A program made the translations under genes and the position numbers. 64,000 nucleotides of DNA. It comes from Pseudomonas silesiensis (GTDB taxonomy: Bacteria; Pseudomonadota; Gammaproteobacteria; Pseudomonadales; Pseudomonadaceae). The notes beneath the pieces are model-generated. The model saw nothing but the letters and a program-made list of their open reading frames with translations. It did no database searches and was not told the DNA's origin. Location of the stretch: contig NZ_CP014870.1 of assembly GCF_001661075.1 (NCBI RefSeq), positions 62,001 to 126,000 on the forward strand. The letters run 5' to 3'. Position 1 is the first letter of the stretch; each line of letters begins with the position of its first letter. Positions 1 through 64,000 of the stretch are shown in pieces.

Positions 1-3000
1 AGCGCGAACTCCGGTACCTGACCGAGCTGGATCGACCCCTTGAGCATCAGCATCAATCGGTTCTTGTGCGGCTGGCAGACGCCCGTAAGGCTGTTGAAGC
101 TGATATTGCCGGGGCGATACAGATTGACCCGCACCCCACGCTCGCGAGCCCGTTCGAGGATGCGTTCAGCGACCCATTTCGACAGGTTATAGCCGTTCTT
201 GATGTAGATCGGCGGGGTCTGTGCGGCCGGCAACTCAAGGACCCGGCCATCGGCGGAAAGGGTGCTGGAAGCTGAAAGCGTCGAGACAAAGTTGAAGATC
301 TTTTTGCTGCGCCCTTCGCACAAACGCAGGCATTCGAAAATCGGTTCGACGTTGTCCCGCGCCAATGACTCGTAATCGAGAACGTGATTGACGTTGGCGG
401 CGTTATGCACCAATGCACCGTATTCCCGGTCCAGTCGCTCATGGACATCCGCGGCTAACCCCAGATCGGGACGGGTAATATCCGCCGGATAAACCCGCAC
501 CCGGCTCAGGTCCAGATGCTCCAGACGGTTCTCCCGCAAGGCCTGGGCAAAACGTTCGGCCGCCGAGTGCCCGCCACCCTCTCGCACCAGGCAGGCGACC
601 TCGCTGGCGCCCCACGCCAGCAGTGCCTCGACGATGTGCACACCGACAAAACTGTTGGCACCGGTGACGATCACCTTGTGTACATCGCCCATGGCGCTCA
701 CCGGCAAGGGCCGCACGTCCAGCTCGCGGGAGGCGTCGGCCATGGCCTGTTCGCTCAATACTTCTTCGGTGCCGGAGCCACGAACCAGCGTCGCCAGCTT
801 GCTGATGGTCGGCAGTTCGATGAAGCGGTTGATCGAAATGCTGCGGCCGAATTCTTCACGCAAGCGCAGGAGCATGCGCGACAACAGGATCGAGTGGCCG
901 CCCAGGTTGAAGAAGCTTTCGTCGGTGGAAATATCGCTGGCCGGCAACTCCAGCAACTCGGCCCAGATCGTCAATAACAAGGCTTCATCGGCACTGGCAG
1001 GCAAGCGCCGTGAGTGGCTCCCGGTGATGCTGACAGGCAGTTGCAGCAGTGCCTGGCGATCGACCTTGCCGTTGCTGGCGAACGGCATGCAGGCCAGTTC
1101 GGTCCAGGCGTTGGGCTGCATGTAATCTGGCAGGCACTCAATGGCGTGTGCTTTCAGCGCTTCACGAGCAGCGTCGGGCTGATCTTCCTGAGGCTGCGCA
1201 AGAAAGGCCAGGATGCGCCGCTGGCTGTCGATGACCACCGCCACCTGGCGGTATAGCCGACTGTCGCGCAGGCAGCGTTCGATCTCTTCCGGCTCGACCC
1301 TGAACCCCCGGATTTTCACCTGGTTGTCCCGGCGCCCGCACAGCTCGATACCTGCGCTGGTCCACTTGGCCATGTCGCCGGTGCGGTAGGCGCGCAGGCG
1401 CTCACCATTGGCCAGGCGCAGGTTCAGATAACGTTCGGCGGTCTGCTGCGGGTTGTTCAAATAACCCAGGCACACCCCCGGACCGACGATGTACAACTCG
1501 CCTGTGGTCTGTTCAGCCACCGGTTGCAGATTTTCATCGAGAATCAGCACCTGGCTGTTCGCAATCGGCGCGCCGAGGGTGCGATTGCTGTCGCCGCTGC
1601 GCAGTTGTCGCGCGGTGATCAGTACCGTGGCTTCGGTCGGGCCATAGAGGTTGTAGAGCTTGCCCTGGCGGGTCAGTTGCTCGATGACCCAGGGCTCGCA
1701 GACATCGCCGCCGGTCATGACATGATCCAGGCACTGCAATTGATCCAGCGGCAGGATGCTCAACAGCGCGGGCGGCAAAAAGGCGTGGCTCAGTCGTTGA
1801 TGGCGGATCAGTTCCACCAGTTGCAACGGGTCGCGACGTTGATCGTCGCCGGGCACGATCAGCTCGGCGCCCTGCAGCAGGGTCGGGAAGATATCGATCA
1901 GCGACGAGTCGAAACCCAGCGACGAAAACTGCAACACCCGGCTCTGCTCGGTCAGTTGCACGTAGTCGGCGTACCACGCGCTGAAGTGCGCGAGATTGGC
2001 CTGGCTGAGCAATATGCCTTTGGGATGGCCGGTGGTGCCCGAGGTGTAGAGCGCCATGCAGGGCGCATCGAGATCGGGTCGCTGGTGCATCAAGGGTTGA
2101 TCGAAACCTGCATCATCGATGTCGATGCGGCTGAGATCCAGACCGGGCATTTCGGCCGCGAGCGGATGTTGCCCATCATGCAGCAGCAACACCGCCCCGG
2201 CATTTGACAGGATGTACTGCTGGCGTTGCAGCGGATGGCTGGGCTCGAGTGGGAGATACACCGCGCCGCTGCCGAGAATCGCCAGAATCCCCGCATACAG
2301 TGCGCTGCATTTTGCCAGGCAAATCCCGATCACCACGGGTGCCGCGTGCTGATCGACCAAGGGTTGCAAACGCTGCGCAATAGCGCAGCTCAGGGCATGC
2401 AGTTCGCGATAACTCATGGAAGTACCGGCGACGTTCAGCGCCGGTCGCTCGGCGGACTGAATGAAACGTTGCTCAAGGCGCTCGATCACAGGTATTCGTG
2501 CCAGTTGCAGCAGCCTGGGTTCTGCAGTGGTATTGAGCCGATGGACGAAGGCCAGGCTTTCCAGAAACAGCAGATTCGCCACCTGTTCACAAGAGGCGCA
2601 GGTTGCGGGCGGGGCGAGCAGAAAATACTCGGCATCCCGGGAGTAACGGCTGATCAAGAGCGCCACGTGGTCCACCAGCTCTGCCACGGCTCGCACACGC
2701 AACGCCTGGCCGTTACCCGAAGGCTCATCGGCAATCGGCACGCGGCTCAGCAGTGTCGAGCCGTACAGGCACAGCAGGTCCAGCGGCGGCAGGCCTGAGG
2801 TTCCCGGCGTGCCGACGCCCAGTTGCAGGGTCACTCGCGGCACGTCGCCAAAGGAATCACCGGGCAGGCTGGTATCGTCGATCAGCAAATCGACGTGCCC
2901 TGGGGGCGGCTGCTCATCGAGGGACGTCAGCCGCCTCGGCGCATGACCCTGTTGTTCGAGTTCCTGCGCCAGGTCGATCAAGGCCTGGCTGCGTCCAATG

Positions 3001-3023
3001 AGCAGAATGTCGAGACGTCTCAT
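1..3023 (-). CDS. mgoA: MgoA/PvfC-like NRPS, A-T-reductase (3' end beyond window)
   Basis: Open reading frame from ATG at 3023 to the left edge with no stop (about 1007 codons visible), so the C-terminus is missing. After an N-terminal stretch of about 170 residues with no clear domain come adenylation motifs: LYTSGTTGHPK near residue 325, NLYGPTEAT near 455, YRTGD near 547, NGKVDR near 647. A carrier-protein motif GGHSI lies near 706, then a thioester-reductase domain (TGANSFVG near 786, YNLSKW near 945). There is no condensation domain. Known relatives (MgoA, PvfC, HamD) activate Leu/Val and release the carrier-bound product reductively. The pocket residues I align by eye (D,S,I,F,M,G,L,V,L) are mostly aliphatic-compatible, but that is inference. 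It starts 13 bases after mgoC, so co-transcription is likely. The next gene (mgoD in relatives) would lie left of the window. Confidence 0.85.
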   Translation of the reverse strand, partial: MRRLDILLIGRSQALIDLAQELEQQGHAPRRLTSLDEQPPPGHVDLLIDDTSLPGDSFGDVPRVTLQLGVGTPGTSGLPPLDLLCLYGSTLLSRVPIADEPSGNGQALRVRAVAELVDHVALLISRYSRDAEYFLLAPPATCASCEQVANLLFLESLAFVHRLNTTAEPRLLQLARIPVIERLEQRFIQSAERPALNVAGTSMSYRELHALSCAIAQRLQPLVDQHAAPVVIGICLAKCSALYAGILAILGSGAVYLPLEPSHPLQRQQYILSNAGAVLLLHDGQHPLAAEMPGLDLSRIDIDDAGFDQPLMHQRPDLDAPCMALYTSGTTGHPKGILLSQANLAHFSAWYADYVQLTEQSRVLQFSSLGFDSSLIDIFPTLLQGAELIVPGDDQRRDPLQLVELIRHQRLSHAFLPPALLSILPLDQLQCLDHVMTGGDVCEPWVIEQLTRQGKLYNLYGPTEATVLITARQLRSGDSNRTLGAPIANSQVLILDENLQPVAEQTTGELYIVGPGVCLGYLNNPQQTAERYLNLRLANGERLRAYRTGDMAKWTSAGIELCGRRDNQVKIRGFRVEPEEIERCLRDSRLYRQVAVVIDSQRRILAFLAQPQEDQPDAAREALKAHAIECLPDYMQPNAWTELACMPFASNGKVDRQALLQLPVSITGSHSRRLPASADEALLLTIWAELLELPASDISTDESFFNLGGHSILLSRMLLRLREEFGRSISINRFIELPTISKLATLVRGSGTEEVLSEQAMADASRELDVRPLPVSAMGDVHKVIVTGANSFVGVHIVEALLAWGASEVACLVREGGGHSAAERFAQALRENRLEHLDLSRVRVYPADITRPDLGLAADVHERLDREYGALVHNAANVNHVLDYESLARDNVEPIFECLRLCEGRSKKIFNFVSTLSASSTLSADGRVLELPAAQTPPIYIKNGYNLSKWVAERILERARERGVRVNLYRPGNISFNSLTGVCQPHKNRLMLMLKGSIQLGQVPEFA

Positions 3024-3036
3024 GATGTGCTCCTCA

Positions 3037-3966
3037 TTAAGCCAGGTAGTCGCCCAGGGCGTCTTGCACGCACGGCGAGTCGAGCAGTGAACTGCTGCGA
3101 AAAAACCGCACGATGTTGGCGACCAGGGGGTGATGGCGATTGATCGGGAAGGCCAGCCCCGAGACTTCGCTGTTGAGGGCGCGGCGTGCGACATCGCTGA
3201 TCGGCAAGGACTCGATCAGCCGCAAGTCAAACGACTTCTGAATGTCGTTTGTCAGGTAATGGCTGATGAACACCGGCAGGATGTGCGCGATGCATCGACG
3301 GTCGTCTTCGCATGCGGTGTGCCAGTAAATGCGTACCAGCCGCGTCCAGAAGCCGGAGTGGCGACCCTCGTCGAGCAAATGATCGGCCATCAGGCCCTTG
3401 ATCGACTGCTTGATCGTATCGTCCTTGGCGAACGCCGCGACATCCCCGGTGACGGTGTTCTCGGCGATGGCCACACAGATCAGTTCCACGGCGCTGCGCA
3501 GGTGTTGCGGTGCGAGTGCGACGGCCACTGGAATTGCCCGACTCAGTTCAATTTCACAAGGCAACCCGATCGGCGTGATGCCGGTCATGGCGATGGTCTG
3601 CTGCATGAAATCCATGGCCACCAGTGCGTGGTAGTCCTCGTCCACCACCACCGTCATGGCGTCGTAACGGCAGGCGAACGGGAAGGCCAGCGGGAAACGG
3701 TTTTTCGCGATGCTGCGGGCGGTCTTGTCGACGATCTCGGTTTCGAAGATCACCACGTCGTTGATGAATTTGTAGAGCGTCTGCACCAAGGCAAAATCGC
3801 GCTGCCCGGGGCATTCGCGCAGGAAGGTTTCGCTCAGCACCAGCGGCTGTCGGCTCAAGGGATAGATCAGCTTGTCGTCATTCTCCAGCACTCGGCGTGG
3901 GCGGGTGCGGATGGTGGCGCGGCTCTCCCAGGCGTCGGCGAAGGATTGGTAGTCGGCGGCGTTCAT
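3037..3966 (-). CDS. mgoC: AurF-type diiron N-oxygenase (MgoC/PvfB-like)
   Basis: 309 residues. It probably oxidises an amine nitrogen in the diazeniumdiolate or pyrazine-N-oxide pathway; the exact substrate is not evident from sequence. The diiron ligands of AurF can be placed with near-identical spacing: E75, E110-x2-H113, E169, H196, E200-x2-H203 (local motif HLLDEGRH). The ATG at 3966 overlaps the mgoB stop by 4 bases (ATGA), so an upstream in-frame start is rejected. Gene order mgoB-mgoC-mgoA matches the mangotoxin-generating mgo operon and the pvf cluster. The fit of all seven ligands argues for an active enzyme. Family confidence is high; product identity is inferred from neighbours. 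Confidence 0.85.
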
Positions 3967-4745
3967 GCATTCACCTCGGCCGCTGCTTCGCTTACGTTCA
4001 TGCTCAGGCGCAGGCCATCCCACAAGGCGATTCGGCTTTCCACGGCAGCGATGGCACTGGCATAGACCTCTTCTTCACGCTGCGGATCGCCATTGACCAG
4101 CCGCACGAGGAGGTTTGCTGCCGCCGGGCCATGCTCCTCGGCATCGACTTCGATGTGCCGCTGCAGGTAATAACGAAAGGTCGGTGCTTGCTCGCTCCCG
4201 ATCCCCCAATCGTCGAGAATGCGCTGGAACATCTGCGGGATCACGCTCTCGCGACCGTGCAGAAAGGCCGCGGCGACACAATGGCCCGGCGCGTGCAAGG
4301 CGGTGTGCAGGGTATGCCGCACGAACTGCGCGGCCGCCGGATCGACCTCCACACTTCGCAACGCCACGTCATGGCTGACCCCCTCCCGTTGCAGCGCCAC
4401 GAAGCGTTCCACCGCGGCCGTACTTGCACCGACCTCGCGCATGGCATCCAGATACAACTCGAAGTGGCTGTAATGACCCCGCGCCGGACGGTCATCGGAC
4501 TCTTCACCCAACACTATCTCGTTGATCAGGCGCGCAGCCTGAGGATCTCGTGGTGGTAGCCAGGGTAGTTGAACGCAGGTCAGTTCCTGTTGCAGGCGCT
4601 TGGTGAGCGACATGAAATCCCACACTGCAAATACATGGGATTCCATGAAGCGTCGAAGTGCCGAGAGTGAATGTATTTCAGCAAAGATCGGGTGTGCGCC
4701 AAGTTCTGCTTTCTTGAGATTAAGACGGTCTGTTATCGATGTCAT
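3963..4745 (-). CDS. mgoB: DUF3050 haem-oxygenase-like protein (MgoB/PvfA/HamC-like)
   Basis: 260 residues starting [10 protein letters not shown] at ATG 4745; a longer TTG-start version to 4880 is less likely. The N-terminal block ([10 protein letters not shown], then [15 protein letters not shown], then [11 protein letters not shown]) is the signature I associate with DUF3050, helical proteins with the haem-oxygenase-like diiron fold. An EES-x-D segment (residues about 93-97) and later His/Glu residues ([10 protein letters not shown]) could supply metal ligands. First gene of the operon, overlapping mgoC by 4 bases. Relatives are required for signal synthesis, but the reaction was not settled to my knowledge. 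No convincing Shine-Dalgarno precedes the ATG, only CAGG about 8 bases upstream. Confidence 0.8.
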
Positions 4746-5402
4746 GGGCGAGCCTGTAAGTGGTGTAATCAATAAGTAACCGACACCTGAAGTTTTACTG
4801 GCGAGCGAACGCCTCAAACTAATTGATGCCGGTTGGGTGTCTGTAATTCTTCTGGTTGAGGCCTGCCGGCCAATGTTCAATGGCGGCGGGGAAAAATTAA
4901 TACATAAATAAAGTTCTAGGCAAGATATTTCGATACTATTTTAAAGTTTAACTTTCTTGGGCGTGATAAGTTCCAATAAGACTTCTTGATAAAGTTTTAT
5001 TTAGGCGTAGTTGCTCCTTCCGGCTTATATAAGTCAGAATCGAAACAGAGAGTGAATGCCTCACTCGAAGCAACTTTCTAATTTAAAGCGTCAAGATGAT
5101 CTGAGGGGTGGAAGTGGGCCGGGAATGCCACTGATTCTTCCTTTCCCGTGACAAGACTCCTTCCGTTGGTTCCTGGTGCGAGGACTGCTTCGCTACGTGC
5201 GGCGCGTCACCCGTTCATTTATTCGTCGGCAGCCCAAGAGTGAGCGTAATTGAAGGCGGCCGCCATCACCGACGCATAAATGCAGTCGGTGCAATGATCG
5301 GGCAGGAAGGGGGTGGATCGAAGACGAGACTGTGCAGGGCGGGATAATCGCGGCAAGCGAAGACAAGCAATCCGGTTTGCCTGCTCAAGCCCGCCGCTGG
5401 AG
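4746..5402. promoter_or_regulatory. 657-base gap with probable mgo operon promoter
   Basis: No gene is supported here. About 4880-5060 is clearly AT-rich against a GC-rich background, as expected for a promoter of the leftward mgo operon. I could not fix a -10/-35 pair with confidence. The remainder (5060-5402) is of normal composition with only short open frames that look random. Studied mgo operons depend on the GacS/GacA system; I saw no unambiguous RsmA-type GGA hairpin next to the mgoB start. Confidence 0.35.
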
Positions 5403-6113
5403 TTACTTCGTGGTTTTGCGGTTCTTTGCCTCAGGGCTGTCGAGGTAACGCGTGATGACCACGACCGCGCGATTGAGGTGTTGTTCGAGCATCTTCACAG
5501 AGCGTTCAACGTCGCGGTCTTCCACGGCCCGTAACATCGCCCGGTGATCTTCCTGGGACAGTTTGCCCAGGCCCATGGCTTCCAGGTTGAAGCGAAGGAA
5601 GCGTTCTTCCTCGTTCAGGCCGTCTTCCACCAGCTTCAACAGCCGCCGGTTCGGTGCCTTGCTGTACAGCGACATATGGAATAGACGGTTGAGCCGACCG
5701 ATTTCGGTGTAGTCATGTTGCGTTTCCAATTCATCGATGTAGCGGGCGGCCTGTTGAAAATCCTCGCTGGTCAGCAACGGAATCGACAAGCGCAGTGCTT
5801 CGGATTCCAGGAGGATCCGTAGCGCGTAAGTTTCAACGGCATCGCCCTGAACCAGCGGCGCGACCACCGCACCTTTGTGAGCGATCACGTTGAGCAGCGA
5901 TTGGGCTTCGAGCTGGCGCAAGGCTTCGCGAACCGGCATGCGGCTGACGCCGAACAGGTCGGCCAGGTCTTGCTGGCGAAGGGCAGTGCCGCAAGGGATG
6001 CGACCGTCGAGTATGGCGGCACGCAGGGTCTCTTCGATCACCGAGCGGGCCAGATGAGCGGGAATCGGCCCACTGACCTTGATGCTGCTGAGAGGGTTGG
6101 GCTTCTGTGTCAC
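5403..6113 (-). CDS. GntR-family regulator, FCD type
   Basis: About 236 residues if translation starts at GTG 6113; a TTG at 6185 would add 24 residues. The N-terminal winged helix contains the GntR pattern LRQQDLADLFGVSRMPVREALRQL cut here into two parts (LRQQDLADLFGV, SRMPVREALRQL), followed by a helical FCD effector domain (LLESEALRLSIPLL, and a distal FHMSLYSKAPNRRLL that includes a typical FCD metal-ligand His). FCD regulators usually sense small carboxylates, often with a bound metal. The target is unknown. It lies upstream of and parallel to mgoB, 657 bases away, so regulation of mgo is possible but unproven. A perfect palindrome sits just before the gene. Confidence 0.85.
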   Translation of the reverse strand: MTQKPNPLSSIKVSGPIPAHLARSVIEETLRAAILDGRIPCGTALRQQDLADLFGVSRMPVREALRQLEAQSLLNVIAHKGAVVAPLVQGDAVETYALRILLESEALRLSIPLLTSEDFQQAARYIDELETQHDYTEIGRLNRLFHMSLYSKAPNRRLLKLVEDGLNEEERFLRFNLEAMGLGKLSQEDHRAMLRAVEDRDVERSVKMLEQHLNRAVVVITRYLDSPEAKNRKTTK

Positions 6114-6144
6114 TACAACGCACCCTGATTGATTGAGATAAATA

Positions 6145-6154
6145 TTGGATCCAA
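6145..6154. promoter_or_regulatory. candidate GntR operator palindrome
   Basis: TTGGATCCAA is a perfect 10-base palindrome about 32 bases upstream of the GTG start of the GntR gene, in an AT-rich stretch. FCD-type GntR proteins commonly bind short palindromes of this sort and repress themselves. A second palindromic core, TGTACA, lies at 6171-6176. Function is inferred from position. Confidence 0.4.
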
Positions 6155-6254
6155 ATGACAGTAGTATGGTTGTACAGGATGTCAAACTATGTAGAAGGAC
6201 TGTATCAATAGTTTAGCGCGTCGCCAGTGATCTCAGCGTGCCATTGTCGTTTCA

Positions 6255-6530
6255 ATGATCAGCCGTCGGGCGCAGGCATTATACGGACCGCTGGGTGAGG
6301 GTGAGCAACGCATTGATGCCTGGCAGCGGTTGTTGGCCACGCAAAAACAGATCAGCGAGCCGGAACCGCTCGACGTGGTCAACCAGTTTTTCAACAGAAA
6401 ACTGCAGTACGAAGAGGACATCGACCTGGTGCACGCGCTCAAGTCCTGTCGGGATATTCTGTGTTGTCGCCAGTCAGTCCGCGAAGGCGTCAGTAGAGAC
6501 AACATCCAGGCTGGCGTAAGAATCATCTGA
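6255..6530 (+). pseudogene. remnant of a LapG-like cysteine protease (BTLCP family)
   Basis: The 91-residue frame matches the N-terminal half of the bacterial transglutaminase-like cysteine proteases as I know them: RAQALYGPLGEGEQRIDAWQ, then DVVNQFFNRKLQYEEDIDL. In intact LapG the next segment reads roughly W-x6-YWATP and leads to the catalytic Cys-Asp-Glu-Asp region. Here it becomes LVHALKSCRDILCCRQS and soon stops, so the catalytic cysteine, histidine and aspartate segments are gone. LapG releases the LapA adhesin under cyclic-di-GMP control; this copy cannot do so. It has no convincing ribosome-binding site. It could instead be an expressed fragment, but decay is the simpler reading. Confidence 0.55.
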
Positions 6531-6585
6531 CGGGGGACAGCAGCGTCGGAGATTTCCTTCAAATTGTGGCGGTGTTGGTGAACTT

Positions 6586-6655
6586 GTCCCGGCCGGGACT
6601 CAGGCCTAGTCTGGCTTTGTCACTGAATAATCGGTGACACGGACGTGCAAGTCCG
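6586..6655. other. three consecutive inverted repeats in a 333-base gap
   Basis: Within the gene-free stretch 6531-6863 there are three adjacent inverted repeats: a 14-base palindrome GTCCCGGCCGGGAC (6586-6599), GTCAC/GTGAC (6619-6623 with 6634-6638), and CGGAC/GTCCG (6640-6644 with 6651-6655). No T-run follows, so it is not a typical terminator. It may be a structured leader of the DUF6124 gene or an operator cluster. Nothing else is seen in the gap. Confidence 0.35.
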
Positions 6656-6863
6656 GTTAAAAGACGACGCGCAACGTCATTGGTTACTTGACGGGCATAC
6701 TCATGCTCGCAATGCCTGTTTTATGGCGGTTGTGCGCGGGAGATCTTTCTTTCGAGAATTATCTGCCGGGGTCCGTCTGCCCGGTCTTGCACACTCGCGC
6801 ACAGCTGCCACCCCATTCGCGTGCAAGCGAACGGTAGTAGAACCACTCAGATGGAGATTTACC

Positions 6864-7139
6864 ATGTTCAAAGTAACTCCCAATCCGCCTGCTCCCCGCA
6901 AAGACCTTCTCTTCACCGTATCCCCTGACGTTCACATCGAAGCGCTCCTGGCCAACGCCTCCGAAGACCTGCTCTCGATCAGCTCCATCGCCGCCGACCT
7001 CGCCGACGATGTGGAAGGCTCGCGCCGTTCTGTAGCCCTGGCGCTCAGTCGCATGTCCGATGGGGTTTATTTGTTGGTGGAACGAGTGCTGGATCACCTT
7101 GAATCGCCGGAAACCAGGCAGTCTCAAGTAAAGGTTTAA
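6864..7139 (+). CDS. DUF6124 family small protein
   Basis: 91 residues, starting MFKVTPNPPAP at ATG 6864, 7 bases after GGAG. The N-terminal proline-rich tail leads into a helical body (LLANASEDLLSISSIAADLADD, then RRSVALALSRMSDGVYLLVERVLDHL). This matches the Pseudomonas-restricted DUF6124 proteins, often present in many copies per genome and of unknown function. No signal peptide or membrane segment. It is a single-gene unit, followed by a REP element and the convergent bcsC gene. Confidence 0.8.
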   Translation: MFKVTPNPPAPRKDLLFTVSPDVHIEALLANASEDLLSISSIAADLADDVEGSRRSVALALSRMSDGVYLLVERVLDHLESPETRQSQVKV

Positions 7140-7168
7140 CTGGGTAAGCCCTGCGGTGAATCGAGAAT

Positions 7169-7200
7169 CGCCTTCGCGAGCAAGCTCGCTCCCGAAGGCG
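7169..7200. repeat. REP element
   Basis: Pseudomonas REP-type sequence with core GCGAGCAAGCTCGCTC flanked by CCTTCG and CGAAGG, forming a hairpin. It lies between the convergent DUF6124 and bcsC genes, a usual position for REP elements, and may limit read-through or stabilise mRNA 3' ends. Confidence 0.8.
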
Positions 7201-7255
7201 TCAGCGCGGGCAGCATAGGCCAATCGTTGGCTGTGCATGGAGTGATCAAAAAGGG

Positions 7256-10200
7256 TCAGCGCATGTCCGCGTATGGAGTGACCGGCTCTATGGGCATCGG
7301 CAGGTTGCCTTGCCATTCATCGAAGGTGTACCGCAGATACAGCAGGGCGCGGCTGGGGGCATAACCTTCGCTGTGTTGGTAAGTGATGCCCGTACCAAAC
7401 ACCAGATTATTGGACAACCTGCGCTCGACCAGGGCTTGCAGGCGGATGCCTATACCATTGCTGCTGCTGTCCTCCTTGGTCAGGGTGGGGTTGCTGTCAG
7501 TCGCGAATCCCGCGCCGTTGAGCCGCTCCTGCAGACTGCCGACCGGTTCGTGTGGATAAAGATCGCTGTCGCTGGTTTTCGAATAGGACCAACCGACGGA
7601 GCTTTCCAGCGTTGCCGACCAGTTGGCATTACGCCAGGCGTAGTTCAGCGGCACCCCGATTGAATAATACTGCTGCGGGCTGTAGTAACCGCCTTGCCCC
7701 AGTGTGTATTCACTCAGGTCCTTGTCGTACCCCCAGTACATCAGGGTCAAGCCGGTACGCATCCGTTCATCGGCGTTGTCGACGAGCCGGTAGTAATAGC
7801 CGCCCATGGCCGAGAGGCGCTGATTGTCCTCCACATTTTTGCCAAGTAACCGGTGTGCACCCAGGCTGGCCCAGACGCCATCGACACCACCTTCGTCATG
7901 GCTGAGGCTCAAGGTCAGGCCATTGCTGGTGACACCTCCCCAGCGAATGCCGGTCAGTGGGTCGACGGCGCCGGCATAGGACACCACCGAGTTGCTCATC
8001 GGCCGTCGCGAAGCGGTCAGGGTCCAGCCCACGCTTTGCCAGTCACTGCTGTAACTGACGCCACCCAGCCAGTTGCCGATTTCGAAGCCTTGCGGGGTGT
8101 GACCTAGATCGAAGGCCCAGGCGGCGTTCTTCCAGCCGACAGCAAGGCCGGGGCCGCTGGTGCTTAGCGACGTGCTGGGGCAGCCGCCGGTTACCAGCGC
8201 ACAGGTACCGAATGCCTCTTGATGCCGGCCATTGTCATCGGTATCGAAGCGAGTCGCTTGCAGGTCGACCTGTTCTGCCTGGACAAAGCCCTGGCCTTCG
8301 GCAAACGGTGCATCGATGCGCAGAATCGTGGTTTGCGTGGTGAGGTCGGAAATACCCGGAGCAGTGTTGTCAGTGCGCCAGGCAAAATCCTGATAGAGGT
8401 TCACACTCGGATTTTGCTGTTGGTACAGCTCATCGACATCAGCGCGCAGGCTGCGCAGCATCCAGTCATCACCGTCGTTGGCGCGGCTGGCTTCGGTCAT
8501 CGCGACGTTGTCGCGCGGGGTGGACGGTACTGATGGGGTCAAGCCGGCAGCCGCCATGCTGCGGGCATAGTTATCCAGGGCTTGTTGTGGGTTGTTCTTG
8601 GCCATCAGCCGTGCGGCGTCGCGGTAGATCAGCGGATCGGTCTGGGGGGTTTGCAGCAGTTGGGCATACAGGGCGTTGGCCTTGCCCGGTTCACCGACCG
8701 AGGCCCAGGCATTGGCCACGCGCCGTTGCCAGCCTGGCGTCGGGGCGACAGGGGGTGTGAGCTGACCCAGCGCTTCCCGGGCTTGAGGCTGGCGAGCAGT
8801 AGCGATCCAGGTCTCGATCAGCCCCAGTTGCGCCTCGGAATCCTGCGGTTGTTGCTTGAGCACCAGGCGGTAGTAATGCTGCGCCTGTGGGTAGTCTTCA
8901 CGCTGGAAAGCCCAGTCGGCCAACGTCGACAGGTCATCGACGGTTGGCTTGCGAAGCAGCAGGGCAATGGCTTCGGGCTCGTGGCCGGCATCGCGCAACT
9001 TCTCCGCTTGTGCCAGCAACTGTCGACGTTCGATCCGCGTGGCCAGGTCGCGCATGTTGTCGGTCCAGCCGGCCTTGGGAATGTGTCCCAGGCTGGCGAG
9101 TACTTCGCGGTCGCGATTTTCCGTGGACAGGTACAAGGCGTGGGCGTAGCGGGCCTCGGGGTTCTGGCCCTGACGCGATAACAGCTGGCGGAACGCATCG
9201 TCGGCGTCGGCCGGTTTGCCCAAGGCGAGCTCGGCTCCCGCCAGGCGGTAAGCAAGCCAAGGGTTATCCGGGTCCAGTACGCGCATCTGTTTGAGCAAGG
9301 GCACCAGTTGCGCCCAGTCCGAGCGCGCTGTCGCCGCATCAGCCTTCAGGCTCAGGCGCTCAAGCTGGATGCTCTGACGCAGGCCGGCGAATTCGGCCTG
9401 CTTGCCGGTGGGCAGCGTATCGAGAAATGCTTCGGCCTTCTCGCTCGACTGCGCCTGGTACAGACGAACCAGCCTTCGCACAGCGCTGGCACTGTCCGGC
9501 TCCAGCTTGCGTACCTGCAATAGCAGCGCTTCGGCAGCGATATCGTCCGACTCGGCGATAGCGACGTCACTCAGACCAATCAAGGCGTCGGTATTGCCCG
9601 GGTCGAGCGTACGGGCTTGCGTGAACGCAACACGGGCTGCCGGCAAGTTTCTCGCCTCCAGCGCCAGTGTCCCTTTTTGCAACAGGCTCCAGAGCCGAGA
9701 CGCTTGTTGAAGATCGCGCCATTTGGTGATGTAGAAGGTGTCTTGCTCAAGGCTCAGCGCGCGGCTGACGGCCTCGTTGGCGGCGGCGTATTTGCTTTGG
9801 CGCATCAGCGAGACGCCCAAGGCACCGTGCAGGCTTGGATCTTGCGGGTACGCCTTGAGTGCACGACGCAACAGGGCTTCGGCGCCAACGGGATCGGCAT
9901 CGTTTTCAAGCATGGCCTTGGCCTTGCTGCCGGCCAACCAGGCGGGATCGGCAAGCAGCCGACGCTGTTCGGCCAGCTGCCTGGTGGCTTCCTTCGCTAA
10001 TGGCGAATAGGGGTAATAGCCCGTGAATGCCTGCCAGGTCTTGGCCGTTTCGGGGCTGACCGGCAGCCTGACCAGATAGTTGTATTCAGTTTCTGCCGCG
10101 CCGGCGCTTGCCAGCGGATCCGCAGCCAATTGGTGCAGCACCGCCAAGGCTTCGTCATCCCGATCCTCGGCGAACAACAGCCCGACCAGCATCTGTCGCA

Positions 10201-10831
10201 GGCTGGCGCTGCCCGGGTAGTTGTTGTCCAGGTTGCGCGCCGCAGCGATCGCCGGCTGCCGTTGTCCGGGCAGTCGACTGCGGATACTCCAGTACTCCAC
10301 GGCTGAGGCAAGGTCGGGTGGTTCATCGCCGAACAGCTGTTCGTATGCTGCGGTGGCTTCGTCGAAGCGGCCGGCCGCCGCCAGCAAGCGCGCCTGCTGC
10401 AAGTCCCTGACACCGCTGGCGCTCTGCAGTTTGACCAGTGCCAAGGCTTGGCGCAGCTCAGGTGAGCCGGGGGCCTGCTGGCGCAGGCGGGTCAGCAATT
10501 GCTCAATCCACTGCGCGTTCATGGCCGGGTCCTGCCGGGCAGGATCGGCGCGCAATGCCTGGCGGATCTTGCCGACCAGCACCTGTGGGTGATTGGGCGC
10601 GATCAGTTCCAGGCGCGCCAGAGAGTCATTGATGAGCTCTTCACGGAACATTGCCTCGCCAACACGCATCTGCTGCAGCAACCATTGCTGTTGCGCCTGT
10701 TGCGAGCCTGGGGCTTGCGCCGCCAATGCCGAAGAACACAGGTAAAGGCTGGACAAAAGCGTGCCGCACGTCAGAAGTGATCTGAGCGTAGATATTTTCA
10801 CCGCCGTTTTTCGCAGGACTAGCCTTTGCAT
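7256..10831 (-). CDS. bcsC: cellulose synthase outer-membrane subunit BcsC
   Basis: 1191 residues. A signal peptide (to about residue 38, ALAAQAPG) precedes a long series of TPR helices up to about residue 740. These scaffold the periplasm and lead to a C-terminal outer-membrane beta-barrel (about 840 to the end, LRYTFDEWQG near the terminus) through which the glucan leaves the cell. ATG at 10831 has GGAAGGG just upstream; a TTG four codons earlier is rejected. It overlaps the end of bcsZ by 13 bases, last gene of the bcsEFGRQABZC run. Length fits the family (about 1150-1200). A REP element lies just downstream. Confidence 0.93.
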   Translation of the reverse strand: MQRLVLRKTAVKISTLRSLLTCGTLLSSLYLCSSALAAQAPGSQQAQQQWLLQQMRVGEAMFREELINDSLARLELIAPNHPQVLVGKIRQALRADPARQDPAMNAQWIEQLLTRLRQQAPGSPELRQALALVKLQSASGVRDLQQARLLAAAGRFDEATAAYEQLFGDEPPDLASAVEYWSIRSRLPGQRQPAIAAARNLDNNYPGSASLRQMLVGLLFAEDRDDEALAVLHQLAADPLASAGAAETEYNYLVRLPVSPETAKTWQAFTGYYPYSPLAKEATRQLAEQRRLLADPAWLAGSKAKAMLENDADPVGAEALLRRALKAYPQDPSLHGALGVSLMRQSKYAAANEAVSRALSLEQDTFYITKWRDLQQASRLWSLLQKGTLALEARNLPAARVAFTQARTLDPGNTDALIGLSDVAIAESDDIAAEALLLQVRKLEPDSASAVRRLVRLYQAQSSEKAEAFLDTLPTGKQAEFAGLRQSIQLERLSLKADAATARSDWAQLVPLLKQMRVLDPDNPWLAYRLAGAELALGKPADADDAFRQLLSRQGQNPEARYAHALYLSTENRDREVLASLGHIPKAGWTDNMRDLATRIERRQLLAQAEKLRDAGHEPEAIALLLRKPTVDDLSTLADWAFQREDYPQAQHYYRLVLKQQPQDSEAQLGLIETWIATARQPQAREALGQLTPPVAPTPGWQRRVANAWASVGEPGKANALYAQLLQTPQTDPLIYRDAARLMAKNNPQQALDNYARSMAAAGLTPSVPSTPRDNVAMTEASRANDGDDWMLRSLRADVDELYQQQNPSVNLYQDFAWRTDNTAPGISDLTTQTTILRIDAPFAEGQGFVQAEQVDLQATRFDTDDNGRHQEAFGTCALVTGGCPSTSLSTSGPGLAVGWKNAAWAFDLGHTPQGFEIGNWLGGVSYSSDWQSVGWTLTASRRPMSNSVVSYAGAVDPLTGIRWGGVTSNGLTLSLSHDEGGVDGVWASLGAHRLLGKNVEDNQRLSAMGGYYYRLVDNADERMRTGLTLMYWGYDKDLSEYTLGQGGYYSPQQYYSIGVPLNYAWRNANWSATLESSVGWSYSKTSDSDLYPHEPVGSLQERLNGAGFATDSNPTLTKEDSSSNGIGIRLQALVERRLSNNLVFGTGITYQHSEGYAPSRALLYLRYTFDEWQGNLPMPIEPVTPYADMR

Positions 10832-11955
10832 GAACCCTTCCAATTTGGCACCAGCCGTCCGTCTTTATCGAATCGGTAACGTTGTTCGTCCCAGCCTTGG
10901 CCGAACATCAGCAGCGAATGGTTGTAATAGGCATTGGCTAGTTCAGGCGCCTGCTGCACACGTTCTCGCTGAACGGCAGCCGCTGCGCTGGCGCCACTGG
11001 CGGACAGCAGTGGCAGCATCGCCGCGGAAAAACCGACAGGCCCGGTTCCGGTAGCGCTGCCGCTGACACTGTCCACATGCTCGGGCACATAGCCCAATCG
11101 AGCGGTTGCCTCGAGCATCGGTTTGAAATGCGCCAGCAGTTGCGTGCGACCGGGAGCGTCCTTGGCCAACATGCCCAGCCACAGGTACACACGGATGGCG
11201 TCATAGCTGCCGTCCGCACCCTTGGCGTCCGGGCTCCAGCGCTGCTCGGTCTGCCACATCAGCCAATCGGGGGCGAAGCCTTTGGGCGAGGTTTCAATCA
11301 GCATGCGCCGGGTGTTGTCCGCCAGCTCTGCCCAGACTGGCGCCTCGCTGGAAAACCGCGCGAGCAGGTGCAGTGGCAGGTAGCTTGGATTCAAGCGCAC
11401 GCCCTCGGCGGACTGGAAGCCCACGTCGCCCGGCAGCAGCATCAGCCCCAGGCCAGGCAGTTTGTGCAGGGTTTGCGCGGCGCTGCGCCAAAGCAGATTG
11501 CGACCCTGAATTTCGAGCTCCGGGCGCTGCCACAGGCGTGCGGCTTCCAGCAGGCTGTAGGCGATCCACAAATCAGCGTCGCTGGCATTGTTGCTGTCCA
11601 GCACCTGCCACTGTCCGTGCTGGGACTTGCCCCATTTCCAGGCCGGCAAATTTCGGTCCAGGTCGCCTGCGGCCAGGTTGTTGCGGGTCCAGGCCAGCAG
11701 CCGGTCGAAGGACTTGCGATCGTTGGCGACCAGGGCGAAAAACAGTCCGTAGCTCTGGCCTTCCGAGGTGCTGATGCGCTGCTCGGTAGAGCCGTCGATG
11801 ACACGCCCGTCCGCGCTGATCATCGCTTGTTTATAGCGTTCCCAGGCGGGCCACGGACAATTGTTCGCCACCGCCGCGTGGGCTGGCAGCAGCGCAAGCG
11901 CGACAGCCAGCGCCAGGCCCGGCAATGCACCAGGTGCTGCGGGCTTACTCTTCAT
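10819..11955 (-). CDS. bcsZ: periplasmic endo-1,4-beta-glucanase BcsZ (GH8)
   Basis: 378 residues with a signal peptide ending near ALLPAHAAVA. Mature sequence begins NNCPWPAWERYKQAM, typical of GH8 cellulases of bcs operons. The probable acid catalyst is E65 in STSEGQSYG; the motif SYDAIRVYLWLGM (around residue 245) carries the second carboxylate. BcsZ trims nascent cellulose in the periplasm and tunes polymer yield. The start overlaps bcsB by 11 bases; the end overlaps bcsC by 13 bases, so translation is probably coupled. Length is normal. Confidence 0.93.
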   Translation of the reverse strand: MKSKPAAPGALPGLALAVALALLPAHAAVANNCPWPAWERYKQAMISADGRVIDGSTEQRISTSEGQSYGLFFALVANDRKSFDRLLAWTRNNLAAGDLDRNLPAWKWGKSQHGQWQVLDSNNASDADLWIAYSLLEAARLWQRPELEIQGRNLLWRSAAQTLHKLPGLGLMLLPGDVGFQSAEGVRLNPSYLPLHLLARFSSEAPVWAELADNTRRMLIETSPKGFAPDWLMWQTEQRWSPDAKGADGSYDAIRVYLWLGMLAKDAPGRTQLLAHFKPMLEATARLGYVPEHVDSVSGSATGTGPVGFSAAMLPLLSASGASAAAAVQRERVQQAPELANAYYNHSLLMFGQGWDEQRYRFDKDGRLVPNWKGSCKG

Positions 11956-14263
11956 AAGCCAGACGACGACGCGCCGCCCACTGCAGGACTCGCCAGACCA
12001 GGAAGGCGGTCAACAACACGCCGGTTGCGGCCATGAAGGCCAGCAGGATCGGGTGGTCCGACAGCTTGAACCAGAGCATCAACCACCATGGCAGATGGCC
12101 GACATAGTACGGTTCACCCACCATTTGGCTGCTCACACCACTGCTGCGGATCAGCACCACGGAACCTGAGACGGCGTCCATCTTGCCGCTGTCGGCGAGG
12201 GTCTCGCGCAGCAACTGGTAGTCGCTGTCCTGGGTGGCCAGCAGCGCAACGATGCTGCGCTGTTCATGGAAGGGTGACTTCATTCCGACCATGGCCGCGA
12301 TCGGGCCTTTGGCGGACACCTCGACCCGGCTGGCGGCCAGGTTACGCTCGTCGGCGTATTGCCATTGCTGCGCTGTCGTGCGACCGGGTTGGGTGTTGCT
12401 GGCCTGCAGCAACCAATCGCGGGAGCGGTCGAGCAGCAGGTTCAAGTCGCGGTTTTCACGCACGTCCGGCGCCAATGTGCCGAGTACCAGCAAATCGGCA
12501 TCGAGTTTGGCCGCATCGCTCCAGTTATCGCTGACATGCAGACCGAAGGCCGGCAGGCCGGAGCGTGCGGCAATACCCGCCACCGCCTCCAGGTAAGTAC
12601 TCAGTTGAATGGCCGACGGTTGTGGTGACAGCAACACCATGGTTTCCGACAGGTCCGCCATGCGGCTGTAAGGGAATCCACTGCGGGCGAAGGTCTTGAG
12701 GTCAGGCATCGCAATGTAGTGGTGATAACCGGACATATCGATGCTGGACTGGTCGTCGATCACGGCCTGGGTATCGACCGGCAGCGAGCTCTGGCAGCGG
12801 TCGCGCTGAGAACTGCTGGCGGTGCTGGCAAAGCTGAAGTTGAAGCTGAGGGTGTTGCGGTCACCGATTTTCAGGGCCGGCACCGACAGGCGCTCGCTGG
12901 TGTTCGCCGATTCGCTGGAGAGCACCGCCAGGCGCAACTCATCCAGGCGGCTGTTGCTGTTGCCCGGAAGTGGCAGGCTGGTGATGAATTGGTTGTTCAG
13001 GCTGATGTTCAGCCGTGAACCATCATTGGTCGCTGCTGGTGGTGTATAGCGGTACTTGGTCTGCAGGGGAATCCCCTGGTTACGCCAGACGAACAGGTCC
13101 GGCGGCAGGTTGATGTCGACGTTGATCGGCAGCGGCTGTACACCGCTGACGCGCAATTGCTCGGGGTATTTGACCAGCTCGGCGAAGCGCACCGCGCGAT
13201 CGGTGCGCATCCAGTTTGGCGCGTCGTAAGGTTTGCGCGGCAGAATCCGCTGGACCTCGTCGACGGTCACTCGTGAACCGCGAAACAGGTCGCCCCCCAA
13301 CGCCAGTGCCTTCACCGCGGTAATCAGGTCGGCTTCGTTACGGCCCATGACCAGCAGTACTTTGCTGTAGCTGTTGGCGGGGTTATCGATGATCTGCACC
13401 ACCGGTGCATCCACTGCCGGGAATGTCTTCAGATCGGCGAGCATGGCGGGGCGATGATCGTTGGTGGCGAAGACGATCGAAGGCAGGGCCTTGTCCTTTG
13501 CTGTAACGCCAGGCAAGTGATCGAACGCTACCGGGAATCGGGTCCCGCGCCAGCCGGCCTGGCTGCCGAAATACGATGCGAGGATGCCGGCCGCACGCTG
13601 CTCCTCCAGGGTCGGGTTCGCGGCGAAGACCATGTTCAACACCGGGCTCTGGTAGTCCCGTGCGTCGAAAAAGGGCAACGGGAACCAGGCCAGATCATTC
13701 TCCGCGCTGAGCGCCTGCTCGGTAACCGAAATATGGCTGACCCGGCTGACGTTGACCCACAAGGCGCTGTTGGACGGTTCTTCACAGATGTCGGTGTAGT
13801 GCCCGACAAACTCCAGCCGTACACGGTTGAAGTCACTGATCAGGCGAGGGTCGAGCGCCACCTGGCGAGTGACCTTTTTGCCCAGTTGGTCTTTCTCGAT
13901 CGGCAGCACATTCATCAGCACATCGTTGAGGTAGATGCGCAGGTGGGACAAGGTCGGGATCAGGGCGGGGGACGGGGTGTATTCCAGTTGCAGTTTCGCA
14001 TCGCTGGCGATGCGGTCGCGGCGCATGGTGAATTCGATCTGATCGGTGTTGTTCGTGCCCAGCAACAGAGTGTCAGCCGGGCGCCCCAGCTGCGCGAAAC
14101 TGCGCTGCACATCCCAGCTCGGCATGACCGGGACGGCGACAGCGGCCTCCAGTACGGGGACGGTAGCCGCGGGAGGCTGAACCTTCAAGGTCTGCGCCTG
14201 GGCACAGCCAACGGCCAGCAACACCAGGCCTGCCAACAAGGATTTTTGCAAATAGCGGCTCAT
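11945..14263 (-). CDS. bcsB: cellulose synthase regulatory subunit BcsB
   Basis: 772 residues starting MSRYLQKSLL, with a signal peptide (LLAGLVLLAVGCAQA) and one C-terminal membrane anchor (about 735-757, HPILLAFMAATGVLL). BcsB forms the periplasmic crown on BcsA with alternating carbohydrate-binding and flavodoxin-like domains, and its anchor is needed for catalysis. The motif VGHYTDICEEPSNSALWVNVS cut here as VGHYTDICEEPSN, SALWVNVS is characteristic of BcsB. A Gly-Cys near the signal end could suggest a lipoprotein, but the residues around it fit Ala-x-Ala cleavage equally. Starts in a 4-base ATGA overlap with bcsA. Confidence 0.93.
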   Translation of the reverse strand: MSRYLQKSLLAGLVLLAVGCAQAQTLKVQPPAATVPVLEAAVAVPVMPSWDVQRSFAQLGRPADTLLLGTNNTDQIEFTMRRDRIASDAKLQLEYTPSPALIPTLSHLRIYLNDVLMNVLPIEKDQLGKKVTRQVALDPRLISDFNRVRLEFVGHYTDICEEPSNSALWVNVSRVSHISVTEQALSAENDLAWFPLPFFDARDYQSPVLNMVFAANPTLEEQRAAGILASYFGSQAGWRGTRFPVAFDHLPGVTAKDKALPSIVFATNDHRPAMLADLKTFPAVDAPVVQIIDNPANSYSKVLLVMGRNEADLITAVKALALGGDLFRGSRVTVDEVQRILPRKPYDAPNWMRTDRAVRFAELVKYPEQLRVSGVQPLPINVDINLPPDLFVWRNQGIPLQTKYRYTPPAATNDGSRLNISLNNQFITSLPLPGNSNSRLDELRLAVLSSESANTSERLSVPALKIGDRNTLSFNFSFASTASSSQRDRCQSSLPVDTQAVIDDQSSIDMSGYHHYIAMPDLKTFARSGFPYSRMADLSETMVLLSPQPSAIQLSTYLEAVAGIAARSGLPAFGLHVSDNWSDAAKLDADLLVLGTLAPDVRENRDLNLLLDRSRDWLLQASNTQPGRTTAQQWQYADERNLAASRVEVSAKGPIAAMVGMKSPFHEQRSIVALLATQDSDYQLLRETLADSGKMDAVSGSVVLIRSSGVSSQMVGEPYYVGHLPWWLMLWFKLSDHPILLAFMAATGVLLTAFLVWRVLQWAARRRLAYEE

Positions 14264-16851
14264 GATGCGCTCACCGGACGAGAAGAAAGAGAAGAGACGG
14301 CCTTCGGAAAGCGCGGTACATAGCTGATCACCCATGCGCCCAGGCGCACGAATGGCGAGGCCAGCTTGCGGATCCATGCAGGCAGGTATTCGAAGAGGCG
14401 GTAATAGCCCATCATGCCGAGCTTGAGCACATCGATGAAGCTGCGCAGCGGCCGGTCCTGGATGAAGTCTTCATTCCAGTTCAGCCAGGCATCGGCACGG
14501 GCGAAGGTGCACTGCACGTAATCGATTTTTTGCTCGGCGGGCAGGTCCTGCAGGCTCACACCGACAAAATTCTTGTGGCTGCGGCTGACGAAGCAAGGGA
14601 ACAGAAACTCCCGCTGGCCGCGCTGCATCAGCAGCGACACGCGGCTACCGACCGCCAGCGACATCGATACTTCAAGCTCGATACCCGCCCCGCCGTCGGA
14701 GTAGTCCACCAGCATGCCGGGATAGAAATGGCCGTTCTCCAGCCGGATGGCAACCGGCAGACGCGCCTGGACCCGGTGCGTTTCCCGGACCTGGCGAACT
14801 TCTGCAGCGATGGCCACCGCGGCGCCGACGATCAGCAGGTTGTAGATCACCCACAGGCTGCTCACCAGGGTGGTGCCGATCTCGTTGGCCGGGCCGTAGA
14901 TCAGGCGCCACACCGCGAAACCCAGGCCCACTACGTTGAGCAGTGCGAGCACCAGGTAAGGCTGCGCGATGCCCCAGTCGAACTGGTTCTCGGTCATCAG
15001 GCCGCCTTTGGCAGTGACGTTGAACTTGCCTTTTTTCGGATTGAACAAGGCGACGGTGGTCGGGCGGGCGATGTACCAGGCCAGCACCGTTTCATAGACT
15101 TCGCCCCAGAACGTCAGGCGATGTTCGCCCTGCATGCGGGAGTTGGTCAGGCTGGCATGCAGCATGTGCGGAATCACGTACAGTACGATCATCAGCGCCG
15201 GGGCGTAAATGATGTAGGCATGCAGCAACAGAAAGGCCAGGGGCGCCGTGAGGAACACCAGGCGCGGCAAGCCTGCCAGGAAGTGCAACATGGCGTTGGC
15301 GTAGCAGATCCGCTGGAATATCGTCAGGCCCTTGCCCAGCAACGGGTTGTCGGTACGGAAAATCTGCGCCATGCCGCGCGCCCAGCGAATGCGTTGGCCA
15401 ATATGCGCGGAGAGGCTTTCGGTCGCGAGTCCGGCGGCCTGCGGAATTCGCACGTAGGCCGAGTTCCAGCCCCGGCGGTGCAGGCGCAACGCGGTGTGCG
15501 CATCTTCAGTCACGGTCTCGACGGCAAAGCCGCCGATGTCGTCTATCGCCGAGCGCCGCAATACCGCGCAGGAGCCGCAGAAAAACGCGGCGTTCCACAT
15601 GTCGTTGCCGTCCTGCACCAGGCCGTAGAACAGCTCACCCTCGTTCGGCCGCTGGCGGAAGGTGCCGAGGTTGCGCTCGAACGGGTCCGGCGACAGGAAG
15701 TGGTGCGGTGTCTGCACCAATGCCAGTTTTGGATCGCGCAGGAACCAACCAACGGTCAGCTGCAGGAAGGAGCGGACCGGTACATGGTCGCAGTCGAAAA
15801 TGGCCACCAGCTCGCCGTCGAGCTTGAGCAATGCCTGGTTCAGGTTGCCGGCCTTGGCGTGCTTGTTGTCCGAACGCGTGATGTAGTTGACCCCGGCCTC
15901 GGCAGCGAACAGGCGAAACTCCTCGCGCTTGCCGTCGTCGAGAATCGAGATGCGCAACTTGTCATGGGGCCAGTCGATACCCAGTGCTGCGTATACGGTG
16001 CCACGCACAATCGACAAGTCTTCGTTGTAGGTCGGGATCAACAAATCGACTGTTGGCCACAGGCGGGTATCGGCCGGCAACTGCGCCGGGAGGCGCTGCA
16101 AGGGCCAGCACGTCTGGATATAGCCCAGCAGCAGTACCAGCCAGGAATAGGTTTCGGCAATCAGCAACAAGACGCCGAAGGCCAGGTCCATCGGGGCCGC
16201 CCAGTTCAGCGTCGCGGTATAGCGCCACCACAGGTAGCGGCAGGAAACGATGATCGACAATACAATCAGCAGCAAGGTCGGGAACCGCCCGGGAACCCTG
16301 CGAACCACCATGGCCACGGCCCAGAGCAAGAACACGAACATCAATTGCGAACCGTAGCCGAACGGCTCGGTGATGCACACGACCACCAGGACCAGGCCGA
16401 CAGCCGCGCAGCAATAGTTCAGCCAGTGCTGCTGGCGAGGGCTGAGGGTCTGCCACCATTTCTTGCATGAATGGAGCGTTTTGCTGTCATTCGCCTGCTG
16501 CGGCAACCCATTGAGAAATCGGGCCGCGCGCTCCCACAGCCGCAGGTTGGACTGCCCCAGACCCTGAACCCATTGCGGCTTGCTTCTGCGGCGACGCTCG
16601 GGCAGCGGCCTGGCCACCAACAGCCACAGGCTCTGCAGGGCGATGCGTAGCGGATCGCCCGCATTCGGCGCTTTGTTGGCCACGTGCGGGTACCAGCGTT
16701 GGCGCTGCGCCAACAGCGTCTGCCAGACGGGCGACTCAAGTCGCAGGAACACCCAGGCCAGCGCGGTCAGCGTCGCCAGCAAGAACGCCGTCGGCGGGTA
16801 ACAGTCGTACCGTCGGCGTAAATGCATGTAGGGGAAGATCCGCGCGATCAT
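14260..16851 (-). CDS. bcsA: cellulose synthase catalytic subunit BcsA
   Basis: 863 residues. Inner-membrane GT2 synthase making beta-1,4-glucan from UDP-glucose. Visible motifs: IFDCDHVP (substrate/metal Asp residues), TEDAHTALRL (catalytic base Asp), QRIRWARGMAQI (Q-x-x-R-W). Several membrane helices flank the GT domain. A C-terminal PilZ domain shows RETHR and DYSDGGAGIE, the cyclic-di-GMP-binding pattern, so activity should require c-di-GMP. The N-terminal extension of about 150 residues before the main membrane block is usual for enterobacterial-type BcsA. ATG at 16851 overlaps bcsQ by 4 bases. Confidence 0.95.
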   Translation of the reverse strand: MIARIFPYMHLRRRYDCYPPTAFLLATLTALAWVFLRLESPVWQTLLAQRQRWYPHVANKAPNAGDPLRIALQSLWLLVARPLPERRRRSKPQWVQGLGQSNLRLWERAARFLNGLPQQANDSKTLHSCKKWWQTLSPRQQHWLNYCCAAVGLVLVVVCITEPFGYGSQLMFVFLLWAVAMVVRRVPGRFPTLLLIVLSIIVSCRYLWWRYTATLNWAAPMDLAFGVLLLIAETYSWLVLLLGYIQTCWPLQRLPAQLPADTRLWPTVDLLIPTYNEDLSIVRGTVYAALGIDWPHDKLRISILDDGKREEFRLFAAEAGVNYITRSDNKHAKAGNLNQALLKLDGELVAIFDCDHVPVRSFLQLTVGWFLRDPKLALVQTPHHFLSPDPFERNLGTFRQRPNEGELFYGLVQDGNDMWNAAFFCGSCAVLRRSAIDDIGGFAVETVTEDAHTALRLHRRGWNSAYVRIPQAAGLATESLSAHIGQRIRWARGMAQIFRTDNPLLGKGLTIFQRICYANAMLHFLAGLPRLVFLTAPLAFLLLHAYIIYAPALMIVLYVIPHMLHASLTNSRMQGEHRLTFWGEVYETVLAWYIARPTTVALFNPKKGKFNVTAKGGLMTENQFDWGIAQPYLVLALLNVVGLGFAVWRLIYGPANEIGTTLVSSLWVIYNLLIVGAAVAIAAEVRQVRETHRVQARLPVAIRLENGHFYPGMLVDYSDGGAGIELEVSMSLAVGSRVSLLMQRGQREFLFPCFVSRSHKNFVGVSLQDLPAEQKIDYVQCTFARADAWLNWNEDFIQDRPLRSFIDVLKLGMMGYYRLFEYLPAWIRKLASPFVRLGAWVISYVPRFPKAVSSLSSRPVSAS

Positions 16852-17567
16852 TGCGCCTCCCGGCGTCGGGTCAGGCACCAGGTCGCCAGGCTGAGGGCAT
16901 CCTGGGCAGACAGGCTGGCGGGTGCGTACTGGCCGACCGGCTGCTTGAACGCCAGGGCTTCGCGCATGGCTTCGTCGCTGTGCACGGTAAAGGGCAGGAG
17001 ACGAGAGGCCAAATGCGTGCGCCAGATCAGTAACAAGTCGCGCTGCAACAGGCTACCGGGCTCATAACGGTTGACCAGCAGTGGCGCCGTCCCGCCTTCC
17101 TGCAGCATCAGGACATGGCAGGCGGCGTCGGCTTCGGTCACGCGGATCGGGAACAGGCACGGGCCGATCATTGCGTGCCCCTGCAGCCGTTGCGGCAAAT
17201 CGAACAACACCCAATCATAGTGCGCTGCCAGGCTTGCCTGACGTCGCGCCCACAGAATCGGGTCGTCCAGCAGTTGTTGTTCGACACGCATGGACTCTTG
17301 CCAGGACAGGACGCCATAAGGCAAAAGGGCAAGCGTGGGCGCCAGGCTCCAGGCCTGGGCGTGCCAATCGTCGCCATCGAGCATGGCGCGCGCCCAGCCG
17401 GTTTTCTCGCTGGCGACCAGATTGAAGTGCAGGCGCAGCAGGTTTTCCGGGCACATATCAATCATCAGCACCCGCTCCCCAAGCGTGTGCAGCGCGTAGC
17501 CGACAGCCGCCAGCACCGAGCTGGTCCCCACGCCGCCGCGTACGCCACGCAGGCTCAACGCTGTCAC
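16848..17567 (-). CDS. bcsQ: ParA/MinD-like ATPase BcsQ (YhjQ)
   Basis: 239 residues starting at GTG 17567, which overlaps the bcsR stop by 4 bases (GTGA). The N-terminus VRGGVGTSS is the variant Walker A of BcsQ, followed by VLMIDMCPENLLRLHFNL and GWARAMLDGDDWH, all close to E. coli BcsQ. BcsQ with BcsR helps assemble and localise the synthase complex at the inner membrane. The wss operon of P. fluorescens SBW25 carries the analogous wssA; here the gene arrangement is instead bcsR-bcsQ. Confidence 0.92.
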   Translation of the reverse strand: MTALSLRGVRGGVGTSSVLAAVGYALHTLGERVLMIDMCPENLLRLHFNLVASEKTGWARAMLDGDDWHAQAWSLAPTLALLPYGVLSWQESMRVEQQLLDDPILWARRQASLAAHYDWVLFDLPQRLQGHAMIGPCLFPIRVTEADAACHVLMLQEGGTAPLLVNRYEPGSLLQRDLLLIWRTHLASRLLPFTVHSDEAMREALAFKQPVGQYAPASLSAQDALSLATWCLTRRREAQ

Positions 17568-17827
17568 TTCAGCGCTCCGAATTTACGCTGCCGGATCGGC
17601 TGCGCCACCGGCAATGGCGGCTCCGTCGGCGCAAGTGCGGGAAAGCCGAACTCTTCCAGCAGCGGCCAGCGGCGCAGGGCACGGCGCAGTTCCAGTTGCG
17701 CCGAAATATCGACGTATTCAAGCTCGGGCAGCTTCAGCTCGACCTTCAGGCGGGCGATGTCATCGGCCCGCTCGGTGCGTGACAGTGCCTGGTTTTTTAC
17801 TGAAATCTTTGGGGGTAAGGCAGCCAT
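17564..17827 (-). CDS. bcsR: cellulose biosynthesis protein BcsR
   Basis: 87 residues starting MAALPPKISV at ATG 17827 behind a strong GGAGAAGGG. The central DDIARLKVELKLPELEYVDIS and the following RWPLLEEF are what I expect for BcsR, a small partner that stabilises BcsQ and the BcsE-containing regulatory complex. The gene begins inside the last 31 bases of bcsG and ends in a 4-base overlap with bcsQ. No membrane segment. Confidence 0.85.
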   Translation of the reverse strand: MAALPPKISVKNQALSRTERADDIARLKVELKLPELEYVDISAQLELRRALRRWPLLEEFGFPALAPTEPPLPVAQPIRQRKFGALK

Positions 17828-19428
17828 GTACCCTTCTCCTTGATTCGAACATAAGGCTTGCCGGCGTAGTCGACGACGACCGTCCCGGCGTTTTCCGATA
17901 CCGCCGGCGTTTCTGGCAGATTGGCAAGCAGGGTCTGCCAGTCCGGGCCCTGGCCGTCAGGCGGAGCGGGCGACGCATACAACCGTGCGATGATTTCCGA
18001 GAGGGCCAGGTAGCTGCTCGGCTGGGTCACATGGACGGGGCCACTGCGCGGGTTCTTGCCCATGCCTACCAGCTTGATGCCCACGGGGACGTGGGTAATC
18101 GATGGGCTCGGGATCTCGCGCATGCCCGGAATCTGCATACGGTCGCCATGCAGGGCCGCACCGTGTTCCGGCACGATCACCACCGCCACCCGGCGTCCAC
18201 TCTTCTCCAATTCCTTGAGGAAGACATTCAGGTCCTCCAGCAGGGTTTGCGCCCGCGGCTTGTAGTCGGCACTTCGCGTGCCGCCGTCGGCGGTCAGGGC
18301 CCGGTTGCCGTCATGCAAGGTAGTGGAGTTGTAGAACAGCGCCACGCGTGCACTGTCTTGGCTTTCACGATGCTCCCACCACTTGTCCAGCACATCCCGG
18401 TCGCGCCAGATCGGCGAGCCATCGAACGCGACCAGTGTGCGCTGCAAATCGGCGGTGCTGACTGCCGGCGCCGGCAGGGACCCTTGTGCGCGGACTTCAT
18501 CGATGAAACCTTCAAACTGACCGGTGTGATTGAGCATGACTTCGTTCTCGAAGCCCAGCTTGCGCAGATCGTCCATCAACAGGCATTGCTCGGGGGCCAC
18601 CGCGTACAGCTTGCTGTGCGATGTCTGGCCGCAACTGGCGCGCAACAGACGAATAGCCGCCGGACCGCTGTAGGCGGTCGCGGAGTTGAAGTTGTCGAAC
18701 ACCACATCCATCTGTGCCAGCAGGGCGTTGTCGCGCAGGCCGATAGTCTCCAGGTCATCCCAGGCCAGTGAGCAGATATTGATCAGTAACAGGTCGAACG
18801 GCTGGGCAGTGGCATCTGCCGGCTTGAACTCGACATGCCGTGCGGCCTCGGTGTCATAGAATTTTTGCAGGTAGGCTTCCAGCGTCTTGCTGTCCGGTTC
18901 GCCTGCCGTGGTGGCCTGCACGGGCGTGGCCGACTGTGCCAGCGATTGCACGGGCACATGCAAGGTCGACAGGCTGCTGACGCTCAGCCAGGCAAAGGCG
19001 GCCAGTGTAAAGGTGGTGAGGCGCAGCCATTGGTGGATGAAAAAGTACGCGACCACAATCAGCATCAGCGCGCCGCACAGGTTCCAGTCAATGAAGCGTC
19101 CAGCCAGCTCCAGCAGGTACTCCGGCGTGAAATTCAATACCCCGGGCTGGTCGAGCAAGCGACTGAAGGGCGGCAGCCAAGTGTCCTGATAGAGCAGCGC
19201 CACGCCCACCGGAACGGCAATCAGCGTGCGCAGTGTGGCCAGATGGCGCTGACGCAACGGAATCAGCAGCACGGCGGCGAAGACCAGGTTGGGCAACACC
19301 TGCAGGTTCAGGTAACCGCCCCACATCAAGGCCAGCTTGATCAAAAAATACAGATTCCAGCGCCCGAGTCCCGGCCAGGTCCACGGGTTTTGCCGGACGG
19401 GCAGGTCGAGTTTTTCAAACTGACTCAT
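17797..19428 (-). CDS. bcsG: cellulose phosphoethanolamine transferase BcsG
   Basis: 543 residues (E. coli BcsG is about 560) starting MSQFEKLDLP at ATG 19428. Four or five N-terminal membrane helices (about 30-165) precede a periplasmic alkaline-phosphatase-superfamily domain. Conserved stretches: ICSLAWDDLE, YSGPAAIRLLRASCGQ (region with the catalytic serine and a Zn cysteine), VIVPEHGAALHGDRMQI (Glu-His zinc ligands). BcsG transfers phosphoethanolamine from phosphatidylethanolamine to cellulose glucosyl units. Its presence, and the absence of acetylation genes next to bcsC, indicates pEtN-cellulose. The start overlaps bcsF by 14 bases. Confidence 0.92.
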   Translation of the reverse strand: MSQFEKLDLPVRQNPWTWPGLGRWNLYFLIKLALMWGGYLNLQVLPNLVFAAVLLIPLRQRHLATLRTLIAVPVGVALLYQDTWLPPFSRLLDQPGVLNFTPEYLLELAGRFIDWNLCGALMLIVVAYFFIHQWLRLTTFTLAAFAWLSVSSLSTLHVPVQSLAQSATPVQATTAGEPDSKTLEAYLQKFYDTEAARHVEFKPADATAQPFDLLLINICSLAWDDLETIGLRDNALLAQMDVVFDNFNSATAYSGPAAIRLLRASCGQTSHSKLYAVAPEQCLLMDDLRKLGFENEVMLNHTGQFEGFIDEVRAQGSLPAPAVSTADLQRTLVAFDGSPIWRDRDVLDKWWEHRESQDSARVALFYNSTTLHDGNRALTADGGTRSADYKPRAQTLLEDLNVFLKELEKSGRRVAVVIVPEHGAALHGDRMQIPGMREIPSPSITHVPVGIKLVGMGKNPRSGPVHVTQPSSYLALSEIIARLYASPAPPDGQGPDWQTLLANLPETPAVSENAGTVVVDYAGKPYVRIKEKGTWLPYPQRFQ

Positions 19429-19633
19429 CGATATCACTCGCAGCAGGCGCTTGAGGTGCTTGAGGTGCTTGAGGCGCGCGCCGACGCACGCCACAGGGCT
19501 TCAAATAACGGGGCGACAGGTGTCGTCGGAACCAACGCAGGGCGCGTTGTTCAACAGCACGCAGCAGCAAAACCAGGGCCAGGGTCATCAGGCAACTGGC
19601 CGCGATGACTTGCAGCAGTTGGAAATACATCAT
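19415..19633 (-). CDS. bcsF: small membrane protein BcsF
   Basis: 72 residues starting MMYFQLLQVI at ATG 19633, in a 4-base overlap with the bcsE stop. One membrane helix (about residues 5-26) is followed by a basic stretch (LRWFRRHLSPRYLKP) and a proline/alanine tail with three APQ units. BcsF recruits BcsE to the inner membrane and interacts with BcsG in E. coli. The tail is encoded by a 9-base tandem repeat and is the oddest part of the protein. Confidence 0.85.
   Translation of the reverse strand: MMYFQLLQVIAASCLMTLALVLLLRAVEQRALRWFRRHLSPRYLKPCGVRRRAPQAPQAPQAPAASDIDESV
19450..19476. repeat. 9-base tandem repeat x3 inside bcsF
   Basis: CTTGAGGTG, CTTGAGGTG, CTTGAGGCG in direct succession on the plus strand, encoding the APQAPQAPQ tail of BcsF on the minus strand. 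Unit length is a multiple of three, so copy-number change would lengthen or shorten the tail without a frameshift. Confidence 0.85.
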
Positions 19634-21174
19634 GGGCACGGTTCCGACAGAGGCAGGCTGATGCGTTGCGGGATGTAGCCGGCACGGGCAATCGCCTGGA
19701 CCAGGTTGTCCGTTACTTGCTCGCTGGCCATGCGGTGCGCTTCGGATAGATGGGGCGCGTCGAGAAAGGCCTGGCGTGTCAGGTCATCGACTGTCGACAG
19801 CGGGGTGATCACGCTGAAAATATCGCGCCACGGCAAACGGCAGATATTGCCCAGTGCAGGCTCCAGTCCATCGGTCCGGCAGGCGAACAGAAACAGATAG
19901 AAGTACCCGTCGAGCACGCAGGCGATGTCGCCGAAACGGCGCAAGGTGATCTGGTTCAGGTATTGGTCGATGTCCAGGTCGCCGCGCGGACGTAACCGCA
20001 GCAGTTGGTGGGTGACCTCGCCCGATGCGCTGCCGTAGATCTGGTCCAGCGTAGTGATGAACGCCAAGGGGGCCAGCAAGCCACGTTGGGCAGGAGGACG
20101 GAGGCGATCGAACAGCATTTCGACATTGGCCACTTGGCGATGCCGCCAGGTCTGCCCCTGAACGCTGTCCACCAGGCTCAGGAAGTGCGCCAGCGGCGTC
20201 TTGAACGGCACGATCAGGTTGGCGCCACAGGCCAGCAACAGGCGTTCGTCGCGATAGCGCAGGCACGGCTCCATTTCACGCACGATGATCTTCAACGCAA
20301 CACCGCATCGCTCGCGCAACGCGTGAAGACGGCGGGCCAGCAGTTCAACTTCCTGGTTGCTCTCCAACGCCATGATCACACTGGCCGCCCGCGCACGAGT
20401 GGCCTGGTCCAGCAAGTCGTCGCGATGTTCGAACAATCGCCATTGCTCGGAAAGCGGCGGTGCACCTTCGAGGACCGAGCGCTGGGTCAAGTAAATGCGC
20501 TGATCGTCAGTCCGTGTCTGCGGCGGGCTGGATAGTTGGGTGACGCTCAAGCCGAAAACCTCATTTTCCAATACAAGGTCGAATGCCTGAGCGGCGCATA
20601 CACCCATCTCGCTGTGCCAGAAGTTCAGCTGGTAGCAAATGCCTCCGTCGCGTCGATAAAGCTGGGCAAGCCCGGAAATGTCTTCATTGAGTGCCAACAG
20701 CCGCTCGTGCAGCGCAGGCGCCTGGCCGTGGCATAGCACCAGTAAGGTGCAAGCCCGTTCATTGAGCCATTGACGCATGCCCTCAATCCAATGTCGCAGC
20801 TGGCCGCCGGAGAAGTTTTCAACATGGCTGGCAGCGAGCATCAACACCAGGTAACTGCCTTGGCGAATGTTGATACGGGAGAGATCACTCGCAAATGCAT
20901 TGAAGGCCGCACGAATGGCGGCGTCATCAGGCACCGAAAACATTCTCAGCGCACCGGGTCCGGCATCGCTGGCCATTGAGTCGACCACGGTGGCCGGGTC
21001 CTGGCCGCAGCAGGTCAAAGTCGCCGCATGGGTTTGCTGCAGCGCCGACAAAAACTGACGGGCAATAAGGTTCGCATCGGCCGGCTGATCCAGCGCGACC
21101 CAATACAGACCTGCCTCTCGCAGGCATATTTGCTCATCCTGCAGATGCCGGATGGCCAACGTGACTTGACTCAA
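19630..21174 (-). CDS. bcsE: c-di-GMP-binding cellulose regulator BcsE
   Basis: 514 residues, first gene of the cellulose run. N-terminal sequence (IRHLQDEQICLREAGLYWVAL) and the following block (GPGALRMFSVPDD, NIRQGSYLVLML, LRHWIEGMRQWLN) align with E. coli BcsE, whose N-terminal P-loop-like domain and C-terminal degenerate GGDEF-like domain bind c-di-GMP and recruit BcsR/BcsQ. I could not confirm an RxxD I-site by eye. The start is TTG 21174, supported by AGGGGAG nine bases upstream. It ends with a 4-base ATGA overlap with bcsF. Confidence 0.88.
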   Translation of the reverse strand: MSQVTLAIRHLQDEQICLREAGLYWVALDQPADANLIARQFLSALQQTHAATLTCCGQDPATVVDSMASDAGPGALRMFSVPDDAAIRAAFNAFASDLSRINIRQGSYLVLMLAASHVENFSGGQLRHWIEGMRQWLNERACTLLVLCHGQAPALHERLLALNEDISGLAQLYRRDGGICYQLNFWHSEMGVCAAQAFDLVLENEVFGLSVTQLSSPPQTRTDDQRIYLTQRSVLEGAPPLSEQWRLFEHRDDLLDQATRARAASVIMALESNQEVELLARRLHALRERCGVALKIIVREMEPCLRYRDERLLLACGANLIVPFKTPLAHFLSLVDSVQGQTWRHRQVANVEMLFDRLRPPAQRGLLAPLAFITTLDQIYGSASGEVTHQLLRLRPRGDLDIDQYLNQITLRRFGDIACVLDGYFYLFLFACRTDGLEPALGNICRLPWRDIFSVITPLSTVDDLTRQAFLDAPHLSEAHRMASEQVTDNLVQAIARAGYIPQRISLPLSEPCP

Positions 21175-21876
21175 AACCTGCTACTCCCCTGATCCTTGAT
21201 GCTTAGGACGCGCCGGGCTGGCTGGCGGCCGTGCGAGCCTGACTGCAAGAAACCATCCAACGTCCGCGCACAGCCGCACGCTTCGCTAGCGGGCAGCAGA
21301 GAGTTCACGATTGGGTAAAGCGTCTGAATATTGGCGAGATCTGTCGCGTAAATTATTTGTGCGTCAGGAAGTCGACGATTCCTGCCTGCCAGGATGTGAG
21401 TTTTTTCTTAGCTCTATTCGACCTAAAACACACGGCAGTTATTGTGATGAGGAATGGGCGCGCAATGTGTGATATCAGATTGGGGGTGTCAATAATTTGA
21501 ACGGTAGCGCAAGTTTTTTTCCGACGAGCGGTAGGCTTGTCCGACGGACTGTCATGAAAATGACGCCATTTTTGCTGTTTGTTTGGCGCCTTTGCACCTG
21601 GAACGCCTTTGAGAGCACGCTAAATCTTCTGCGACACGCAATGTGTTTCTTTCATGAAACACTAAAAATGAAACAGCGTTGCGTCCGCTAAAGGCGATCG
21701 ACAGAAATATCCATATTCCTTATTGATATTTAAAATAGATCTATTATTCCTATATCTTGCAATTCTGCGTACCTGCCGACCAATCGGCGCGCCGCACGAA
21801 AATGAATGACCACGGTAAACCCGTGGATTTCTGATCGTTGCGCGCACCTAGTCGCGCACTGCGTGGGAGTGAATAT
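21175..21876. promoter_or_regulatory. 702-base divergent intergenic region
   Basis: Separates the leftward bcs operon from the rightward dioxygenase/ABC operon and must hold both promoters. The right part (about 21705-21765) is AT-rich (CTTATTGATATTTAAAATAG and TATTCCTATATCTTG), resembling upstream regions of Pseudomonas sulfur-starvation genes; this is inference. The decamer CGCAATGTGT occurs twice (near 21463 and 21640). No believable gene is present. Confidence 0.4.
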
Positions 21877-22773
21877 ATGTCTTTGGCCTCTGTTTCCCTG
21901 GCTGCCTGTGAAAGTGCAGCGCAACTCTTCGAGGTACGTCCATTTGCCGGCGCCGTCGGCGCCGAAATCATCGGCCTCGATCTATCCCGCCCAATCAACG
22001 ATCAGGACTTCGCCCGCATCCACCGGGCGCACCTGGATCATCACGTGGTGGTGTTCCGGGACCAACGCATCACCCCCGAACAGCAAATCGCCTTCAGCCG
22101 GCGATTCGGTGTGTTGCAGATCCACGTGCTCAAACAGTTCCTGCTGGCCGGGCACCCGGAAATTCTCATCGTCTCCAATATCATTGAAAACGGCCAGTCC
22201 ATCGGTCTCGGTGATGCCGGCAAGTTCTGGCACTCCGACCTTTCCTATAAAGAATTGCCAAGCCTGGGCTCAATGCTGCATGCCCAGGAACTGCCTGGCG
22301 AAGGCGGCGACACCTTGTTCGCCGACATGCACAAGGCCTGGGACAACTTGCCCGAGGCTCTGCGCAACGTCGTCGAAGGTCGCTCGGCCGCGCACTCCTA
22401 CACGGCGCGCTACAGCGAGAGCAAATTCGAAGGCAACTGGCGTCCGACCTTGACTCCGGAGCAGCTGGCTCAGGTCGCGGAAGTGGTGCACCCGATCGTG
22501 CGCACCCACCCGGAGAACGGTCGCAAGGCGTTATTCGTCAGCGAAGGTTTCACCACCCGCATCGTCGGTTTACCTGAAGACGAGAGCCAGCAGCTGCTCG
22601 CCGAGCTCTACGCCCATAGCGTGCTGCCGCAAAACATCTACCGCCATCAATGGCAGGCCCACGACCTGGTGTTCTGGGACAACCGCTCACTGATCCACCT
22701 TGCCGCCGGCTGCCCCAGCCATCTGCGCCGCAAGCTGTATCGCACCACCATCCAGGGCGACGCGCCTTTCTGA
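21877..22773 (+). CDS. TauD/TfdA-family Fe(II)/2-oxoglutarate dioxygenase
   Basis: 298 residues starting at ATG 21877 after GGGAG. The iron-binding triad is visible: H119-x-D121 in KFWHSDLSYKE and H274 in WDNRSLIHLA; R285/R289 are candidates for the 2-oxoglutarate anchor. The fold region HHVVVFRDQRITPEQQ is typical. Family members hydroxylate taurine, alkyl sulfates/sulfonates, 2,4-D and other acids, releasing sulfite or sulfate from sulfonated substrates. It leads an operon with an SsuA/TauA-like transporter, so a sulfonate or sulfate ester is the likeliest substrate. It is not close enough by eye to name tauD or atsK. Confidence 0.88.
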   Translation: MSLASVSLAACESAAQLFEVRPFAGAVGAEIIGLDLSRPINDQDFARIHRAHLDHHVVVFRDQRITPEQQIAFSRRFGVLQIHVLKQFLLAGHPEILIVSNIIENGQSIGLGDAGKFWHSDLSYKELPSLGSMLHAQELPGEGGDTLFADMHKAWDNLPEALRNVVEGRSAAHSYTARYSESKFEGNWRPTLTPEQLAQVAEVVHPIVRTHPENGRKALFVSEGFTTRIVGLPEDESQQLLAELYAHSVLPQNIYRHQWQAHDLVFWDNRSLIHLAAGCPSHLRRKLYRTTIQGDAPF

Positions 22774-22790
22774 TTTGTCGGAGAATTCCC

Positions 22791-23816
22791 ATGTCCAAAC
22801 GCCTTTCATTTGCACCCTTGGCTGCGGCCATCGGCCTGGGTTTCAGCCTGATCGCCGGCAGCCTGGTCGCGCCGACCGTGGCCCGGGGCGAAGGTGAAAT
22901 CCGCATCGCCGAACAGTTCGGCATTGTTTACCTGTTGCTCAATGTAGTGCGCGATCAGAACCTGATCGAGAAATACGGCAAGCAGGAAGGCCTCGACATC
23001 AAGGTCGACTGGACCCAGCTCTCCGGTGGCGCGGCGGTCAACGATGCATTGCTCTCCGGTTCCATCGACATTGCCGGTGCTGGCGTCGGTCCGTTGCTGA
23101 CCATCTGGGATCGCACCCACGGCAAGCAGAACGTCAAGGCCGTAGCCTCTCTGGGCAACTTCCCCTACTACCTGGTGAGCAACAATCCCAAGGTCAAGAC
23201 CATTGCCGACTTCACCGAGAAGGATCGCATCGCGGTGCCGGCGGTGGGCGTCTCGGTGCAGTCGCGGTTCCTGCAATACGCGGCTGCCAAGCAGTGGGGC
23301 GACAAGGAATTCAATCGCCTCGACAAGTACACCATCGCCGTTCCGCACCCCGACGCCACGGCGGCGCTGATCGCTGGCGGCACCGAATTGAGCGGGCACT
23401 TTTCCAATCCGCCGTTCCAGGATCAGGCGCTGACCAATCCCAACGTGCATGTGGTGCTGAACACTTACGACTTGCTCGGCCCGAACTCGCCGACGGTGCT
23501 GTTCGCCACAGAGAAATTCCGCAACGAGAACCCGAAGACCTACAAGGCTTTCGTCGAGGCGCTGACCGAAGCGGCGCAGTTTGCCCAGAACGATAAAGGT
23601 GCGGCGGCCGATACTTATATCCGCGTCACCAAGGCAAAAATCGACCGTGCTGCGCTGTTGAAGATCATCGACAATCCGCAGTTCGAGTTCAGCGTCACAC
23701 CGAAAAATACCTATCCGTTGGCCGAGTTCCTCTTCCGTGTCGGCGCGATTAAAAACAAACCTGACTCGTGGAAGGACTACTTCTTCCAGGATGCCAAGCC
23801 GTTGCAAGGGAGCTGA
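22791..23816 (+). CDS. ABC transporter substrate-binding protein (SsuA/TauA type)
   Basis: 341 residues starting MSKRLSFAPL at ATG 22791 after GGAG. A signal peptide runs to about residue 30 (APTVARGEG). The mature part has the NMT1/SsuA-like two-lobed pattern: GIVYLLLNVV, LSGGAAVNDALLSGSIDIAGAG, ADFTEKDRIAVPAVGVSVQS, HPDATAALIAGG. It probably captures an aliphatic sulfonate, sulfate ester or similar nutrient in the periplasm. Lies 17 bases after the dioxygenase gene and 5 bases before the ATPase gene. Confidence 0.87.
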   Translation: MSKRLSFAPLAAAIGLGFSLIAGSLVAPTVARGEGEIRIAEQFGIVYLLLNVVRDQNLIEKYGKQEGLDIKVDWTQLSGGAAVNDALLSGSIDIAGAGVGPLLTIWDRTHGKQNVKAVASLGNFPYYLVSNNPKVKTIADFTEKDRIAVPAVGVSVQSRFLQYAAAKQWGDKEFNRLDKYTIAVPHPDATAALIAGGTELSGHFSNPPFQDQALTNPNVHVVLNTYDLLGPNSPTVLFATEKFRNENPKTYKAFVEALTEAAQFAQNDKGAAADTYIRVTKAKIDRAALLKIIDNPQFEFSVTPKNTYPLAEFLFRVGAIKNKPDSWKDYFFQDAKPLQGS

Positions 23817-23821
23817 TCGAG

Positions 23822-24682
23822 ATGAACGCCCCTTTGCAAGGCCACACGGTCAGCAACCCGATCGCGGCAGCGCAGGCGCTGTTGTCGGTCGACAAGGTCA
23901 GCCTTGAATATCGCACGCCACAACGGGTGGTTCGGGCGACTCATCAGGTCAGTTTCGACATCGATCCGGCGGACCGTTTTGTGCTGCTCGGTCCATCCGG
24001 TTGCGGCAAGTCGACGTTGCTCAAGGCCGTCGCCGGATTCATCCAGCCTTGCGAGGGCGAGATTCGGCTGCAAGGGCAAACCGTCACTGCGCCGGGACCG
24101 GACCGGATCGTGGTGTTCCAGGAGTTCGATCAACTGCCGCCGTGGAAAACCGTCAAACAGAACGTGATGTTTCCGCTGCTGGCGTCGAAAACCCTTAAGC
24201 GCCAGGAGGCCGAAGAACGGGCGCTGCACTATCTGGAGAAGGTCGGGCTGGCGGCGTTTGCCGATGCCTATCCGCATACCCTTTCCGGTGGGATGAAGGC
24301 GCGGGTGGCCATTGCCCGAGCCTTGGCGATGCAGCCGAAAATCCTCCTGATGGACGAACCCTTCGCGGCCCTCGATGCGTTGACCCGGCGCAAAATGCAG
24401 GAAGAGTTGCTGCTGCTCTGGGAGGAAGTGCGTTTCACGTTGCTGTTCGTCACTCATTCCATCGAAGAAGCGCTGGTGGTGGGCAATCGGATTTTGCTGC
24501 TGTCGCCCCATCCGGGTCGCGTGCGGGCCGAAGTCCACAGCCATCAATACGATTTGCACAGCCTTGGCGGCGTGGAGTTCCAAGCGTCCGCGCGGCGCAT
24601 TCATCGCTTGTTGTTCGATGAAGGCCAGTCACCGGACACCGAGCGCGAGCTGGATTTTTCCGACATCCGCATCGCTTATTGA
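23822..24682 (+). CDS. ABC transporter ATPase (SsuB/TauB type)
   Basis: 286 residues. Walker A GPSGCGKST (about residues 58-66), Q-loop VFQEFDQLPPWKTV, signature LSGGMKARVAIARAL, Walker B ILLMDEPFAALD and switch His in LLFVTHSIEEAL are all present, so it should be active. The C-terminal extension after FQASARRIH is short. It follows the binding protein by 5 bases and precedes the permease by 20 bases. Nitrate/sulfonate/taurine-type ATPases share this sequence pattern. Confidence 0.92.
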   Translation: MNAPLQGHTVSNPIAAAQALLSVDKVSLEYRTPQRVVRATHQVSFDIDPADRFVLLGPSGCGKSTLLKAVAGFIQPCEGEIRLQGQTVTAPGPDRIVVFQEFDQLPPWKTVKQNVMFPLLASKTLKRQEAEERALHYLEKVGLAAFADAYPHTLSGGMKARVAIARALAMQPKILLMDEPFAALDALTRRKMQEELLLLWEEVRFTLLFVTHSIEEALVVGNRILLLSPHPGRVRAEVHSHQYDLHSLGGVEFQASARRIHRLLFDEGQSPDTERELDFSDIRIAY

Positions 24683-24702
24683 GCCATTGAGAGGAGTGCC
24701 CG

Positions 24703-25569
24703 ATGAGCCAGTTATCATCTGAACGACAAGCATTCGAAACCGTTTTGCAGCCCCTGACGAGCGTGCCGCTGGAGCGTGAATTGCCGCTTGGCCAGCGCCT
24801 GTGGCAACAAGGTTGGCTGCGCAAAAGCCTGATCCTGATTTTGCTGGCGGTGCTGTGGGAAGTGGTTGCCCGGATTCAGGACAACGACCTGCTGCTACCA
24901 AGTTTCCTGCAGACTTCCAGCGCACTGTATGACGGCCTGCTCAGCGGCGAGTTGCTGGGCAAGGTGTGGATTTCCCTGGTGGTGTTGCTCAAGGGCTACC
25001 TGATCGGCATCGTGCTGGCGTTTGCCTTGACGACCTTGGCAGTGTCGACGCAGTTCGGTCGCGACCTGCTGAGTACGCTGACCTCGATGTTCAACCCCCT
25101 GCCGGCGATTGCGCTGTTGCCGTTGGCGCTACTGTGGTTTGGCCTGGGGCAGAACAGCTTGATTTTCGTGCTGGTGCATTCGGTGCTCTGGGCGTTGGCG
25201 CTGAACACCTATGCCGGGTTCCTCGGCGTCTCGGAAACCCTGCGCATGGCCGGGCGTAACTATGGCCTCAAGGGGATGCGTTTTGTGCTGTTCATCCTGA
25301 TCCCGGCAGCGCTGCCATCGATCCTGGCCGGGCTGAAAATCGGTTGGGCCTTCGCCTGGCGCACGCTGATCGCCGCGGAATTGGTGTTCGGTGCGACCAG
25401 TGGCAAGGGCGGGTTGGGCTGGTATATTTTTCAGAATCGTAATGAGTTGTATACCGACAAGGTGTTTGCAGGGTTGGCGGTGGTGATTTTGATTGGGTTG
25501 CTGGTGGAGAATCTGGTGTTTGATACGTTGGAACGGGTGACGGTAAAGCGGTGGGGGATGTTGCGTTAA
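24703..25569 (+). CDS. ABC transporter permease (SsuC/TauC type)
   Basis: 288 residues with about six membrane helices beginning near residue 38 (SLILILLAVLWEVVA). The cytoplasmic coupling loop (about AGRNYGLKGMRFVLFILIPAALPSILAGLKIG, split here as AGRNYGLKGM, FILIPAALPS, ILAGLKIG) matches BPD_transp_1 permeases. ATG 24703 follows GAGAGGAG. Last gene of the four-gene dioxygenase/transporter operon, with a convergent gene starting 25 bases later. Confidence 0.9.
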   Translation: MSQLSSERQAFETVLQPLTSVPLERELPLGQRLWQQGWLRKSLILILLAVLWEVVARIQDNDLLLPSFLQTSSALYDGLLSGELLGKVWISLVVLLKGYLIGIVLAFALTTLAVSTQFGRDLLSTLTSMFNPLPAIALLPLALLWFGLGQNSLIFVLVHSVLWALALNTYAGFLGVSETLRMAGRNYGLKGMRFVLFILIPAALPSILAGLKIGWAFAWRTLIAAELVFGATSGKGGLGWYIFQNRNELYTDKVFAGLAVVILIGLLVENLVFDTLERVTVKRWGMLR

Positions 25570-25593
25570 GTCTGGCCCCCTTCGGTTTCTTTA

Positions 25594-26637
25594 CTAACCC
25601 CCTCTTATCAAAGCCATTGCCGCATAAGTTGGATTCTGATCCCTCCCTGCTAAGGGTGGGTCGCCGCTGGGGTTGCGTGAGCGCGGAGGAGTCGAGTCCC
25701 GGCTGGACGGGGGAGTCGGAGATGGGATTCGAGGCCGCGGTAGAGGTGGCGGTGGTGGGGCTGGCGGAAGTTGTCGATGCTCCATGCGAGGTGGATGAAA
25801 TTTATAGTAGCGGCCGTCCGGGTCAGCGACTCTGTTCACCACGAAGGACCTGCCCCGCTGCGAACTTGAAAAAGTGTCTGCATTCGAAAGAGCCATTGCT
25901 TCATTGTAAGAAGGAGGTGGATCGTAAGAAGGTGGCAGTGAGTTGCTCCTGGTTATTCGCTGAGTGGAATAGCTTGTGCGTGACGAACCTGAGCCTGAGT
26001 TTCTAAACCCGCCGGCGTCAGCGAAGCCAGCGAACAATACTCCGGGCCCTGTCAGCGCTGGTCTGGCTGCAGAGCCAACATCTTGGTAAACACTGGTTAT
26101 TCTAGAATCAACGGGGGGCGGGCGCACCGGTCTATTGTTTGCTATGTTAACTAGTAGTCCCTGAGCTCCCCTGGCTAATCCATTCCCTCCCCCCGAAACA
26201 TTAAATCCCGGGTCTCCCGAAAAAAATCTCTTAACACTAAAAGCGAAATCGATCACTTTATTGAAAAGTGTTACGTGTCCAGTGGGATCGGACCAATTAA
26301 TCGGATCCCCTGCACAGTACATATACGGATTCAACTCGCCCCGCCCAAACGGACTCCAACTGTCCGTACTATGAAAACGCATCAATCGCGGGTTGTAAGC
26401 GCGGTAGCCGTTCCCTAGTAAATACCACCCCGTCTTAGCCTCGTGCAGTTCGCCATTGAAACCTAGTTGTGACGCGACGTCCTCTTGGGCGGACTGATGC
26501 CCATAGGCGGAATAAGCCCGGTAATTGGTGTCGTTACCAACTACTTCGACAAGCACTGAGTTTTTGTTGTCTGTCGCCAGCAACACAGTGCGTTGTGTGT
26601 GCAATTTCTTTTGATCAATCGAATTGATTGGGGGCAT
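25594..26637 (-). CDS. orphan RHS-core protein with proline-rich, PPxY-bearing C-terminus
   Basis: 347 residues starting MPPINSIDQK. Residues about 39-120 form an RHS repeat-associated core: YRAYSAYGHQ, LGFNGELHEAKTGWYLLGNGYRAYNP, RFHSTDSWSPFGRGELNPYMYCAGDPINWSDPTGH (shown in pieces: LGFNGELHEA, TGWYLLGNGYRAYNP, GELNPYMYCAGDPINWSDP). No long RHS shell precedes it. The variable C-terminus contains two PPSY motifs (235-238, 241-244, in LPPSYDPPPSYNEAM) and a polyproline tail near 290-335. No toxin domain or signal peptide is recognised and no immunity gene follows. Base composition is more AT-rich than neighbours, suggesting transfer. Confidence 0.75.
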   Translation of the reverse strand: MPPINSIDQKKLHTQRTVLLATDNKNSVLVEVVGNDTNYRAYSAYGHQSAQEDVASQLGFNGELHEAKTGWYLLGNGYRAYNPRLMRFHSTDSWSPFGRGELNPYMYCAGDPINWSDPTGHVTLFNKVIDFAFSVKRFFSGDPGFNVSGGGNGLARGAQGLLVNIANNRPVRPPPVDSRITSVYQDVGSAARPALTGPGVLFAGFADAGGFRNSGSGSSRTSYSTQRITRSNSLPPSYDPPPSYNEAMALSNADTFSSSQRGRSFVVNRVADPDGRYYKFHPPRMEHRQLPPAPPPPPLPRPRIPSPTPPSSRDSTPPRSRNPSGDPPLAGRDQNPTYAAMALIRGG

Positions 26638-26849
26638 GGAGCAGCCTTCGTAGGTGAGTTAGCGAAGTGAGTTCCGTCCTTTGTTTTTACGCGCTCGCAT
26701 CAGGATTGAGAACTATCAGAACTGCTAGGGTCCAGTACCGAACCCTTCAAGGCTGAACGCCGACCCCTGTAATTGGATGGACTCGCCCAAGCCGAGGCGT
26801 CAATGCGCCACGGTGGCAGTCTAAACAGCCATCGACAGCGAGGGCGACT

Positions 26850-27608
26850 TCACTCCTTCGACGACAAATCCGCCATCCCCTTGAGCAATTCGATCGGTAG
26901 CGGAAAGACGATGGTCGAGCTCTTGTCGCCGGCGATCGAACTCAGCGTCTGCATATACCGCAGCTGCATGGCACCCGGCTGACGGCCCAGCATTTCGGCG
27001 GCCTGCATCAGTTTTTCCGACGCCTGCAGTTCGCCTTCGGCATGGATCACTTTGGCCCGACGTTCCCGTTCGGCTTCGGCCTGCTTGGCAATTGCGCGCA
27101 CCATCGATTCATTGAGGTCCACGTGCTTGATCTCGACGTTGGCCACCTTGATGCCCCAGGCGTCGGTCTGGGCGTCGAGCACTTGCTGGATATCAACGTT
27201 CAAGCGCTCCCGTTCGGCCAGCAGTTCATCCAGTTCGTGTTTACCGAGCACCGCTCGTAACGTGGTCTGGGCCAGTTGGCTGGTGGCCATGAGGAAATCT
27301 TCGACCTGGATGATCGCTTTTTGCGGATCGAGCACGCGGAAATACAACACCGCATTGACCTTGACCGAGACGTTGTCGCGGGTGATGACGTCTTGGGGCG
27401 GCACGTCGAGGACCACGGTGCGCAAATCGACGCGAACCATTTGCTGGACCACCGGAATCAGCAGGATCAGGCCGGGGCCCTTGACCTGCCAGAAGCGCCC
27501 GAGCTGGAACACCACGCCGCGCTCGTATTCGCGCAGGATACGAAAGGTCGACCCGGCCAGTGCAATCAGCAATAGAAGCAGCGCGGCAAAACCCAGTTGC
27601 AGGCCCAT
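26850..27608 (-). CDS. slipin (stomatin/prohibitin-family SPFH protein)
   Basis: 252 residues. One N-terminal membrane hairpin/helix (about 4-24), then the SPFH domain beginning [17 protein letters not shown] and [22 protein letters not shown], with the conserved [16 protein letters not shown] coiled-coil ([19 protein letters not shown]) mediates oligomerisation. Slipins form ring-like membrane microdomain scaffolds. It follows the NfeD-family gene by 2 bases, the classical slipin/NfeD pairing. Confidence 0.92.
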
Positions 27609-27610
27609 GG

Positions 27611-28141
27611 TTATTCTCCACCCGGCGCCGCGTCAGCCGCGGCCACTTCCAGCAGTAATCCCTTGCGTGCCATCACCCGGACCCGTTGCCCGGGTTGCAG
27701 CGGCGTGGCGCTCAGCACCTGCCACCTCTCTCCCTGCAGGTGCACCCAGCCGTTATAGGCATTGCCGGCCAGCGACATCACCGGCGTCACGCTGCCAACC
27801 AGCCCCGCATCGCCACTGACGTTGTGGCGTGGCCTGGTCTTCAGGGCGCGGATCAGCAGGAAGATCAGCAGCAGGGCACTGATTAGTCCCAGGCCAATCA
27901 TCAACGGCACCGGCACCTCGGTATTCGTCAGGATCACCGCCCCGATCACGAACATCACAATGCCGCCCAACCCGATCACGCCGTAATTGGGCAGCGCCGC
28001 CTCGGCAATCAGAAACGCGATGCCAAAGGTGATCAGCCAGATCCCGATGGGGTTGGGTGCCAGCAAGACAATCGTGTCGGCGGCGAAGACCGATCCGCTC
28101 AAGGCCAACAGCAGCGCAGCAGCACAACGACGAATGTTCAC
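27611..28141 (-). CDS. NfeD-family membrane protein, short form
   Basis: 176 residues. A signal-like N-terminus ([15 protein letters not shown]) leads to two or three membrane segments ([52 protein letters not shown]) and a C-terminal OB-fold domain ([20 protein letters not shown]). The ClpP-like serine protease domain found in long NfeD proteins is absent. It interacts with the downstream slipin in characterised relatives. ATG 28141 is the first gene of the two-gene unit. Confidence 0.88.
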
Positions 28142-28152
28142 TTTGACCCTCC

Positions 28153-28185
28153 CTGTAGGAGCGAGCTTGCTTCGGGCGGCGTTCC
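28153..28185. repeat. degenerate REP element
   Basis: Contains CCTGTAGGAGCGAGCTTGCT followed by a diverged right arm (TCGGGCGGCG instead of CGCGA). It lies just upstream of the nfeD-like start, an unusual position for a REP, which mostly occur between convergent or tandem gene ends. Confidence 0.65.
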
Positions 28186-28404
28186 GACGATGAACCTGAG
28201 AGCGCCATGCTGATTCAGGCAGCCCGCGTCAGCTCATCCATACAGTTTAGTTTAGCTACGAATTGTACAAATTCTGACCAGTTGTTGACCTCGCCCGGCG
28301 GGCAGATTTCCCTCTTGATTGCACCAGCGGGCCTAGACTTTCAGTACAGAGAAAAGTGTTAACCATCGTCCTCCAGACACTGTCTGCGGACACCGAGGTG
28401 CATC

Positions 28405-28866
28405 ATGCGTATGGCAAGAACCGTGCAGAAAAGCCTGGAAAAGGCTCACTGCGAATATGACATCGTCACCCACCCACACTCGGCCAGCAGCCTTGAAACG
28501 GCGCGGGTCGCGGGCATTCCTGCCGAGCGGGTGGCCAAGTCGGTCATCCTCGACGATCACCATGGTCATTACCTGATGGCCGTGCTCCCCGCCAGCCGTC
28601 ACCTGGACCTGAGCAAAGTTCGCAGCAGTGGCGAATGGCAGGTTTCACGGGAAAGCAATCTGCCGCACCTGTTTGATGACTGCGAACGCGGTGCCGTCCC
28701 CGCCCTGGGTGAGGCCTATGGGCTCGATGTGGTGATCGATCCGCTGCTGACCCGGCAGAAAGATATTTATCTGGAAGCCGGCAACCACACCAACCTGCTG
28801 CACATGAACATGCCGGAGTTCCTGAAAATGGTGCCCCATGCCGAAGTGCGGGAGTTGAGCAGTTGA
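28405..28866 (+). CDS. YbaK/EbsC-family aminoacyl-tRNA deacylase
   Basis: 153 residues. The ARVAGIPAERVAKSVILDD block is the YbaK/ProX editing-domain signature with the conserved Lys (residue about 46) that hydrolyses mischarged aminoacyl-tRNA. Later conserved parts: PHLFDDCERGAVPALGEAYGLDVVID and the EAGNHTNLLHM strand. It is a free-standing trans-editing protein; the substrate (Cys-tRNAPro, Ala-tRNAPro or other) cannot be read from sequence alone. Monocistronic, with ATG 28405. Confidence 0.85.
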   Translation: MRMARTVQKSLEKAHCEYDIVTHPHSASSLETARVAGIPAERVAKSVILDDHHGHYLMAVLPASRHLDLSKVRSSGEWQVSRESNLPHLFDDCERGAVPALGEAYGLDVVIDPLLTRQKDIYLEAGNHTNLLHMNMPEFLKMVPHAEVRELSS

Positions 28867-28930
28867 GTGTTGCAGCGTCCGTTGTATCGCCATCGCGGGC
28901 AAGCCTCGCTCCTGCAGGCGTCATAAATAC

Positions 28931-28955
28931 CCTGTAGGAGCGAGCTTGCTCGCGA
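28931..28955. repeat. REP element
   Basis: CCTGTAGGAGCGAGCTTGCTCGCG, the same repeat class as elsewhere in the window, located between the YbaK-like gene and the DUF2789 gene. A partial second copy (GCGGGCAAGCCTCGCTCCTGCAGG) in inverted orientation lies just upstream at about 28896-28919, making a compact REPIN. Confidence 0.8.
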
Positions 28956-28985
28956 ATAATATTTCCGTCACCCAGGAGCCCGGAC

Positions 28986-29231
28986 ATGCAATCCCCAACC
29001 CACAGCCTCCCCTCGCTGTTCAAACAACTCGGCCTGCCTGATGACGCCGAAAGCATCGATAAATTCATCGCCACACATTCACCGCTCAAACCGGAATTGC
29101 ACCTGGCGGATGCGTTTTTCTGGAGCCCGAGCCAGGCGGAGCTCTTGCGGGAAGAGATTCTGGATGACGCGGATTGGGCGGAGGTGGTGGACCAGTTGGA
29201 TGTGCTGCTGAGGAAGGGGCGGGGGGTATGA
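28986..29231 (+). CDS. DUF2789 family small protein
   Basis: 81 residues. The sequence LPSLFKQLGLPDDAESIDKFIATH followed by LADAFFWSPSQAELLREEILDDADWAEVVDQLDVLL is the DUF2789 pattern, a small helical protein of unknown function in gamma-proteobacteria. ATG 28986 is preceded by CAGGAG. No membrane segment, no obvious partner. Confidence 0.88.
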   Translation: MQSPTHSLPSLFKQLGLPDDAESIDKFIATHSPLKPELHLADAFFWSPSQAELLREEILDDADWAEVVDQLDVLLRKGRGV

Positions 29232-29288
29232 ATTTGACAGAAGGTATTTTTTTCGATTGTCCGATGTCAAAAAAAAGACCAAAATTAC

Positions 29289-29304
29289 GACCTTATTTGA
29301 GGTC
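29289..29304. promoter_or_regulatory. candidate toxin-antitoxin operator
   Basis: Inverted repeat GACCT-TATTTG-AGGTC ending 6 bases before the antitoxin ATG, so its right arm includes the GAGG ribosome-binding site. An extra AAGACC at 29275-29280 mirrors GGTCTT at 29301-29306. Type II antitoxins commonly bind such repeats to repress their own operon. Position and symmetry are observed; function is inferred. Confidence 0.5.
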
Positions 29305-29310
29305 TTAATT

Positions 29311-29556
29311 ATGCAAAATGTATTGGCCGACATGGCCGTCAGTGTGACGGAGCTGAAGAAGAACCCCTCTGCAGTCCTGAGCGGTGCCCTAGGTGGACCC
29401 GTGGCGGTACTGAATCACAATCGAGTCATGGGATACATGGTACCCGCGGATGTTTTCGAGCGCATGGTGGAGCGACTTGATGACCTTGAACTGGCAGAAA
29501 TCATTCGTTCGCGTCGTCATGAAACGCCGATTCCGGTAACACTGGATGACTTATAA
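29311..29556 (+). CDS. type II antitoxin, Phd/YefM family
   Basis: 81 residues starting MQNVLADMAV at ATG 29311. The pattern VSVTELKKNPSAVLSGALGGPVAVLNHNRVMGYMVPADVFERM (seen as SVTELKKNPSAVL, PVAVLNHNRVMGYMVP) is the Phd/YefM DNA-binding fold; the C-terminal part (LDDLELAEIIRSRR) would wrap the toxin. It ends 11 bases into the toxin gene. Slightly lower GC than flanks. Confidence 0.88.
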   Translation: MQNVLADMAVSVTELKKNPSAVLSGALGGPVAVLNHNRVMGYMVPADVFERMVERLDDLELAEIIRSRRHETPIPVTLDDL

Positions 29557-29827
29557 GCTCGAATTCCTGCCATCGGCTCATAAAGAGTGGAACAAATTGG
29601 GGCACACAGTACGTGATCAATTCAAAAAGAAACTGACGCAGAGATTGGAACTACCTCGTGTCCCCTCAGACGCGCTGCATGGCATGCCTGAATGCTACAA
29701 AATAAAGCTGAAGTCTTCTGGATACCGACTTGTCTACGAGGTTATTGATGAGCGTGTAGTCGTTTCTGTCGTGGCGGTTGGTAAGCGCGAACGTAGCGAT
29801 GTTTATGAAAATGCCAAGAAACGTTGA
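29546..29827 (+). CDS. RelE/ParE-superfamily toxin
   Basis: 93 residues, MTYKLEFLPSAHKEWNKLG then KKKLTQRLELPRVPSDALHGMPECYKIKLKSSGYRLVYEV (read as KKKLTQRLELP, CYKIKLKSSGYRLVYEV). The strand KLKSSGYRLVYEV with the Arg, and the late VVAVGKRERSDVYENAKKR, fit RelE-type mRNA interferases more than ParE. It overlaps the antitoxin by 11 bases. All expected basic residues are present, so it is probably functional. Confidence 0.88.
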   Translation: MTYKLEFLPSAHKEWNKLGHTVRDQFKKKLTQRLELPRVPSDALHGMPECYKIKLKSSGYRLVYEVIDERVVVSVVAVGKRERSDVYENAKKR

Positions 29828-29908
29828 ACACCTCCGACCGTAAACTCTTCGGTCTCACCAAATTGTTACAAAACTTGACCGACTTTTGCGAAAAATGCCA
29901 TATTGATA

Positions 29909-29922
29909 GTTAGCAAACTAAC
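29909..29922. promoter_or_regulatory. candidate MarR operator
   Basis: Perfect inverted repeat GTTAG-CAAA-CTAAC immediately before the MarR gene. MarR proteins typically bind 5-8 base inverted repeats overlapping their own promoter. A ligand of the pump would then derepress the five-gene operon. Inferred from position. Confidence 0.55.
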
Positions 29923-29927
29923 AGTGT

Positions 29928-30395
29928 GTGTTGTCCTTCGTGCCGAAAAACCTCGACGCTCTCCAGATGAACATCAGCAGCTCCATGGTGCTGGCCGCCC
30001 GGCATTGGCGCAAGATCTGCCAGACCACGCTGATCAACTATGGGATCTCCGAAGCCTGCGCCGTCCCGCTGTTGATGATCGGGCGTCTGGGCGAGGGCGT
30101 GCGGCAGGTCACAGTGGCCCAGGCGGCGGGAATGGAAAGTCCCTCGCTGGTGCGTCTTCTGGATCAGCTGTGCCAGGACGGTTACGTCTGCCGCACCGCA
30201 GACGTTCATGACCGGCGCGCCAAATGCCTGAGCCTGACCGCGACCGGTCGGGAATTGGTGCAGGCCGTTGAAATAGAACTGGTGCGCTTGCGTCACGAGG
30301 TGCTCGAGGGCATCGCGCAAAGTGATCTGGAAGCAGCGCTGCGGGTTCTCAGGGCTTTTGAATTGGCCAATCATTCACCGGTGGTCAATCCTTGA
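29928..30395 (+). CDS. MarR-family transcriptional regulator
   Basis: 155 residues if starting at GTG 29928; GTG 29940 and ATG 29967 are alternatives, none with a good ribosome-binding site. The winged helix is clear: EGVRQVTVAQAAGMESPSLVRLLDQLCQDGYVCR, then DVHDRRAKCLSLTATGRELV (shown in short parts: VTVAQAAGMESPSLVRLLDQ, DRRAKCLSLTATG). It leads the FUSC/DUF1656/HlyD/NodT efflux operon and is probably its repressor, responding to an aromatic or phenolic compound. It ends in a 4-base TTGA overlap with the next gene. Confidence 0.88.
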   Translation: MLSFVPKNLDALQMNISSSMVLAARHWRKICQTTLINYGISEACAVPLLMIGRLGEGVRQVTVAQAAGMESPSLVRLLDQLCQDGYVCRTADVHDRRAKCLSLTATGRELVQAVEIELVRLRHEVLEGIAQSDLEAALRVLRAFELANHSPVVNP

Positions 30396-32464
30396 GCGGT
30401 TTTTTTACCGGCATGCCCTCGGCGCGGGACTGGTTCTACGGGGTGCGCACGTTCGCGGCATCGATGATTGCGTTGTACATCGCCATGCTCATGCAAATGC
30501 CCCGTCCCTATTGGGCGATGGCCACTGTCTATATCGTTTCCAGTCCGTTTGTGGGCCCGACCAGTTCCAAGGCGTTGTACCGCGCTGTCGGCACCCTGCT
30601 CGGTGCCGCGGCCGCGGTTTTTTTCGTGCCGATGTTTGTCCAGAGTCCGTATGTGTTGGTGGTGGTCATTGCACTGTGGACCGGGACGCTGCTGTTTTTG
30701 TCGCTGCACCTGCGCACCGCCAACAGTTACGCCCTGATGCTGGCGGGTTATACCTTGCCGCTGATCGCCTTGCCGGTGGTGGATAACCCGCTGGCGGTGT
30801 GGGACGTGGCTGAAGCGCGGACTGAAGAAATCTTCCTCGGTATCGCCGTGGCGGCGGTGGTGGGTGCGATGTTCTGGCCTCGGCGGCTGGCGCCGGTGTT
30901 CAACGACTCGGTGAGCAAATGGTTTGCCGATGCCTCGACCTATAGCCTGCGATTCCTCAGCCGCAATGTGCAGCCGGACGAAGTCAGCGCGCTACGCGGA
31001 TCGATGGTCGCGACATTCAATACCCTCGAAATGATGATCGGCCAGCTACCCCATGAAGGCGCGCGGCCGCAAACCGTGCGCGACACCAAGGAATTGCGCG
31101 GGCGCATGATTCACCTCTTGCCGGTGATCGACGCGCTCGACGACGCGCTCTACGCCCTCGAACGACGTACGCCGGAGCTTGTGGCCAGGTTCGCGCCGCT
31201 GCTGACGGCAACCACCGAATGGCTGGAGCACAAAAATGCCGATCCCGAATCCTGGCAGGCACTGAAAAACCAGCTCGACGCCCTGCAACCGTCCGCCGAA
31301 GCCTTGGACGATCGCAAGCAACTGCTGTTTTCCAACGCCCTGTACCGCCTCGGCGAATGGATCGATGTGTGGCAGGACTGCCGCAGCCTGCAATACGCCA
31401 TCCAGTGCGAAAGCCAGGACAGCTGGCGCGCGGTGTACCGGCACTGGCGGCTCGGGCGGTTGTCGCCATTTCTCGACCGTGGGCTGATGCTGTATTCGGC
31501 GGCGTCTACGGTTACCGCGATCATCGTCGCCTCGGTGCTGTGGATTCTGCTCGGCTGGACTGACGGCGGCGCTGCGGTGATTCTGGCGGCGGTGGCGTGC
31601 AGCTTCTTTGCCTCGATGGACGATCCGGCACCGCAGATCTACCGGTTCTTTTTCTGGACGGCGATGTCGGTGCTGTTCGCCAGCCTTTACCTGTTCCTGA
31701 TCCTGCCGAACCTGCATGACTTCCCGATGCTGGTGCTGGCCTTCGCCGTACCCTTCATCTGCATCGGCACCCTGACGGTCAAGCCGCAGTTCTACCTGGG
31801 CATGCTGCTGACCCTGGTCAACACCTCGTCCTTCATCAGCATTCAGGGGGCCTACGACGCGGACTTCCTCAGCTTCGCCAATTCCAATCTGGCCGGCCCC
31901 GTGGGCTTGCTGTTCGCTTTTGTCTGGACCCTGGTCGCGCGGCCGTTCGGTGCGGAACTGGCAGCCAAACGCCTGACCCGTTTCAGTTGGCGCGACATTG
32001 TCAGCCTCACCGAGCCGGCCTCGTTGGCCGAACATCGGCAGTTGGGCGTGCAGATCCTCGATCGCCTGATGCAGCATTTGCCGCGGCTGGCCATGACCGG
32101 CCAGGACACCGGCATCGCGCTGCGGGAGGTGCGCGTGGCACTGAACCTGCTCGACTTGCTCGCTTACACGCCGCGTGTGTCCGGCGTGCCGCAAGCGCTG
32201 CTGCACCAGGTGGTGGCCGAAGTCGGCGAGTACTTCAAGGCGTGCCTGAAGGCGGGCGAACGCTTGCCAGCGCCAAGCCCGTTGCTGATGACCCTCGACC
32301 GCACCCGTCGCGCCCTCGACAGTGAGTGCGATGACGGCGCCCGCCTGCATTTGCTGCATGCCCTGAGCGGCTTGCGCCTGGCCTTGTTGCCGGGTGTGGA
32401 GTTCGTCGGCACAGGCGAACGTGAAGAACCGCTGCCCCATGGCATCGATGGAGCGCCTTTATGA
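30392..32464 (+). CDS. FUSC-family (AaeB-like) inner-membrane efflux pump
   Basis: 690 residues starting at TTG 30392 in overlap with the MarR stop; ATG 30413 is an alternative start. Two sets of about five to six membrane helices (about 20-165 and 370-520) flank a cytoplasmic helical domain, the FUSC/ArAE layout. Motifs MPRPYWAMATVYIVSSPFVGPTSSKALYR (seen as PRPYWAMATVYIV, GPTSSKALYR) are characteristic. AaeB exports aromatic carboxylic acids with an AaeA periplasmic partner; here the neighbours supply the full envelope path. Substrate unknown. Confidence 0.9.
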   Translation: MSGFFTGMPSARDWFYGVRTFAASMIALYIAMLMQMPRPYWAMATVYIVSSPFVGPTSSKALYRAVGTLLGAAAAVFFVPMFVQSPYVLVVVIALWTGTLLFLSLHLRTANSYALMLAGYTLPLIALPVVDNPLAVWDVAEARTEEIFLGIAVAAVVGAMFWPRRLAPVFNDSVSKWFADASTYSLRFLSRNVQPDEVSALRGSMVATFNTLEMMIGQLPHEGARPQTVRDTKELRGRMIHLLPVIDALDDALYALERRTPELVARFAPLLTATTEWLEHKNADPESWQALKNQLDALQPSAEALDDRKQLLFSNALYRLGEWIDVWQDCRSLQYAIQCESQDSWRAVYRHWRLGRLSPFLDRGLMLYSAASTVTAIIVASVLWILLGWTDGGAAVILAAVACSFFASMDDPAPQIYRFFFWTAMSVLFASLYLFLILPNLHDFPMLVLAFAVPFICIGTLTVKPQFYLGMLLTLVNTSSFISIQGAYDADFLSFANSNLAGPVGLLFAFVWTLVARPFGAELAAKRLTRFSWRDIVSLTEPASLAEHRQLGVQILDRLMQHLPRLAMTGQDTGIALREVRVALNLLDLLAYTPRVSGVPQALLHQVVAEVGEYFKACLKAGERLPAPSPLLMTLDRTRRALDSECDDGARLHLLHALSGLRLALLPGVEFVGTGEREEPLPHGIDGAPL

Positions 32465-32670
32465 TCGGTGACCTGGATATCAGCGGGGTCTTCCTGCCGA
32501 CGCTGCTGGTGCTGATGGGTATTACGTACATGTTGTTCCTGTTGGTGCACGGGTTGCTGACGCGTCTGCACTTTTACCGTCTGGTCTGGCACCGGGCATT
32601 GTTCAACGTGGCTCTCTACGCTTTGCTCCTCGGCGCCGTGGACTCACTCAGTCGATACCTGATGACATGA
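32461..32670 (+). CDS. DUF1656 small membrane protein (AaeX-like)
   Basis: 69 residues: GDLDISGVFLPTLLVLMGITYML, then VHGLLTRLHFYRLVWHRALFNVALYALLLG, giving two membrane helices with a basic cytoplasmic loop. DUF1656 proteins accompany FUSC/AaeAB pumps almost invariably; their role is not known. Both ends overlap the neighbours by 4 bases (ATGA). Confidence 0.88.
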   Translation: MIGDLDISGVFLPTLLVLMGITYMLFLLVHGLLTRLHFYRLVWHRALFNVALYALLLGAVDSLSRYLMT

Positions 32671-33554
32671 AAAAACCGTTTTTGACCATCGGTCGCGTGG
32701 TTCTGACCCTGCTGATCGTGACCTTCGCCGTTGTCGTGGTCTGGCGCATGGTGATGTATTACATGTTCGCCCCCTGGACCCGGGACGGGCACATTCGTGC
32801 CGATATCGTGCAGATCGCCCCGGATGTCTCCGGTCTGATCCAGCAGGTGGATGTACACGATAACCAGTGGGTGAAACGTGGCCAGGTGCTGTTCAGCATT
32901 GACCAGGACCGTTTCAAACTGGCTCTGCGCCAGGCGAAGGCGGCGGTTGCCGACCGTAAGGAGACCCTGGCCCAGGCGCAACGGGAAGCCAGACGCAACC
33001 GTGGCCTTGGTAATCTGGTACCGGGCGAACAACTCGAGGAAAGCCAGTCCCGGGTAGCCCGTGCCGAGGTGGCGCTGATGGAAGCCCAGGTCGCAGTGGA
33101 CAGTGCCCAGCTCAACCTCGACCGCTCGACCATCCGCAGCCCGGTGGATGGCTACGTCAATGACCGTGCGCCGCGCCATCAGGAATTCGTCACCGCCGGA
33201 CGCCCGGTGTTGTCGGTGGTGGACAGCAATTCCTTTCACATCGACGGCTATTTCGAAGAGACCAAGCTCGATGGCATCCATGTCGGTCAGCGCGTCGACA
33301 TTCGGGTGGTCGGTGACCGTGCACGCCTGCGCGGGCACGTCGAAAGTATCGTTGCCGGCATCGAAGACCGCGACCGCAGCAGCGGCAGCAACCTGTTGCC
33401 CAACGTCAACCCGGCGTTCAGCTGGGTGCGGCTGGCCCAGCGGATTCCGGTGCGGATCGCCTTCGACGAGGTGCCGGCGGACTTCCGCATGATTGCCGGC
33501 CGCACGGCCACGGTGTCGATCATGGACGATCAAACCCGGGAGACTGCGCAATGA
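32667..33554 (+). CDS. HlyD/AaeA-type periplasmic adaptor
   Basis: 295 residues. One N-terminal membrane helix (about 10-32) then the TRDGHIRADIVQIAPDVSGLIQQVDVHDNQWVKRGQVLF block (lipoyl half; read as PDVSGLIQQV, DNQWVKRGQVLF), a coiled-coil hairpin with the LDQARLNL-like segment SAQLNLDRSTIRSPVDGYV, and the second lipoyl/beta-barrel. It links the FUSC pump to the outer-membrane NodT channel. Four-base overlaps on both sides. Confidence 0.92.
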   Translation: MKKPFLTIGRVVLTLLIVTFAVVVVWRMVMYYMFAPWTRDGHIRADIVQIAPDVSGLIQQVDVHDNQWVKRGQVLFSIDQDRFKLALRQAKAAVADRKETLAQAQREARRNRGLGNLVPGEQLEESQSRVARAEVALMEAQVAVDSAQLNLDRSTIRSPVDGYVNDRAPRHQEFVTAGRPVLSVVDSNSFHIDGYFEETKLDGIHVGQRVDIRVVGDRARLRGHVESIVAGIEDRDRSSGSNLLPNVNPAFSWVRLAQRIPVRIAFDEVPADFRMIAGRTATVSIMDDQTRETAQ

Positions 33555-34999
33555 GCAGGGTTCCGGGTTTGGCTATTGCTGGATTAGGCCTGTTGCTGTC
33601 GGCCTGCCAGGTGGTCGGACCGGATTATCATCTGCCGGATGAAGCCGCCGTGCACCGTGAAGATCTGCAGGGCGAGTTGGCAGCGGACGGCAGAAATGTT
33701 GTCTCGGCGCCGGTGCCCCGCGATTGGTGGCGCCTGTATCAGGATCCACGCCTTGATCAGCTGGTGCAGCAGGCCATGGCGTCCAATACCGACTTGCGGG
33801 TGGCGGCGGCGAACCTGTCCCGGGCCCGCGCGCAGGTCGACGAAGCCCAGGCGGCCGGTGGCTGGAGCGGTGGCGTGAAACTGGGTGCCCAGCGCTTGCA
33901 GGAATCCGGCGAAGCGTTCTTGCTGCCGGAGAAAGTGCCGGTGGCCAACGTCGGCGACATCGGCATTACCACCTCGTATCAGTTCGACCTGTTCGGTACC
34001 TTGCAGCGCGGGATCGAAGCGGCCAAGGCCAATGCCGATGCAACCCAGGCGGCCGCGGATACGGCCCGCATCACCCTGGTGGCCGACGTCGTCCGGGCTT
34101 ACACCCAGGTCTGCGCGGCCAACGAAGAACAGGAAATCGCCCAGCACTCCCTCGACCTCCAGGCCCAGGGCACCACGCTGATCCAGCGTTTACGGGACGC
34201 CGGGCGTGGCGATGAAACCCAGGTCACCCGCTCGCAAACCCAATTCAAGTCGTTGCGCGCCGAGATGCCGCGCTATGAAGCGGCGCGCCAGGCTGGACTG
34301 TTCCGCTTGTCGATGCTGCTGGCTAAACCGGTCGACCAATTGCCGGCCGGCACCAGTCACTGCGCCGAATTGCCAAAGATTGCCCAATTGTTGCCGGTCG
34401 GCGACGGTGCAACCTTGCTCAAGCGCCGCCCCGACGTGCGGCAGGCCGAGCGCCGACTGGCTGCCGCGACGGCCGGCATCGGAATCGCCACCGGCGAGTT
34501 ATACCCGGACATCAGCATCGGCGCATCCGTCGGTACCGTCGGCATCCTGGAGAACCTTGGCAAACCGGCGACCAATCGCTGGGGCTTCGGCCCATTGCTG
34601 ACCTGGACCGTGCCATCCAACGGCTCCCGGGCGCGCATCCGTGAGGCTGAAGCGACGACCCAGGGCGCGCTGGCGCATTTCGACGGCGTGGTGCTCAATG
34701 CCATCCGCGAAACCCAGACCGGCCTGGCCCAGTACTCCGCCTTGCTGCAGCGCCGCGATGCCTTGGCGGATGCAGAGCAGTCGGCGCAACTGGCTGCGGA
34801 CCAGACCCATCGCTTCTTCACCGCCGGTCGCGCCTCGTTCCTGGCCGATCTGCAAGCTACGCGCACTTATACCGACGTACGGGCACAACTGGCCGCAGCC
34901 AACACCCAGGTTGCCGTGAGCCAGATCGATTTGTTCCTGGCGTTGGGCGGTGGCTGGGAAAGCGGACGAACGCAAGCCTCCAACCCCGGCAAACCCTGA
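33551..34999 (+). CDS. outer-membrane efflux lipoprotein, NodT/OprM family
   Basis: 482 residues. Signal peptide with lipobox LLSACQVVGPDY (Cys about residue 19). Two TolC-type repeats follow: DPRLDQLVQQAMASNTDLRVAAANL and later RPDVRQAERRLAAATAGIGIATGELYPDISIG (partial quotations DQLVQQAMASNTDLRVAA, RPDVRQAERRLAAATAGIG). It forms the trimeric exit duct of the tripartite pump. Last gene of the operon; an inverted repeat GATGAG/CTCATC lies 23 to 47 bases downstream. Confidence 0.92.
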   Translation: MSRVPGLAIAGLGLLLSACQVVGPDYHLPDEAAVHREDLQGELAADGRNVVSAPVPRDWWRLYQDPRLDQLVQQAMASNTDLRVAAANLSRARAQVDEAQAAGGWSGGVKLGAQRLQESGEAFLLPEKVPVANVGDIGITTSYQFDLFGTLQRGIEAAKANADATQAAADTARITLVADVVRAYTQVCAANEEQEIAQHSLDLQAQGTTLIQRLRDAGRGDETQVTRSQTQFKSLRAEMPRYEAARQAGLFRLSMLLAKPVDQLPAGTSHCAELPKIAQLLPVGDGATLLKRRPDVRQAERRLAAATAGIGIATGELYPDISIGASVGTVGILENLGKPATNRWGFGPLLTWTVPSNGSRARIREAEATTQGALAHFDGVVLNAIRETQTGLAQYSALLQRRDALADAEQSAQLAADQTHRFFTAGRASFLADLQATRTYTDVRAQLAAANTQVAVSQIDLFLALGGGWESGRTQASNPGKP

Positions 35000-35081
35000 G
35001 GCCGTTGCTATGCTTTGACTTGATGAGATCGCTCGGTGAGCTCATCGATCCAGGCACGCGTTGGTCATGGGGATACCAATA

Positions 35082-35717
35082 ATGAAAAACCCTTATGCTC
35101 CCGGCTTCTGGTGCGCTATTGCAGCTCTGGTGCTGCTCTCGGCCACTTATTTCTACGGCATCATGCTGGCCCACCAGATCGACACGGCACTGATTTTCCT
35201 CGACAGCGCCGCCGCGCTGATTGCCGTGATGGCTATCGTGGTGGTGGCTGTGGCGTCGGTCCAGGGGCAGCGCATCAAAAAAAGGCAATGCGAACGAGGC
35301 AAGACCCTGGTGCTGATATGGGACACCAAGGTGGCTTTGCGTCGCGTCGAAACGGTGTTTGACCGATATTTCTGGGGCAGCTACTGGCAACCCGGGCGCA
35401 CGTTCCAGGAGGTGATGGGCGAACTCACCGGCACACCGCTGGAAAAAAGCCTCGAAACGTTGAAAAAGCAATGCCTGGAGCTGGACAAGCAGATCGCCGA
35501 AGACGGGCGACACTGGCTCAATAACGCCCGTGAACTCTCCGATGTCGCCACCGCCATGGCCCGGGAACGCTATCAACTGGACTTCTGCGACCCGCGCGCG
35601 GAAGTGACGGGCGGGGCGGTGATCAATCGGGATTTTGAAGTGCTGGTTTATACCTGGACGGCTCGGCTCAAGAGCTTTGATCATCAGCTGGATGAGATTG
35701 AGGTTCAGTATTCCTGA
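35082..35717 (+). CDS. hypothetical membrane protein
   Basis: 211 residues if starting at ATG 35082 (GGGG 10 bases upstream); ATG 35067 would add five residues. Two N-terminal membrane helices (about 10-30 and 40-60, IAALVLLSATYFYGIML and AAALIAVMAIVVVAVASV) are followed by a soluble helical domain rich in charged residues (LEKSLETLKKQCLELDKQIAEDG in pieces LEKSLETLKKQ, LELDKQIAED). I do not recognise the family. Monocistronic, between the efflux operon and a REPIN. Confidence 0.7.
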   Translation: MKNPYAPGFWCAIAALVLLSATYFYGIMLAHQIDTALIFLDSAAALIAVMAIVVVAVASVQGQRIKKRQCERGKTLVLIWDTKVALRRVETVFDRYFWGSYWQPGRTFQEVMGELTGTPLEKSLETLKKQCLELDKQIAEDGRHWLNNARELSDVATAMARERYQLDFCDPRAEVTGGAVINRDFEVLVYTWTARLKSFDHQLDEIEVQYS

Positions 35718-35737
35718 ATGATGTTGCCTGTACCGAT

Positions 35738-35854
35738 GCCATCGCTGTAGGAGCGAGGCTTGCCCGCGAAGGCGTCAGTTCGGGCAACATCAATTCAAGT
35801 TTTGGCGAACATGAGATCGGCTTCGCGGGCAAGCCTCGCTCCTTCAGCGATGGC
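35738..35854. repeat. REPIN (inverted pair of REP elements)
   Basis: Left copy GCCATCGCTGTAGGAGCGAG plus GCTTGCCCGCGAAG and right copy, its reverse complement with one mismatch, about 50 bases apart. The pair would fold into one long hairpin. It occupies most of the gene-free stretch 35718-36044; the rest (35855-36044) shows nothing recognisable beyond the leader of the next gene. Confidence 0.88.
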
Positions 35855-36044
35855 GATCTCATGACCGCCGAAACTCTCACCCCCCACGCGCGGTCCATAG
35901 ACACTCTTTAACCTTTAAACATTGGGTCGCCCGGTGCGCCTGATGCTAATCTGCATTCCACTTTTCAGCGGAGTCGAGCCGTAACCCGTCAGGGTTCAGG
36001 GAAGACGACCACACCTTCAACAACGGACATTGACTGGGTCATTC

Positions 36045-37550
36045 ATGAATAAATCAGCAGGCGTGCTTCTGGGAATTGTCGTCGCCATCGGTGTCATCAG
36101 TGCCGGCGGTGCCTGGTACACCGGTACCAAGCTCGAAGGCGTGCTCAACACCTCGATCGCCGACGCCAACAAGGAATTGCAGGCCGCGCTGGTGGGTTCC
36201 AACGGCACGGCGTCCCTGGAGCTGGTGTCGCTGGAGCGCAATGTATTCAGCAGCACCGCGCACTATCGCCTCAAGGGCGAAGGCGAGACGTTCGGCGAAG
36301 CACCGGTAGAACTGCTGTTCGTCGATCACATCGAGCATGGTCCGCTGCCGTTTTCGCGCCTGGTGTCGCTCAAGTGGCTGCCGGTCATGGCCACCAGTCA
36401 CTACGAGCTGGAAAGAACCCCGACCACCGAAAAATGGTTTATTGCCGCCAAAGACAAGTCCCCGGCCACGGGCATCGTCAACATCGGCTACGACAATTCC
36501 ACCAATGGCACCCTGCAACTGGTGCCGCTGGACGTGGCCCTGGATGACAAATCCAACCTGAAGTTTTCCGGCCTCAATCTCGACCTCGCTGCCAGCGCCC
36601 AGGCGCAGAAGGTCAAGGCCAACGGCTACATGGACAGCCTGACGCTGACTACAGTGGCGCAAGACCAGACGCCAGTGAAGGTTGAACTGAACGGCCTGAC
36701 GTTGGCCAGCAACCTGCAAAAGAGCACCTACGGCTACTATTTCGGCGAGAACACCCTTGAGCTGACCGACAGCAAAACCACCTTCGGTGCCAGGCAGTCG
36801 ATACTGGGTTTCAAGAAATTTGAAATGAAGAACAAGACCGAGGAAACGGGCACCAGCGCTTCAGGGCGGGCCGATTACAAGGTTGGCGAGGTGTCCTTCA
36901 ACGGCAAGACTGTCGGCTCTGCGCAGATGGCCATGAGCCTGAAGAACCTCGACATTCCGGCGACCTTGTCGCTGGTGCAGATTTACCAGACCAAACTGCA
37001 ACCGTACGAGAAAGCCGCCGCCGAGGCCGCTGCCGCCGGCGAACCCGTGCCAGAGCTGGTCCTGACCCCGGCCGAAGAGGCCCAGGTCAAAGCCGGCCTG
37101 GAGAAATTGCTGGCCGCCGGCCCTCAGGTTGCTCTGGAGAATCTGTCGTTCCACACCACCAACGGTGAAAGCCGCGCCAATCTGGTGCTCGACCTGACCA
37201 AACCCAAATCCATGGACTTGCCACCGGATCAATTGACCCGGCAACTGATCGCCCTGCTGGACTTCAATCTGCAGGTGTCCAAGCCGATGCTCGTTGATTT
37301 GCTTAGCGTCCAGGGGCAAATCGACGGTCAGACCGACGCCAAGCTGATTGCCGACCAGGCCACCGCTACCGCCGACATGTTTGGCAGCATGGCGGTCGGT
37401 AGCCAGCTCGCAAAACTCGAAGGCAGTAGCATCGTCACCAAACTGCACTACGCTAACAATCAGGTGGAGTTCAACGGCCAGAAAATGACGGTCGAAGAAT
37501 TTGCCGGCTTCGTGATGAGCAAGCTTGGGGGGGCTGGAAACATCCAGTAA
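36045..37550 (+). CDS. YdgA-like DUF945 family protein
   Basis: 501 residues starting MNKSAGVLLG at ATG 36045. One N-terminal membrane anchor (about 6-26) and a large periplasmic beta-rich body. Motifs LVSLERNVFSSTAHYRL, PVELLFVDHIEHGPLPF and the C-terminal VEFNGQKMTVEEFAGFVM match YdgA/DUF945 proteins, which resemble AsmA-type envelope proteins; function is uncertain. An Ala/Glu-rich linker (EKAAAEAAAAGEPVPE) interrupts the body near residue 325. Monocistronic, followed by a terminator. Confidence 0.85.
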   Translation: MNKSAGVLLGIVVAIGVISAGGAWYTGTKLEGVLNTSIADANKELQAALVGSNGTASLELVSLERNVFSSTAHYRLKGEGETFGEAPVELLFVDHIEHGPLPFSRLVSLKWLPVMATSHYELERTPTTEKWFIAAKDKSPATGIVNIGYDNSTNGTLQLVPLDVALDDKSNLKFSGLNLDLAASAQAQKVKANGYMDSLTLTTVAQDQTPVKVELNGLTLASNLQKSTYGYYFGENTLELTDSKTTFGARQSILGFKKFEMKNKTEETGTSASGRADYKVGEVSFNGKTVGSAQMAMSLKNLDIPATLSLVQIYQTKLQPYEKAAAEAAAAGEPVPELVLTPAEEAQVKAGLEKLLAAGPQVALENLSFHTTNGESRANLVLDLTKPKSMDLPPDQLTRQLIALLDFNLQVSKPMLVDLLSVQGQIDGQTDAKLIADQATATADMFGSMAVGSQLAKLEGSSIVTKLHYANNQVEFNGQKMTVEEFAGFVMSKLGGAGNIQ

Positions 37551-37570
37551 AACCGGGGCTTACACACCGC

Positions 37571-37608
37571 ACGCCCGGCCTCTGCTCCAAGCAGATGTCG
37601 GGCGTTTT
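37571..37608 (+). terminator. probable rho-independent terminator after DUF945 gene
   Basis: Stem ACGCCCG ... CGGGCGT with inner arms TCTGCT/AGCAGA and a short loop, followed by TTTT. The T-run is short, so termination may be partial. The remaining 37609-37810 upstream of pgaA holds no gene and probably the pga promoter. Confidence 0.65.
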
Positions 37609-37810
37609 GCTGTCTGGTATTTAAGACGGGACGATGGCCGATGCCTGCAGTTTCACGAATCTGAACAAATATTGTGTTCCCAATTACCCAGCGAGCTCGC
37701 ATGCAAGACTGCCCTCAATAAAGTTTGGCTGGGTCACCTGGACCAGCTTTCCGATACGAAAGGGCAAAAAGGGCGTTGCGGCCCGGCTGGCCATGTAAGG
37801 ATGCTGACGA

Positions 37811-40291
37811 ATGCCGAGTATTGTTGCCCCTTTTGTTCAACGTGGTATGCGACCGCTGTTTCGCGTCGCGTTGTGCAGCCAGTTGATCTGGCCGATGTTA
37901 GCGTTTGCCTATACCCCTTACGACGAAATGGTGCTTGATGCCCGAGCCGGTCACTACACGCCCGCGTTAACCGCGTTGCGTCAGGTGCCGCCGGGCCAAG
38001 CCACCACCAGTCAGATCAGCGACCACTTGCAGATCGCCAGTTGGGCCGGCCTGGACGCCGAAGTGATCAAGGTCTATGAAACCCAGGGACGCGCCCTGGA
38101 TCTGCCCATTGCGGCCTTGACCGCGACTGCACGGGCTTACCGCAACCAGAAGCGGTGGGACGATGCGAGCCGGGTCTACAACAAAGCCCTGGCCATCGAA
38201 CCGGACAACCAGGAGTTGAAACTGGGACTGGCATTGACCCAGGCCGACTCCAGCAAGCCCGACCAAGCGGTGACGAGTGCCAGAGCGCTGGTGGCGGCTC
38301 AACCCAATGACGTCTCCCGTCGGATGGCCCTGGGCTACGCCTTGAATCGTGCCGGCAAACAATACGATTCGCTGTTCGAATACGATCAGGCCTTTGTCCG
38401 TTCCGGTAACGATCCACAAGTCGCCAGGGAGTATGTGGGGGCGATGCAACGTGCTCACCTGCCGGAACCGGCCTTGCGCCTGGCCCGCCAGCGGCCGGGT
38501 TTGATCGATCCGGTCACGATACGTCACCTCGAAGGTGACTTGGCCGCAGAACGTGTGCGGCTGGCTGAAATGCCTACCCGCAGCGAATCGGAGCGTTATG
38601 TGATCGCTGATCGGGCCCTGGCCGATTACGACAAATTGATTTCCACCTGGTCTTCGGATCCCCAGGCTCACGATGACGTCATCCGCTGGCGTATTGACCG
38701 CATGGGTGCCCTCAAGGCCCGTTCGCGCACCGCCGAGGTCATCAGCGAACACCACAAGCTGCAGGCCGAAGGTGTGGAAGTGCCGACCTACGCCCAGCGT
38801 TGGGTCGCTGCGTCCTACCTGGACCAGCGCGAACCGGAAATCGCCACCGACATGTATCGCGAGATCCTGCTCAAGCCGGATGCCGACCCTTCCAACCGTT
38901 TGCTGGACACCACCGCGCTTTACTACGCCTTGCTCGAAAGTGGCGAAGCCGCCGAGGCGCGTACAGTCGCCGAGGAGCTGGCCAAAACCCAGAAACCACG
39001 GGTCGAGCTCAAGGGCTTGCCTGGAGGTAACCCCAACGACGAATGGATGGACGCGCAGCAACTCGCGGCCCAGGCCGGGACCTACAGTTCCGATCTGCCC
39101 CATGGCGAGGAGCGTCTGCAGGCCTTGGTCGAACAGGCGCCGGGCAACGTGAGCTTGCGTGTGGCTCAGGCCGACCTGTACCTGGCGCGGGGCTGGCCGC
39201 GGCTTGCCGAGAGCAAGCTCAAGGAAGCCGAGGCCATGGCTCCGCGAGACGTCAACCTGGAAATCGCCCAGGGCCACACCGCCACGGATCTGCAGGAATG
39301 GCGCCAGGTGGATGCCCTGACCGACGACGTGGTCGCGCGTTCCCCCGACAATCGTCAGGTCCAGCGCCTGCAACGTCAGCGCGAAGTCCATGACATGTTC
39401 GAGCTGCGTGTAGAAGCGTTCGGCGGCAAGACTTATGGCGGCGATGACGACAACGTCGGCGCGGTCAACGGCAGTAAAGATTTCGGCATCGAAACCGTCC
39501 TGTACAGCCCGCCCATCGGTGAAGACTGGCGTGTGTTCGCCGGCGCCGGTTATGCCGAAGGCGACTTCCAGGAAGGCACCGGTACCCATGACTTCCAGCG
39601 CGTCGGGCTCGAACGCCGGACCCGCGACTTGACCCTGGAGGCGGAAATCTCCAACCACTCCTATGGCTTCGGTTCCAAACAGGGCGCGCGTCTGGCGTTC
39701 GCCCATGACATCAACGATTACTGGCAGTACGGCGCCAGCCTGGAATACTTCGCCGCGGCGACGCCGTTGCGGGCCTTGAACAGCGACATCACGGCCAATG
39801 GCGGCAGCGGTTTCATTCGCTGGCGGGCCAATGAAAGTCGCGAGTGGAAATTCGCGCTCAGCCCGTCTCACTTCAGCGACGGCAACGACCGCGTCGAAGC
39901 CTTGCTCACCGGCCGCGAAGGCATCTACACCGCACCGAATGTGCAAGTCGACCTGGGATTGGAAGTCGGCGCCAGCCACAACTCCTTGTCTGAAGACGTA
40001 CCGTATTACAATCCAAAGTCCGATCTCAGCGTCCTGCCGATGGTCAGCGTCAACCACATGCTCTACCAGCGCTATGAAACCCGCTGGAGTCAGCAGTTCC
40101 AGGCCGGCGCAGGTACTTACACCCAGAAATATCATTCCACCGGAGGCATGGCGCTGTTGGGCTATGGCCAGCGTTACAGCTGGAACGACGTGGTGGAGGT
40201 CGGCGGTATGTTAAGCGCAATCAACCGGCCATATGACGGAGAGCGGGAAACCGATCTGCGTCTGATGGTCGATCTTACTTTCCGCTTCTAG
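37811..40291 (+). CDS. pgaA: PNAG outer-membrane exporter PgaA
   Basis: 826 residues (E. coli PgaA 807). Signal region around QLIWPMLAFAYTP, then TPR helices in the periplasmic half (about 40-520; e.g. KRWDDASRVYNKALAIEPDN as WDDASRVYNKALAI) and a 16-strand outer-membrane barrel in the C-terminal third ending LRLMVDLTFRF. The TPR part binds PgaB and guides partly deacetylated poly-N-acetylglucosamine to the pore. ATG 37811 follows GTAAGGATG. First gene of pgaABCD, 12 bases before pgaB. Confidence 0.95.
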   Translation: MPSIVAPFVQRGMRPLFRVALCSQLIWPMLAFAYTPYDEMVLDARAGHYTPALTALRQVPPGQATTSQISDHLQIASWAGLDAEVIKVYETQGRALDLPIAALTATARAYRNQKRWDDASRVYNKALAIEPDNQELKLGLALTQADSSKPDQAVTSARALVAAQPNDVSRRMALGYALNRAGKQYDSLFEYDQAFVRSGNDPQVAREYVGAMQRAHLPEPALRLARQRPGLIDPVTIRHLEGDLAAERVRLAEMPTRSESERYVIADRALADYDKLISTWSSDPQAHDDVIRWRIDRMGALKARSRTAEVISEHHKLQAEGVEVPTYAQRWVAASYLDQREPEIATDMYREILLKPDADPSNRLLDTTALYYALLESGEAAEARTVAEELAKTQKPRVELKGLPGGNPNDEWMDAQQLAAQAGTYSSDLPHGEERLQALVEQAPGNVSLRVAQADLYLARGWPRLAESKLKEAEAMAPRDVNLEIAQGHTATDLQEWRQVDALTDDVVARSPDNRQVQRLQRQREVHDMFELRVEAFGGKTYGGDDDNVGAVNGSKDFGIETVLYSPPIGEDWRVFAGAGYAEGDFQEGTGTHDFQRVGLERRTRDLTLEAEISNHSYGFGSKQGARLAFAHDINDYWQYGASLEYFAAATPLRALNSDITANGGSGFIRWRANESREWKFALSPSHFSDGNDRVEALLTGREGIYTAPNVQVDLGLEVGASHNSLSEDVPYYNPKSDLSVLPMVSVNHMLYQRYETRWSQQFQAGAGTYTQKYHSTGGMALLGYGQRYSWNDVVEVGGMLSAINRPYDGERETDLRLMVDLTFRF

Positions 40292-40303
40292 AGGGGTTTG
40301 AAA

Positions 40304-42304
40304 ATGGCCTTGATGTCGCGTTTCTTCCTCCTGCTGGGAGTGCTGATGATCAGCGCATGCGCCCAGCAAGCTCCGGCGTTTGCGCCGCCGACCGAAAGGC
40401 CGGGGGTGGCCAACGAAGCCCCGTGGCCGAAAAATCATGTACTGGGCATCGCCTATCACGATGTCGATGACAAGGACCCGGACCAGGCGGTGGTGGCCGT
40501 GCGCACCGAACGCCTGATCGAGCAGCTGGCCTGGTTGCGGGAGAACGGCTACCAGCCGGTCTCCGTCGACCAGGTCCTGTCGGCACGCAAAAAAGGAGGC
40601 CCAGACCTGCCTCCCAAAGCGGTCATGCTCAGTTTCGACGACGGTTATTCGAGTTTCTATACCCGGGTGATGCCGGTGCTGCGCGCCTATAAATGGCCTG
40701 CATTGCTGGCGCCGGTCGGCACCTGGGTCGACACCCCGCTGGACAAACCGGTGGATTTCGCCGGCACGCCGCGCAAGCGCTCGGAATTCCTGACTTGGGA
40801 TCAGGTAAGGGAGGTTTCCCAGTCCGGACTGGTGGAAATCGCTGCGCACACCGATGCCAATCACAAGGGCATCCTGGCTAACCCCCAGGGCAACCTGGAG
40901 CCGGCCGCCACGACCCGGCGTTACGATCCAGTCGCCAAACGCTATGAAACCGAAGCCGAGTTCCAGGCCCGTCAACGCGTGGATATCTTGGCGATCTCGG
41001 AGAAGATCCGCAAAGTTACGGGTAAAAAGCCGCGAGTCTGGGTCTGGCCGTACGGCGCGGCGAGCGGCACCACGCTGCAAATCGTCGATGATCAGGACTA
41101 TGAGATGGCCTTGACCCTGGAAGACGGGCTCGACACTCTGGATACCCTGATGAACAGCCCGCGCTACCTTGTTTCTGCTGACCCGGAAGGTGCGCGCTTC
41201 GCCAACAGCGTCGTCTCGGTGCAGTCGTTGAACGCAATGCGCGTCGTGCACGTAGACCTGGATAACGTTTACGACCCGGACCCGGCCCAGCAGGAAAGAA
41301 ACCTGGGTAAACTGATCCAGCGCATGTCCGACATGGGCGCCAACACGGTGTTCCTGCAAGCCTTCGCCGATCCGAAGGGTGATGGCCTGGTGCGTTCGCT
41401 GTACTTCCCCAACCGTCACCTGCCGATGGCCGCCGACATATTTGACCGCGTGGCCTGGCAGTTGCGAACCCGTGCCCATGTCAAAGTTTACGCCTGGATG
41501 CCAGTGCTGAGCTTTGCCCTGGATTCGAAGCTGCCGCGAGTGACGCGCTGGGACCCGGAAACCGGCACGACGGCGGTCGATCCGAACCAGTACAAACGCT
41601 TGTCGCCTTTCGATCCGAACGTACGGCGCATCATTGGTGAAATCTACGAAGACCTGGCGCGCATGTCATCGGTGCACGGCATTCTGTTTCACGACGATGC
41701 ATTGCTGTCGGACTTCGAAGACGCAGGCCCCGACGCCCTCAAGGTCTACGCCGCCAACGGTCTGCCCGGCTCGATTACCGCGCTGCGCGCCGATCCTGCC
41801 GTGCTGCAGCGCTGGACGCGTTTCAAGAGCCGCTACCTGATCGATTTCACCAAGGAGCTGACCGCCAAGGTCCGCGCCGTTCGTGGCCCACAGCTGACTA
41901 CGGCGCGCAACATTTTCGCCGAGCCGATGCTCAATCCCGAGAGTGAAACCTGGTACGCACAGAATCTGGATGACTTCCTCGGCACTTACGACTGGACGGC
42001 GCCAATGGCCATGCCGTTGATGGAAAAACAGTCTTATGAAGACTCCGCAGCCTGGCTCGAGAAACTGGTCGCCACGGTCAAGGCTCGCCCCGGCGCGCTC
42101 GATCGCACCGTGTTCGAACTGCAGGCGCGGGACTGGACGAAACAGGACCAGGCCGACATCGAAGGCGAACAATTGGCCGAGTGGATGCGAGTTCTGCAGC
42201 GTCAGGGCGTGACCAGTTTTGGCTACTACCCCGACAACTTCCTCGACAACCTGCCCGACCTGAAATCCGTGCGGCCGGCCCTCTCCAACAAGTGGAATCC
42301 ATAA
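40304..42304 (+). CDS. pgaB: PNAG N-deacetylase lipoprotein PgaB
   Basis: 666 residues from ATG 40304, which has GAGGGG seven bases upstream (a TTG two codons earlier is rejected). Lipobox LMISACAQQ with Cys near residue 19. N-terminal polysaccharide-deacetylase domain: YHDVDD and SFDDGY (metal Asp residues), [10 protein letters not shown] (metal His residues), WPYGAASG. C-terminal half is the TIM-barrel glycoside-hydrolase-like domain ([35 protein letters not shown]) that binds or cleaves the polymer. Length equals the E. coli protein. Confidence 0.95.
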
Positions 42305-42305
42305 C

Positions 42306-43661
42306 ATGCTGGATAGACTTCTGGCTCTACTCGTTCTGGCGATCGTCCTCGGGATTCCCCTTGGACTGATCTTTCTACTCACTGGCCAGTTTCTGATGGA
42401 CTTCGTGTTCTTCTATCCGCTGTTCATGTCAGGACTGTGGATCGCCGGGGGACTCTATTTCTGGCTACATTGGGAGCGGCACTGGCCGTGGAACGAAGAC
42501 ACCTTGCCGCCACCGTTGGCTGGCGAGCCGCTGATTTCGATCCTCATCCCTTGCTTCAACGAAGGCGACAACGTCAGGGAAACCATCCATGCGGCGTTGT
42601 CCCAGCAGTATCCGAACATCGAGGTCATCGCCATCAACGATGGCTCGAAGGACGACACCGGTGCCATCCTCGACGCCTTGGCCGTGCAAGATCCGCGTTT
42701 GCGGGTGCTGCACCTGGCGGAGAACCAGGGCAAGGCTGTAGCCCTGCGCATGGGCGCCATTGCAGCGCGTAGCGAGTACCTGGTGTGCATCGACGGTGAT
42801 GCGCTGCTGGCACCTCATACCGCGGCTTATCTGGTCGCGCCGTTGCTCGAAAACCCGCGCCTCGGCGCAGTGACCGGCAACCCGCGGATCCGTACCCGTT
42901 CGACCCTGGTCGGCCGGGTGCAGGTTGGCGAGTTCTCCTCGATCATCGGTCTGATCAAACGTACCCAGCGCGTCTTCGGGCGGATCTTTACCGTCTCCGG
43001 CGTGGTCGTCGCTTTCCGTCGCACGGCCCTGCACCGGGTCGGCTACTGGAGCACGGACATGATCACCGAAGACATCGATATCAGCTGGAAGCTGCAACTG
43101 GATCACTGGAGCATTTTCTACGAGCCCCGTGCACTGTGCTGGATCCTGATGCCGGAAACCCTGGGTGGCCTGTGGAAACAGCGTCTGCGTTGGGCCCAGG
43201 GCGGTGCAGAAGTGCTGTTCAAGAACATTCGTGGCATCTGGCAGTACCGTCATCGTTATCTCTGGCCGTTGCTGTTCGAATACTGCCTGTCCACCGGCTG
43301 GGCGTTCACCTTCCTGCTGTCGATAATTCTATGGCTGGTGGGTCTGTATATCGCGTTGCCGGAAGTCATCTCGGTGCCCCGTATGTGGCCACCGGCGTTT
43401 ACCGGCTTGCTGCTGGCAGTGGTCTGCCTGGCGCAGTTCGGGGTCAGCCTGCTGATCGATCGCCGCTACGAAAAAGGTTTGGGCAAGACGATGTTCTGGG
43501 TGATCTGGTACCCGCTGGTGTTCTGGTTGGTCAGTCTGCTCACCACACTGGTCAGTTTTCCCAAAGTGCTGTTCCGTTTACGTCAGAAACGTGCGCGCTG
43601 GGTCAGTCCAGATCGCGGCATTCGGCCGCCAGGTGCCGATGAAGAGGAGATCGCCAAATGA
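42306..43661 (+). CDS. pgaC: PNAG synthase PgaC (GT2)
   Basis: 451 residues. N-terminal membrane helices, GT2 domain starting [14 protein letters not shown], substrate Asp residues in AINDGSKDD and CIDGDALL, catalytic [10 protein letters not shown], and QRLRWAQGG (Q-x-x-R-W), then C-terminal helices. It polymerises UDP-GlcNAc in the inner membrane and, with PgaD, is activated by c-di-GMP. It starts 1 base after pgaB and overlaps pgaD by 4 bases. Confidence 0.95.
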
Positions 43662-44182
43662 AAATCATCACAACCCGGCAGCGGCCAGTGCTTATCGTGG
43701 TCGATACCTTGTTCACCGTCCTGGCCTGGGCCGGATTCCTGTATTTATTGTTCTTGGGGATCTGGCCATTGATCGGACCCCACGAAGGTGCCCGATTCAG
43801 CGGTCCAGCGTTCGACGCCCTTGGCACCCTGCAGGTTTATTTATGGGTGGCGGTATTCAACGCCTTGGTGCTGATCGGTTGGGCACGTTATCAACAACGT
43901 AAAAGCAAAAGCTTCGCCCAGCGTCGTATGCCGGCCCCGGTCATCGACGATCAGGCGTTGAGCAAAAGCTTCAAGCTGACCCGCGAACGGCTGCACAAAC
44001 TGCGCAGCCCGGGTTCGATGACCATTCACAATGATCACGATGGCGACATCTCCCACGTGGTGAGCCACTTCTTCACGATCGATCCCCGGCAGCCGCTCTC
44101 GCTGCATCCTCTGGAGAATCCAAAAGTGGTCCGTCGTCCGACCGACGATGACGAAGGCAAAGAGCCGGTGAACCGCGCCTGA
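43658..44182 (+). CDS. pgaD: PNAG synthase accessory subunit PgaD
   Basis: 174 residues. Two membrane helices (about 12-40 and 60-85; [20 protein letters not shown] in the first) and a cytoplasmic tail, with [13 protein letters not shown] at the start as in other PgaD proteins. PgaC and PgaD together form the c-di-GMP receptor. The tail (about 90-174) is longer than I expect for E. coli PgaD (137 residues) and is highly charged. ATGA overlap with pgaC. Confidence 0.9.
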
Positions 44183-44203
44183 GCCTGACATGTTCGGCCC
44201 GGG

Positions 44204-44266
44204 TAGGAGCTGCTGCGCGCTGCGATCTCAAGATCAAAGACTGAAGATCGCAGCCCGCGGCAGCTC
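44204..44266. repeat. second-class REP hairpin, possible terminator between convergent genes
   Basis: TAGGAGCTGC and TGCGATCT on the left pair with AGATCGCA and GCAGCTC on the right, forming a long interrupted hairpin. This is the other common Pseudomonas repeat type (GGAGCTGC...TGCGATC). It separates convergent pgaD and the Rieske reductase gene, and could act as a bidirectional transcription brake, though no T-run follows. Confidence 0.6.
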
Positions 44267-44288
44267 ACCGGTTATGTGAAGCAGATGG

Positions 44289-45818
44289 TCAGCCTGCATC
44301 CCGAATCAAGCGCCACGCCTCGTCCACCGGCAGTGGTTGTTTCATCCTCTCAGCGAGCATCGCCATCGCCCGTTCTTCATCGCAGGCTACGGCGGCTGCC
44401 ACCACCCCGTTCTTGCAGAACAGGCCGATAAAAGGCGGATGGTACGGGTCGCCCTTGAATTCGACCTCGTCCCACGCCTCGGCGTGTCCAAGGTAGTCGT
44501 AGTTCTTGCCGAAGTGCCAGGTCCAGAAAAACGGTACGTCCAGGTAATGCTCGTCGCCGCCGAGCATGTTCGCCGCCGCGATCCGCGCCTGTTGCTGTGC
44601 CAGGCGCCAATGCTCGATGCGCTGGGGCTGGCCATTGAGCGGGAAGGTCGCGATATCACCGGCGGCCCAGAGCCCATCGGTTACACGCATGCCACCGTCG
44701 ACCCTCAGTGACTGATCTTTTTCCTTGGGCAGATCGGCAAAGGGGCCGGTGGCCGGGGTGACGCCAATGCCGACCAGCACCAGGTCTGCTGGCAGGCGTT
44801 GACCGTTGTCCAGTTTCACCGCTTCGACCTTGTCGGTGCCTTCAATCTGCGCGGCTTCGCCATCGGTGTGGAATACCACGCCGTGGGCCACATGCCGGGC
44901 ACGAATGGCCTTGCCGACCGTGTCGCCGAATTGCTTGGCGAAGGGCACGGCGTGGCGGGCCAGAACGGTGACGTCCAGACCGTATTCGCGCAGGGCCGAT
45001 GCAGACTCCAGGGCAATGAAGCTGTCGCCGATGATCACCGCCCGCTGGCCAGGTTTTGCAGAGGCCAGAATCCGCTGCGCCTGATCCTTCGAGCGCAGCA
45101 CGAAGACCTGCGGCAAGTCGGCACCGGGCAGTTTCAGCGGGTTGGGCGTACCGCCGGTGGCGAGCAGGGCGGCGTCATACGTCAGCGACTGACCGTCTGC
45201 CAGTCGCAGGGTTTTATTCGCCGCATCCAGGCTGGCCACTTCACCCTTGATTCGCTCGATTCGCTGCTCGAGGTAGAAGTTTTCATTACGTAGCGGTGGG
45301 ACTTCTTCCGGCGGCATCTCACCGGCGATCACGAATTTGCTCAGCACAGTGCGGTCGTAGCCGGCATCGGCTTCGCGGTCGATCAGCAGCACGCGACCGC
45401 CAAAGCCTTTTTCGCGCAGCGCAGCCGCAGCCGCCGTGCCCGCGGCACCGGCGCCGACGATCACGAACGTGCGCTCATCGTCAGCCGGCGGTGTGCTGCC
45501 AGCAGGCAGTGGCCGGTCGTCGACCCAGACTTCGTCATCGCGCAATTCAAGGGGGTAGCGCTTGAGGCTGTCCAGAGACGGCGGTTCACACAGCGCACCG
45601 TCTTCGATCCGGTACGCGGCTTTGTGCCAAGGGCAGATCAGCCGCCCATCGCACAGCGCACCCTCAGCCAGCGGCGCTCCGGCGTGGGGGCATTCACCCT
45701 GATAGGCGCGCAATTGATCGCCGACTCGCAGCAGGACGATTTTAGTGTCCGCGATCCGGACTTCCAGGCCACGGTTCACGGGCACATCGGCGAAACGGGC
45801 GACGCGGTGCAGGGCCAT
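44289..45818 (-). CDS. FAD-dependent reductase with N-terminal Rieske domain
   Basis: 509 residues. Rieske [2Fe-2S] ligands C43-P-H45 and C62-P-W-H65 in the first 100 residues, then a pyridine-nucleotide-disulfide reductase: FAD motif VIVGAGAAG near 118, RTVLSKF, ATGGTPNPLKLPG, NAD motif VIGDSFIALESA near 265, and WAAGDIATF near 390. The arrangement resembles AIFM3/ferredoxin-reductase fusions, so it may pass electrons from NAD(P)H to an iron-sulfur partner. Physiological partner unknown. Stand-alone gene, divergent from the PEBP gene. Confidence 0.85.
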   Translation of the reverse strand: MALHRVARFADVPVNRGLEVRIADTKIVLLRVGDQLRAYQGECPHAGAPLAEGALCDGRLICPWHKAAYRIEDGALCEPPSLDSLKRYPLELRDDEVWVDDRPLPAGSTPPADDERTFVIVGAGAAGTAAAAALREKGFGGRVLLIDREADAGYDRTVLSKFVIAGEMPPEEVPPLRNENFYLEQRIERIKGEVASLDAANKTLRLADGQSLTYDAALLATGGTPNPLKLPGADLPQVFVLRSKDQAQRILASAKPGQRAVIIGDSFIALESASALREYGLDVTVLARHAVPFAKQFGDTVGKAIRARHVAHGVVFHTDGEAAQIEGTDKVEAVKLDNGQRLPADLVLVGIGVTPATGPFADLPKEKDQSLRVDGGMRVTDGLWAAGDIATFPLNGQPQRIEHWRLAQQQARIAAANMLGGDEHYLDVPFFWTWHFGKNYDYLGHAEAWDEVEFKGDPYHPPFIGLFCKNGVVAAAVACDEERAMAMLAERMKQPLPVDEAWRLIRDAG

Positions 45819-45957
45819 GATCGCTCTCCTGACGGACCTTTCAGGTAAGAGTCCGGGGGGGCTCCCGAGGTTCAGCCAATTCCCGCTGCCACGGCACGAA
45901 CGGTCCGGCTATAGTTTGCACGCCGACCACGGCTCCACCCGCACAAGGTGCTTCGGT

Positions 45958-46518
45958 ATGACTCGATTAACCTCCCTGAACCCTTGGCTGGCGGCCGTTG
46001 CAGTCGCCCTTTGCGTGCAGTTTCCGGCGCAGGCCCAAGAGCGCTTCACCCTCAGCATTCCCGGTGTTTCGGACAATCGCCTGTTCACCTCGGCAGCCGC
46101 CAGCGATGCGGCCGGTTGTGGCGGCAAGAACCAGTCCCCCGCACTGAGCTGGAACGCCGGCCCCCCGGGCACCTTGAGTTACGCCATCGTCATGCACGAC
46201 CCGGACGGCCAGAAAGGCCTGGGTGTCGACCATTGGATTCACTATGGCATCAAGGCCACGACGCGCCAGATCCCGGCCGGCGTCGGCGCCAAATCCGCCC
46301 TCGAGGGCGTGGGCGGCAGCAACAGCAAAGGCACTACCGGTTACATGGGTCCCTGTCCGCCGGTCGGCGACAGCTCGCATCACTACATCATCCAGCTCTA
46401 TGCCCTGGACCTTGCCCCAGACGCCTTACCCGCCGGCCTGAGCCGCGCGCAGTTGATGGAAAAGATCAAAGGCCATGTGTTGAAAAACAGCAGCGTGGTG
46501 CGGCGTTATCACCGCTGA
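45958..46518 (+). CDS. periplasmic PEBP-family (YbhB/YbcL) protein
   Basis: 186 residues from ATG 45958 (AAGGTG seven bases upstream). Signal peptide to about FPAQAQ. PEBP signatures: SPALSWNAGPPGTLSYAIVMHDPD (as NQSPALSW, YAIVMHDPD), HWIHYGI, GYMGPCPPVGDSSHHYIIQLYALD (as YMGPCPPVGD, HHYIIQLYALD). The conserved Asp-Pro-Asp and Gly-x-Cys-Pro-Pro parts of the ligand pocket are present. Bacterial homologues have no settled role. Monocistronic. Confidence 0.9.
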   Translation: MTRLTSLNPWLAAVAVALCVQFPAQAQERFTLSIPGVSDNRLFTSAAASDAAGCGGKNQSPALSWNAGPPGTLSYAIVMHDPDGQKGLGVDHWIHYGIKATTRQIPAGVGAKSALEGVGGSNSKGTTGYMGPCPPVGDSSHHYIIQLYALDLAPDALPAGLSRAQLMEKIKGHVLKNSSVVRRYHR

Positions 46519-46606
46519 AAATTTTTCATTTCGGTTTAACCCGAACCGGCCGGGCTGACCGTCTCAGAGGATGAATGGATCAATTTCCTCCCGAGGTCAG
46601 CCCACC

Positions 46607-48316
46607 ATGTCCCTCCCTCTGCATTTCCTCCGCCCGACCGCCCAGGGTTTCACCGTCGGGTTGTTGCTGGCCTTGGCTGGTTGCGGTGTTTCGTCCAAAC
46701 CTGAATCCGCCTCGGTGTCGCCACCGGCTCAAGGTGCGCTGAAGACAGAGGCATTGGTGCATAGCGAGGAGGCGGTTCTGGCGGACGCCACGATGGCCAA
46801 GCGCAGCACGCGTCCGGCACCGATGGCGGGTTATGCGCCGATGTCTGAATCGGCTCCGGCTGGTTATCGGGACGAGCAGCGTGAACAGTATCACGCGCTG
46901 GCCGACAACCCGATTCATAGCGTGACCGAATCGCCGGTATCGACGTTCAGCGCCGATGTCGACACCGGCGCCTATGCCAACGTCCGCCGGCTGCTGAATC
47001 AAGGACGCTTACCGCCCGAAGGCGCGGTGCGCCTGGAGGAAATGGTCAATTACTTTCCCTACGATTACGCATTGCCTACCGACGACTCACCCTTCGGTGT
47101 GACCACTGAACTGGCGCCGTCACCGTGGAACCCGCATACCCGACTGCTGCGCATCGGCATCAAGGCGTCGGACCGCGCAGTGGCCGAACTGGCGCCGGCA
47201 AACCTGGTGTTTCTGGTGGACGTGTCCGGCTCGATGGATCGTCGCGAAGGTTTGCCGCTGGTCAAAAGCACCCTGAAACTGCTGGTCGATCAGTTACGCG
47301 AGCAGGATCGGGTGTCATTGGTGGTCTACGCCGGCGATTCGCGCGTGGTCCTGGAACCGACTTCCGGACGGGAAAAAGCGAAAATTCGTACAGCCATCGA
47401 GCAATTGACCGCAGGCGGCTCCACCGCCGGGGCGTCAGGGATCGAGCTGGCTTATCAAATGGCACAACAGGCGTTTACCCCCAAGGGCATCAACCGCATC
47501 CTGTTGGCCACCGATGGCGATTTCAATGTCGGCATCAGTGACTTCGACAGCCTCAAGCAAATGGCTGTGGATAAACGCAAGACCGGCGTTTCCCTGACCA
47601 CCCTGGGGTTTGGTGTGGATAACTACAATGAACACCTGATGGAACAACTGGCCGATGCCGGCGACGGCAACTACGCCTACATCGACAACCTGCGCGAGGC
47701 GCGCAAGGTACTGGTGGACCAGCTGGGTTCGACCCTCGCCGTCGTGGCAAAAAACGTCAAACTACAAGTGGAGTTCAACCCGGCGCAGGTCAGCGAGTAC
47801 CGGCTGTTGGGCTATGAGAACCGCGCCTTGAAACGTGAGGATTTCAGCAACGACAAAGTCGATGCGGGGGAAATCGGTGCAGGACATACCGTGACAGCGT
47901 TGTATGAAATTGTGCCCAAGGGTGAGAAGGGCTGGCTGGAGCCGTTGCGGTATGGCAAATCCGCGACCGATGTTTCCGTGAACACCGAGGAATTGGCGAT
48001 GTTGCGCGTGCGTTATCAGTTGCCTGAGGGTGGGAATAGTCGCTTGATCGAGCGGCCCATTGTCGGTGGCTCGGAGACCAAAGCCAGTGATGACCTCCGT
48101 TTTGCGGCGGCCGTGGCCGCGTTTTCCCAGCAACTCAAGGACGGACGCTATACCGGTGATTTCAGCCTGAAGGACACCGAGGCGTTGGCTCGCGGTGCAC
48201 GGGGTGATGATCGATTCGGTCTGCGCGCAGAGTTCGTGCAACTGGTGGCGTTGGCACAAAGCCTGCGAATCCCGACTGCCTCACATCAGCAATCCAATGA
48301 CCAGCGGATAGAGTGA
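46607..48316 (+). CDS. von Willebrand factor A lipoprotein (YfbK-like)
   Basis: 569 residues from ATG 46607; ATG 46571 is an alternative with closer AGAGG. Lipobox LLALAGCGVS (Cys about 26). A disordered Pro/Ala-rich stretch leads to the YfbK N-terminal domain (STFSADVDTGAYANVRRLL), the VWA domain with MIDAS VDVSGSM (about 212) and TDGDFNVGISDFDSL, and a C-terminal DUF3520-like domain (LRFAAAVAAFSQQL, GRYTG). It is co-expressed with an ECF sigma and a probable anti-sigma, overlapping the sigma gene by 4 bases. Function of YfbK proteins is unknown. Confidence 0.87.
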   Translation: MSLPLHFLRPTAQGFTVGLLLALAGCGVSSKPESASVSPPAQGALKTEALVHSEEAVLADATMAKRSTRPAPMAGYAPMSESAPAGYRDEQREQYHALADNPIHSVTESPVSTFSADVDTGAYANVRRLLNQGRLPPEGAVRLEEMVNYFPYDYALPTDDSPFGVTTELAPSPWNPHTRLLRIGIKASDRAVAELAPANLVFLVDVSGSMDRREGLPLVKSTLKLLVDQLREQDRVSLVVYAGDSRVVLEPTSGREKAKIRTAIEQLTAGGSTAGASGIELAYQMAQQAFTPKGINRILLATDGDFNVGISDFDSLKQMAVDKRKTGVSLTTLGFGVDNYNEHLMEQLADAGDGNYAYIDNLREARKVLVDQLGSTLAVVAKNVKLQVEFNPAQVSEYRLLGYENRALKREDFSNDKVDAGEIGAGHTVTALYEIVPKGEKGWLEPLRYGKSATDVSVNTEELAMLRVRYQLPEGGNSRLIERPIVGGSETKASDDLRFAAAVAAFSQQLKDGRYTGDFSLKDTEALARGARGDDRFGLRAEFVQLVALAQSLRIPTASHQQSNDQRIE

Positions 48317-48915
48317 AAGAGGCCAGCGCTGACATGTCCGACCCTGCAACCAGCCCAGCCGCCGGCAGCGACGAATCGCTGCTGGCCCGCTATCGCTCCG
48401 GCGACGGTCCGGCGTTCGAGATCCTGTACGCCCGCCATCGCCAGGGGCTTTATCGCTTCCTGCTCGGCTTGAGCGGCAAATCCGAACTGGCCGAAGAGGT
48501 CTATCAGGAAACCTGGCTGAGCCTGATCCGCAGCAGCAGTCAGCCACAAGGTCGGGCGAATTTTCGTACCTGGCTCTACCAGATCGCCCGCAACCGCCTG
48601 ATCGATCACTGGCGCAAACACGGTATCCGCAACCCCTTGCACGACAGCTACGACGAACAACTCCACGCCCTGAGCGACGAGGCGGCCGATCCCGCACAAC
48701 TGCTGAGCCTGAGTCGCGATAACCAGCGACTCGAAGCCGCCCTGCAAAACCTGCCCGCCGACCAGCGCGAAGTATTCCTGCTACGCGCCCACGGCGAACT
48801 CGACCTGCCGCAGATCGCCGCCCTCACCGAAACACCGCTGGAAACCGTCAAGAGCCGCTTGCGCTACGCCCAGCAAAAACTGCGTCGGCTGCTGGCCGAG
48901 GAGGTACTGACATGA
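48313..48915 (+). CDS. ECF RNA polymerase sigma factor
   Basis: 200 residues from GTG 48313 (GTGA overlap with the VWA gene); ATG 48334 would give 193 residues. Region 2 is seen as FEILYARHRQGLYRFLLGLSG, ELAEEVYQETWLSLI and TWLYQIARNRLIDHWRK; region 4 as LPADQREVFLLRAHGELDLPQIAALTETPLETVKSRLRYAQ (fragments LPADQREVFLLRAHG, TPLETVKSRLRYAQ). Position between a VWA lipoprotein and a single-pass protein suggests envelope-stress signalling. No target promoter motif could be assigned. Confidence 0.9.
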   Translation: MKEASADMSDPATSPAAGSDESLLARYRSGDGPAFEILYARHRQGLYRFLLGLSGKSELAEEVYQETWLSLIRSSSQPQGRANFRTWLYQIARNRLIDHWRKHGIRNPLHDSYDEQLHALSDEAADPAQLLSLSRDNQRLEAALQNLPADQREVFLLRAHGELDLPQIAALTETPLETVKSRLRYAQQKLRRLLAEEVLT

Positions 48916-49541
48916 CTGACGCCCGCAAGACACCGGAAGACCAGATGCTCGAGCACTACCGCGAGCATGCCGCCGGCGAACCACCGTCTCACCTCGATGC
49001 CTTCATCCTGGCGACCGCACAACGTGAAATCCCTGCGCGCAAGCCAGGCCTGTGGCAGCGCTGGGTTCAGGCCTGTCAGAAACCCCGTTGGCAGGTCGCG
49101 TTCGCTGGCCTCGTCGGCGTTGCGCTGATGCTGGCGTTGGTGCAGCGCACACCGGAGAAAGTACCGAGCTACGACTTCGCCCCAGCGCCAAAAATGTCCG
49201 TACCCGTCGCTAAAAAAGAAGCGGCACAAGCGCCACCGTCCGTTGCCCGCTCCCTGGCTGCACCGGCCGGCGCCATGTCCGCCCCCGCACCTGCGGCGCC
49301 AATGGCCGATTTTGCCGCCCCTGCGCAGAGCGAATCGATCGAGGCGGAAATGGCCGATGAAGCAAAGATCAGCAAACGTGCAGTAGCTCCGGCGAAAACA
49401 CTGGATGAACAACTGCACGAGGTTCTGCGTCTGCAAGATGCCGGTCAGCGACAAGCCGCCGATGCGCTGTTGAACGCATTGCACAAGCGTTTCCCTGACG
49501 AAAACCTCACCGCCCGGATGAAGGAGTTACAGAAAAACTGA
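48912..49541 (+). CDS. putative anti-sigma factor, single-pass membrane protein
   Basis: 209 residues, ATGA overlap with the sigma gene. Cytoplasmic N-terminus (about 1-65, no zinc Cys-His motif), one membrane helix (about 66-84, WQVAFAGLVGVALMLALV), an Ala/Pro-rich periplasmic linker (about 90-155) and a C-terminal helical segment (LDEQLHEVLRLQDAGQRQAADALLNALHKRF read as LDEQLHEVLRLQ, ADALLNALHKRF). The layout is that of an anti-sigma, but no named domain is visible, so the assignment rests on context. Confidence 0.65.
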   Translation: MTDARKTPEDQMLEHYREHAAGEPPSHLDAFILATAQREIPARKPGLWQRWVQACQKPRWQVAFAGLVGVALMLALVQRTPEKVPSYDFAPAPKMSVPVAKKEAAQAPPSVARSLAAPAGAMSAPAPAAPMADFAAPAQSESIEAEMADEAKISKRAVAPAKTLDEQLHEVLRLQDAGQRQAADALLNALHKRFPDENLTARMKELQKN

Positions 49542-49561
49542 GGTACGCAGAGGTAGCCAAT

Positions 49562-49831
49562 TTGGCATCCACACCTGAAAGCGCGCACTATCGACCCATA
49601 GCCGATGCGTTGGAGGATGCCGTGGCACAAAAAATCGACCGCATCGCCCAAATGCTCAATTGCCCGTTAAAGGGTGAGGAACTACGGCGAGCAGTGACTG
49701 AGAGTCGTAAGGAGTTTCTTCTGGCGAAGCAGGAAGAAGAGGCGCTTGAGGAAGACGTCCTGGATGAAGAGTTGATCGAGGACGAAGACGAAGATGATGA
49801 ATACGACGAGTTCGACTGGACGACCGAATGA
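49562..49831 (+). CDS. small acidic hypothetical protein
   Basis: 89 residues from TTG 49562 (AGAGG seven bases upstream) or 69 residues from GTG 49622 (GGAGG five bases upstream). The helical body (IDRIAQMLNCPLKGEELRRAVTESRKEFLLAKQ in parts DRIAQMLNCPLKGEELRR, ESRKEFLLAKQ) ends in a tail of about 35 residues that is mostly Glu/Asp. Family not recognised. Twenty bases after the anti-sigma gene, same strand; whether it belongs to that operon is uncertain. Confidence 0.55.
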   Translation: MASTPESAHYRPIADALEDAVAQKIDRIAQMLNCPLKGEELRRAVTESRKEFLLAKQEEEALEEDVLDEELIEDEDEDDEYDEFDWTTE

Positions 49832-49882
49832 AAAGAACGCCTCGGCGCCAAACGCCAACCTATCGGGTGAACACCGCACCGT

Positions 49883-49907
49883 TGTAGGAGCAAGCTTGCT
49901 CGCGATG
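49883..49907. repeat. REP element
   Basis: TTGTAGGAGCAAGCTTGCTC then GCGATGG, a single REP copy in the 285-base gap 49832-50116. The rest of the gap contains no supported gene. Confidence 0.75.
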
Positions 49908-50116
49908 GACGTTAACGATAACGCGTTCTTTCTGAATAAACGCACCGCCCTTGAGTCCATCGTCGGAACGCCGCGGAGCAAGCTGCCGAAACGGTGTTCG
50001 CAGAGCTTCACGCACTCGTTAATGGCATTGAAGCGGAGTAACGCAGCACTTAGCTACTCTTTCAAATTGCAGATCCCAACAAAAACAGGACCTGCAATTT
50101 GAATGGTGGGCTGCCG

Positions 50117-50410
50117 CTATTCTGTGGCTTGTTCCTTCCGCGACGCTGGTACTTGCGTCAGCACTTTCACCACATCATCAACCAGCGCCTTACTCATCGC
50201 CGTCAAATAATGCGCAGCCCAAGCGTGACGATCACTTTCCCTGTCGTAGGCAGCGTCTTTGGACAGTGCTTGGGCGAGGAACAGAAAATCGGAAGCCATG
50301 CCTAACGCATCGCCAAGAGGCACACCGCGAGTGACGTGAAACACCGCCTGATCTGAGCAGTAGACGGCAGGCGTTAAGCCGATTGTTTTTAGCTCTGATG
50401 GATCGGTCAT
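50117..50410 (-). CDS. DUF3077 family small protein
   Basis: 97 residues starting MTDPSELKTIGLTP at ATG 50410. The helical core GVPLGDALGMASDFLFLAQALSKDAA, then AWAAHYLTAMSKALVDDVVKVL, is the DUF3077 pattern found almost only in Pseudomonas. Function unknown. Its leftward transcript would begin in or after a structured region at 50521-50635 that resembles a C4 antisense RNA, a pairing that suggests RNA-level control. Confidence 0.85.
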   Translation of the reverse strand: MTDPSELKTIGLTPAVYCSDQAVFHVTRGVPLGDALGMASDFLFLAQALSKDAAYDRESDRHAWAAHYLTAMSKALVDDVVKVLTQVPASRKEQATE

Positions 50411-50520
50411 TTCCGACCTCCATTGATGGAGGCGCGGTGGGAGTGCGATTCAAGATCGCGCTGAAGGGTAAAACAAATTTCGGACGGATTTTTGTTGCGC
50501 ATGGTCTAGCACCTTGACGA

Positions 50521-50635
50521 GGAACTGCCACTTTTTCGTTACCAAGCGAATGGGTGGCAGCTGTGCGCAGGTTGGTAAACCGGGAGTCAAGGAATCCGGC
50601 ACGCCCGAAGACGTCCCACGCACAGCCGCCATAAC
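50521..50635 (-). ncRNA. C4-like structured antisense RNA candidate
   Basis: On the minus strand GGCGGCTGTGCGT (50618-50630) pairs with GCGCACAGCTGCC (50556-50568), enclosing a smaller hairpin (CCGG-ATTCCTTGACT-CCCGG). A second hairpin, CTGCCAC (50554-50560) with GTGGCAG (50525-50531), competes with the first because they share five bases. The loop CTTGGTAA can pair with TTTACCAA inside the first hairpin, and CTTGGTAA recurs upstream at about 50705. This architecture matches what I remember of C4/P4 CI antisense RNAs. Nothing else is recognised in 50411-51075. Confidence 0.5.
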
Positions 50636-51075
50636 TCAAAATTGCGGGCATAAAAAAACGCCTGCAAATCTGATGGGGGCGCTGTTGCGCTCAACTCTCG
50701 GGTTACCAAGCCCGGTCGCTGAATTGGCAGCGACGGCAAAAGGGTATCGCGCAGGTCGATCTCGTGCAACTTCGGATGTTGGGTGAGGGGTAACGGCGAT
50801 TGTCAGAGTGCCAATGGTCGCGGGCTGCCCAAGAAACCACTGTCCCGTCCCGAATAATCTTTAGACCGTCTGACCTATTCGATATTGAGAACCTGGATCA
50901 CTTCATCATTCGTGAGGCGCCGGGGTTGGCGGGTAAATAGTCACTGGCTCACCCTGCTGGACGTCGTTCTAAATTTATCCCTGTTTTAAAGATGGTCTTT
51001 GTAAGCTTATGGGGCATGATGGGCCGCAGTGCTTTTCCTGATATCCAACGCCGATGAGTGCCCTATCTTGTGTCA

Positions 51076-52068
51076 ATGATTCCCCTATTGGTCTGTGACG
51101 ACTCCAACATGGCCCGTAAGCAGGTGTTACGGGCACTGCCGGTGGACTGGCCGGTTTCGGTCACCGAGGCGGGTAATGGTCGCGAGGCAATGGAGGCGAT
51201 ACGCCGGGGTTTGGGGCAGGTGGTGCTGCTCGACCTGACCATGCCGGAGATGGATGGCTATCAGGTATTGAGCGCCTTGCGCGCCGAAGGATTGAAAGCG
51301 CAAGTCATCGTGATCTCCGGTGACATCCAGGAAGAAGCGGTGCGGCGCGTGCATGAGCTGGGCGCGCTGGCGTTTCTGAAAAAGCCTTTCGACGAAAACC
51401 TGCTGCGCCAGACACTCAGTCAGTTGGGGCTACTGACGAAACCCGGCCAGGCATCGTTGGGGAGTCGTCTGGCAGCGAACACGGTCATCAGTTTTCACGA
51501 TGCGTTCCGTGAAACGGTCAACGTTGCCATCGGACGGGCGGCCGCGCTGATCGCCCAGGTGTTGGGCGTCTTTGTGCAGTTGCCGGTACCGAACGTGAAC
51601 ATCCTCGAAGTCGGCGAGTTGCACATGGCGCTGACCGATGCCAGCAACAGCAAGCAACTCACGGCCATCTGCCAGGGTTTTATCGGCAGTGGCATCGCCG
51701 GCGAAGCCCTGCTGATGTTTCACGACTCGGAAATCGCCGACATCGCGCAATTGATGCAGCGTCAAAGCCCCGATTATTCGGACCTGGAAATGCTGCTGGA
51801 CCTCTCCAGCGTGCTGATCGGTGCTTGCTTGAGCAGCATTGCCGAACAGATCGATGTGGTGTTTTCGCAAGGCCACCCGCAGATCCTCGGCCAGCACGCG
51901 GCCATCGATGAGCTGATCCGGGTCAACAGCAAGCGCTGGAAAAAGACCCTGGCGGTGGAAATCAGCTACAGCCTGGAAGGGCACGATATTCGTTTCGACC
52001 TATTGTTGCTGTTCACGGAAGACTCCATCGAGCGGTTGACCCATAAACTCGCCTACTTGATGAACTGA
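51076..52068 (+). CDS. response regulator: REC domain plus CheC-like domain
   Basis: 330 residues from ATG 51076; GTG 51058 is an alternative, neither with a strong ribosome-binding site. REC domain 1-120: LLVCDDSN acidic pocket, phospho-acceptor in VLLDLTMPEMDGY (near residue 55), ISGD, and FLKKPF. The C-terminal half has CheC-type halves (DAFRETVNVAIGRAAALIAQ; DLEMLLDLSSVLIGACLSSIAEQ) resembling the CheC/CheX phosphatase helices with E-x2-N-like residues. It lies 3 bases before a diguanylate cyclase gene, suggesting a signalling pair. Pseudomonas homologues exist but their role is not known to me. Confidence 0.85.
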   Translation: MIPLLVCDDSNMARKQVLRALPVDWPVSVTEAGNGREAMEAIRRGLGQVVLLDLTMPEMDGYQVLSALRAEGLKAQVIVISGDIQEEAVRRVHELGALAFLKKPFDENLLRQTLSQLGLLTKPGQASLGSRLAANTVISFHDAFRETVNVAIGRAAALIAQVLGVFVQLPVPNVNILEVGELHMALTDASNSKQLTAICQGFIGSGIAGEALLMFHDSEIADIAQLMQRQSPDYSDLEMLLDLSSVLIGACLSSIAEQIDVVFSQGHPQILGQHAAIDELIRVNSKRWKKTLAVEISYSLEGHDIRFDLLLLFTEDSIERLTHKLAYLMN

Positions 52069-52071
52069 GCC

Positions 52072-53052
52072 ATGAACGAACCTATCGATCTGAACGAGTT
52101 TCACTGGTTGCTGGCGATCGCCCAGAGCATTGACGTCGGTGTGGTGGTGCTCGACCGCGACTACCGCGTGCAGGTCTGGAACACCTTTATGGAGAACCGC
52201 TCCGGGGTGCAGCCCAAGGACGCCCACAATCAGAATTTCTTCAGTCTGTTTCCCGAAATCGACCGCCAATGGTTCAGCCGCAAGGTGGAAAGCGTCGCTG
52301 CCCTGGGCACGCCAGCGTTCACCGTCTGGGAGCAGCGTCCGTATCTGGTGCGGTTCAAGAACTACCAGCCGATCACCGGCCAGGAAGAGTTCATGTACCA
52401 GAACACCACGCTGTTACCGTTGCGCTCCACCGACAGCAAAATCAATCATATCTGCCTGGTGATCTATGACGTCACCGACGTCGCCACCAACCGGCATCAG
52501 CTCCAGGCCGCCAATGCGCAATTGCAGCAACTCTCCAGAACCGATCGGCTGACGGGCTTGTACAACCGCGGTTATTGGGAGGAAAGCCTGAAAGTCGCCT
52601 ATGCCCGGCACCAGCGTTATGGCAATGCCACCAGCCTGGTGATGCTGGATATCGACCACTTCAAGCAGGTCAACGACACCTACGGTCACCAAGCGGGTGA
52701 CAAGGTCATCGAGCAAGTCGCCAGGCTGATCCGCGAGCATGAGCGCGAAACCGATGTGGCTGGGCGCTACGGCGGTGAAGAGTTCGGCGTGGTGCTTTCG
52801 GACACTGACAAGATCGGTGGAAAGGTTTTCGCCGAGCGTCTGCGTAAGGCAGTCGAAGGGCTGGAAGTAGTGCACAACGGCCAGAGCATCCGCTTCACCA
52901 TCAGCCTGGGGGTGGCCGACCTGAGCCAGCCCTCGATCAACCACGCCGACCTGATCGCCTGGGCGGACCATGCGCTGTTTGCGTCGAAGAAGGCCGGGCG
53001 CAATCGGGTGACGGTGTATGACCACAAAAAAGCCCCAGACCCTAAGATCTGA
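52072..53052 (+). CDS. PAS-GGDEF diguanylate cyclase
   Basis: 326 residues. N-terminal PAS fold ([26 protein letters not shown] as [16 protein letters not shown]), linker coiled coil ([26 protein letters not shown]), then the cyclase: [22 protein letters not shown] and active-site RYGGEEFG (about 236-243), an active GGDEF variant. No EAL domain. The C-terminus overlaps the transcription terminator of the convergent tRNA gene, so its last nine codons have two roles. Confidence 0.93.
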
Positions 53053-53060
53053 GGCTTTCT
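53026..53060 (-). terminator. rho-independent terminator of tRNA-Arg
   Basis: On the minus strand AAAGCCTCAGATC ... GGTCTGGGGCTTTTTT: an imperfect stem closed by GCC/GGC and followed by six T residues (53031-53026). The plus strand has an A-run on the same side and TTTCTC on the other, so it may also act weakly for the cyclase gene. Lies 14 bases past the tRNA 3' end. Confidence 0.8.
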
Positions 53061-53073
53061 CGTTTCTACTATA

Positions 53074-53150
53074 TGGTGCACCAGGCGGGATTCGAACCCA
53101 CGACCCCTGCCTTCGGAGGGCAGTACTCTATCCAGCTGAGCTACTGGTGC
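53074..53150 (-). tRNA. tRNA-Arg(CCG)
   Basis: 77-base cloverleaf on the minus strand: acceptor GCACCAG pairing with CTGGTGC, encoded CCA at the 3' end (53076-53074), D-loop AGCTCAGCTGGATAGAGTA, anticodon stem CTGCC/GGCAG around loop CTCCGAA (anticodon CCG, reads CGG), T-arm GTGGGTTCGAATCCCGC. All invariant positions look intact. Flanked by a promoter and a terminator, so it is an independent unit. No integrated element is seen at its 3' end. Confidence 0.97.
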
Positions 53151-53162
53151 GATGCGGGCGCC

Positions 53163-53191
53163 ATGATACTCATAAGCGGTGCGGGCGTCCA
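53163..53191 (-). promoter_or_regulatory. probable promoter of tRNA-Arg
   Basis: On the minus strand TGGACG (53191-53186), 17 bases, then TATCAT (53168-53163), with the tRNA 5' end 13 bases past the -10. Spacing is ideal and both hexamers are near consensus (four and five matches). The remaining gap up to gabD (53192-53499) includes TACAAT at 53448-53453, a possible gabD -10, and no gene. Confidence 0.55.
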
Positions 53192-53499
53192 TGCTGCTGA
53201 ATCGCCTGTGTTTTTCGAGCCTGTAACGACTGTTTACTACGCTGATCTGAAAAAACACGCAAATACGCCGTTTTCGTTCTTTTTTTCGAACAGGCTATTG
53301 TCCTTTACCCCCTTTGATCCTAGGATTCGTTTGAGATTTCAAACGCTCTTGTCTGGGTGCTGAACCGCACGAGTCCACTCCGTGCGCTATTTATGTGCTT
53401 CAGCCCGGTGAATGATTTCCCTGACGGCAGCCTTCGAGGCGCCTTTCTACAATCATAATTCGCTCCGCGCTGGTCGCGGTGCTGTTAAGGAAAGCCGAC

Positions 53500-54942
53500 A
53501 TGCAGCTTAAAGACACCCAATTGTTCCGCCAACAAGCCTTTATCGATGGCGCTTGGGTCGATGCGGACAACGGTCAGACGATCAAGGTCACCAACCCGGC
53601 AACGGGTGAAACGCTGGGCACCGTGCCGAAAATGGGCGCTGCCGAAACCCGCCGTGCGATCGAAGCCGCCGACAAGGCGCTGCCGGCCTGGCGTGCACTG
53701 ACCGCCAAGGACCGCGCGAACAAGCTGCGTCGCTGGTTCGAACTGATCATCGAGAACCAGGACGATCTGGCTCGCCTGATGACCCTGGAACAGGGCAAGC
53801 CGTTGGCCGAAGCCAAGGGCGAGATCGTTTATGCCGCTTCTTTTATCGAGTGGTTTGCCGAAGAAGCCAAGCGCATCTACGGTGATGTAATTCCGGGTCA
53901 CCAGCCAGACAAGCGCCTGATCGTGATCAAGCAGCCGATCGGCGTGACCGCGGCCATTACCCCGTGGAACTTCCCGGCGGCGATGATCACCCGTAAAGCC
54001 GGCCCGGCCCTGGCTGCCGGTTGCACCATGGTGCTCAAGCCTGCTTCGCAAACTCCATTCTCCGCTTTCGCTCTGGCCGAACTGGCCCAGCGCGCAGGTA
54101 TTCCAGCTGGCGTGTTCAGCGTTGTTTCCGGCAGCGCTGGCGACATCGGCAGCGAGCTGACCAGCAACCCGATCGTGCGCAAATTGTCCTTCACCGGTTC
54201 GACCGAAATCGGTCGTCAACTGATGGCCGAATGTGCCAAGGACATCAAGAAAGTCTCGCTGGAACTGGGCGGCAACGCGCCGTTCATCGTGTTCGACGAC
54301 GCGGACCTGGATAAGGCCGTGGAAGGCGCGATCATTTCCAAGTACCGCAACAACGGCCAGACCTGCGTCTGCGCCAACCGTCTGTACATTCAGGATTCGG
54401 TCTACGACGCGTTCGCCGAGAAGCTGAAAGTGGCCGTGGCCAAGCTCAAGATCGGTAACGGTCTGGAAGACGGCACCACCACTGGCCCGCTGATCGATGA
54501 AAAAGCCGTGGCCAAGGTTCAAGAGCACATCGCTGACGCCGTCAGCAAAGGCGCAACCGTTCTGGCCGGAGGCAAGGTCATGGAAGGTAACTTCTTCGAG
54601 CCGACCATTCTGACCAACGTGCCGAAGAACGCTGCGGTGGCCAAGGAAGAAACCTTTGGTCCATTGGCGCCGCTGTTCCGCTTCAAAGATGAAGCCGAAG
54701 TGATCGCGATGTCCAACGACACCGAGTTCGGCCTGGCTTCGTACTTCTATGCCCGCGACCTGGGTCGTGTGTTCCGTGTGGCGGAAGCCCTGGAATATGG
54801 CATGGTCGGCGTCAACACCGGGTTGATCTCCAACGAAGTCGCGCCGTTCGGCGGCATCAAGGCGTCGGGCCTGGGCCGTGAAGGCTCCAAGTACGGCATC
54901 GAAGATTACCTGGAAATCAAATACCTCTGCCTGGGCATCTAA
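53500..54942 (+). CDS. gabD: succinate-semialdehyde dehydrogenase (NADP+) GabD
   Basis: 480 residues from ATG 53500. Oxidises succinate semialdehyde to succinate, the last step of GABA catabolism. Aldehyde-dehydrogenase motifs: PWNFP (N157), FTGSTEIG (231-238), catalytic Glu E255 in LELGGNAPF, nucleophile C289 in GQTCVCANR, and EETFGPLAP. The second cysteine two residues after C289 matches the redox-regulated GabD pair. Length equals the family norm. Directly upstream of the gabT leader and gabT. Confidence 0.95.
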   Translation: MQLKDTQLFRQQAFIDGAWVDADNGQTIKVTNPATGETLGTVPKMGAAETRRAIEAADKALPAWRALTAKDRANKLRRWFELIIENQDDLARLMTLEQGKPLAEAKGEIVYAASFIEWFAEEAKRIYGDVIPGHQPDKRLIVIKQPIGVTAAITPWNFPAAMITRKAGPALAAGCTMVLKPASQTPFSAFALAELAQRAGIPAGVFSVVSGSAGDIGSELTSNPIVRKLSFTGSTEIGRQLMAECAKDIKKVSLELGGNAPFIVFDDADLDKAVEGAIISKYRNNGQTCVCANRLYIQDSVYDAFAEKLKVAVAKLKIGNGLEDGTTTGPLIDEKAVAKVQEHIADAVSKGATVLAGGKVMEGNFFEPTILTNVPKNAAVAKEETFGPLAPLFRFKDEAEVIAMSNDTEFGLASYFYARDLGRVFRVAEALEYGMVGVNTGLISNEVAPFGGIKASGLGREGSKYGIEDYLEIKYLCLGI

Positions 54943-55125
54943 GTCCGGCTGGTTATTGCTGCAAACGCAAAGGGCACGAGAGCGCTGTCCCTTTGCGCGC
55001 TTCAACCGGAAATTTCTCTGTAGCCGGGAACGCTGTGGCAGTCGATCATCGCATGCTGCCGCAGTTGCCTCCCCGCCGCATTTTCCTTGAGCCACGCCGC
55101 CCGATGAGCGGCGAATGAGGACTGT
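54943..55125 (+). promoter_or_regulatory. gabT RNA motif (structured leader between gabD and gabT)
   Basis: A gabT RNA motif is known only from Pseudomonas, between gabD and gabT. Here the spacer contains a strong hairpin GCAAAGGGCA/TGTCCCTTTGC (54966-55000 region) followed by more pairing near GCCGCC/GCGGC close to the gabT start. Position and pairing agree with the motif; I cannot run the covariance model. It may modulate gabT expression relative to gabD. Confidence 0.7.
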
Positions 55126-56403
55126 ATGAGCAAGACTAACGCATCCCTGATGAAACGCCGCGAAGCCGCAGTACCACGCGGTGTTGGCCAGATTCACCCG
55201 ATTTTCGCCGAGTCCGCGAAGAACGCCACCGTGACCGACGTCGAAGGTCGCGAGTTCATCGACTTCGCCGGCGGTATCGCCGTGCTGAACACCGGTCACG
55301 TGCACCCGAAAATCATCGCCGCGGTGACCGAGCAGCTGAACAAGCTGACCCACACTTGCTTCCAGGTCCTGGCTTACGAGCCGTACGTAGAAGTGTGCGA
55401 GAAAATCAACGCCAAGGTGCCAGGTGATTTCGCCAAGAAAACCCTGCTGGTGACCACCGGTTCCGAAGCTGTGGAAAACTCGATCAAGATCGCCCGTGCC
55501 GCCACCGGCCGTGCCGGCGTGATTGCGTTCACCGGCGCTTATCACGGTCGCACCATGATGACTCTGGGCCTGACCGGTAAAGTCGTGCCTTACTCGGCCG
55601 GCATGGGCCTGATGCCAGGCGGCATCTTCCGCGCGCTGTACCCGAACGAACTGCACGGTGTGAGCATCGACGATTCGATCGCCAGCATCGAACGCATCTT
55701 CAAGAACGACGCCGAGCCGCGTGACATCGCGGCCATCATCATCGAGCCGGTACAGGGCGAAGGTGGTTTCTACGTCGCGCCTAAAGAATTCATGAAGCGC
55801 CTGCGCGCCCTGTGCGACCAGCACGGCATCCTGTTGATCGCTGACGAAGTGCAGACTGGCGCTGGCCGTACCGGCACCTTCTTCGCCATGGAACAGATGG
55901 GCGTTGCCGCCGACCTGACCACCTTCGCCAAATCCATCGCTGGCGGCTTCCCGCTGGCCGGTGTCTGCGGCAAGGCCGAATACATGGACGCCATTGCGCC
56001 AGGCGGCCTGGGTGGCACCTATGCCGGTAGCCCGATCGCTTGCGCCGCGGCCCTGGCCGTGATGGAAGTGTTCGAAGAAGAACACCTGCTGGACCGCTGC
56101 AAGGCTGTTGGCGAGCGTCTGGTCACCGGCCTCAAGGCCATGCAGGCCAAGTACCCGGTGATCGGCGAAGTCCGTGCCTTGGGCGCCATGATCGCGGTTG
56201 AGCTGTTCGTCGACGGCGACAGCCACAAGCCGAATGCTCCAGCGGTAGCCGCTGTCGTGGCCAAGGCTCGCGACAAGGGCCTGATCCTGCTGTCTTGCGG
56301 CACCTACGGCAACGTTCTGCGTGTGCTGGTACCACTGACTTCGCCGGATGAGCAACTGGACAAAGGTCTGGCCATCATTGAAGAGTGCTTCGCTGAGCTT
56401 TGA
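55126..56403 (+). CDS. gabT: 4-aminobutyrate--2-oxoglutarate aminotransferase GabT
   Basis: 425 residues from ATG 55126 with TGAGGA just upstream. Class-III PLP aminotransferase: TTGSEAVENSIKIAR phosphate-binding block, AYHGRT, D240 in LLIADEVQTGAGRTG, and PLP lysine K269 in TTFAKSIAGG. Transfers the amino group of GABA to 2-oxoglutarate, giving succinate semialdehyde for GabD. Intact, normal length, followed by a strong terminator. Confidence 0.95.
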   Translation: MSKTNASLMKRREAAVPRGVGQIHPIFAESAKNATVTDVEGREFIDFAGGIAVLNTGHVHPKIIAAVTEQLNKLTHTCFQVLAYEPYVEVCEKINAKVPGDFAKKTLLVTTGSEAVENSIKIARAATGRAGVIAFTGAYHGRTMMTLGLTGKVVPYSAGMGLMPGGIFRALYPNELHGVSIDDSIASIERIFKNDAEPRDIAAIIIEPVQGEGGFYVAPKEFMKRLRALCDQHGILLIADEVQTGAGRTGTFFAMEQMGVAADLTTFAKSIAGGFPLAGVCGKAEYMDAIAPGGLGGTYAGSPIACAAALAVMEVFEEEHLLDRCKAVGERLVTGLKAMQAKYPVIGEVRALGAMIAVELFVDGDSHKPNAPAVAAVVAKARDKGLILLSCGTYGNVLRVLVPLTSPDEQLDKGLAIIEECFAEL

Positions 56404-56443
56404 TTTAAAGTGCTCGATGAAAGTGTGAGCTGATCGACAAAAA

Positions 56444-56468
56444 ACCCGCTTCGGCGGGTTTTTTTTTG
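56444..56468 (+). terminator. rho-independent terminator after gabT
   Basis: Stem ACCCGC-TTCG-GCGGGT with a stable tetraloop, preceded by A-run and followed by nine T residues. Its A-run makes it usable from the other side as well. Clear end of the gabD-gabT unit. Confidence 0.93.
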
Positions 56469-56545
56469 GTCCCCCGAAATCCTCCGCATTGTTTCGAATG
56501 TCCCACCTTGAGTAAGGTGCACGCATTTGCCAATGGAGTGTGCAG

Positions 56546-57766
56546 ATGACCGCTGTGGTGTTACCTGCTGTACCGCGTGTGTTGATCGCCGAGGCCGACC
56601 CCTGGTCTCGTGACCTGCTCAAGCAAGTGCTGTTGAGCGTGCGCTGCGATGCGCGGCTGGATCTGTGTGCCGATGGTCAGGAAGCACTGCGCTTGCTGGC
56701 GGAATATCCCTACGACCTGGTGATCGTTGACTGGGAGTTGCCAGGCATCGATGGCTTGAACGTATTGCGCAGTGTTCGCCAGCGCAAACGCAATCCGCCA
56801 CTGCCGTTCATACTGATGAGCAGCCGCAACGACAGTGCCAGCGTGCGCCAAGCCTTGCCCTTGGCGCCTGCGGCCTATCTGACCAAACCCCTGAACATGG
56901 AGAGCCTGACCCGGCGTCTGCAGGGTTTGCTGCTCACTGCTGGCGAGCAAGTGTTGTGCGATGAGCCGACGCTGGCGCCGGGCATGACCTTGGCGGTTTT
57001 CCTGGAGCGCCGACGCGAACTGGCTGATGGCGCATCCCTGATGACCGACGTGCAGTTGGCGCTCAAGCGCAGCCTCAATCCCGACAGCATCGATCTGACG
57101 CTGCTGCATGACGAGATCCGTACCGATCCGCAGATCACCGCCGTACTGATCGCCGCCGCCAACAGCGCGGCCCAATATCAGGGTGTTGCCGTACAAACCT
57201 TGTCCCAGGCGCTGCACCGTCTCGGCATTGAACAAAGCATGAACCTGGTTCTGGGGTTGGCCCTCAAGCGCAGTGCGCGGTTCAGCGATCCATGCCTGGC
57301 GGACTACGCCGAGCGTTATAGTGAGCTGTCGCGGCAAACCGCCGACTATGCGCGGTCGCTGGCGCGCTTGCTGGATCTGGATCAGGAGCGCTGTTATTGC
57401 GCCGGTATGCTGCATCGACTGGGCGAACTGGCGTTGTTGCGGTCTTTGCAGGAATGGAAGCAAGCCGGGGGTGAGCTGGATGAGCGGGAGGCGGTGGGTG
57501 ATGCGCTGGCGGCATTCGGCGCGGCCTATGGTTCGGCATTGCGCACTCGCTGGCGTTTACCGCTGGAGTTGCGAGGCTTGATTGCGGCGGTCTACGAGCT
57601 CGGTGGCGGTGTTTACTCCCGTGAGGCGCTGGTGATGAACATGGCTGCTCAGCTGGCGCGTCTGCCCGGGCAGGAGGGTATTGAGGTGCTGGCGAAGAGC
57701 CGGGCGGCGCGGTTGCTGAAGATCGGAGTGCCGGAATTGACGCGTCTGCGCCAAAGGCAAGCCTGA
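56546..57766 (+). CDS. response regulator with REC and HDOD domains
   Basis: 406 residues from ATG 56546 (GGAG seven bases upstream). REC domain 1-125: LIAEADPW, phospho-acceptor in LVIVDWELPGIDG (near residue 60), ILMSSR, and LTKPL. The HDOD part (about 165-400) reads LTLLHDEIRTDPQITAVLIAAANSA (as DEIRTDPQITAVLIAAANSA) and AGMLHRLGELALL, with the metal HD pair missing as normal for HDOD. HDOD proteins act in signalling, motility and biofilm control. Monocistronic, after the gabT terminator and before a REPIN. Confidence 0.87.
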   Translation: MTAVVLPAVPRVLIAEADPWSRDLLKQVLLSVRCDARLDLCADGQEALRLLAEYPYDLVIVDWELPGIDGLNVLRSVRQRKRNPPLPFILMSSRNDSASVRQALPLAPAAYLTKPLNMESLTRRLQGLLLTAGEQVLCDEPTLAPGMTLAVFLERRRELADGASLMTDVQLALKRSLNPDSIDLTLLHDEIRTDPQITAVLIAAANSAAQYQGVAVQTLSQALHRLGIEQSMNLVLGLALKRSARFSDPCLADYAERYSELSRQTADYARSLARLLDLDQERCYCAGMLHRLGELALLRSLQEWKQAGGELDEREAVGDALAAFGAAYGSALRTRWRLPLELRGLIAAVYELGGGVYSREALVMNMAAQLARLPGQEGIEVLAKSRAARLLKIGVPELTRLRQRQA

Positions 57767-57777
57767 TACAAATCCAC

Positions 57778-57881
57778 CCTGTAGGAGCGAGCTTGCTCGC
57801 GATGGTCGTCAACGATAACGCTGCAAGCCTGACACCCCGAGGTGCTCTCGGGTTCATCGCGAGCAAGCTCGCTCCTACAGG
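57778..57881. repeat. REPIN (inverted pair of REP elements)
   Basis: CCTGTAGGAGCGAGCTTGCT (then CGCGATG) at 57778-57804 and its reverse complement at 57855-57881, separated by about 50 bases. It separates the ends of two convergent genes. Confidence 0.9.
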
Positions 57882-57890
57882 GGGGGGCCG

Positions 57891-58880
57891 CTAGCCGCAG
57901 ATGATCCGGTTCTTGCCCTGGCGCTTCGCCTCGTACATCGCCGCATCGGCGCGGGCGAACAAGGCGTCGATGTTTGCATCCTCGGCAGTGAGGCTGGTCA
58001 AGCCCTGACTGATGGTGATGCCAAACGTCTGGTCGTCATGGCAAAAGCCCAATCGCTGAATCTCCCGCTGCAGGCGCTCGGCCACTTGCATGGCCATGTC
58101 CGGTGCGCAGCCGGGGAATACCGCCGCGAACTCCTCTCCGCCGATCCGTCCGAAGACATCACCGCGGCGCAACGAAGCGCGACCGCTCTCGGCGATCCGT
58201 TGCAGCACGCTATCGCCCACCTGGTGGCCATAGGTGTCATTGATCACTTTGAAATCATCGATATCCAGCAGCAGGAACGATAGCGGCTCGTCCTGTTTGC
58301 GCGCCTGTTCGAATTCGCGGTGGGCGCAGTCGAAGAAGTGCCGACGGTTGCTGCTCTGGGTCAGACCGTCTGTGGTAGCCAGGCGCTGCAGTTCGGTTTC
58401 GATGTGCTTCTTGTCGGTGATGTCTTCGGCAATGCCGACGATGATCATCGGCTGTCCCGGCTCGGCCAGACGATTGATGAAGCACTTGTCACTCAGCCAG
58501 CGCACCTGGCCGTCGGCGGCGATGATGCGGTACTCACGGTCTTCCACGGCGCCATTGATTAATACTTCGGCCATGCTGCGCTCGGCATAGTCCAGGTCGT
58601 CGGGGTAAATACTGTCGCGCCACTGGTTGTAGTCGGACAGTAAAAGTTCTGCGGAACGGCCGAAGATCCGCTCATAGGCAGGGCTCACATAGAGCATCTG
58701 GCGGGTTTCCCAGTTGAATGCCCAAAGCACCGCGTTGACGCTCACCAGCAGGGTATTGAACAGCTGTTCGCGTTCGCTCAGGCGCGTCACTTCGCCTTGG
58801 GCGTGGAACAGCGCCGTTAGTGTTACTGCGGCCTCGGGCCACTGCGGGAGGGATGAGTCTTGTAGGTTTCTATTGACCAT
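57891..58880 (-). CDS. PAS-GGDEF diguanylate cyclase
   Basis: 329 residues from ATG 58880. PAS domain of the PAS-PAC type (VNAVLWAFNWETRQMLYVSPAYERIFG; then REYRIIAADGQVRWLSDK) covering about 40-170, with the PAC end VGIAEDITDKKHIE. GGDEF domain: FLLLDIDDFKVINDTYGHQVGD and RIGGEEFAAVFPG (active GGEEF). The start lies in a region with another TTG upstream but ATG is best. A fixed RxxD I-site is not evident five residues before GGEEF, so product inhibition is uncertain. Confidence 0.92.
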   Translation of the reverse strand: MVNRNLQDSSLPQWPEAAVTLTALFHAQGEVTRLSEREQLFNTLLVSVNAVLWAFNWETRQMLYVSPAYERIFGRSAELLLSDYNQWRDSIYPDDLDYAERSMAEVLINGAVEDREYRIIAADGQVRWLSDKCFINRLAEPGQPMIIVGIAEDITDKKHIETELQRLATTDGLTQSSNRRHFFDCAHREFEQARKQDEPLSFLLLDIDDFKVINDTYGHQVGDSVLQRIAESGRASLRRGDVFGRIGGEEFAAVFPGCAPDMAMQVAERLQREIQRLGFCHDDQTFGITISQGLTSLTAEDANIDALFARADAAMYEAKRQGKNRIICG

Positions 58881-59031
58881 CGGTACAAAATCTCAAAGGG
58901 CGTGTGCCGCTCGAGGTTCGAAAGCGGCCACCACAAAGCCCGCCTGGATGGCGAAGTGTCTTTGAGATAGGGGATTTGGAGCTAAGTTCCGAAGAGGTGC
59001 GCCCGCGAACGGGGCGCACCGATCAACGGTG

Positions 59032-60219
59032 TCAGACGGAAGCAGCAGGACGCAGGGAGTAGGTTTTCAACTGGTCGGCGAAGTCGCGCAGCGATTGAAT
59101 TCCGCTGGCTTCGGCTTCGTGTACCCAATCCTTGATGGCGGCCAGCATGTCGTGACCATTCGAACTGGTCTTGACCCAGATCTGCTGCAAGGCCAGGCGT
59201 TTCTCGTAGATGACCTTCAGCGCCTGACTGTGCTCGAGCATGGTCTGAATGCGCATGTGGTGCTTTTCATCCAGCAGGCTGGTTTCCCGCGAGAGCAGGC
59301 GTTTGGCCCGGTGGAACTGGTGACGGACCGAGTGATCGACCTTTTCCAGCTCCTGCTTTACCAGCGGGGCGATCACCAGCTTGCGGTACTGGGCCATGAT
59401 CTGGAAGCGGTTGTTGAGGATGGCCATGGCGGTGTCCATGTCCAGATTGCCTTTGCCTTCGACCCGATGGGCAATCGGCGCGACGCGCTGGACCTTGGCC
59501 AGACGGAAGAAACTGAAGACTTGTATCCATGCCCAGCCGAGATCGAACTCCCACTTCTTCACCGACAACTTCGCCGAGTTCGGGTAGGTGTGATGGTTGT
59601 TATGCAGTTCTTCGCCGCCGATCAGGATGCCCCAAGGCACCAGATTGGTCGCCGCATCGCGGCATTCGAAGTTGCGGTAGCCGATGGCATGGCCCAGGCC
59701 ATTGACCACGCCGGCAGCCCAGACAGGGATCCACATCATCTGGATCGCCCAGATGGTGATGCCGATGGTGCCGAACAGCAGCAGGTCGATAACGCCCATG
59801 ATCGCCACGCCCAGCAGCGGGAAACGGGTGTACAGGTTGCGTTCGATCCAGTCGTCCGGGCAGTTCTTGCCGTAGATGCGCAAGGTCTCGGGGTTTTCCG
59901 CTTCGGCGCGGTACAGCTCGGCACCTTTGCGCAGAACGGTGGACAAACCTTTGACGACCGGGCTGTGCGGGTCATCTTCGGTTTCGCATTTGGCGTGATG
60001 CTTGCGGTGGATAGCGGTCCACTCGCGGGTGTTCTGGGCGGTGGTCAACCACAGCCAGAAGCGGAAGAAATGTTTCAGGCCGGCATTGAGCTCAAGCGAG
60101 CGATGGGCTGAATAACGATGCAGATAGACCGTGACGCCAATAATCGTCACGTGGGTCATCAGCAGGGTGACTGCCACCATTGACCAGGGCGACAAGCCGA
60201 GAAAACCTTCGTACCACAT
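59032..60219 (-). CDS. desA: membrane fatty-acid delta-9 desaturase (DesA-like)
   Basis: 395 residues. Four membrane segments and three histidine boxes: HRYSAHR (H34...H39), HRKHHAK (near 72), and HNNHHTYP (near 205). These bind the diiron centre of acyl desaturases that introduce a cis double bond into membrane lipid acyl chains. The C-terminal extension of about 110 residues (LSVKKWEFDLGWAWIQ onwards) is usual in this subgroup. P. aeruginosa DesA (PA0286) sits next to a PAS-GGDEF-EAL gene as here. Divergent from the next gene. Confidence 0.88.
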   Translation of the reverse strand: MWYEGFLGLSPWSMVAVTLLMTHVTIIGVTVYLHRYSAHRSLELNAGLKHFFRFWLWLTTAQNTREWTAIHRKHHAKCETEDDPHSPVVKGLSTVLRKGAELYRAEAENPETLRIYGKNCPDDWIERNLYTRFPLLGVAIMGVIDLLLFGTIGITIWAIQMMWIPVWAAGVVNGLGHAIGYRNFECRDAATNLVPWGILIGGEELHNNHHTYPNSAKLSVKKWEFDLGWAWIQVFSFFRLAKVQRVAPIAHRVEGKGNLDMDTAMAILNNRFQIMAQYRKLVIAPLVKQELEKVDHSVRHQFHRAKRLLSRETSLLDEKHHMRIQTMLEHSQALKVIYEKRLALQQIWVKTSSNGHDMLAAIKDWVHEAEASGIQSLRDFADQLKTYSLRPAASV

Positions 60220-60366
60220 AGGCTATTGGGCCCTCGATAAAGAAAAAAACAGCCGTTGCATTATCACTGAGCCTACAGATAAAACCAGTCACCCTTTCAG
60301 ATAAGAGTGGCTGGATGTTTCTTTGCCCTATAATCCCATCGATTTCTAAGGGACATGGACGGCCGA

Positions 60367-62286
60367 ATGTCTGCTACCTATCGCGCTGCTCTGCGCGCAT
60401 CGCTGCTTTACCTTCTGGTTTCAATAGCCTGGCTGCAATTGAGTGCTCATTTATTGAGCAGTTTCTTCGATAGCTCCGAGGCATTGCAGCGATGGCAACT
60501 GATCAACGGTTACGCGTGGGTCGTGTTTAGCGCCGGGTTGATCTTCCTGGCTCGGGCGCGTTTGTTCCATAGCGTGGGGATCGGTGCCAGGTTGCGTGAG
60601 CGCAGCGAAGACCGGCAACGCTTGCGTCAGGCGGCTGCGGTGTTCGATTGCACCCGTGAAGGGGTGCTGGTCACCGACAGCAATGGACTGATTGTCCATG
60701 TGAATCGGGCGTTCATGGAAATCACCGGGTACCCGTGTGAGGAAGTGCTGGGCCAGCGACCGAACATGTTCAAGTCGGGCCATCACCCACCAGACTTTTA
60801 CCAGGCGATGTTCGCGACACTCAATAGCGTCGGCGAGTGGAGCGGGGAAATCTGGAACCGGCGCAAATGCGGCGAGATCTACCCGCAATGGCAGACGATC
60901 CGCATCATTCACGACGATCAGGGACGGCTCAGCCAATACGTGGCAGTGTTTTCCGACATCAGCGCGATCAAGAACTCTGAACATGAACTCAAGCACCTTG
61001 CTCACCATGACCCGCTGACCGATCTGCCCAACCGCTTGCTGTTCACCGACCGCACCGAACAGGCGCTGGCTTCGGCGCAGATTCACAAGCGGGGTTGTGC
61101 GTTACTGCTGATCGATCTGGATCATTTCAAGATGATCAACGACAGCCTCGGGCACACGATCGGTGATCAGTTGCTCAAAGCTGTGGCCGAGCGTTTGCAA
61201 GCCCTGTTCGGCCAGGAAATTACCCTGGCGCGGCTGGGCGGCGATGAATTCGCCGTGCTGGCCGAAAACTGTCCACAGTTGATGCAGGCCGCAGCGCTGG
61301 CGCAGCGGATTATCGATGATTTCAGGCAGCCGTTCCTGATCGACGGGCATCAGCTGTTTATCAATACCAGCATCGGTATCAGTCTGTTTCCCGGCGACGC
61401 CTTGAGTGCCGAACAGCTGTTGCGCAACGCCGACTCGGCGCTGTTCAAGGCCAAAGGTGCGGGTCGCGATGGCTACGCCCTTTACACCGAAGAGCTGACC
61501 GCCCACGCCCAGCAACGGGTCGCGACTGCGGTTGAGCTGCGCCGTGCGCTGGAGCAGCAGGAACTGCGCGTGTATTACCAGCCGGTTCACGACCTCAGGA
61601 CCCGTCGCCTGGTTGGTGTTGAGGCGCTGGTGCGCTGGGAGCATCCGCAGCGTGGGCTGGTGTCGCCGGCGGAATTCATTCCCATTGCCGAACGCACCGG
61701 ATTGATCGCCCAAATCGATGCCTGGGTGATGCAACAGGCTTGTCAGCAAATGTGCCAGTGGCTGCAGGCCGGTGTGGCGTTGTCGTTTGTCGCGGTGAAT
61801 GTTTCCTCGCGGTTGTTCGCTCGCCGTGAGCTGTTTCAGCAGGTGGCAAAAATACTGCACGAAACCGGGCTCGATCCGGCCTGCCTGGAACTGGAAGTCA
61901 CCGAAAGTGCGGTGATGGAAGACCCTGAAGTGGCCTTGGAGCAGATGCATCGAATGCGCGAACTGGGTGTGCGGCTGGCCATCGATGACTTTGGTACCGG
62001 GTATTCGTCGTTACTGCGTCTTAAACGATTGCCGGTGCAGAAGCTGAAGATCGATCAGGGATTTGTCGCCGGGTTGCCGTGGGATGAGGATGACGCGGCG
62101 ATTGTGCGGGTGATCATTGCCTTGGCGCAGAGCATGGGGATGCAGGTGCACGCCGAAGGGATTGAACAGGTCGAGCAGGCGGGGTTCCTGCTTGAGCACG
62201 GTTGCGATCTGGGGCAGGGGTATTGGTTCGGCAGACCGGTGCCGGCTGGGCAGCTGGACTGGATGCGGATGCCGGAAATCCGCTAG
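60367..62286 (+). CDS. PAS-GGDEF-EAL protein with two membrane helices
   Basis: 639 residues from ATG 60367; ATG 60355 sits too close (1 base) to AAGGGA. Two membrane helices (about 10-35, 47-65), a PAS domain (GVLVTDSNGLIVHVNRAFMEITGY as LVTDSNGLIVHVNRAF), a GGDEF domain with intact LGGDEFAVL, and an EAL domain with GVEALVRWEHP, VNVSSRL, TESAVMED, DDFGTGYSSL and the QGYWFGRP end. All EAL metal ligands look present, so it probably hydrolyses c-di-GMP. Homologous in position to P. aeruginosa PA0285 (PipA). TATAAT at 60329-60334 may be its -10. Confidence 0.92.
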   Translation: MSATYRAALRASLLYLLVSIAWLQLSAHLLSSFFDSSEALQRWQLINGYAWVVFSAGLIFLARARLFHSVGIGARLRERSEDRQRLRQAAAVFDCTREGVLVTDSNGLIVHVNRAFMEITGYPCEEVLGQRPNMFKSGHHPPDFYQAMFATLNSVGEWSGEIWNRRKCGEIYPQWQTIRIIHDDQGRLSQYVAVFSDISAIKNSEHELKHLAHHDPLTDLPNRLLFTDRTEQALASAQIHKRGCALLLIDLDHFKMINDSLGHTIGDQLLKAVAERLQALFGQEITLARLGGDEFAVLAENCPQLMQAAALAQRIIDDFRQPFLIDGHQLFINTSIGISLFPGDALSAEQLLRNADSALFKAKGAGRDGYALYTEELTAHAQQRVATAVELRRALEQQELRVYYQPVHDLRTRRLVGVEALVRWEHPQRGLVSPAEFIPIAERTGLIAQIDAWVMQQACQQMCQWLQAGVALSFVAVNVSSRLFARRELFQQVAKILHETGLDPACLELEVTESAVMEDPEVALEQMHRMRELGVRLAIDDFGTGYSSLLRLKRLPVQKLKIDQGFVAGLPWDEDDAAIVRVIIALAQSMGMQVHAEGIEQVEQAGFLLEHGCDLGQGYWFGRPVPAGQLDWMRMPEIR

Positions 62287-62306
62287 ACACCAAAAACTTC
62301 CCGGAT

Positions 62307-62413
62307 GCACGCCCCTGTTGTGGGAGCCGGCTTGCCGGCGAAGGCGACTTCATTGGCAATGCAAGGCTCGAGGCTGCCTTCGCCGGCAAGCCGGCTCCTA
62401 CAGGGGGCGTGCA
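62307..62413. repeat. REPIN variant (inverted repeat pair)
   Basis: TGCACGCCCCTGTTGTGGGA, then GCCGGCTTGCCGGCGAAGGC, and its near-perfect reverse complement about 25 bases later. Core GGCTTGCCGGCGAA is a variant of the REP family seen elsewhere. It lies just after the GGDEF-EAL gene. Confidence 0.88.
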
Positions 62414-62437
62414 GGCAATCAATTTGGTTATATAAAC

Positions 62438-62462
62438 ATTCTTAAATAGTCTTTTTAAGAAT
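62438..62462. promoter_or_regulatory. AT-rich inverted repeat, possible CysB-type site
   Basis: ATTCTTAAA-TAGTCTT-TTTAAGAAT, a perfect 9-base inverted repeat about 84 bases upstream of the DUF2292 gene that precedes sbp. Sulfate-starvation promoters of Pseudomonas often carry such AT-rich repeats for CysB; this is inference from context. Confidence 0.45.
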
Positions 62463-62545
62463 ATCCGCGCTTATCTACTATTGGTCTCACGCCGCAAGCA
62501 GTGCCGCCCGCTGCCAGGCAACCTCTCAGTCGAAGGAGCAGCACC

Positions 62546-62728
62546 ATGAGCGCATCCCTGCGTAGCGTTGACGGACAAGACGAAGCCACCATCTTGCGTG
62601 AGATCCAGAGTGCCTTGCGCGACCTGCGGTTCGGCGCCGTGGAAATCACCGTGCACAACGCACAGGTGGTCCAGATCGAACGCAAGGAAAAATTCCGTTT
62701 GCAGAACCCGGGCAACAAGCCGAGCTGA
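62546..62728 (+). CDS. DUF2292 family small protein (YezD-like)
   Basis: 60 residues from ATG 62546 with AAGGAG five bases upstream. The core ILREIQSALRDLRFGAVEITVHNAQVVQIERKEKFRL is the YezD/DUF2292 pattern (seen as ALRDLRFGAVEITVHN, VVQIERKEKFRL). Such proteins occur next to sulfur-assimilation genes (oscA in Pseudomonas), fitting the sbp neighbour 148 bases downstream. A naming as OscA is plausible but unverified. Confidence 0.85.
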   Translation: MSASLRSVDGQDEATILREIQSALRDLRFGAVEITVHNAQVVQIERKEKFRLQNPGNKPS

Positions 62729-62876
62729 AACAAAAGATCAAAAGATCGCCGCCTGCGGTAGCTCCTACGGGGGACAACGGCAGGAGCGGCCTCGGGCTGC
62801 GATTTTTTAACCGGCAACCGCGATCCTGAAACCCATAAGAAAAGCCATCACTTACAGAATTCCAGGAGCTTTCACC

Positions 62877-63890
62877 ATGTCGTCGATTCGTCATTTCGCT
62901 TTGGCCGCCTTGGCCAGTGCTCTATTTGCTGGCTCCGCAGTTGCCAAGGATTACGAACTGCTCAACGTGTCGTACGACCCGACTCGAGAGCTGTATCAGG
63001 ACTACAACGCCGAATTCAGCAGTTTCTGGAAGAAAGCGCATCCGGACGACAACGTGAAAATCCAGCAATCCCATGGTGGCTCGGGCAAGCAGGGTCGGGC
63101 AGTGATCGACGGTCTGCGCGCCGATGTGGTGACGCTGGCCTTGGCCGGTGACATCGATGAAATCGCCAAGCTCGGCAAGACTCTGCCGGCCGACTGGCAG
63201 AAGCGTCTGCCGGAGGCGAGCACGCCGTACACCTCGACCATCGTGTTCCTGGTGCGCAAGGGCAATCCCAAGGGCATCAAGGATTGGGGCGATTTGACCA
63301 AGAGCGGAGTGGAAGTCATCACGCCGAACCCGAAAACCTCCGGCGGCGCGCGCTGGAACTTCCTGGCAGCCTGGGCCTATGGCCTGAAAGCCAACGGCGG
63401 TGACGAAACCAAGGCCAAGGAATACGTACAGACCCTGTTCAAGCACGTTCCTGTCCTGGACACCGGTGCTCGCGGTTCGACCATCACTTTCGTCAACAAC
63501 GGCCAGGGCGATGTGCTGCTGGCTTGGGAAAACGAAGCCTTCCTGGCGCTTAAAGAAGATGGCGGTGCCGACAAGTTCGACATCGTGGTGCCTTCGCTGT
63601 CGATTCTCGCCGAACCTCCGGTGGCTGTGATCGACAAAAACGCCGAGAAAAAGGGCAATACCGAGATCGCCGAGGCGTATCTCAAGCACCTGTACAGCCC
63701 GGCGGGCCAGGAAATCGCGGCGAAAAACTTTTATCGTCCACGTGACAAGGATGTCGCAGCCAAGTACGCCAAACAGTTCCCGACCCTGGAACTGGTGACG
63801 ATTGACAAGGACTTCGGCGGCTGGAAAACCGCGCAACCGAAATTCTTCAATGACGGCGGCGTGTTCGACCAGATTTACCAGGCGCAGTAA
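62877..63890 (+). CDS. sbp: periplasmic sulfate-binding protein
   Basis: 337 residues from ATG 62877 with AGGAG nine bases upstream. Signal peptide to about FAGSAVAK. Sulfate/thiosulfate-binding family motifs: [28 protein letters not shown] (sulfate contacts), [29 protein letters not shown] and [13 protein letters not shown]. Together with CysTWA it would import sulfate; those genes lie beyond the window. The upstream DUF2292 gene and AT-rich repeat fit a sulfur-starvation operon. Confidence 0.93.
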
Positions 63891-63930
63891 TCTGATTTGC
63901 CACACACGAGCCTGATGCTTGGGCGCGTAC

Positions 63931-63960
63931 TTTGTGGGAGCGGGCTTGCTCGCGAAGGCG
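63931..63960. repeat. REP element
   Basis: TTTGTGGGAGCGGGCTTGCT then CGCGAAGGCG, a GGGAGCGGG variant of the same REP class, between sbp and the right edge of the window. Nothing else recognised in 63891-64000. Confidence 0.75.
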
Positions 63961-64000
63961 GTGTGTCATGCGACGTAAGAGTTGACTGGTACGCCCCTTC

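Follow-up and report, generated by a model that had tools for sequence, protein, structure and literature searches.

Virulence and secondary metabolism in strains of Pseudomonas and Burkholderia are under diazeniumdiolate signal control. Among the closest known systems, the leudiazen operon mgoBCAD of Pseudomonas syringae pv. syringae UMAF0158 has a GntR gene upstream and ribosomal RNA downstream (PMC3298696, in the parts available), the hamABCDE cluster of Burkholderia cenocepacia (valdiazen, fragin) has extra hamB, hamF, and hamG genes (parts of PMC11659414 and PMC5878181), and pvfA-D of Pseudomonas entomophila serve the PVF autoinducers, with a proposed signalling role (excerpts of PMC10194917). 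No receptor for these signals is named in the available excerpts of the literature, and the excerpted PMC10194917 leaves it to future studies; the excerpts on P. syringae mgo make no mention of an RNA. Here, we report a complete leudiazen-type mgoBCAD operon in the soil bacterium Pseudomonas silesiensis, together with a conserved upstream RNA on the operon's own strand, which we propose, with good confidence, controls its expression. The operon itself is already known and common; the three-way-junction RNA upstream of mgoB is new.

Operon and encoded proteins

The window analyzed was the 64,000-nt stretch at positions 62,001 to 126,000 (forward strand) of NZ_CP014870.1 (GCF_001661075.1); coordinates are those of the window unless given as contig positions. 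On the minus strand, mgoB (pvfA/hamA-like; 3963 to 4745) encodes a 260-amino-acid heme-oxygenase-like protein (PF11251 DUF3050, 297.5 bits), mgoC (pvfB/hamC-like; 3037 to 3966) a 309-amino-acid AurF-type diiron N-oxygenase (PF11583 AurF, 57.5 bits), and mgoA (pvfC/hamD-like; 1 to 3023, start at 3023) a 1,139-amino-acid A-T-R NRPS (AMP-binding, PP-binding, NAD_binding_4). mgoA leaves the window by 397 bases and ends at contig position 61604, beyond which lies mgoD (contig 61108 to 61575, window −892 to −425; 155 amino acids; polyketide-cyclase-like, PF10604, 59.1 bits). The operon is therefore interrupted by the window edge only; in the genome it is complete and intact.

A first-pass annotation had placed DUF3050, AurF-type, and A-T-R NRPS genes in the order mgoB-mgoC-mgoA, joined by an ATGA overlap (3963 to 3966) and a 13-base gap (3024 to 3036), in an operon running off the left edge; domain matches and coordinates bear this out, and the leftward extension located mgoD. 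Its reading as an mgo/pvf-type signal operon is supported by gene content, the four-gene order (shared with P. syringae), domains, metal ligands, and identity over matched parts to the B. cenocepacia ham proteins (MgoB, 51%; MgoC, 52%; MgoA, 44%; MgoD, 49%). As in P. syringae, the operon here has a GntR gene upstream and ribosomal RNA downstream. The gene set is also that of P. entomophila pvfA-D. Against NCBIfam, the four proteins gave no equivalog above cut-off, and only two NRPS domain models matched. Of 298 Pseudomonas genomes, 181 carry a DUF3050 gene and 117 lack one.

All seven AurF diiron ligands mapped earlier (E75, E110, H113, E169, H196, E200, and H203) are found in MgoC, where they read EEHEHEH, as they do in 207/207 loci where all seven are readable. 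The MgoB model is matched by a structure titled HamA (9vwb), showing that the DUF3050 protein has the heme-oxygenase-like fold of HamA.

The nine pocket letters of the MgoA A domain, at positions that we take from PheA numbering, are DSIFMGLVL (D372, S373, I376, F415, M436, G438, L459, V467, and L468). The same code occurs in 106 of the 160 loci with all nine letters readable. L178 is one of these, as is L218, which is related to it; we regard L178 as P. syringae since the promoter string reported for that species is present there with the reported spacing. The earlier suggestion of a pocket unlike those of known activators is thus not upheld. Four near relatives of L178 (L175, L177, L183, and L189) have DSIFVGLVL. 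The code differs from that of Burkholderia HamD (DALFVGIVL) and falls outside the HamD-like valine subclass (DALF[IV]GIVL); PvfC of P. entomophila uses valine, and the pocket here is of the other class. Since the code equals that of the P. syringae-like MgoA and differs from HamD, leudiazen is the likeliest product predicted from sequence, though sequence cannot show the metabolite, as the first-pass annotation had also held. Counting against the leucine call, the available part of PMC3945005 (section 17) states that the MgoA substrate is not predicted by signature sequences.

The product could instead be valdiazen or a valine-derived (dihydro)pyrazine N-oxide, which we consider improbable, at a minority chance. 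A domains may be promiscuous, homologous gene sets yield valdiazen in B. cenocepacia, and the pvf genes have been associated with pyrazine N-oxides (parts of PMC11659414 and PMC5878181); however, the pocket matches L178 and not the Burkholderia code or the DALF[IV]GIVL loci, and a survey of related strains predicted leucine for the cluster (PMC8719888, in excerpt). For a leudiazen-type pathway, MgoA would load an amino acid (leucine being the likeliest), whose nitrogen MgoC would hydroxylate, MgoB and/or MgoD would aid N-N bond formation, and the R domain would release an aldehyde, leading to the diazeniumdiolate.

Upstream RNA element

The element was absent from the first-pass annotation. 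A covariance model built from 69 sequences, drawn from the 131 element-bearing genomes, matches positions 4980 to 5084 on the minus strand (96.3 bits; this sequence is among the model's 69). From 5′ to 3′, the minus strand carries the 5′ strand of closing helix P1 (5067 to 5075), hairpin P2 (GAGUGA-GGCAU-UCACUC; 5050 to 5066), hairpin P3 (UUCUG..CGGAA; 5018 to 5039), and the 3′ strand of P1 (5009 to 5017), followed by P4 (4975 to 5001), a weak A+U-rich hairpin 3′ of the junction and absent from the consensus fold. Several cis-regulatory RNAs likewise fold as three-way junctions closed by a single helix. The element shares this shape with known structured RNAs of Rfam 15, but no family matched window positions 4600 to 5500 at E up to 1.

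One copy was found in each of 131 of the 298 Pseudomonas genomes, on the same strand and 235 to 387 nt upstream of the mgoB match in 131/131. All 131 lie beside a DUF3050 gene, and there are therefore none in the 117 genomes lacking that gene; the element is strictly linked to mgo. A search of 368 further genomes from the same class gave no convincing hit, and 50 of the 181 DUF3050 genomes gave no model match under strict filters, including a clade with MgoB 61 to 66% identical that retains the GntR gene. At L270, the B. cenocepacia ham comparison, the R1 match is absent at E up to 10. The element can also serve as a sequence tag for separating operon types.

Covariation supports the three-way-junction fold: P2 and P3 covary within the consensus fold, P1 is supported by strand swapping, and three of five measures exceed all 500 shuffles, with slid controls lower; the other two were unremarkable (pairs with double changes, 34/500; pair types, 100/500). 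The pairing exceptions are G.U, not A.C, and point to an RNA on the mgo-sense strand. This element folds only moderately better than shuffles (z, −2.61). The P. syringae-like copy at L178, whose locus also shares the A-domain code, does so weakly (z, −1.09), with the junction in the centroid but not in the lowest-energy fold, and the adjoining 81 nt on the upstream side are less stable than their shuffles (z, +1.40).

Three further features flank the element on the minus strand. The motif [GC]C[AT][CA]ACTC (5234 to 5246) is conserved and lies at the block's 5′ boundary, where sequence conservation across relatives sets in. AAGGAG (5157 to 5162) usually lies 95 to 100 nt 5′ of P2 across relatives; of 160 unique upstream regions, 155 contain AAGGA[GC], versus 8 of 160 after shuffling. 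In other clades the AAGGAG often appears, by eye, to sit in the loop of a hairpin, resembling RsmA-type sites, which expose GGA in this way. Downstream, a promoter-like stretch (TTGCC..TATTAAT; 4896 to 4923), its conservation judged by eye, lies at the place of the single 5′RACE start of P. syringae, which was mapped about 250 to 260 nt upstream of mgoB (PMC3298696, in part); a sigma-70 consensus scan found no site and did not pick up this stretch.

Although same-strand and upstream of mgoB in 131/131, as a riboswitch leader would be, the element is 5′ of the mapped P. syringae start, which falls some 90 nt downstream of it. RT-PCR across ORF2-mgoB also failed in P. syringae (same excerpts). 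P. silesiensis differs in belonging to the P. fluorescens group and in an element-mgoB distance about 110 nt shorter. We propose that an RNA comprising an AAGGAG-containing segment and then the junction of P1, P2 (loop GGCAU), and P3 would be transcribed and would control operon expression, as a short transcript or a distal leader. It is a concrete, readily testable candidate for the mgo control step and could help account for the regulation of the signal system.

The RNA might instead be a free-standing trans-acting small RNA, such as an RsmA/RsmE-type protein binder that merely adjoins the operon; we hold this possible, if clearly the lesser prospect. Its position upstream of the mapped start and the AAGGA[GC] enrichment fit such a role, as does Gac control of mgo in P. 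syringae (PMC3945005, in the part available). However, none of its 131 matches lies apart from mgo, GGA letters within the junction are paired, and no Rfam family matches at E up to 1. By eye, no terminator follows P4; a terminator scan returned two sites (0.7 expected), and the only one on the minus strand in positions 4700 to 5420 is P2 with its tail.

That terminator-like call, the downstream promoter-like sequence, and the 17-bp near-palindrome of P2 (unchanged in 101 of 106 close relatives, the remaining 5 differing in the loop only) would also suit a role at the DNA level, as an operator or a promoter-upstream element, or a terminator-like hairpin, with pairing as mere dyad symmetry. We think this unlikely: covariation spans three helices with G.U exceptions on one strand, the P3 U.G pair is kept in 66 of 69 model sequences, two other helices separate the P1 strands, and the T-rich tail of P2, by eye, is not kept in all clades.

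Candidate receptors

As a long shot, the RNA itself may be the missing sensor, raising mgo expression on binding either an intermediate of the pathway or the diazeniumdiolate that the operon makes, perhaps complexed with a metal; if so, RNA instead of protein would read a quorum-sensing signal. The upstream neighbor, a GntR/FCD regulator gene (5403 to 6113, minus strand; ORF2 of the P. syringae papers), is found upstream of mgoB in 80/80 named relatives at 0.6 to 1.5 kb. Its protein keeps three histidines, which we liken to those of metal-binding FCD domains, and diazeniumdiolates chelate metals. That this protein is the signal receptor, acting on the upstream region, is nevertheless very doubtful, since relatives (E up to 1e-60) occur in 240 of 298 genomes versus 181 with DUF3050, some copies beside mgo contain a stop, and in P. 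syringae the ORF2 mutant still makes mangotoxin, although Pmgo was active in it at 22 but not 28 degrees (PMC3298696, in part).

The window (positions 62001-126000) was taken from a one-contig genome of 6,823,539 bases. The three minus-strand genes of the first-pass annotation, mgoB (DUF3050), mgoC (AurF-type N-oxygenase) and mgoA (A-T-R NRPS), agree with the genome, and the leftward extension that it had proposed completed mgoA, whose 1139-aa product has adenylation, carrier and reductase domains, and added mgoD (155 aa, PF10604), left of the window. The operon was thus confirmed as intact and of an already known type, and its identity as mgo is virtually certain. DUF3050 was present in 181/298 Pseudomonas genomes and in 30/369 genomes sampled across the class (both counts being of DUF3050 matches, not whole operons); the operon is an ordinary member of an already described family. 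By MgoC, in a comparison from which the records nearest to the window may be missing, the closest named relatives were Pseudomonas fluorescens isolate PS833 (97%) and P. lini CC269 (96%), which places the strain in the P. fluorescens group. Beyond the left edge of the window, an rRNA operon (16S-23S-5S; L002 1-4727, +) faces mgoD and ends ~1.4 kb from it; for P. syringae, a 5S gene is reported after mgoD (PMC3298696). Draft contigs of several relatives stop close to mgo, perhaps owing to the rRNA operon, and in one relative (locus L063) no frame is open throughout mgoA, which is apparently broken or misassembled.

The A-domain pocket had been thought to differ, perhaps, from those of known Leu/Val activators. 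This found no support, as the nine-letter code of the P. silesiensis MgoA (DSIFMGLVL) recurs in 106 of the 160 loci with all nine letters readable, including L178, assigned to P. syringae because the published promoter string is present at the published spacing, and its relative L218. DALF[IV]GIVL or DALFVGIIL was read in 37/160 and other forms in 17/160 (16 beginning DS, one DA); four close relatives of L178 (L175, L177, L183, L189) carry DSIFVGLVL. A HamD-like protein of Burkholderia cenocepacia has DALFVGIVL, and L-valine is the reported HamD substrate (PMC11659414, PMC12838280). Leudiazen needs the mgo operon (PMC8473136), and leucine was predicted for this cluster in a survey of Pseudomonas strains (PMC8719888); counting against the leucine call, signatures gave no substrate prediction in section 17 of PMC3945005. 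Judged from the pocket, the likeliest product is probably leudiazen.

Alignment of 106 upstream regions revealed a stretch of conservation well upstream of mgoB. In distant relatives, a 17-nt hairpin varies on both sides, with its GGCAU loop mostly kept. A covariance model built from 69 distinct sequences matched window 4980-5084 (-) with 96.3 bits, this sequence being itself among the 69. RNAalifold predicted two helices, P2 (GGCAU loop) and P3, with both-sided changes in 6/13 pairs. Across the 13 pairs, 98.4% of 894 cells were paired (shuffled mean, 91.6%), 93 cells were doubly changed (27.9 shuffled) and the covariation score was 0.314 (0.176 shuffled), each equaled by 0/500 shuffles, although part of this contrast is expected because the structure was derived from the same alignment, and the shuffles ignore relatedness among sequences. 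Pairs with double changes (6 versus 4.5 shuffled; 34/500 shuffles) and further pair types (16 versus 15.0; 100/500) did not stand out. Pairing fell to 32.7-58.5% when the partner was slid along. By cell, the pairs comprised 792 Watson-Crick, 88 G.U (22 once a single near-constant U.G pair was removed), 6 A.C and 8 other; since G.U cells would read as A.C on the opposite strand, the RNA is encoded on the mgo strand.

A closing helix, P1, enclosed P2 and P3 in a three-way junction in 13 of the 14 single-sequence folds listed (L184, from a relative, without P3) and occurred in 5/6 sequences of a second folding set (L178 in the centroid only). Its strands covary between clades (e.g., AGUUGCU/AGCAACU, GCGCAAC/GUUGCGC, AGUGCUCC/GGAGCACU). 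Native pairing averaged -11.1 kcal/mol over 105 distinct strand pairs, versus -8.2 permuted (sd 0.2; 0/200 as good); for seven representatives mutually differing in at least 4 of 10 letters, means were -12.1 versus -8.2 (20/20000 permutations as good), and 4/7 preferred their own partner over all others. Folding z-scores were -2.61 for P. silesiensis and -3.31 (L174), -4.28 (L116), -3.47 (L180), -3.09 (L121) and -1.09 (L178) for relatives, compared with +1.40 and -1.27 for two adjacent window stretches. The fold is very probably real, and the upstream RNA is a well-supported structured RNA without match to a known family (Rfam 15, E up to 1, window 4600-5500).

The model matched once each in 131 of 298 Pseudomonas genomes (hand count: 69 had supplied the model, 62 had not), and P. 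silesiensis holds a single copy. All 131 matches lay upstream of a DUF3050 match on the same strand (235 to 387 nt, median 292, from the end of the model match to the start of the DUF3050 match), so that 0/117 DUF3050-free genomes had the element; 50 DUF3050 genomes gave no model match, stricter filters having been applied to over 40 genomes. Among 100 loci fetched from the genus (96 genomes), 80 matched at E up to 1, 68 of which had supplied the model; in the 369-genome sample of the class, the same model recovered the P. silesiensis genome and one weak match (E 0.058). Loci L113, L114, L127-L130, L207-L210, L212 and L213 keep the neighboring GntR gene and lack a model match (MgoB 61-66% identical).

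Among 160 unique upstream regions, AAGGA[GC] occurred 60-140 nt 5' of P2 in 155 (8 shuffled) and [GC]C[AT][CA]ACTC up to 230 nt 5' of P2 in 112 (10 shuffled). On the 3' side of the element, the clades viewed, the P. syringae-like clade not among them, share a promoter-like stretch, which coincides with the start that 5'RACE located in P. syringae, some 250-260 nt before mgoB (PMC3298696); a consensus promoter scan did not list this stretch and listed P2 plus tail as terminator-like. The L178 match stops 348 nt short of mgoB, so the main start site seems to be located 3' of the element; the RNA could be a short transcript of its own or a leader from a second, conditional promoter. Read-through from ORF2, the GntR gene, is argued against by a negative ORF2-mgoB RT-PCR in P. 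syringae (PMC3298696), an assay that did not probe the element itself.

The strict RNA-mgo link favors a role in controlling mgo, and we lean toward control in cis. RsmA-type binding by the RNA region would fit the Gac control of mgo (PMC3945005) and the AAGGAG segment; sensing by the junction would also fit its place beside an autoinduced signal operon of mgo type, for which the available text of PMC10194917 names no receptor. The GntR/FCD gene (window 5403-6113, -), a frequent neighbor already in print (PMC5878181, PMC3298696), lies upstream of mgo in 80/80 named loci (L033-L112), in 29/30 of L003-L032 (P. silesiensis included) and in 18/20 of L113-L132 (L126, L131 and L132 at 1.2-1.7 kb). 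It is a weaker candidate controller because relatives occur in 240/298 Pseudomonas genomes, a wider spread than that of DUF3050, and because the P. syringae ORF2 mutant retained mangotoxin production (PMC3298696).

In L093, L100 and L112, GntR-mgoB spacing is about 1.5 kb versus the usual 0.6-0.8 kb, possibly through an insertion. A C4 antisense RNA (RF01695; window 6719-6815, +; 54.7 bits, cut-off 45) is flanked by the GntR gene and a long ORF (window 7256-10843, -; 1195 aa), which we take to resemble cellulose synthase subunit C.
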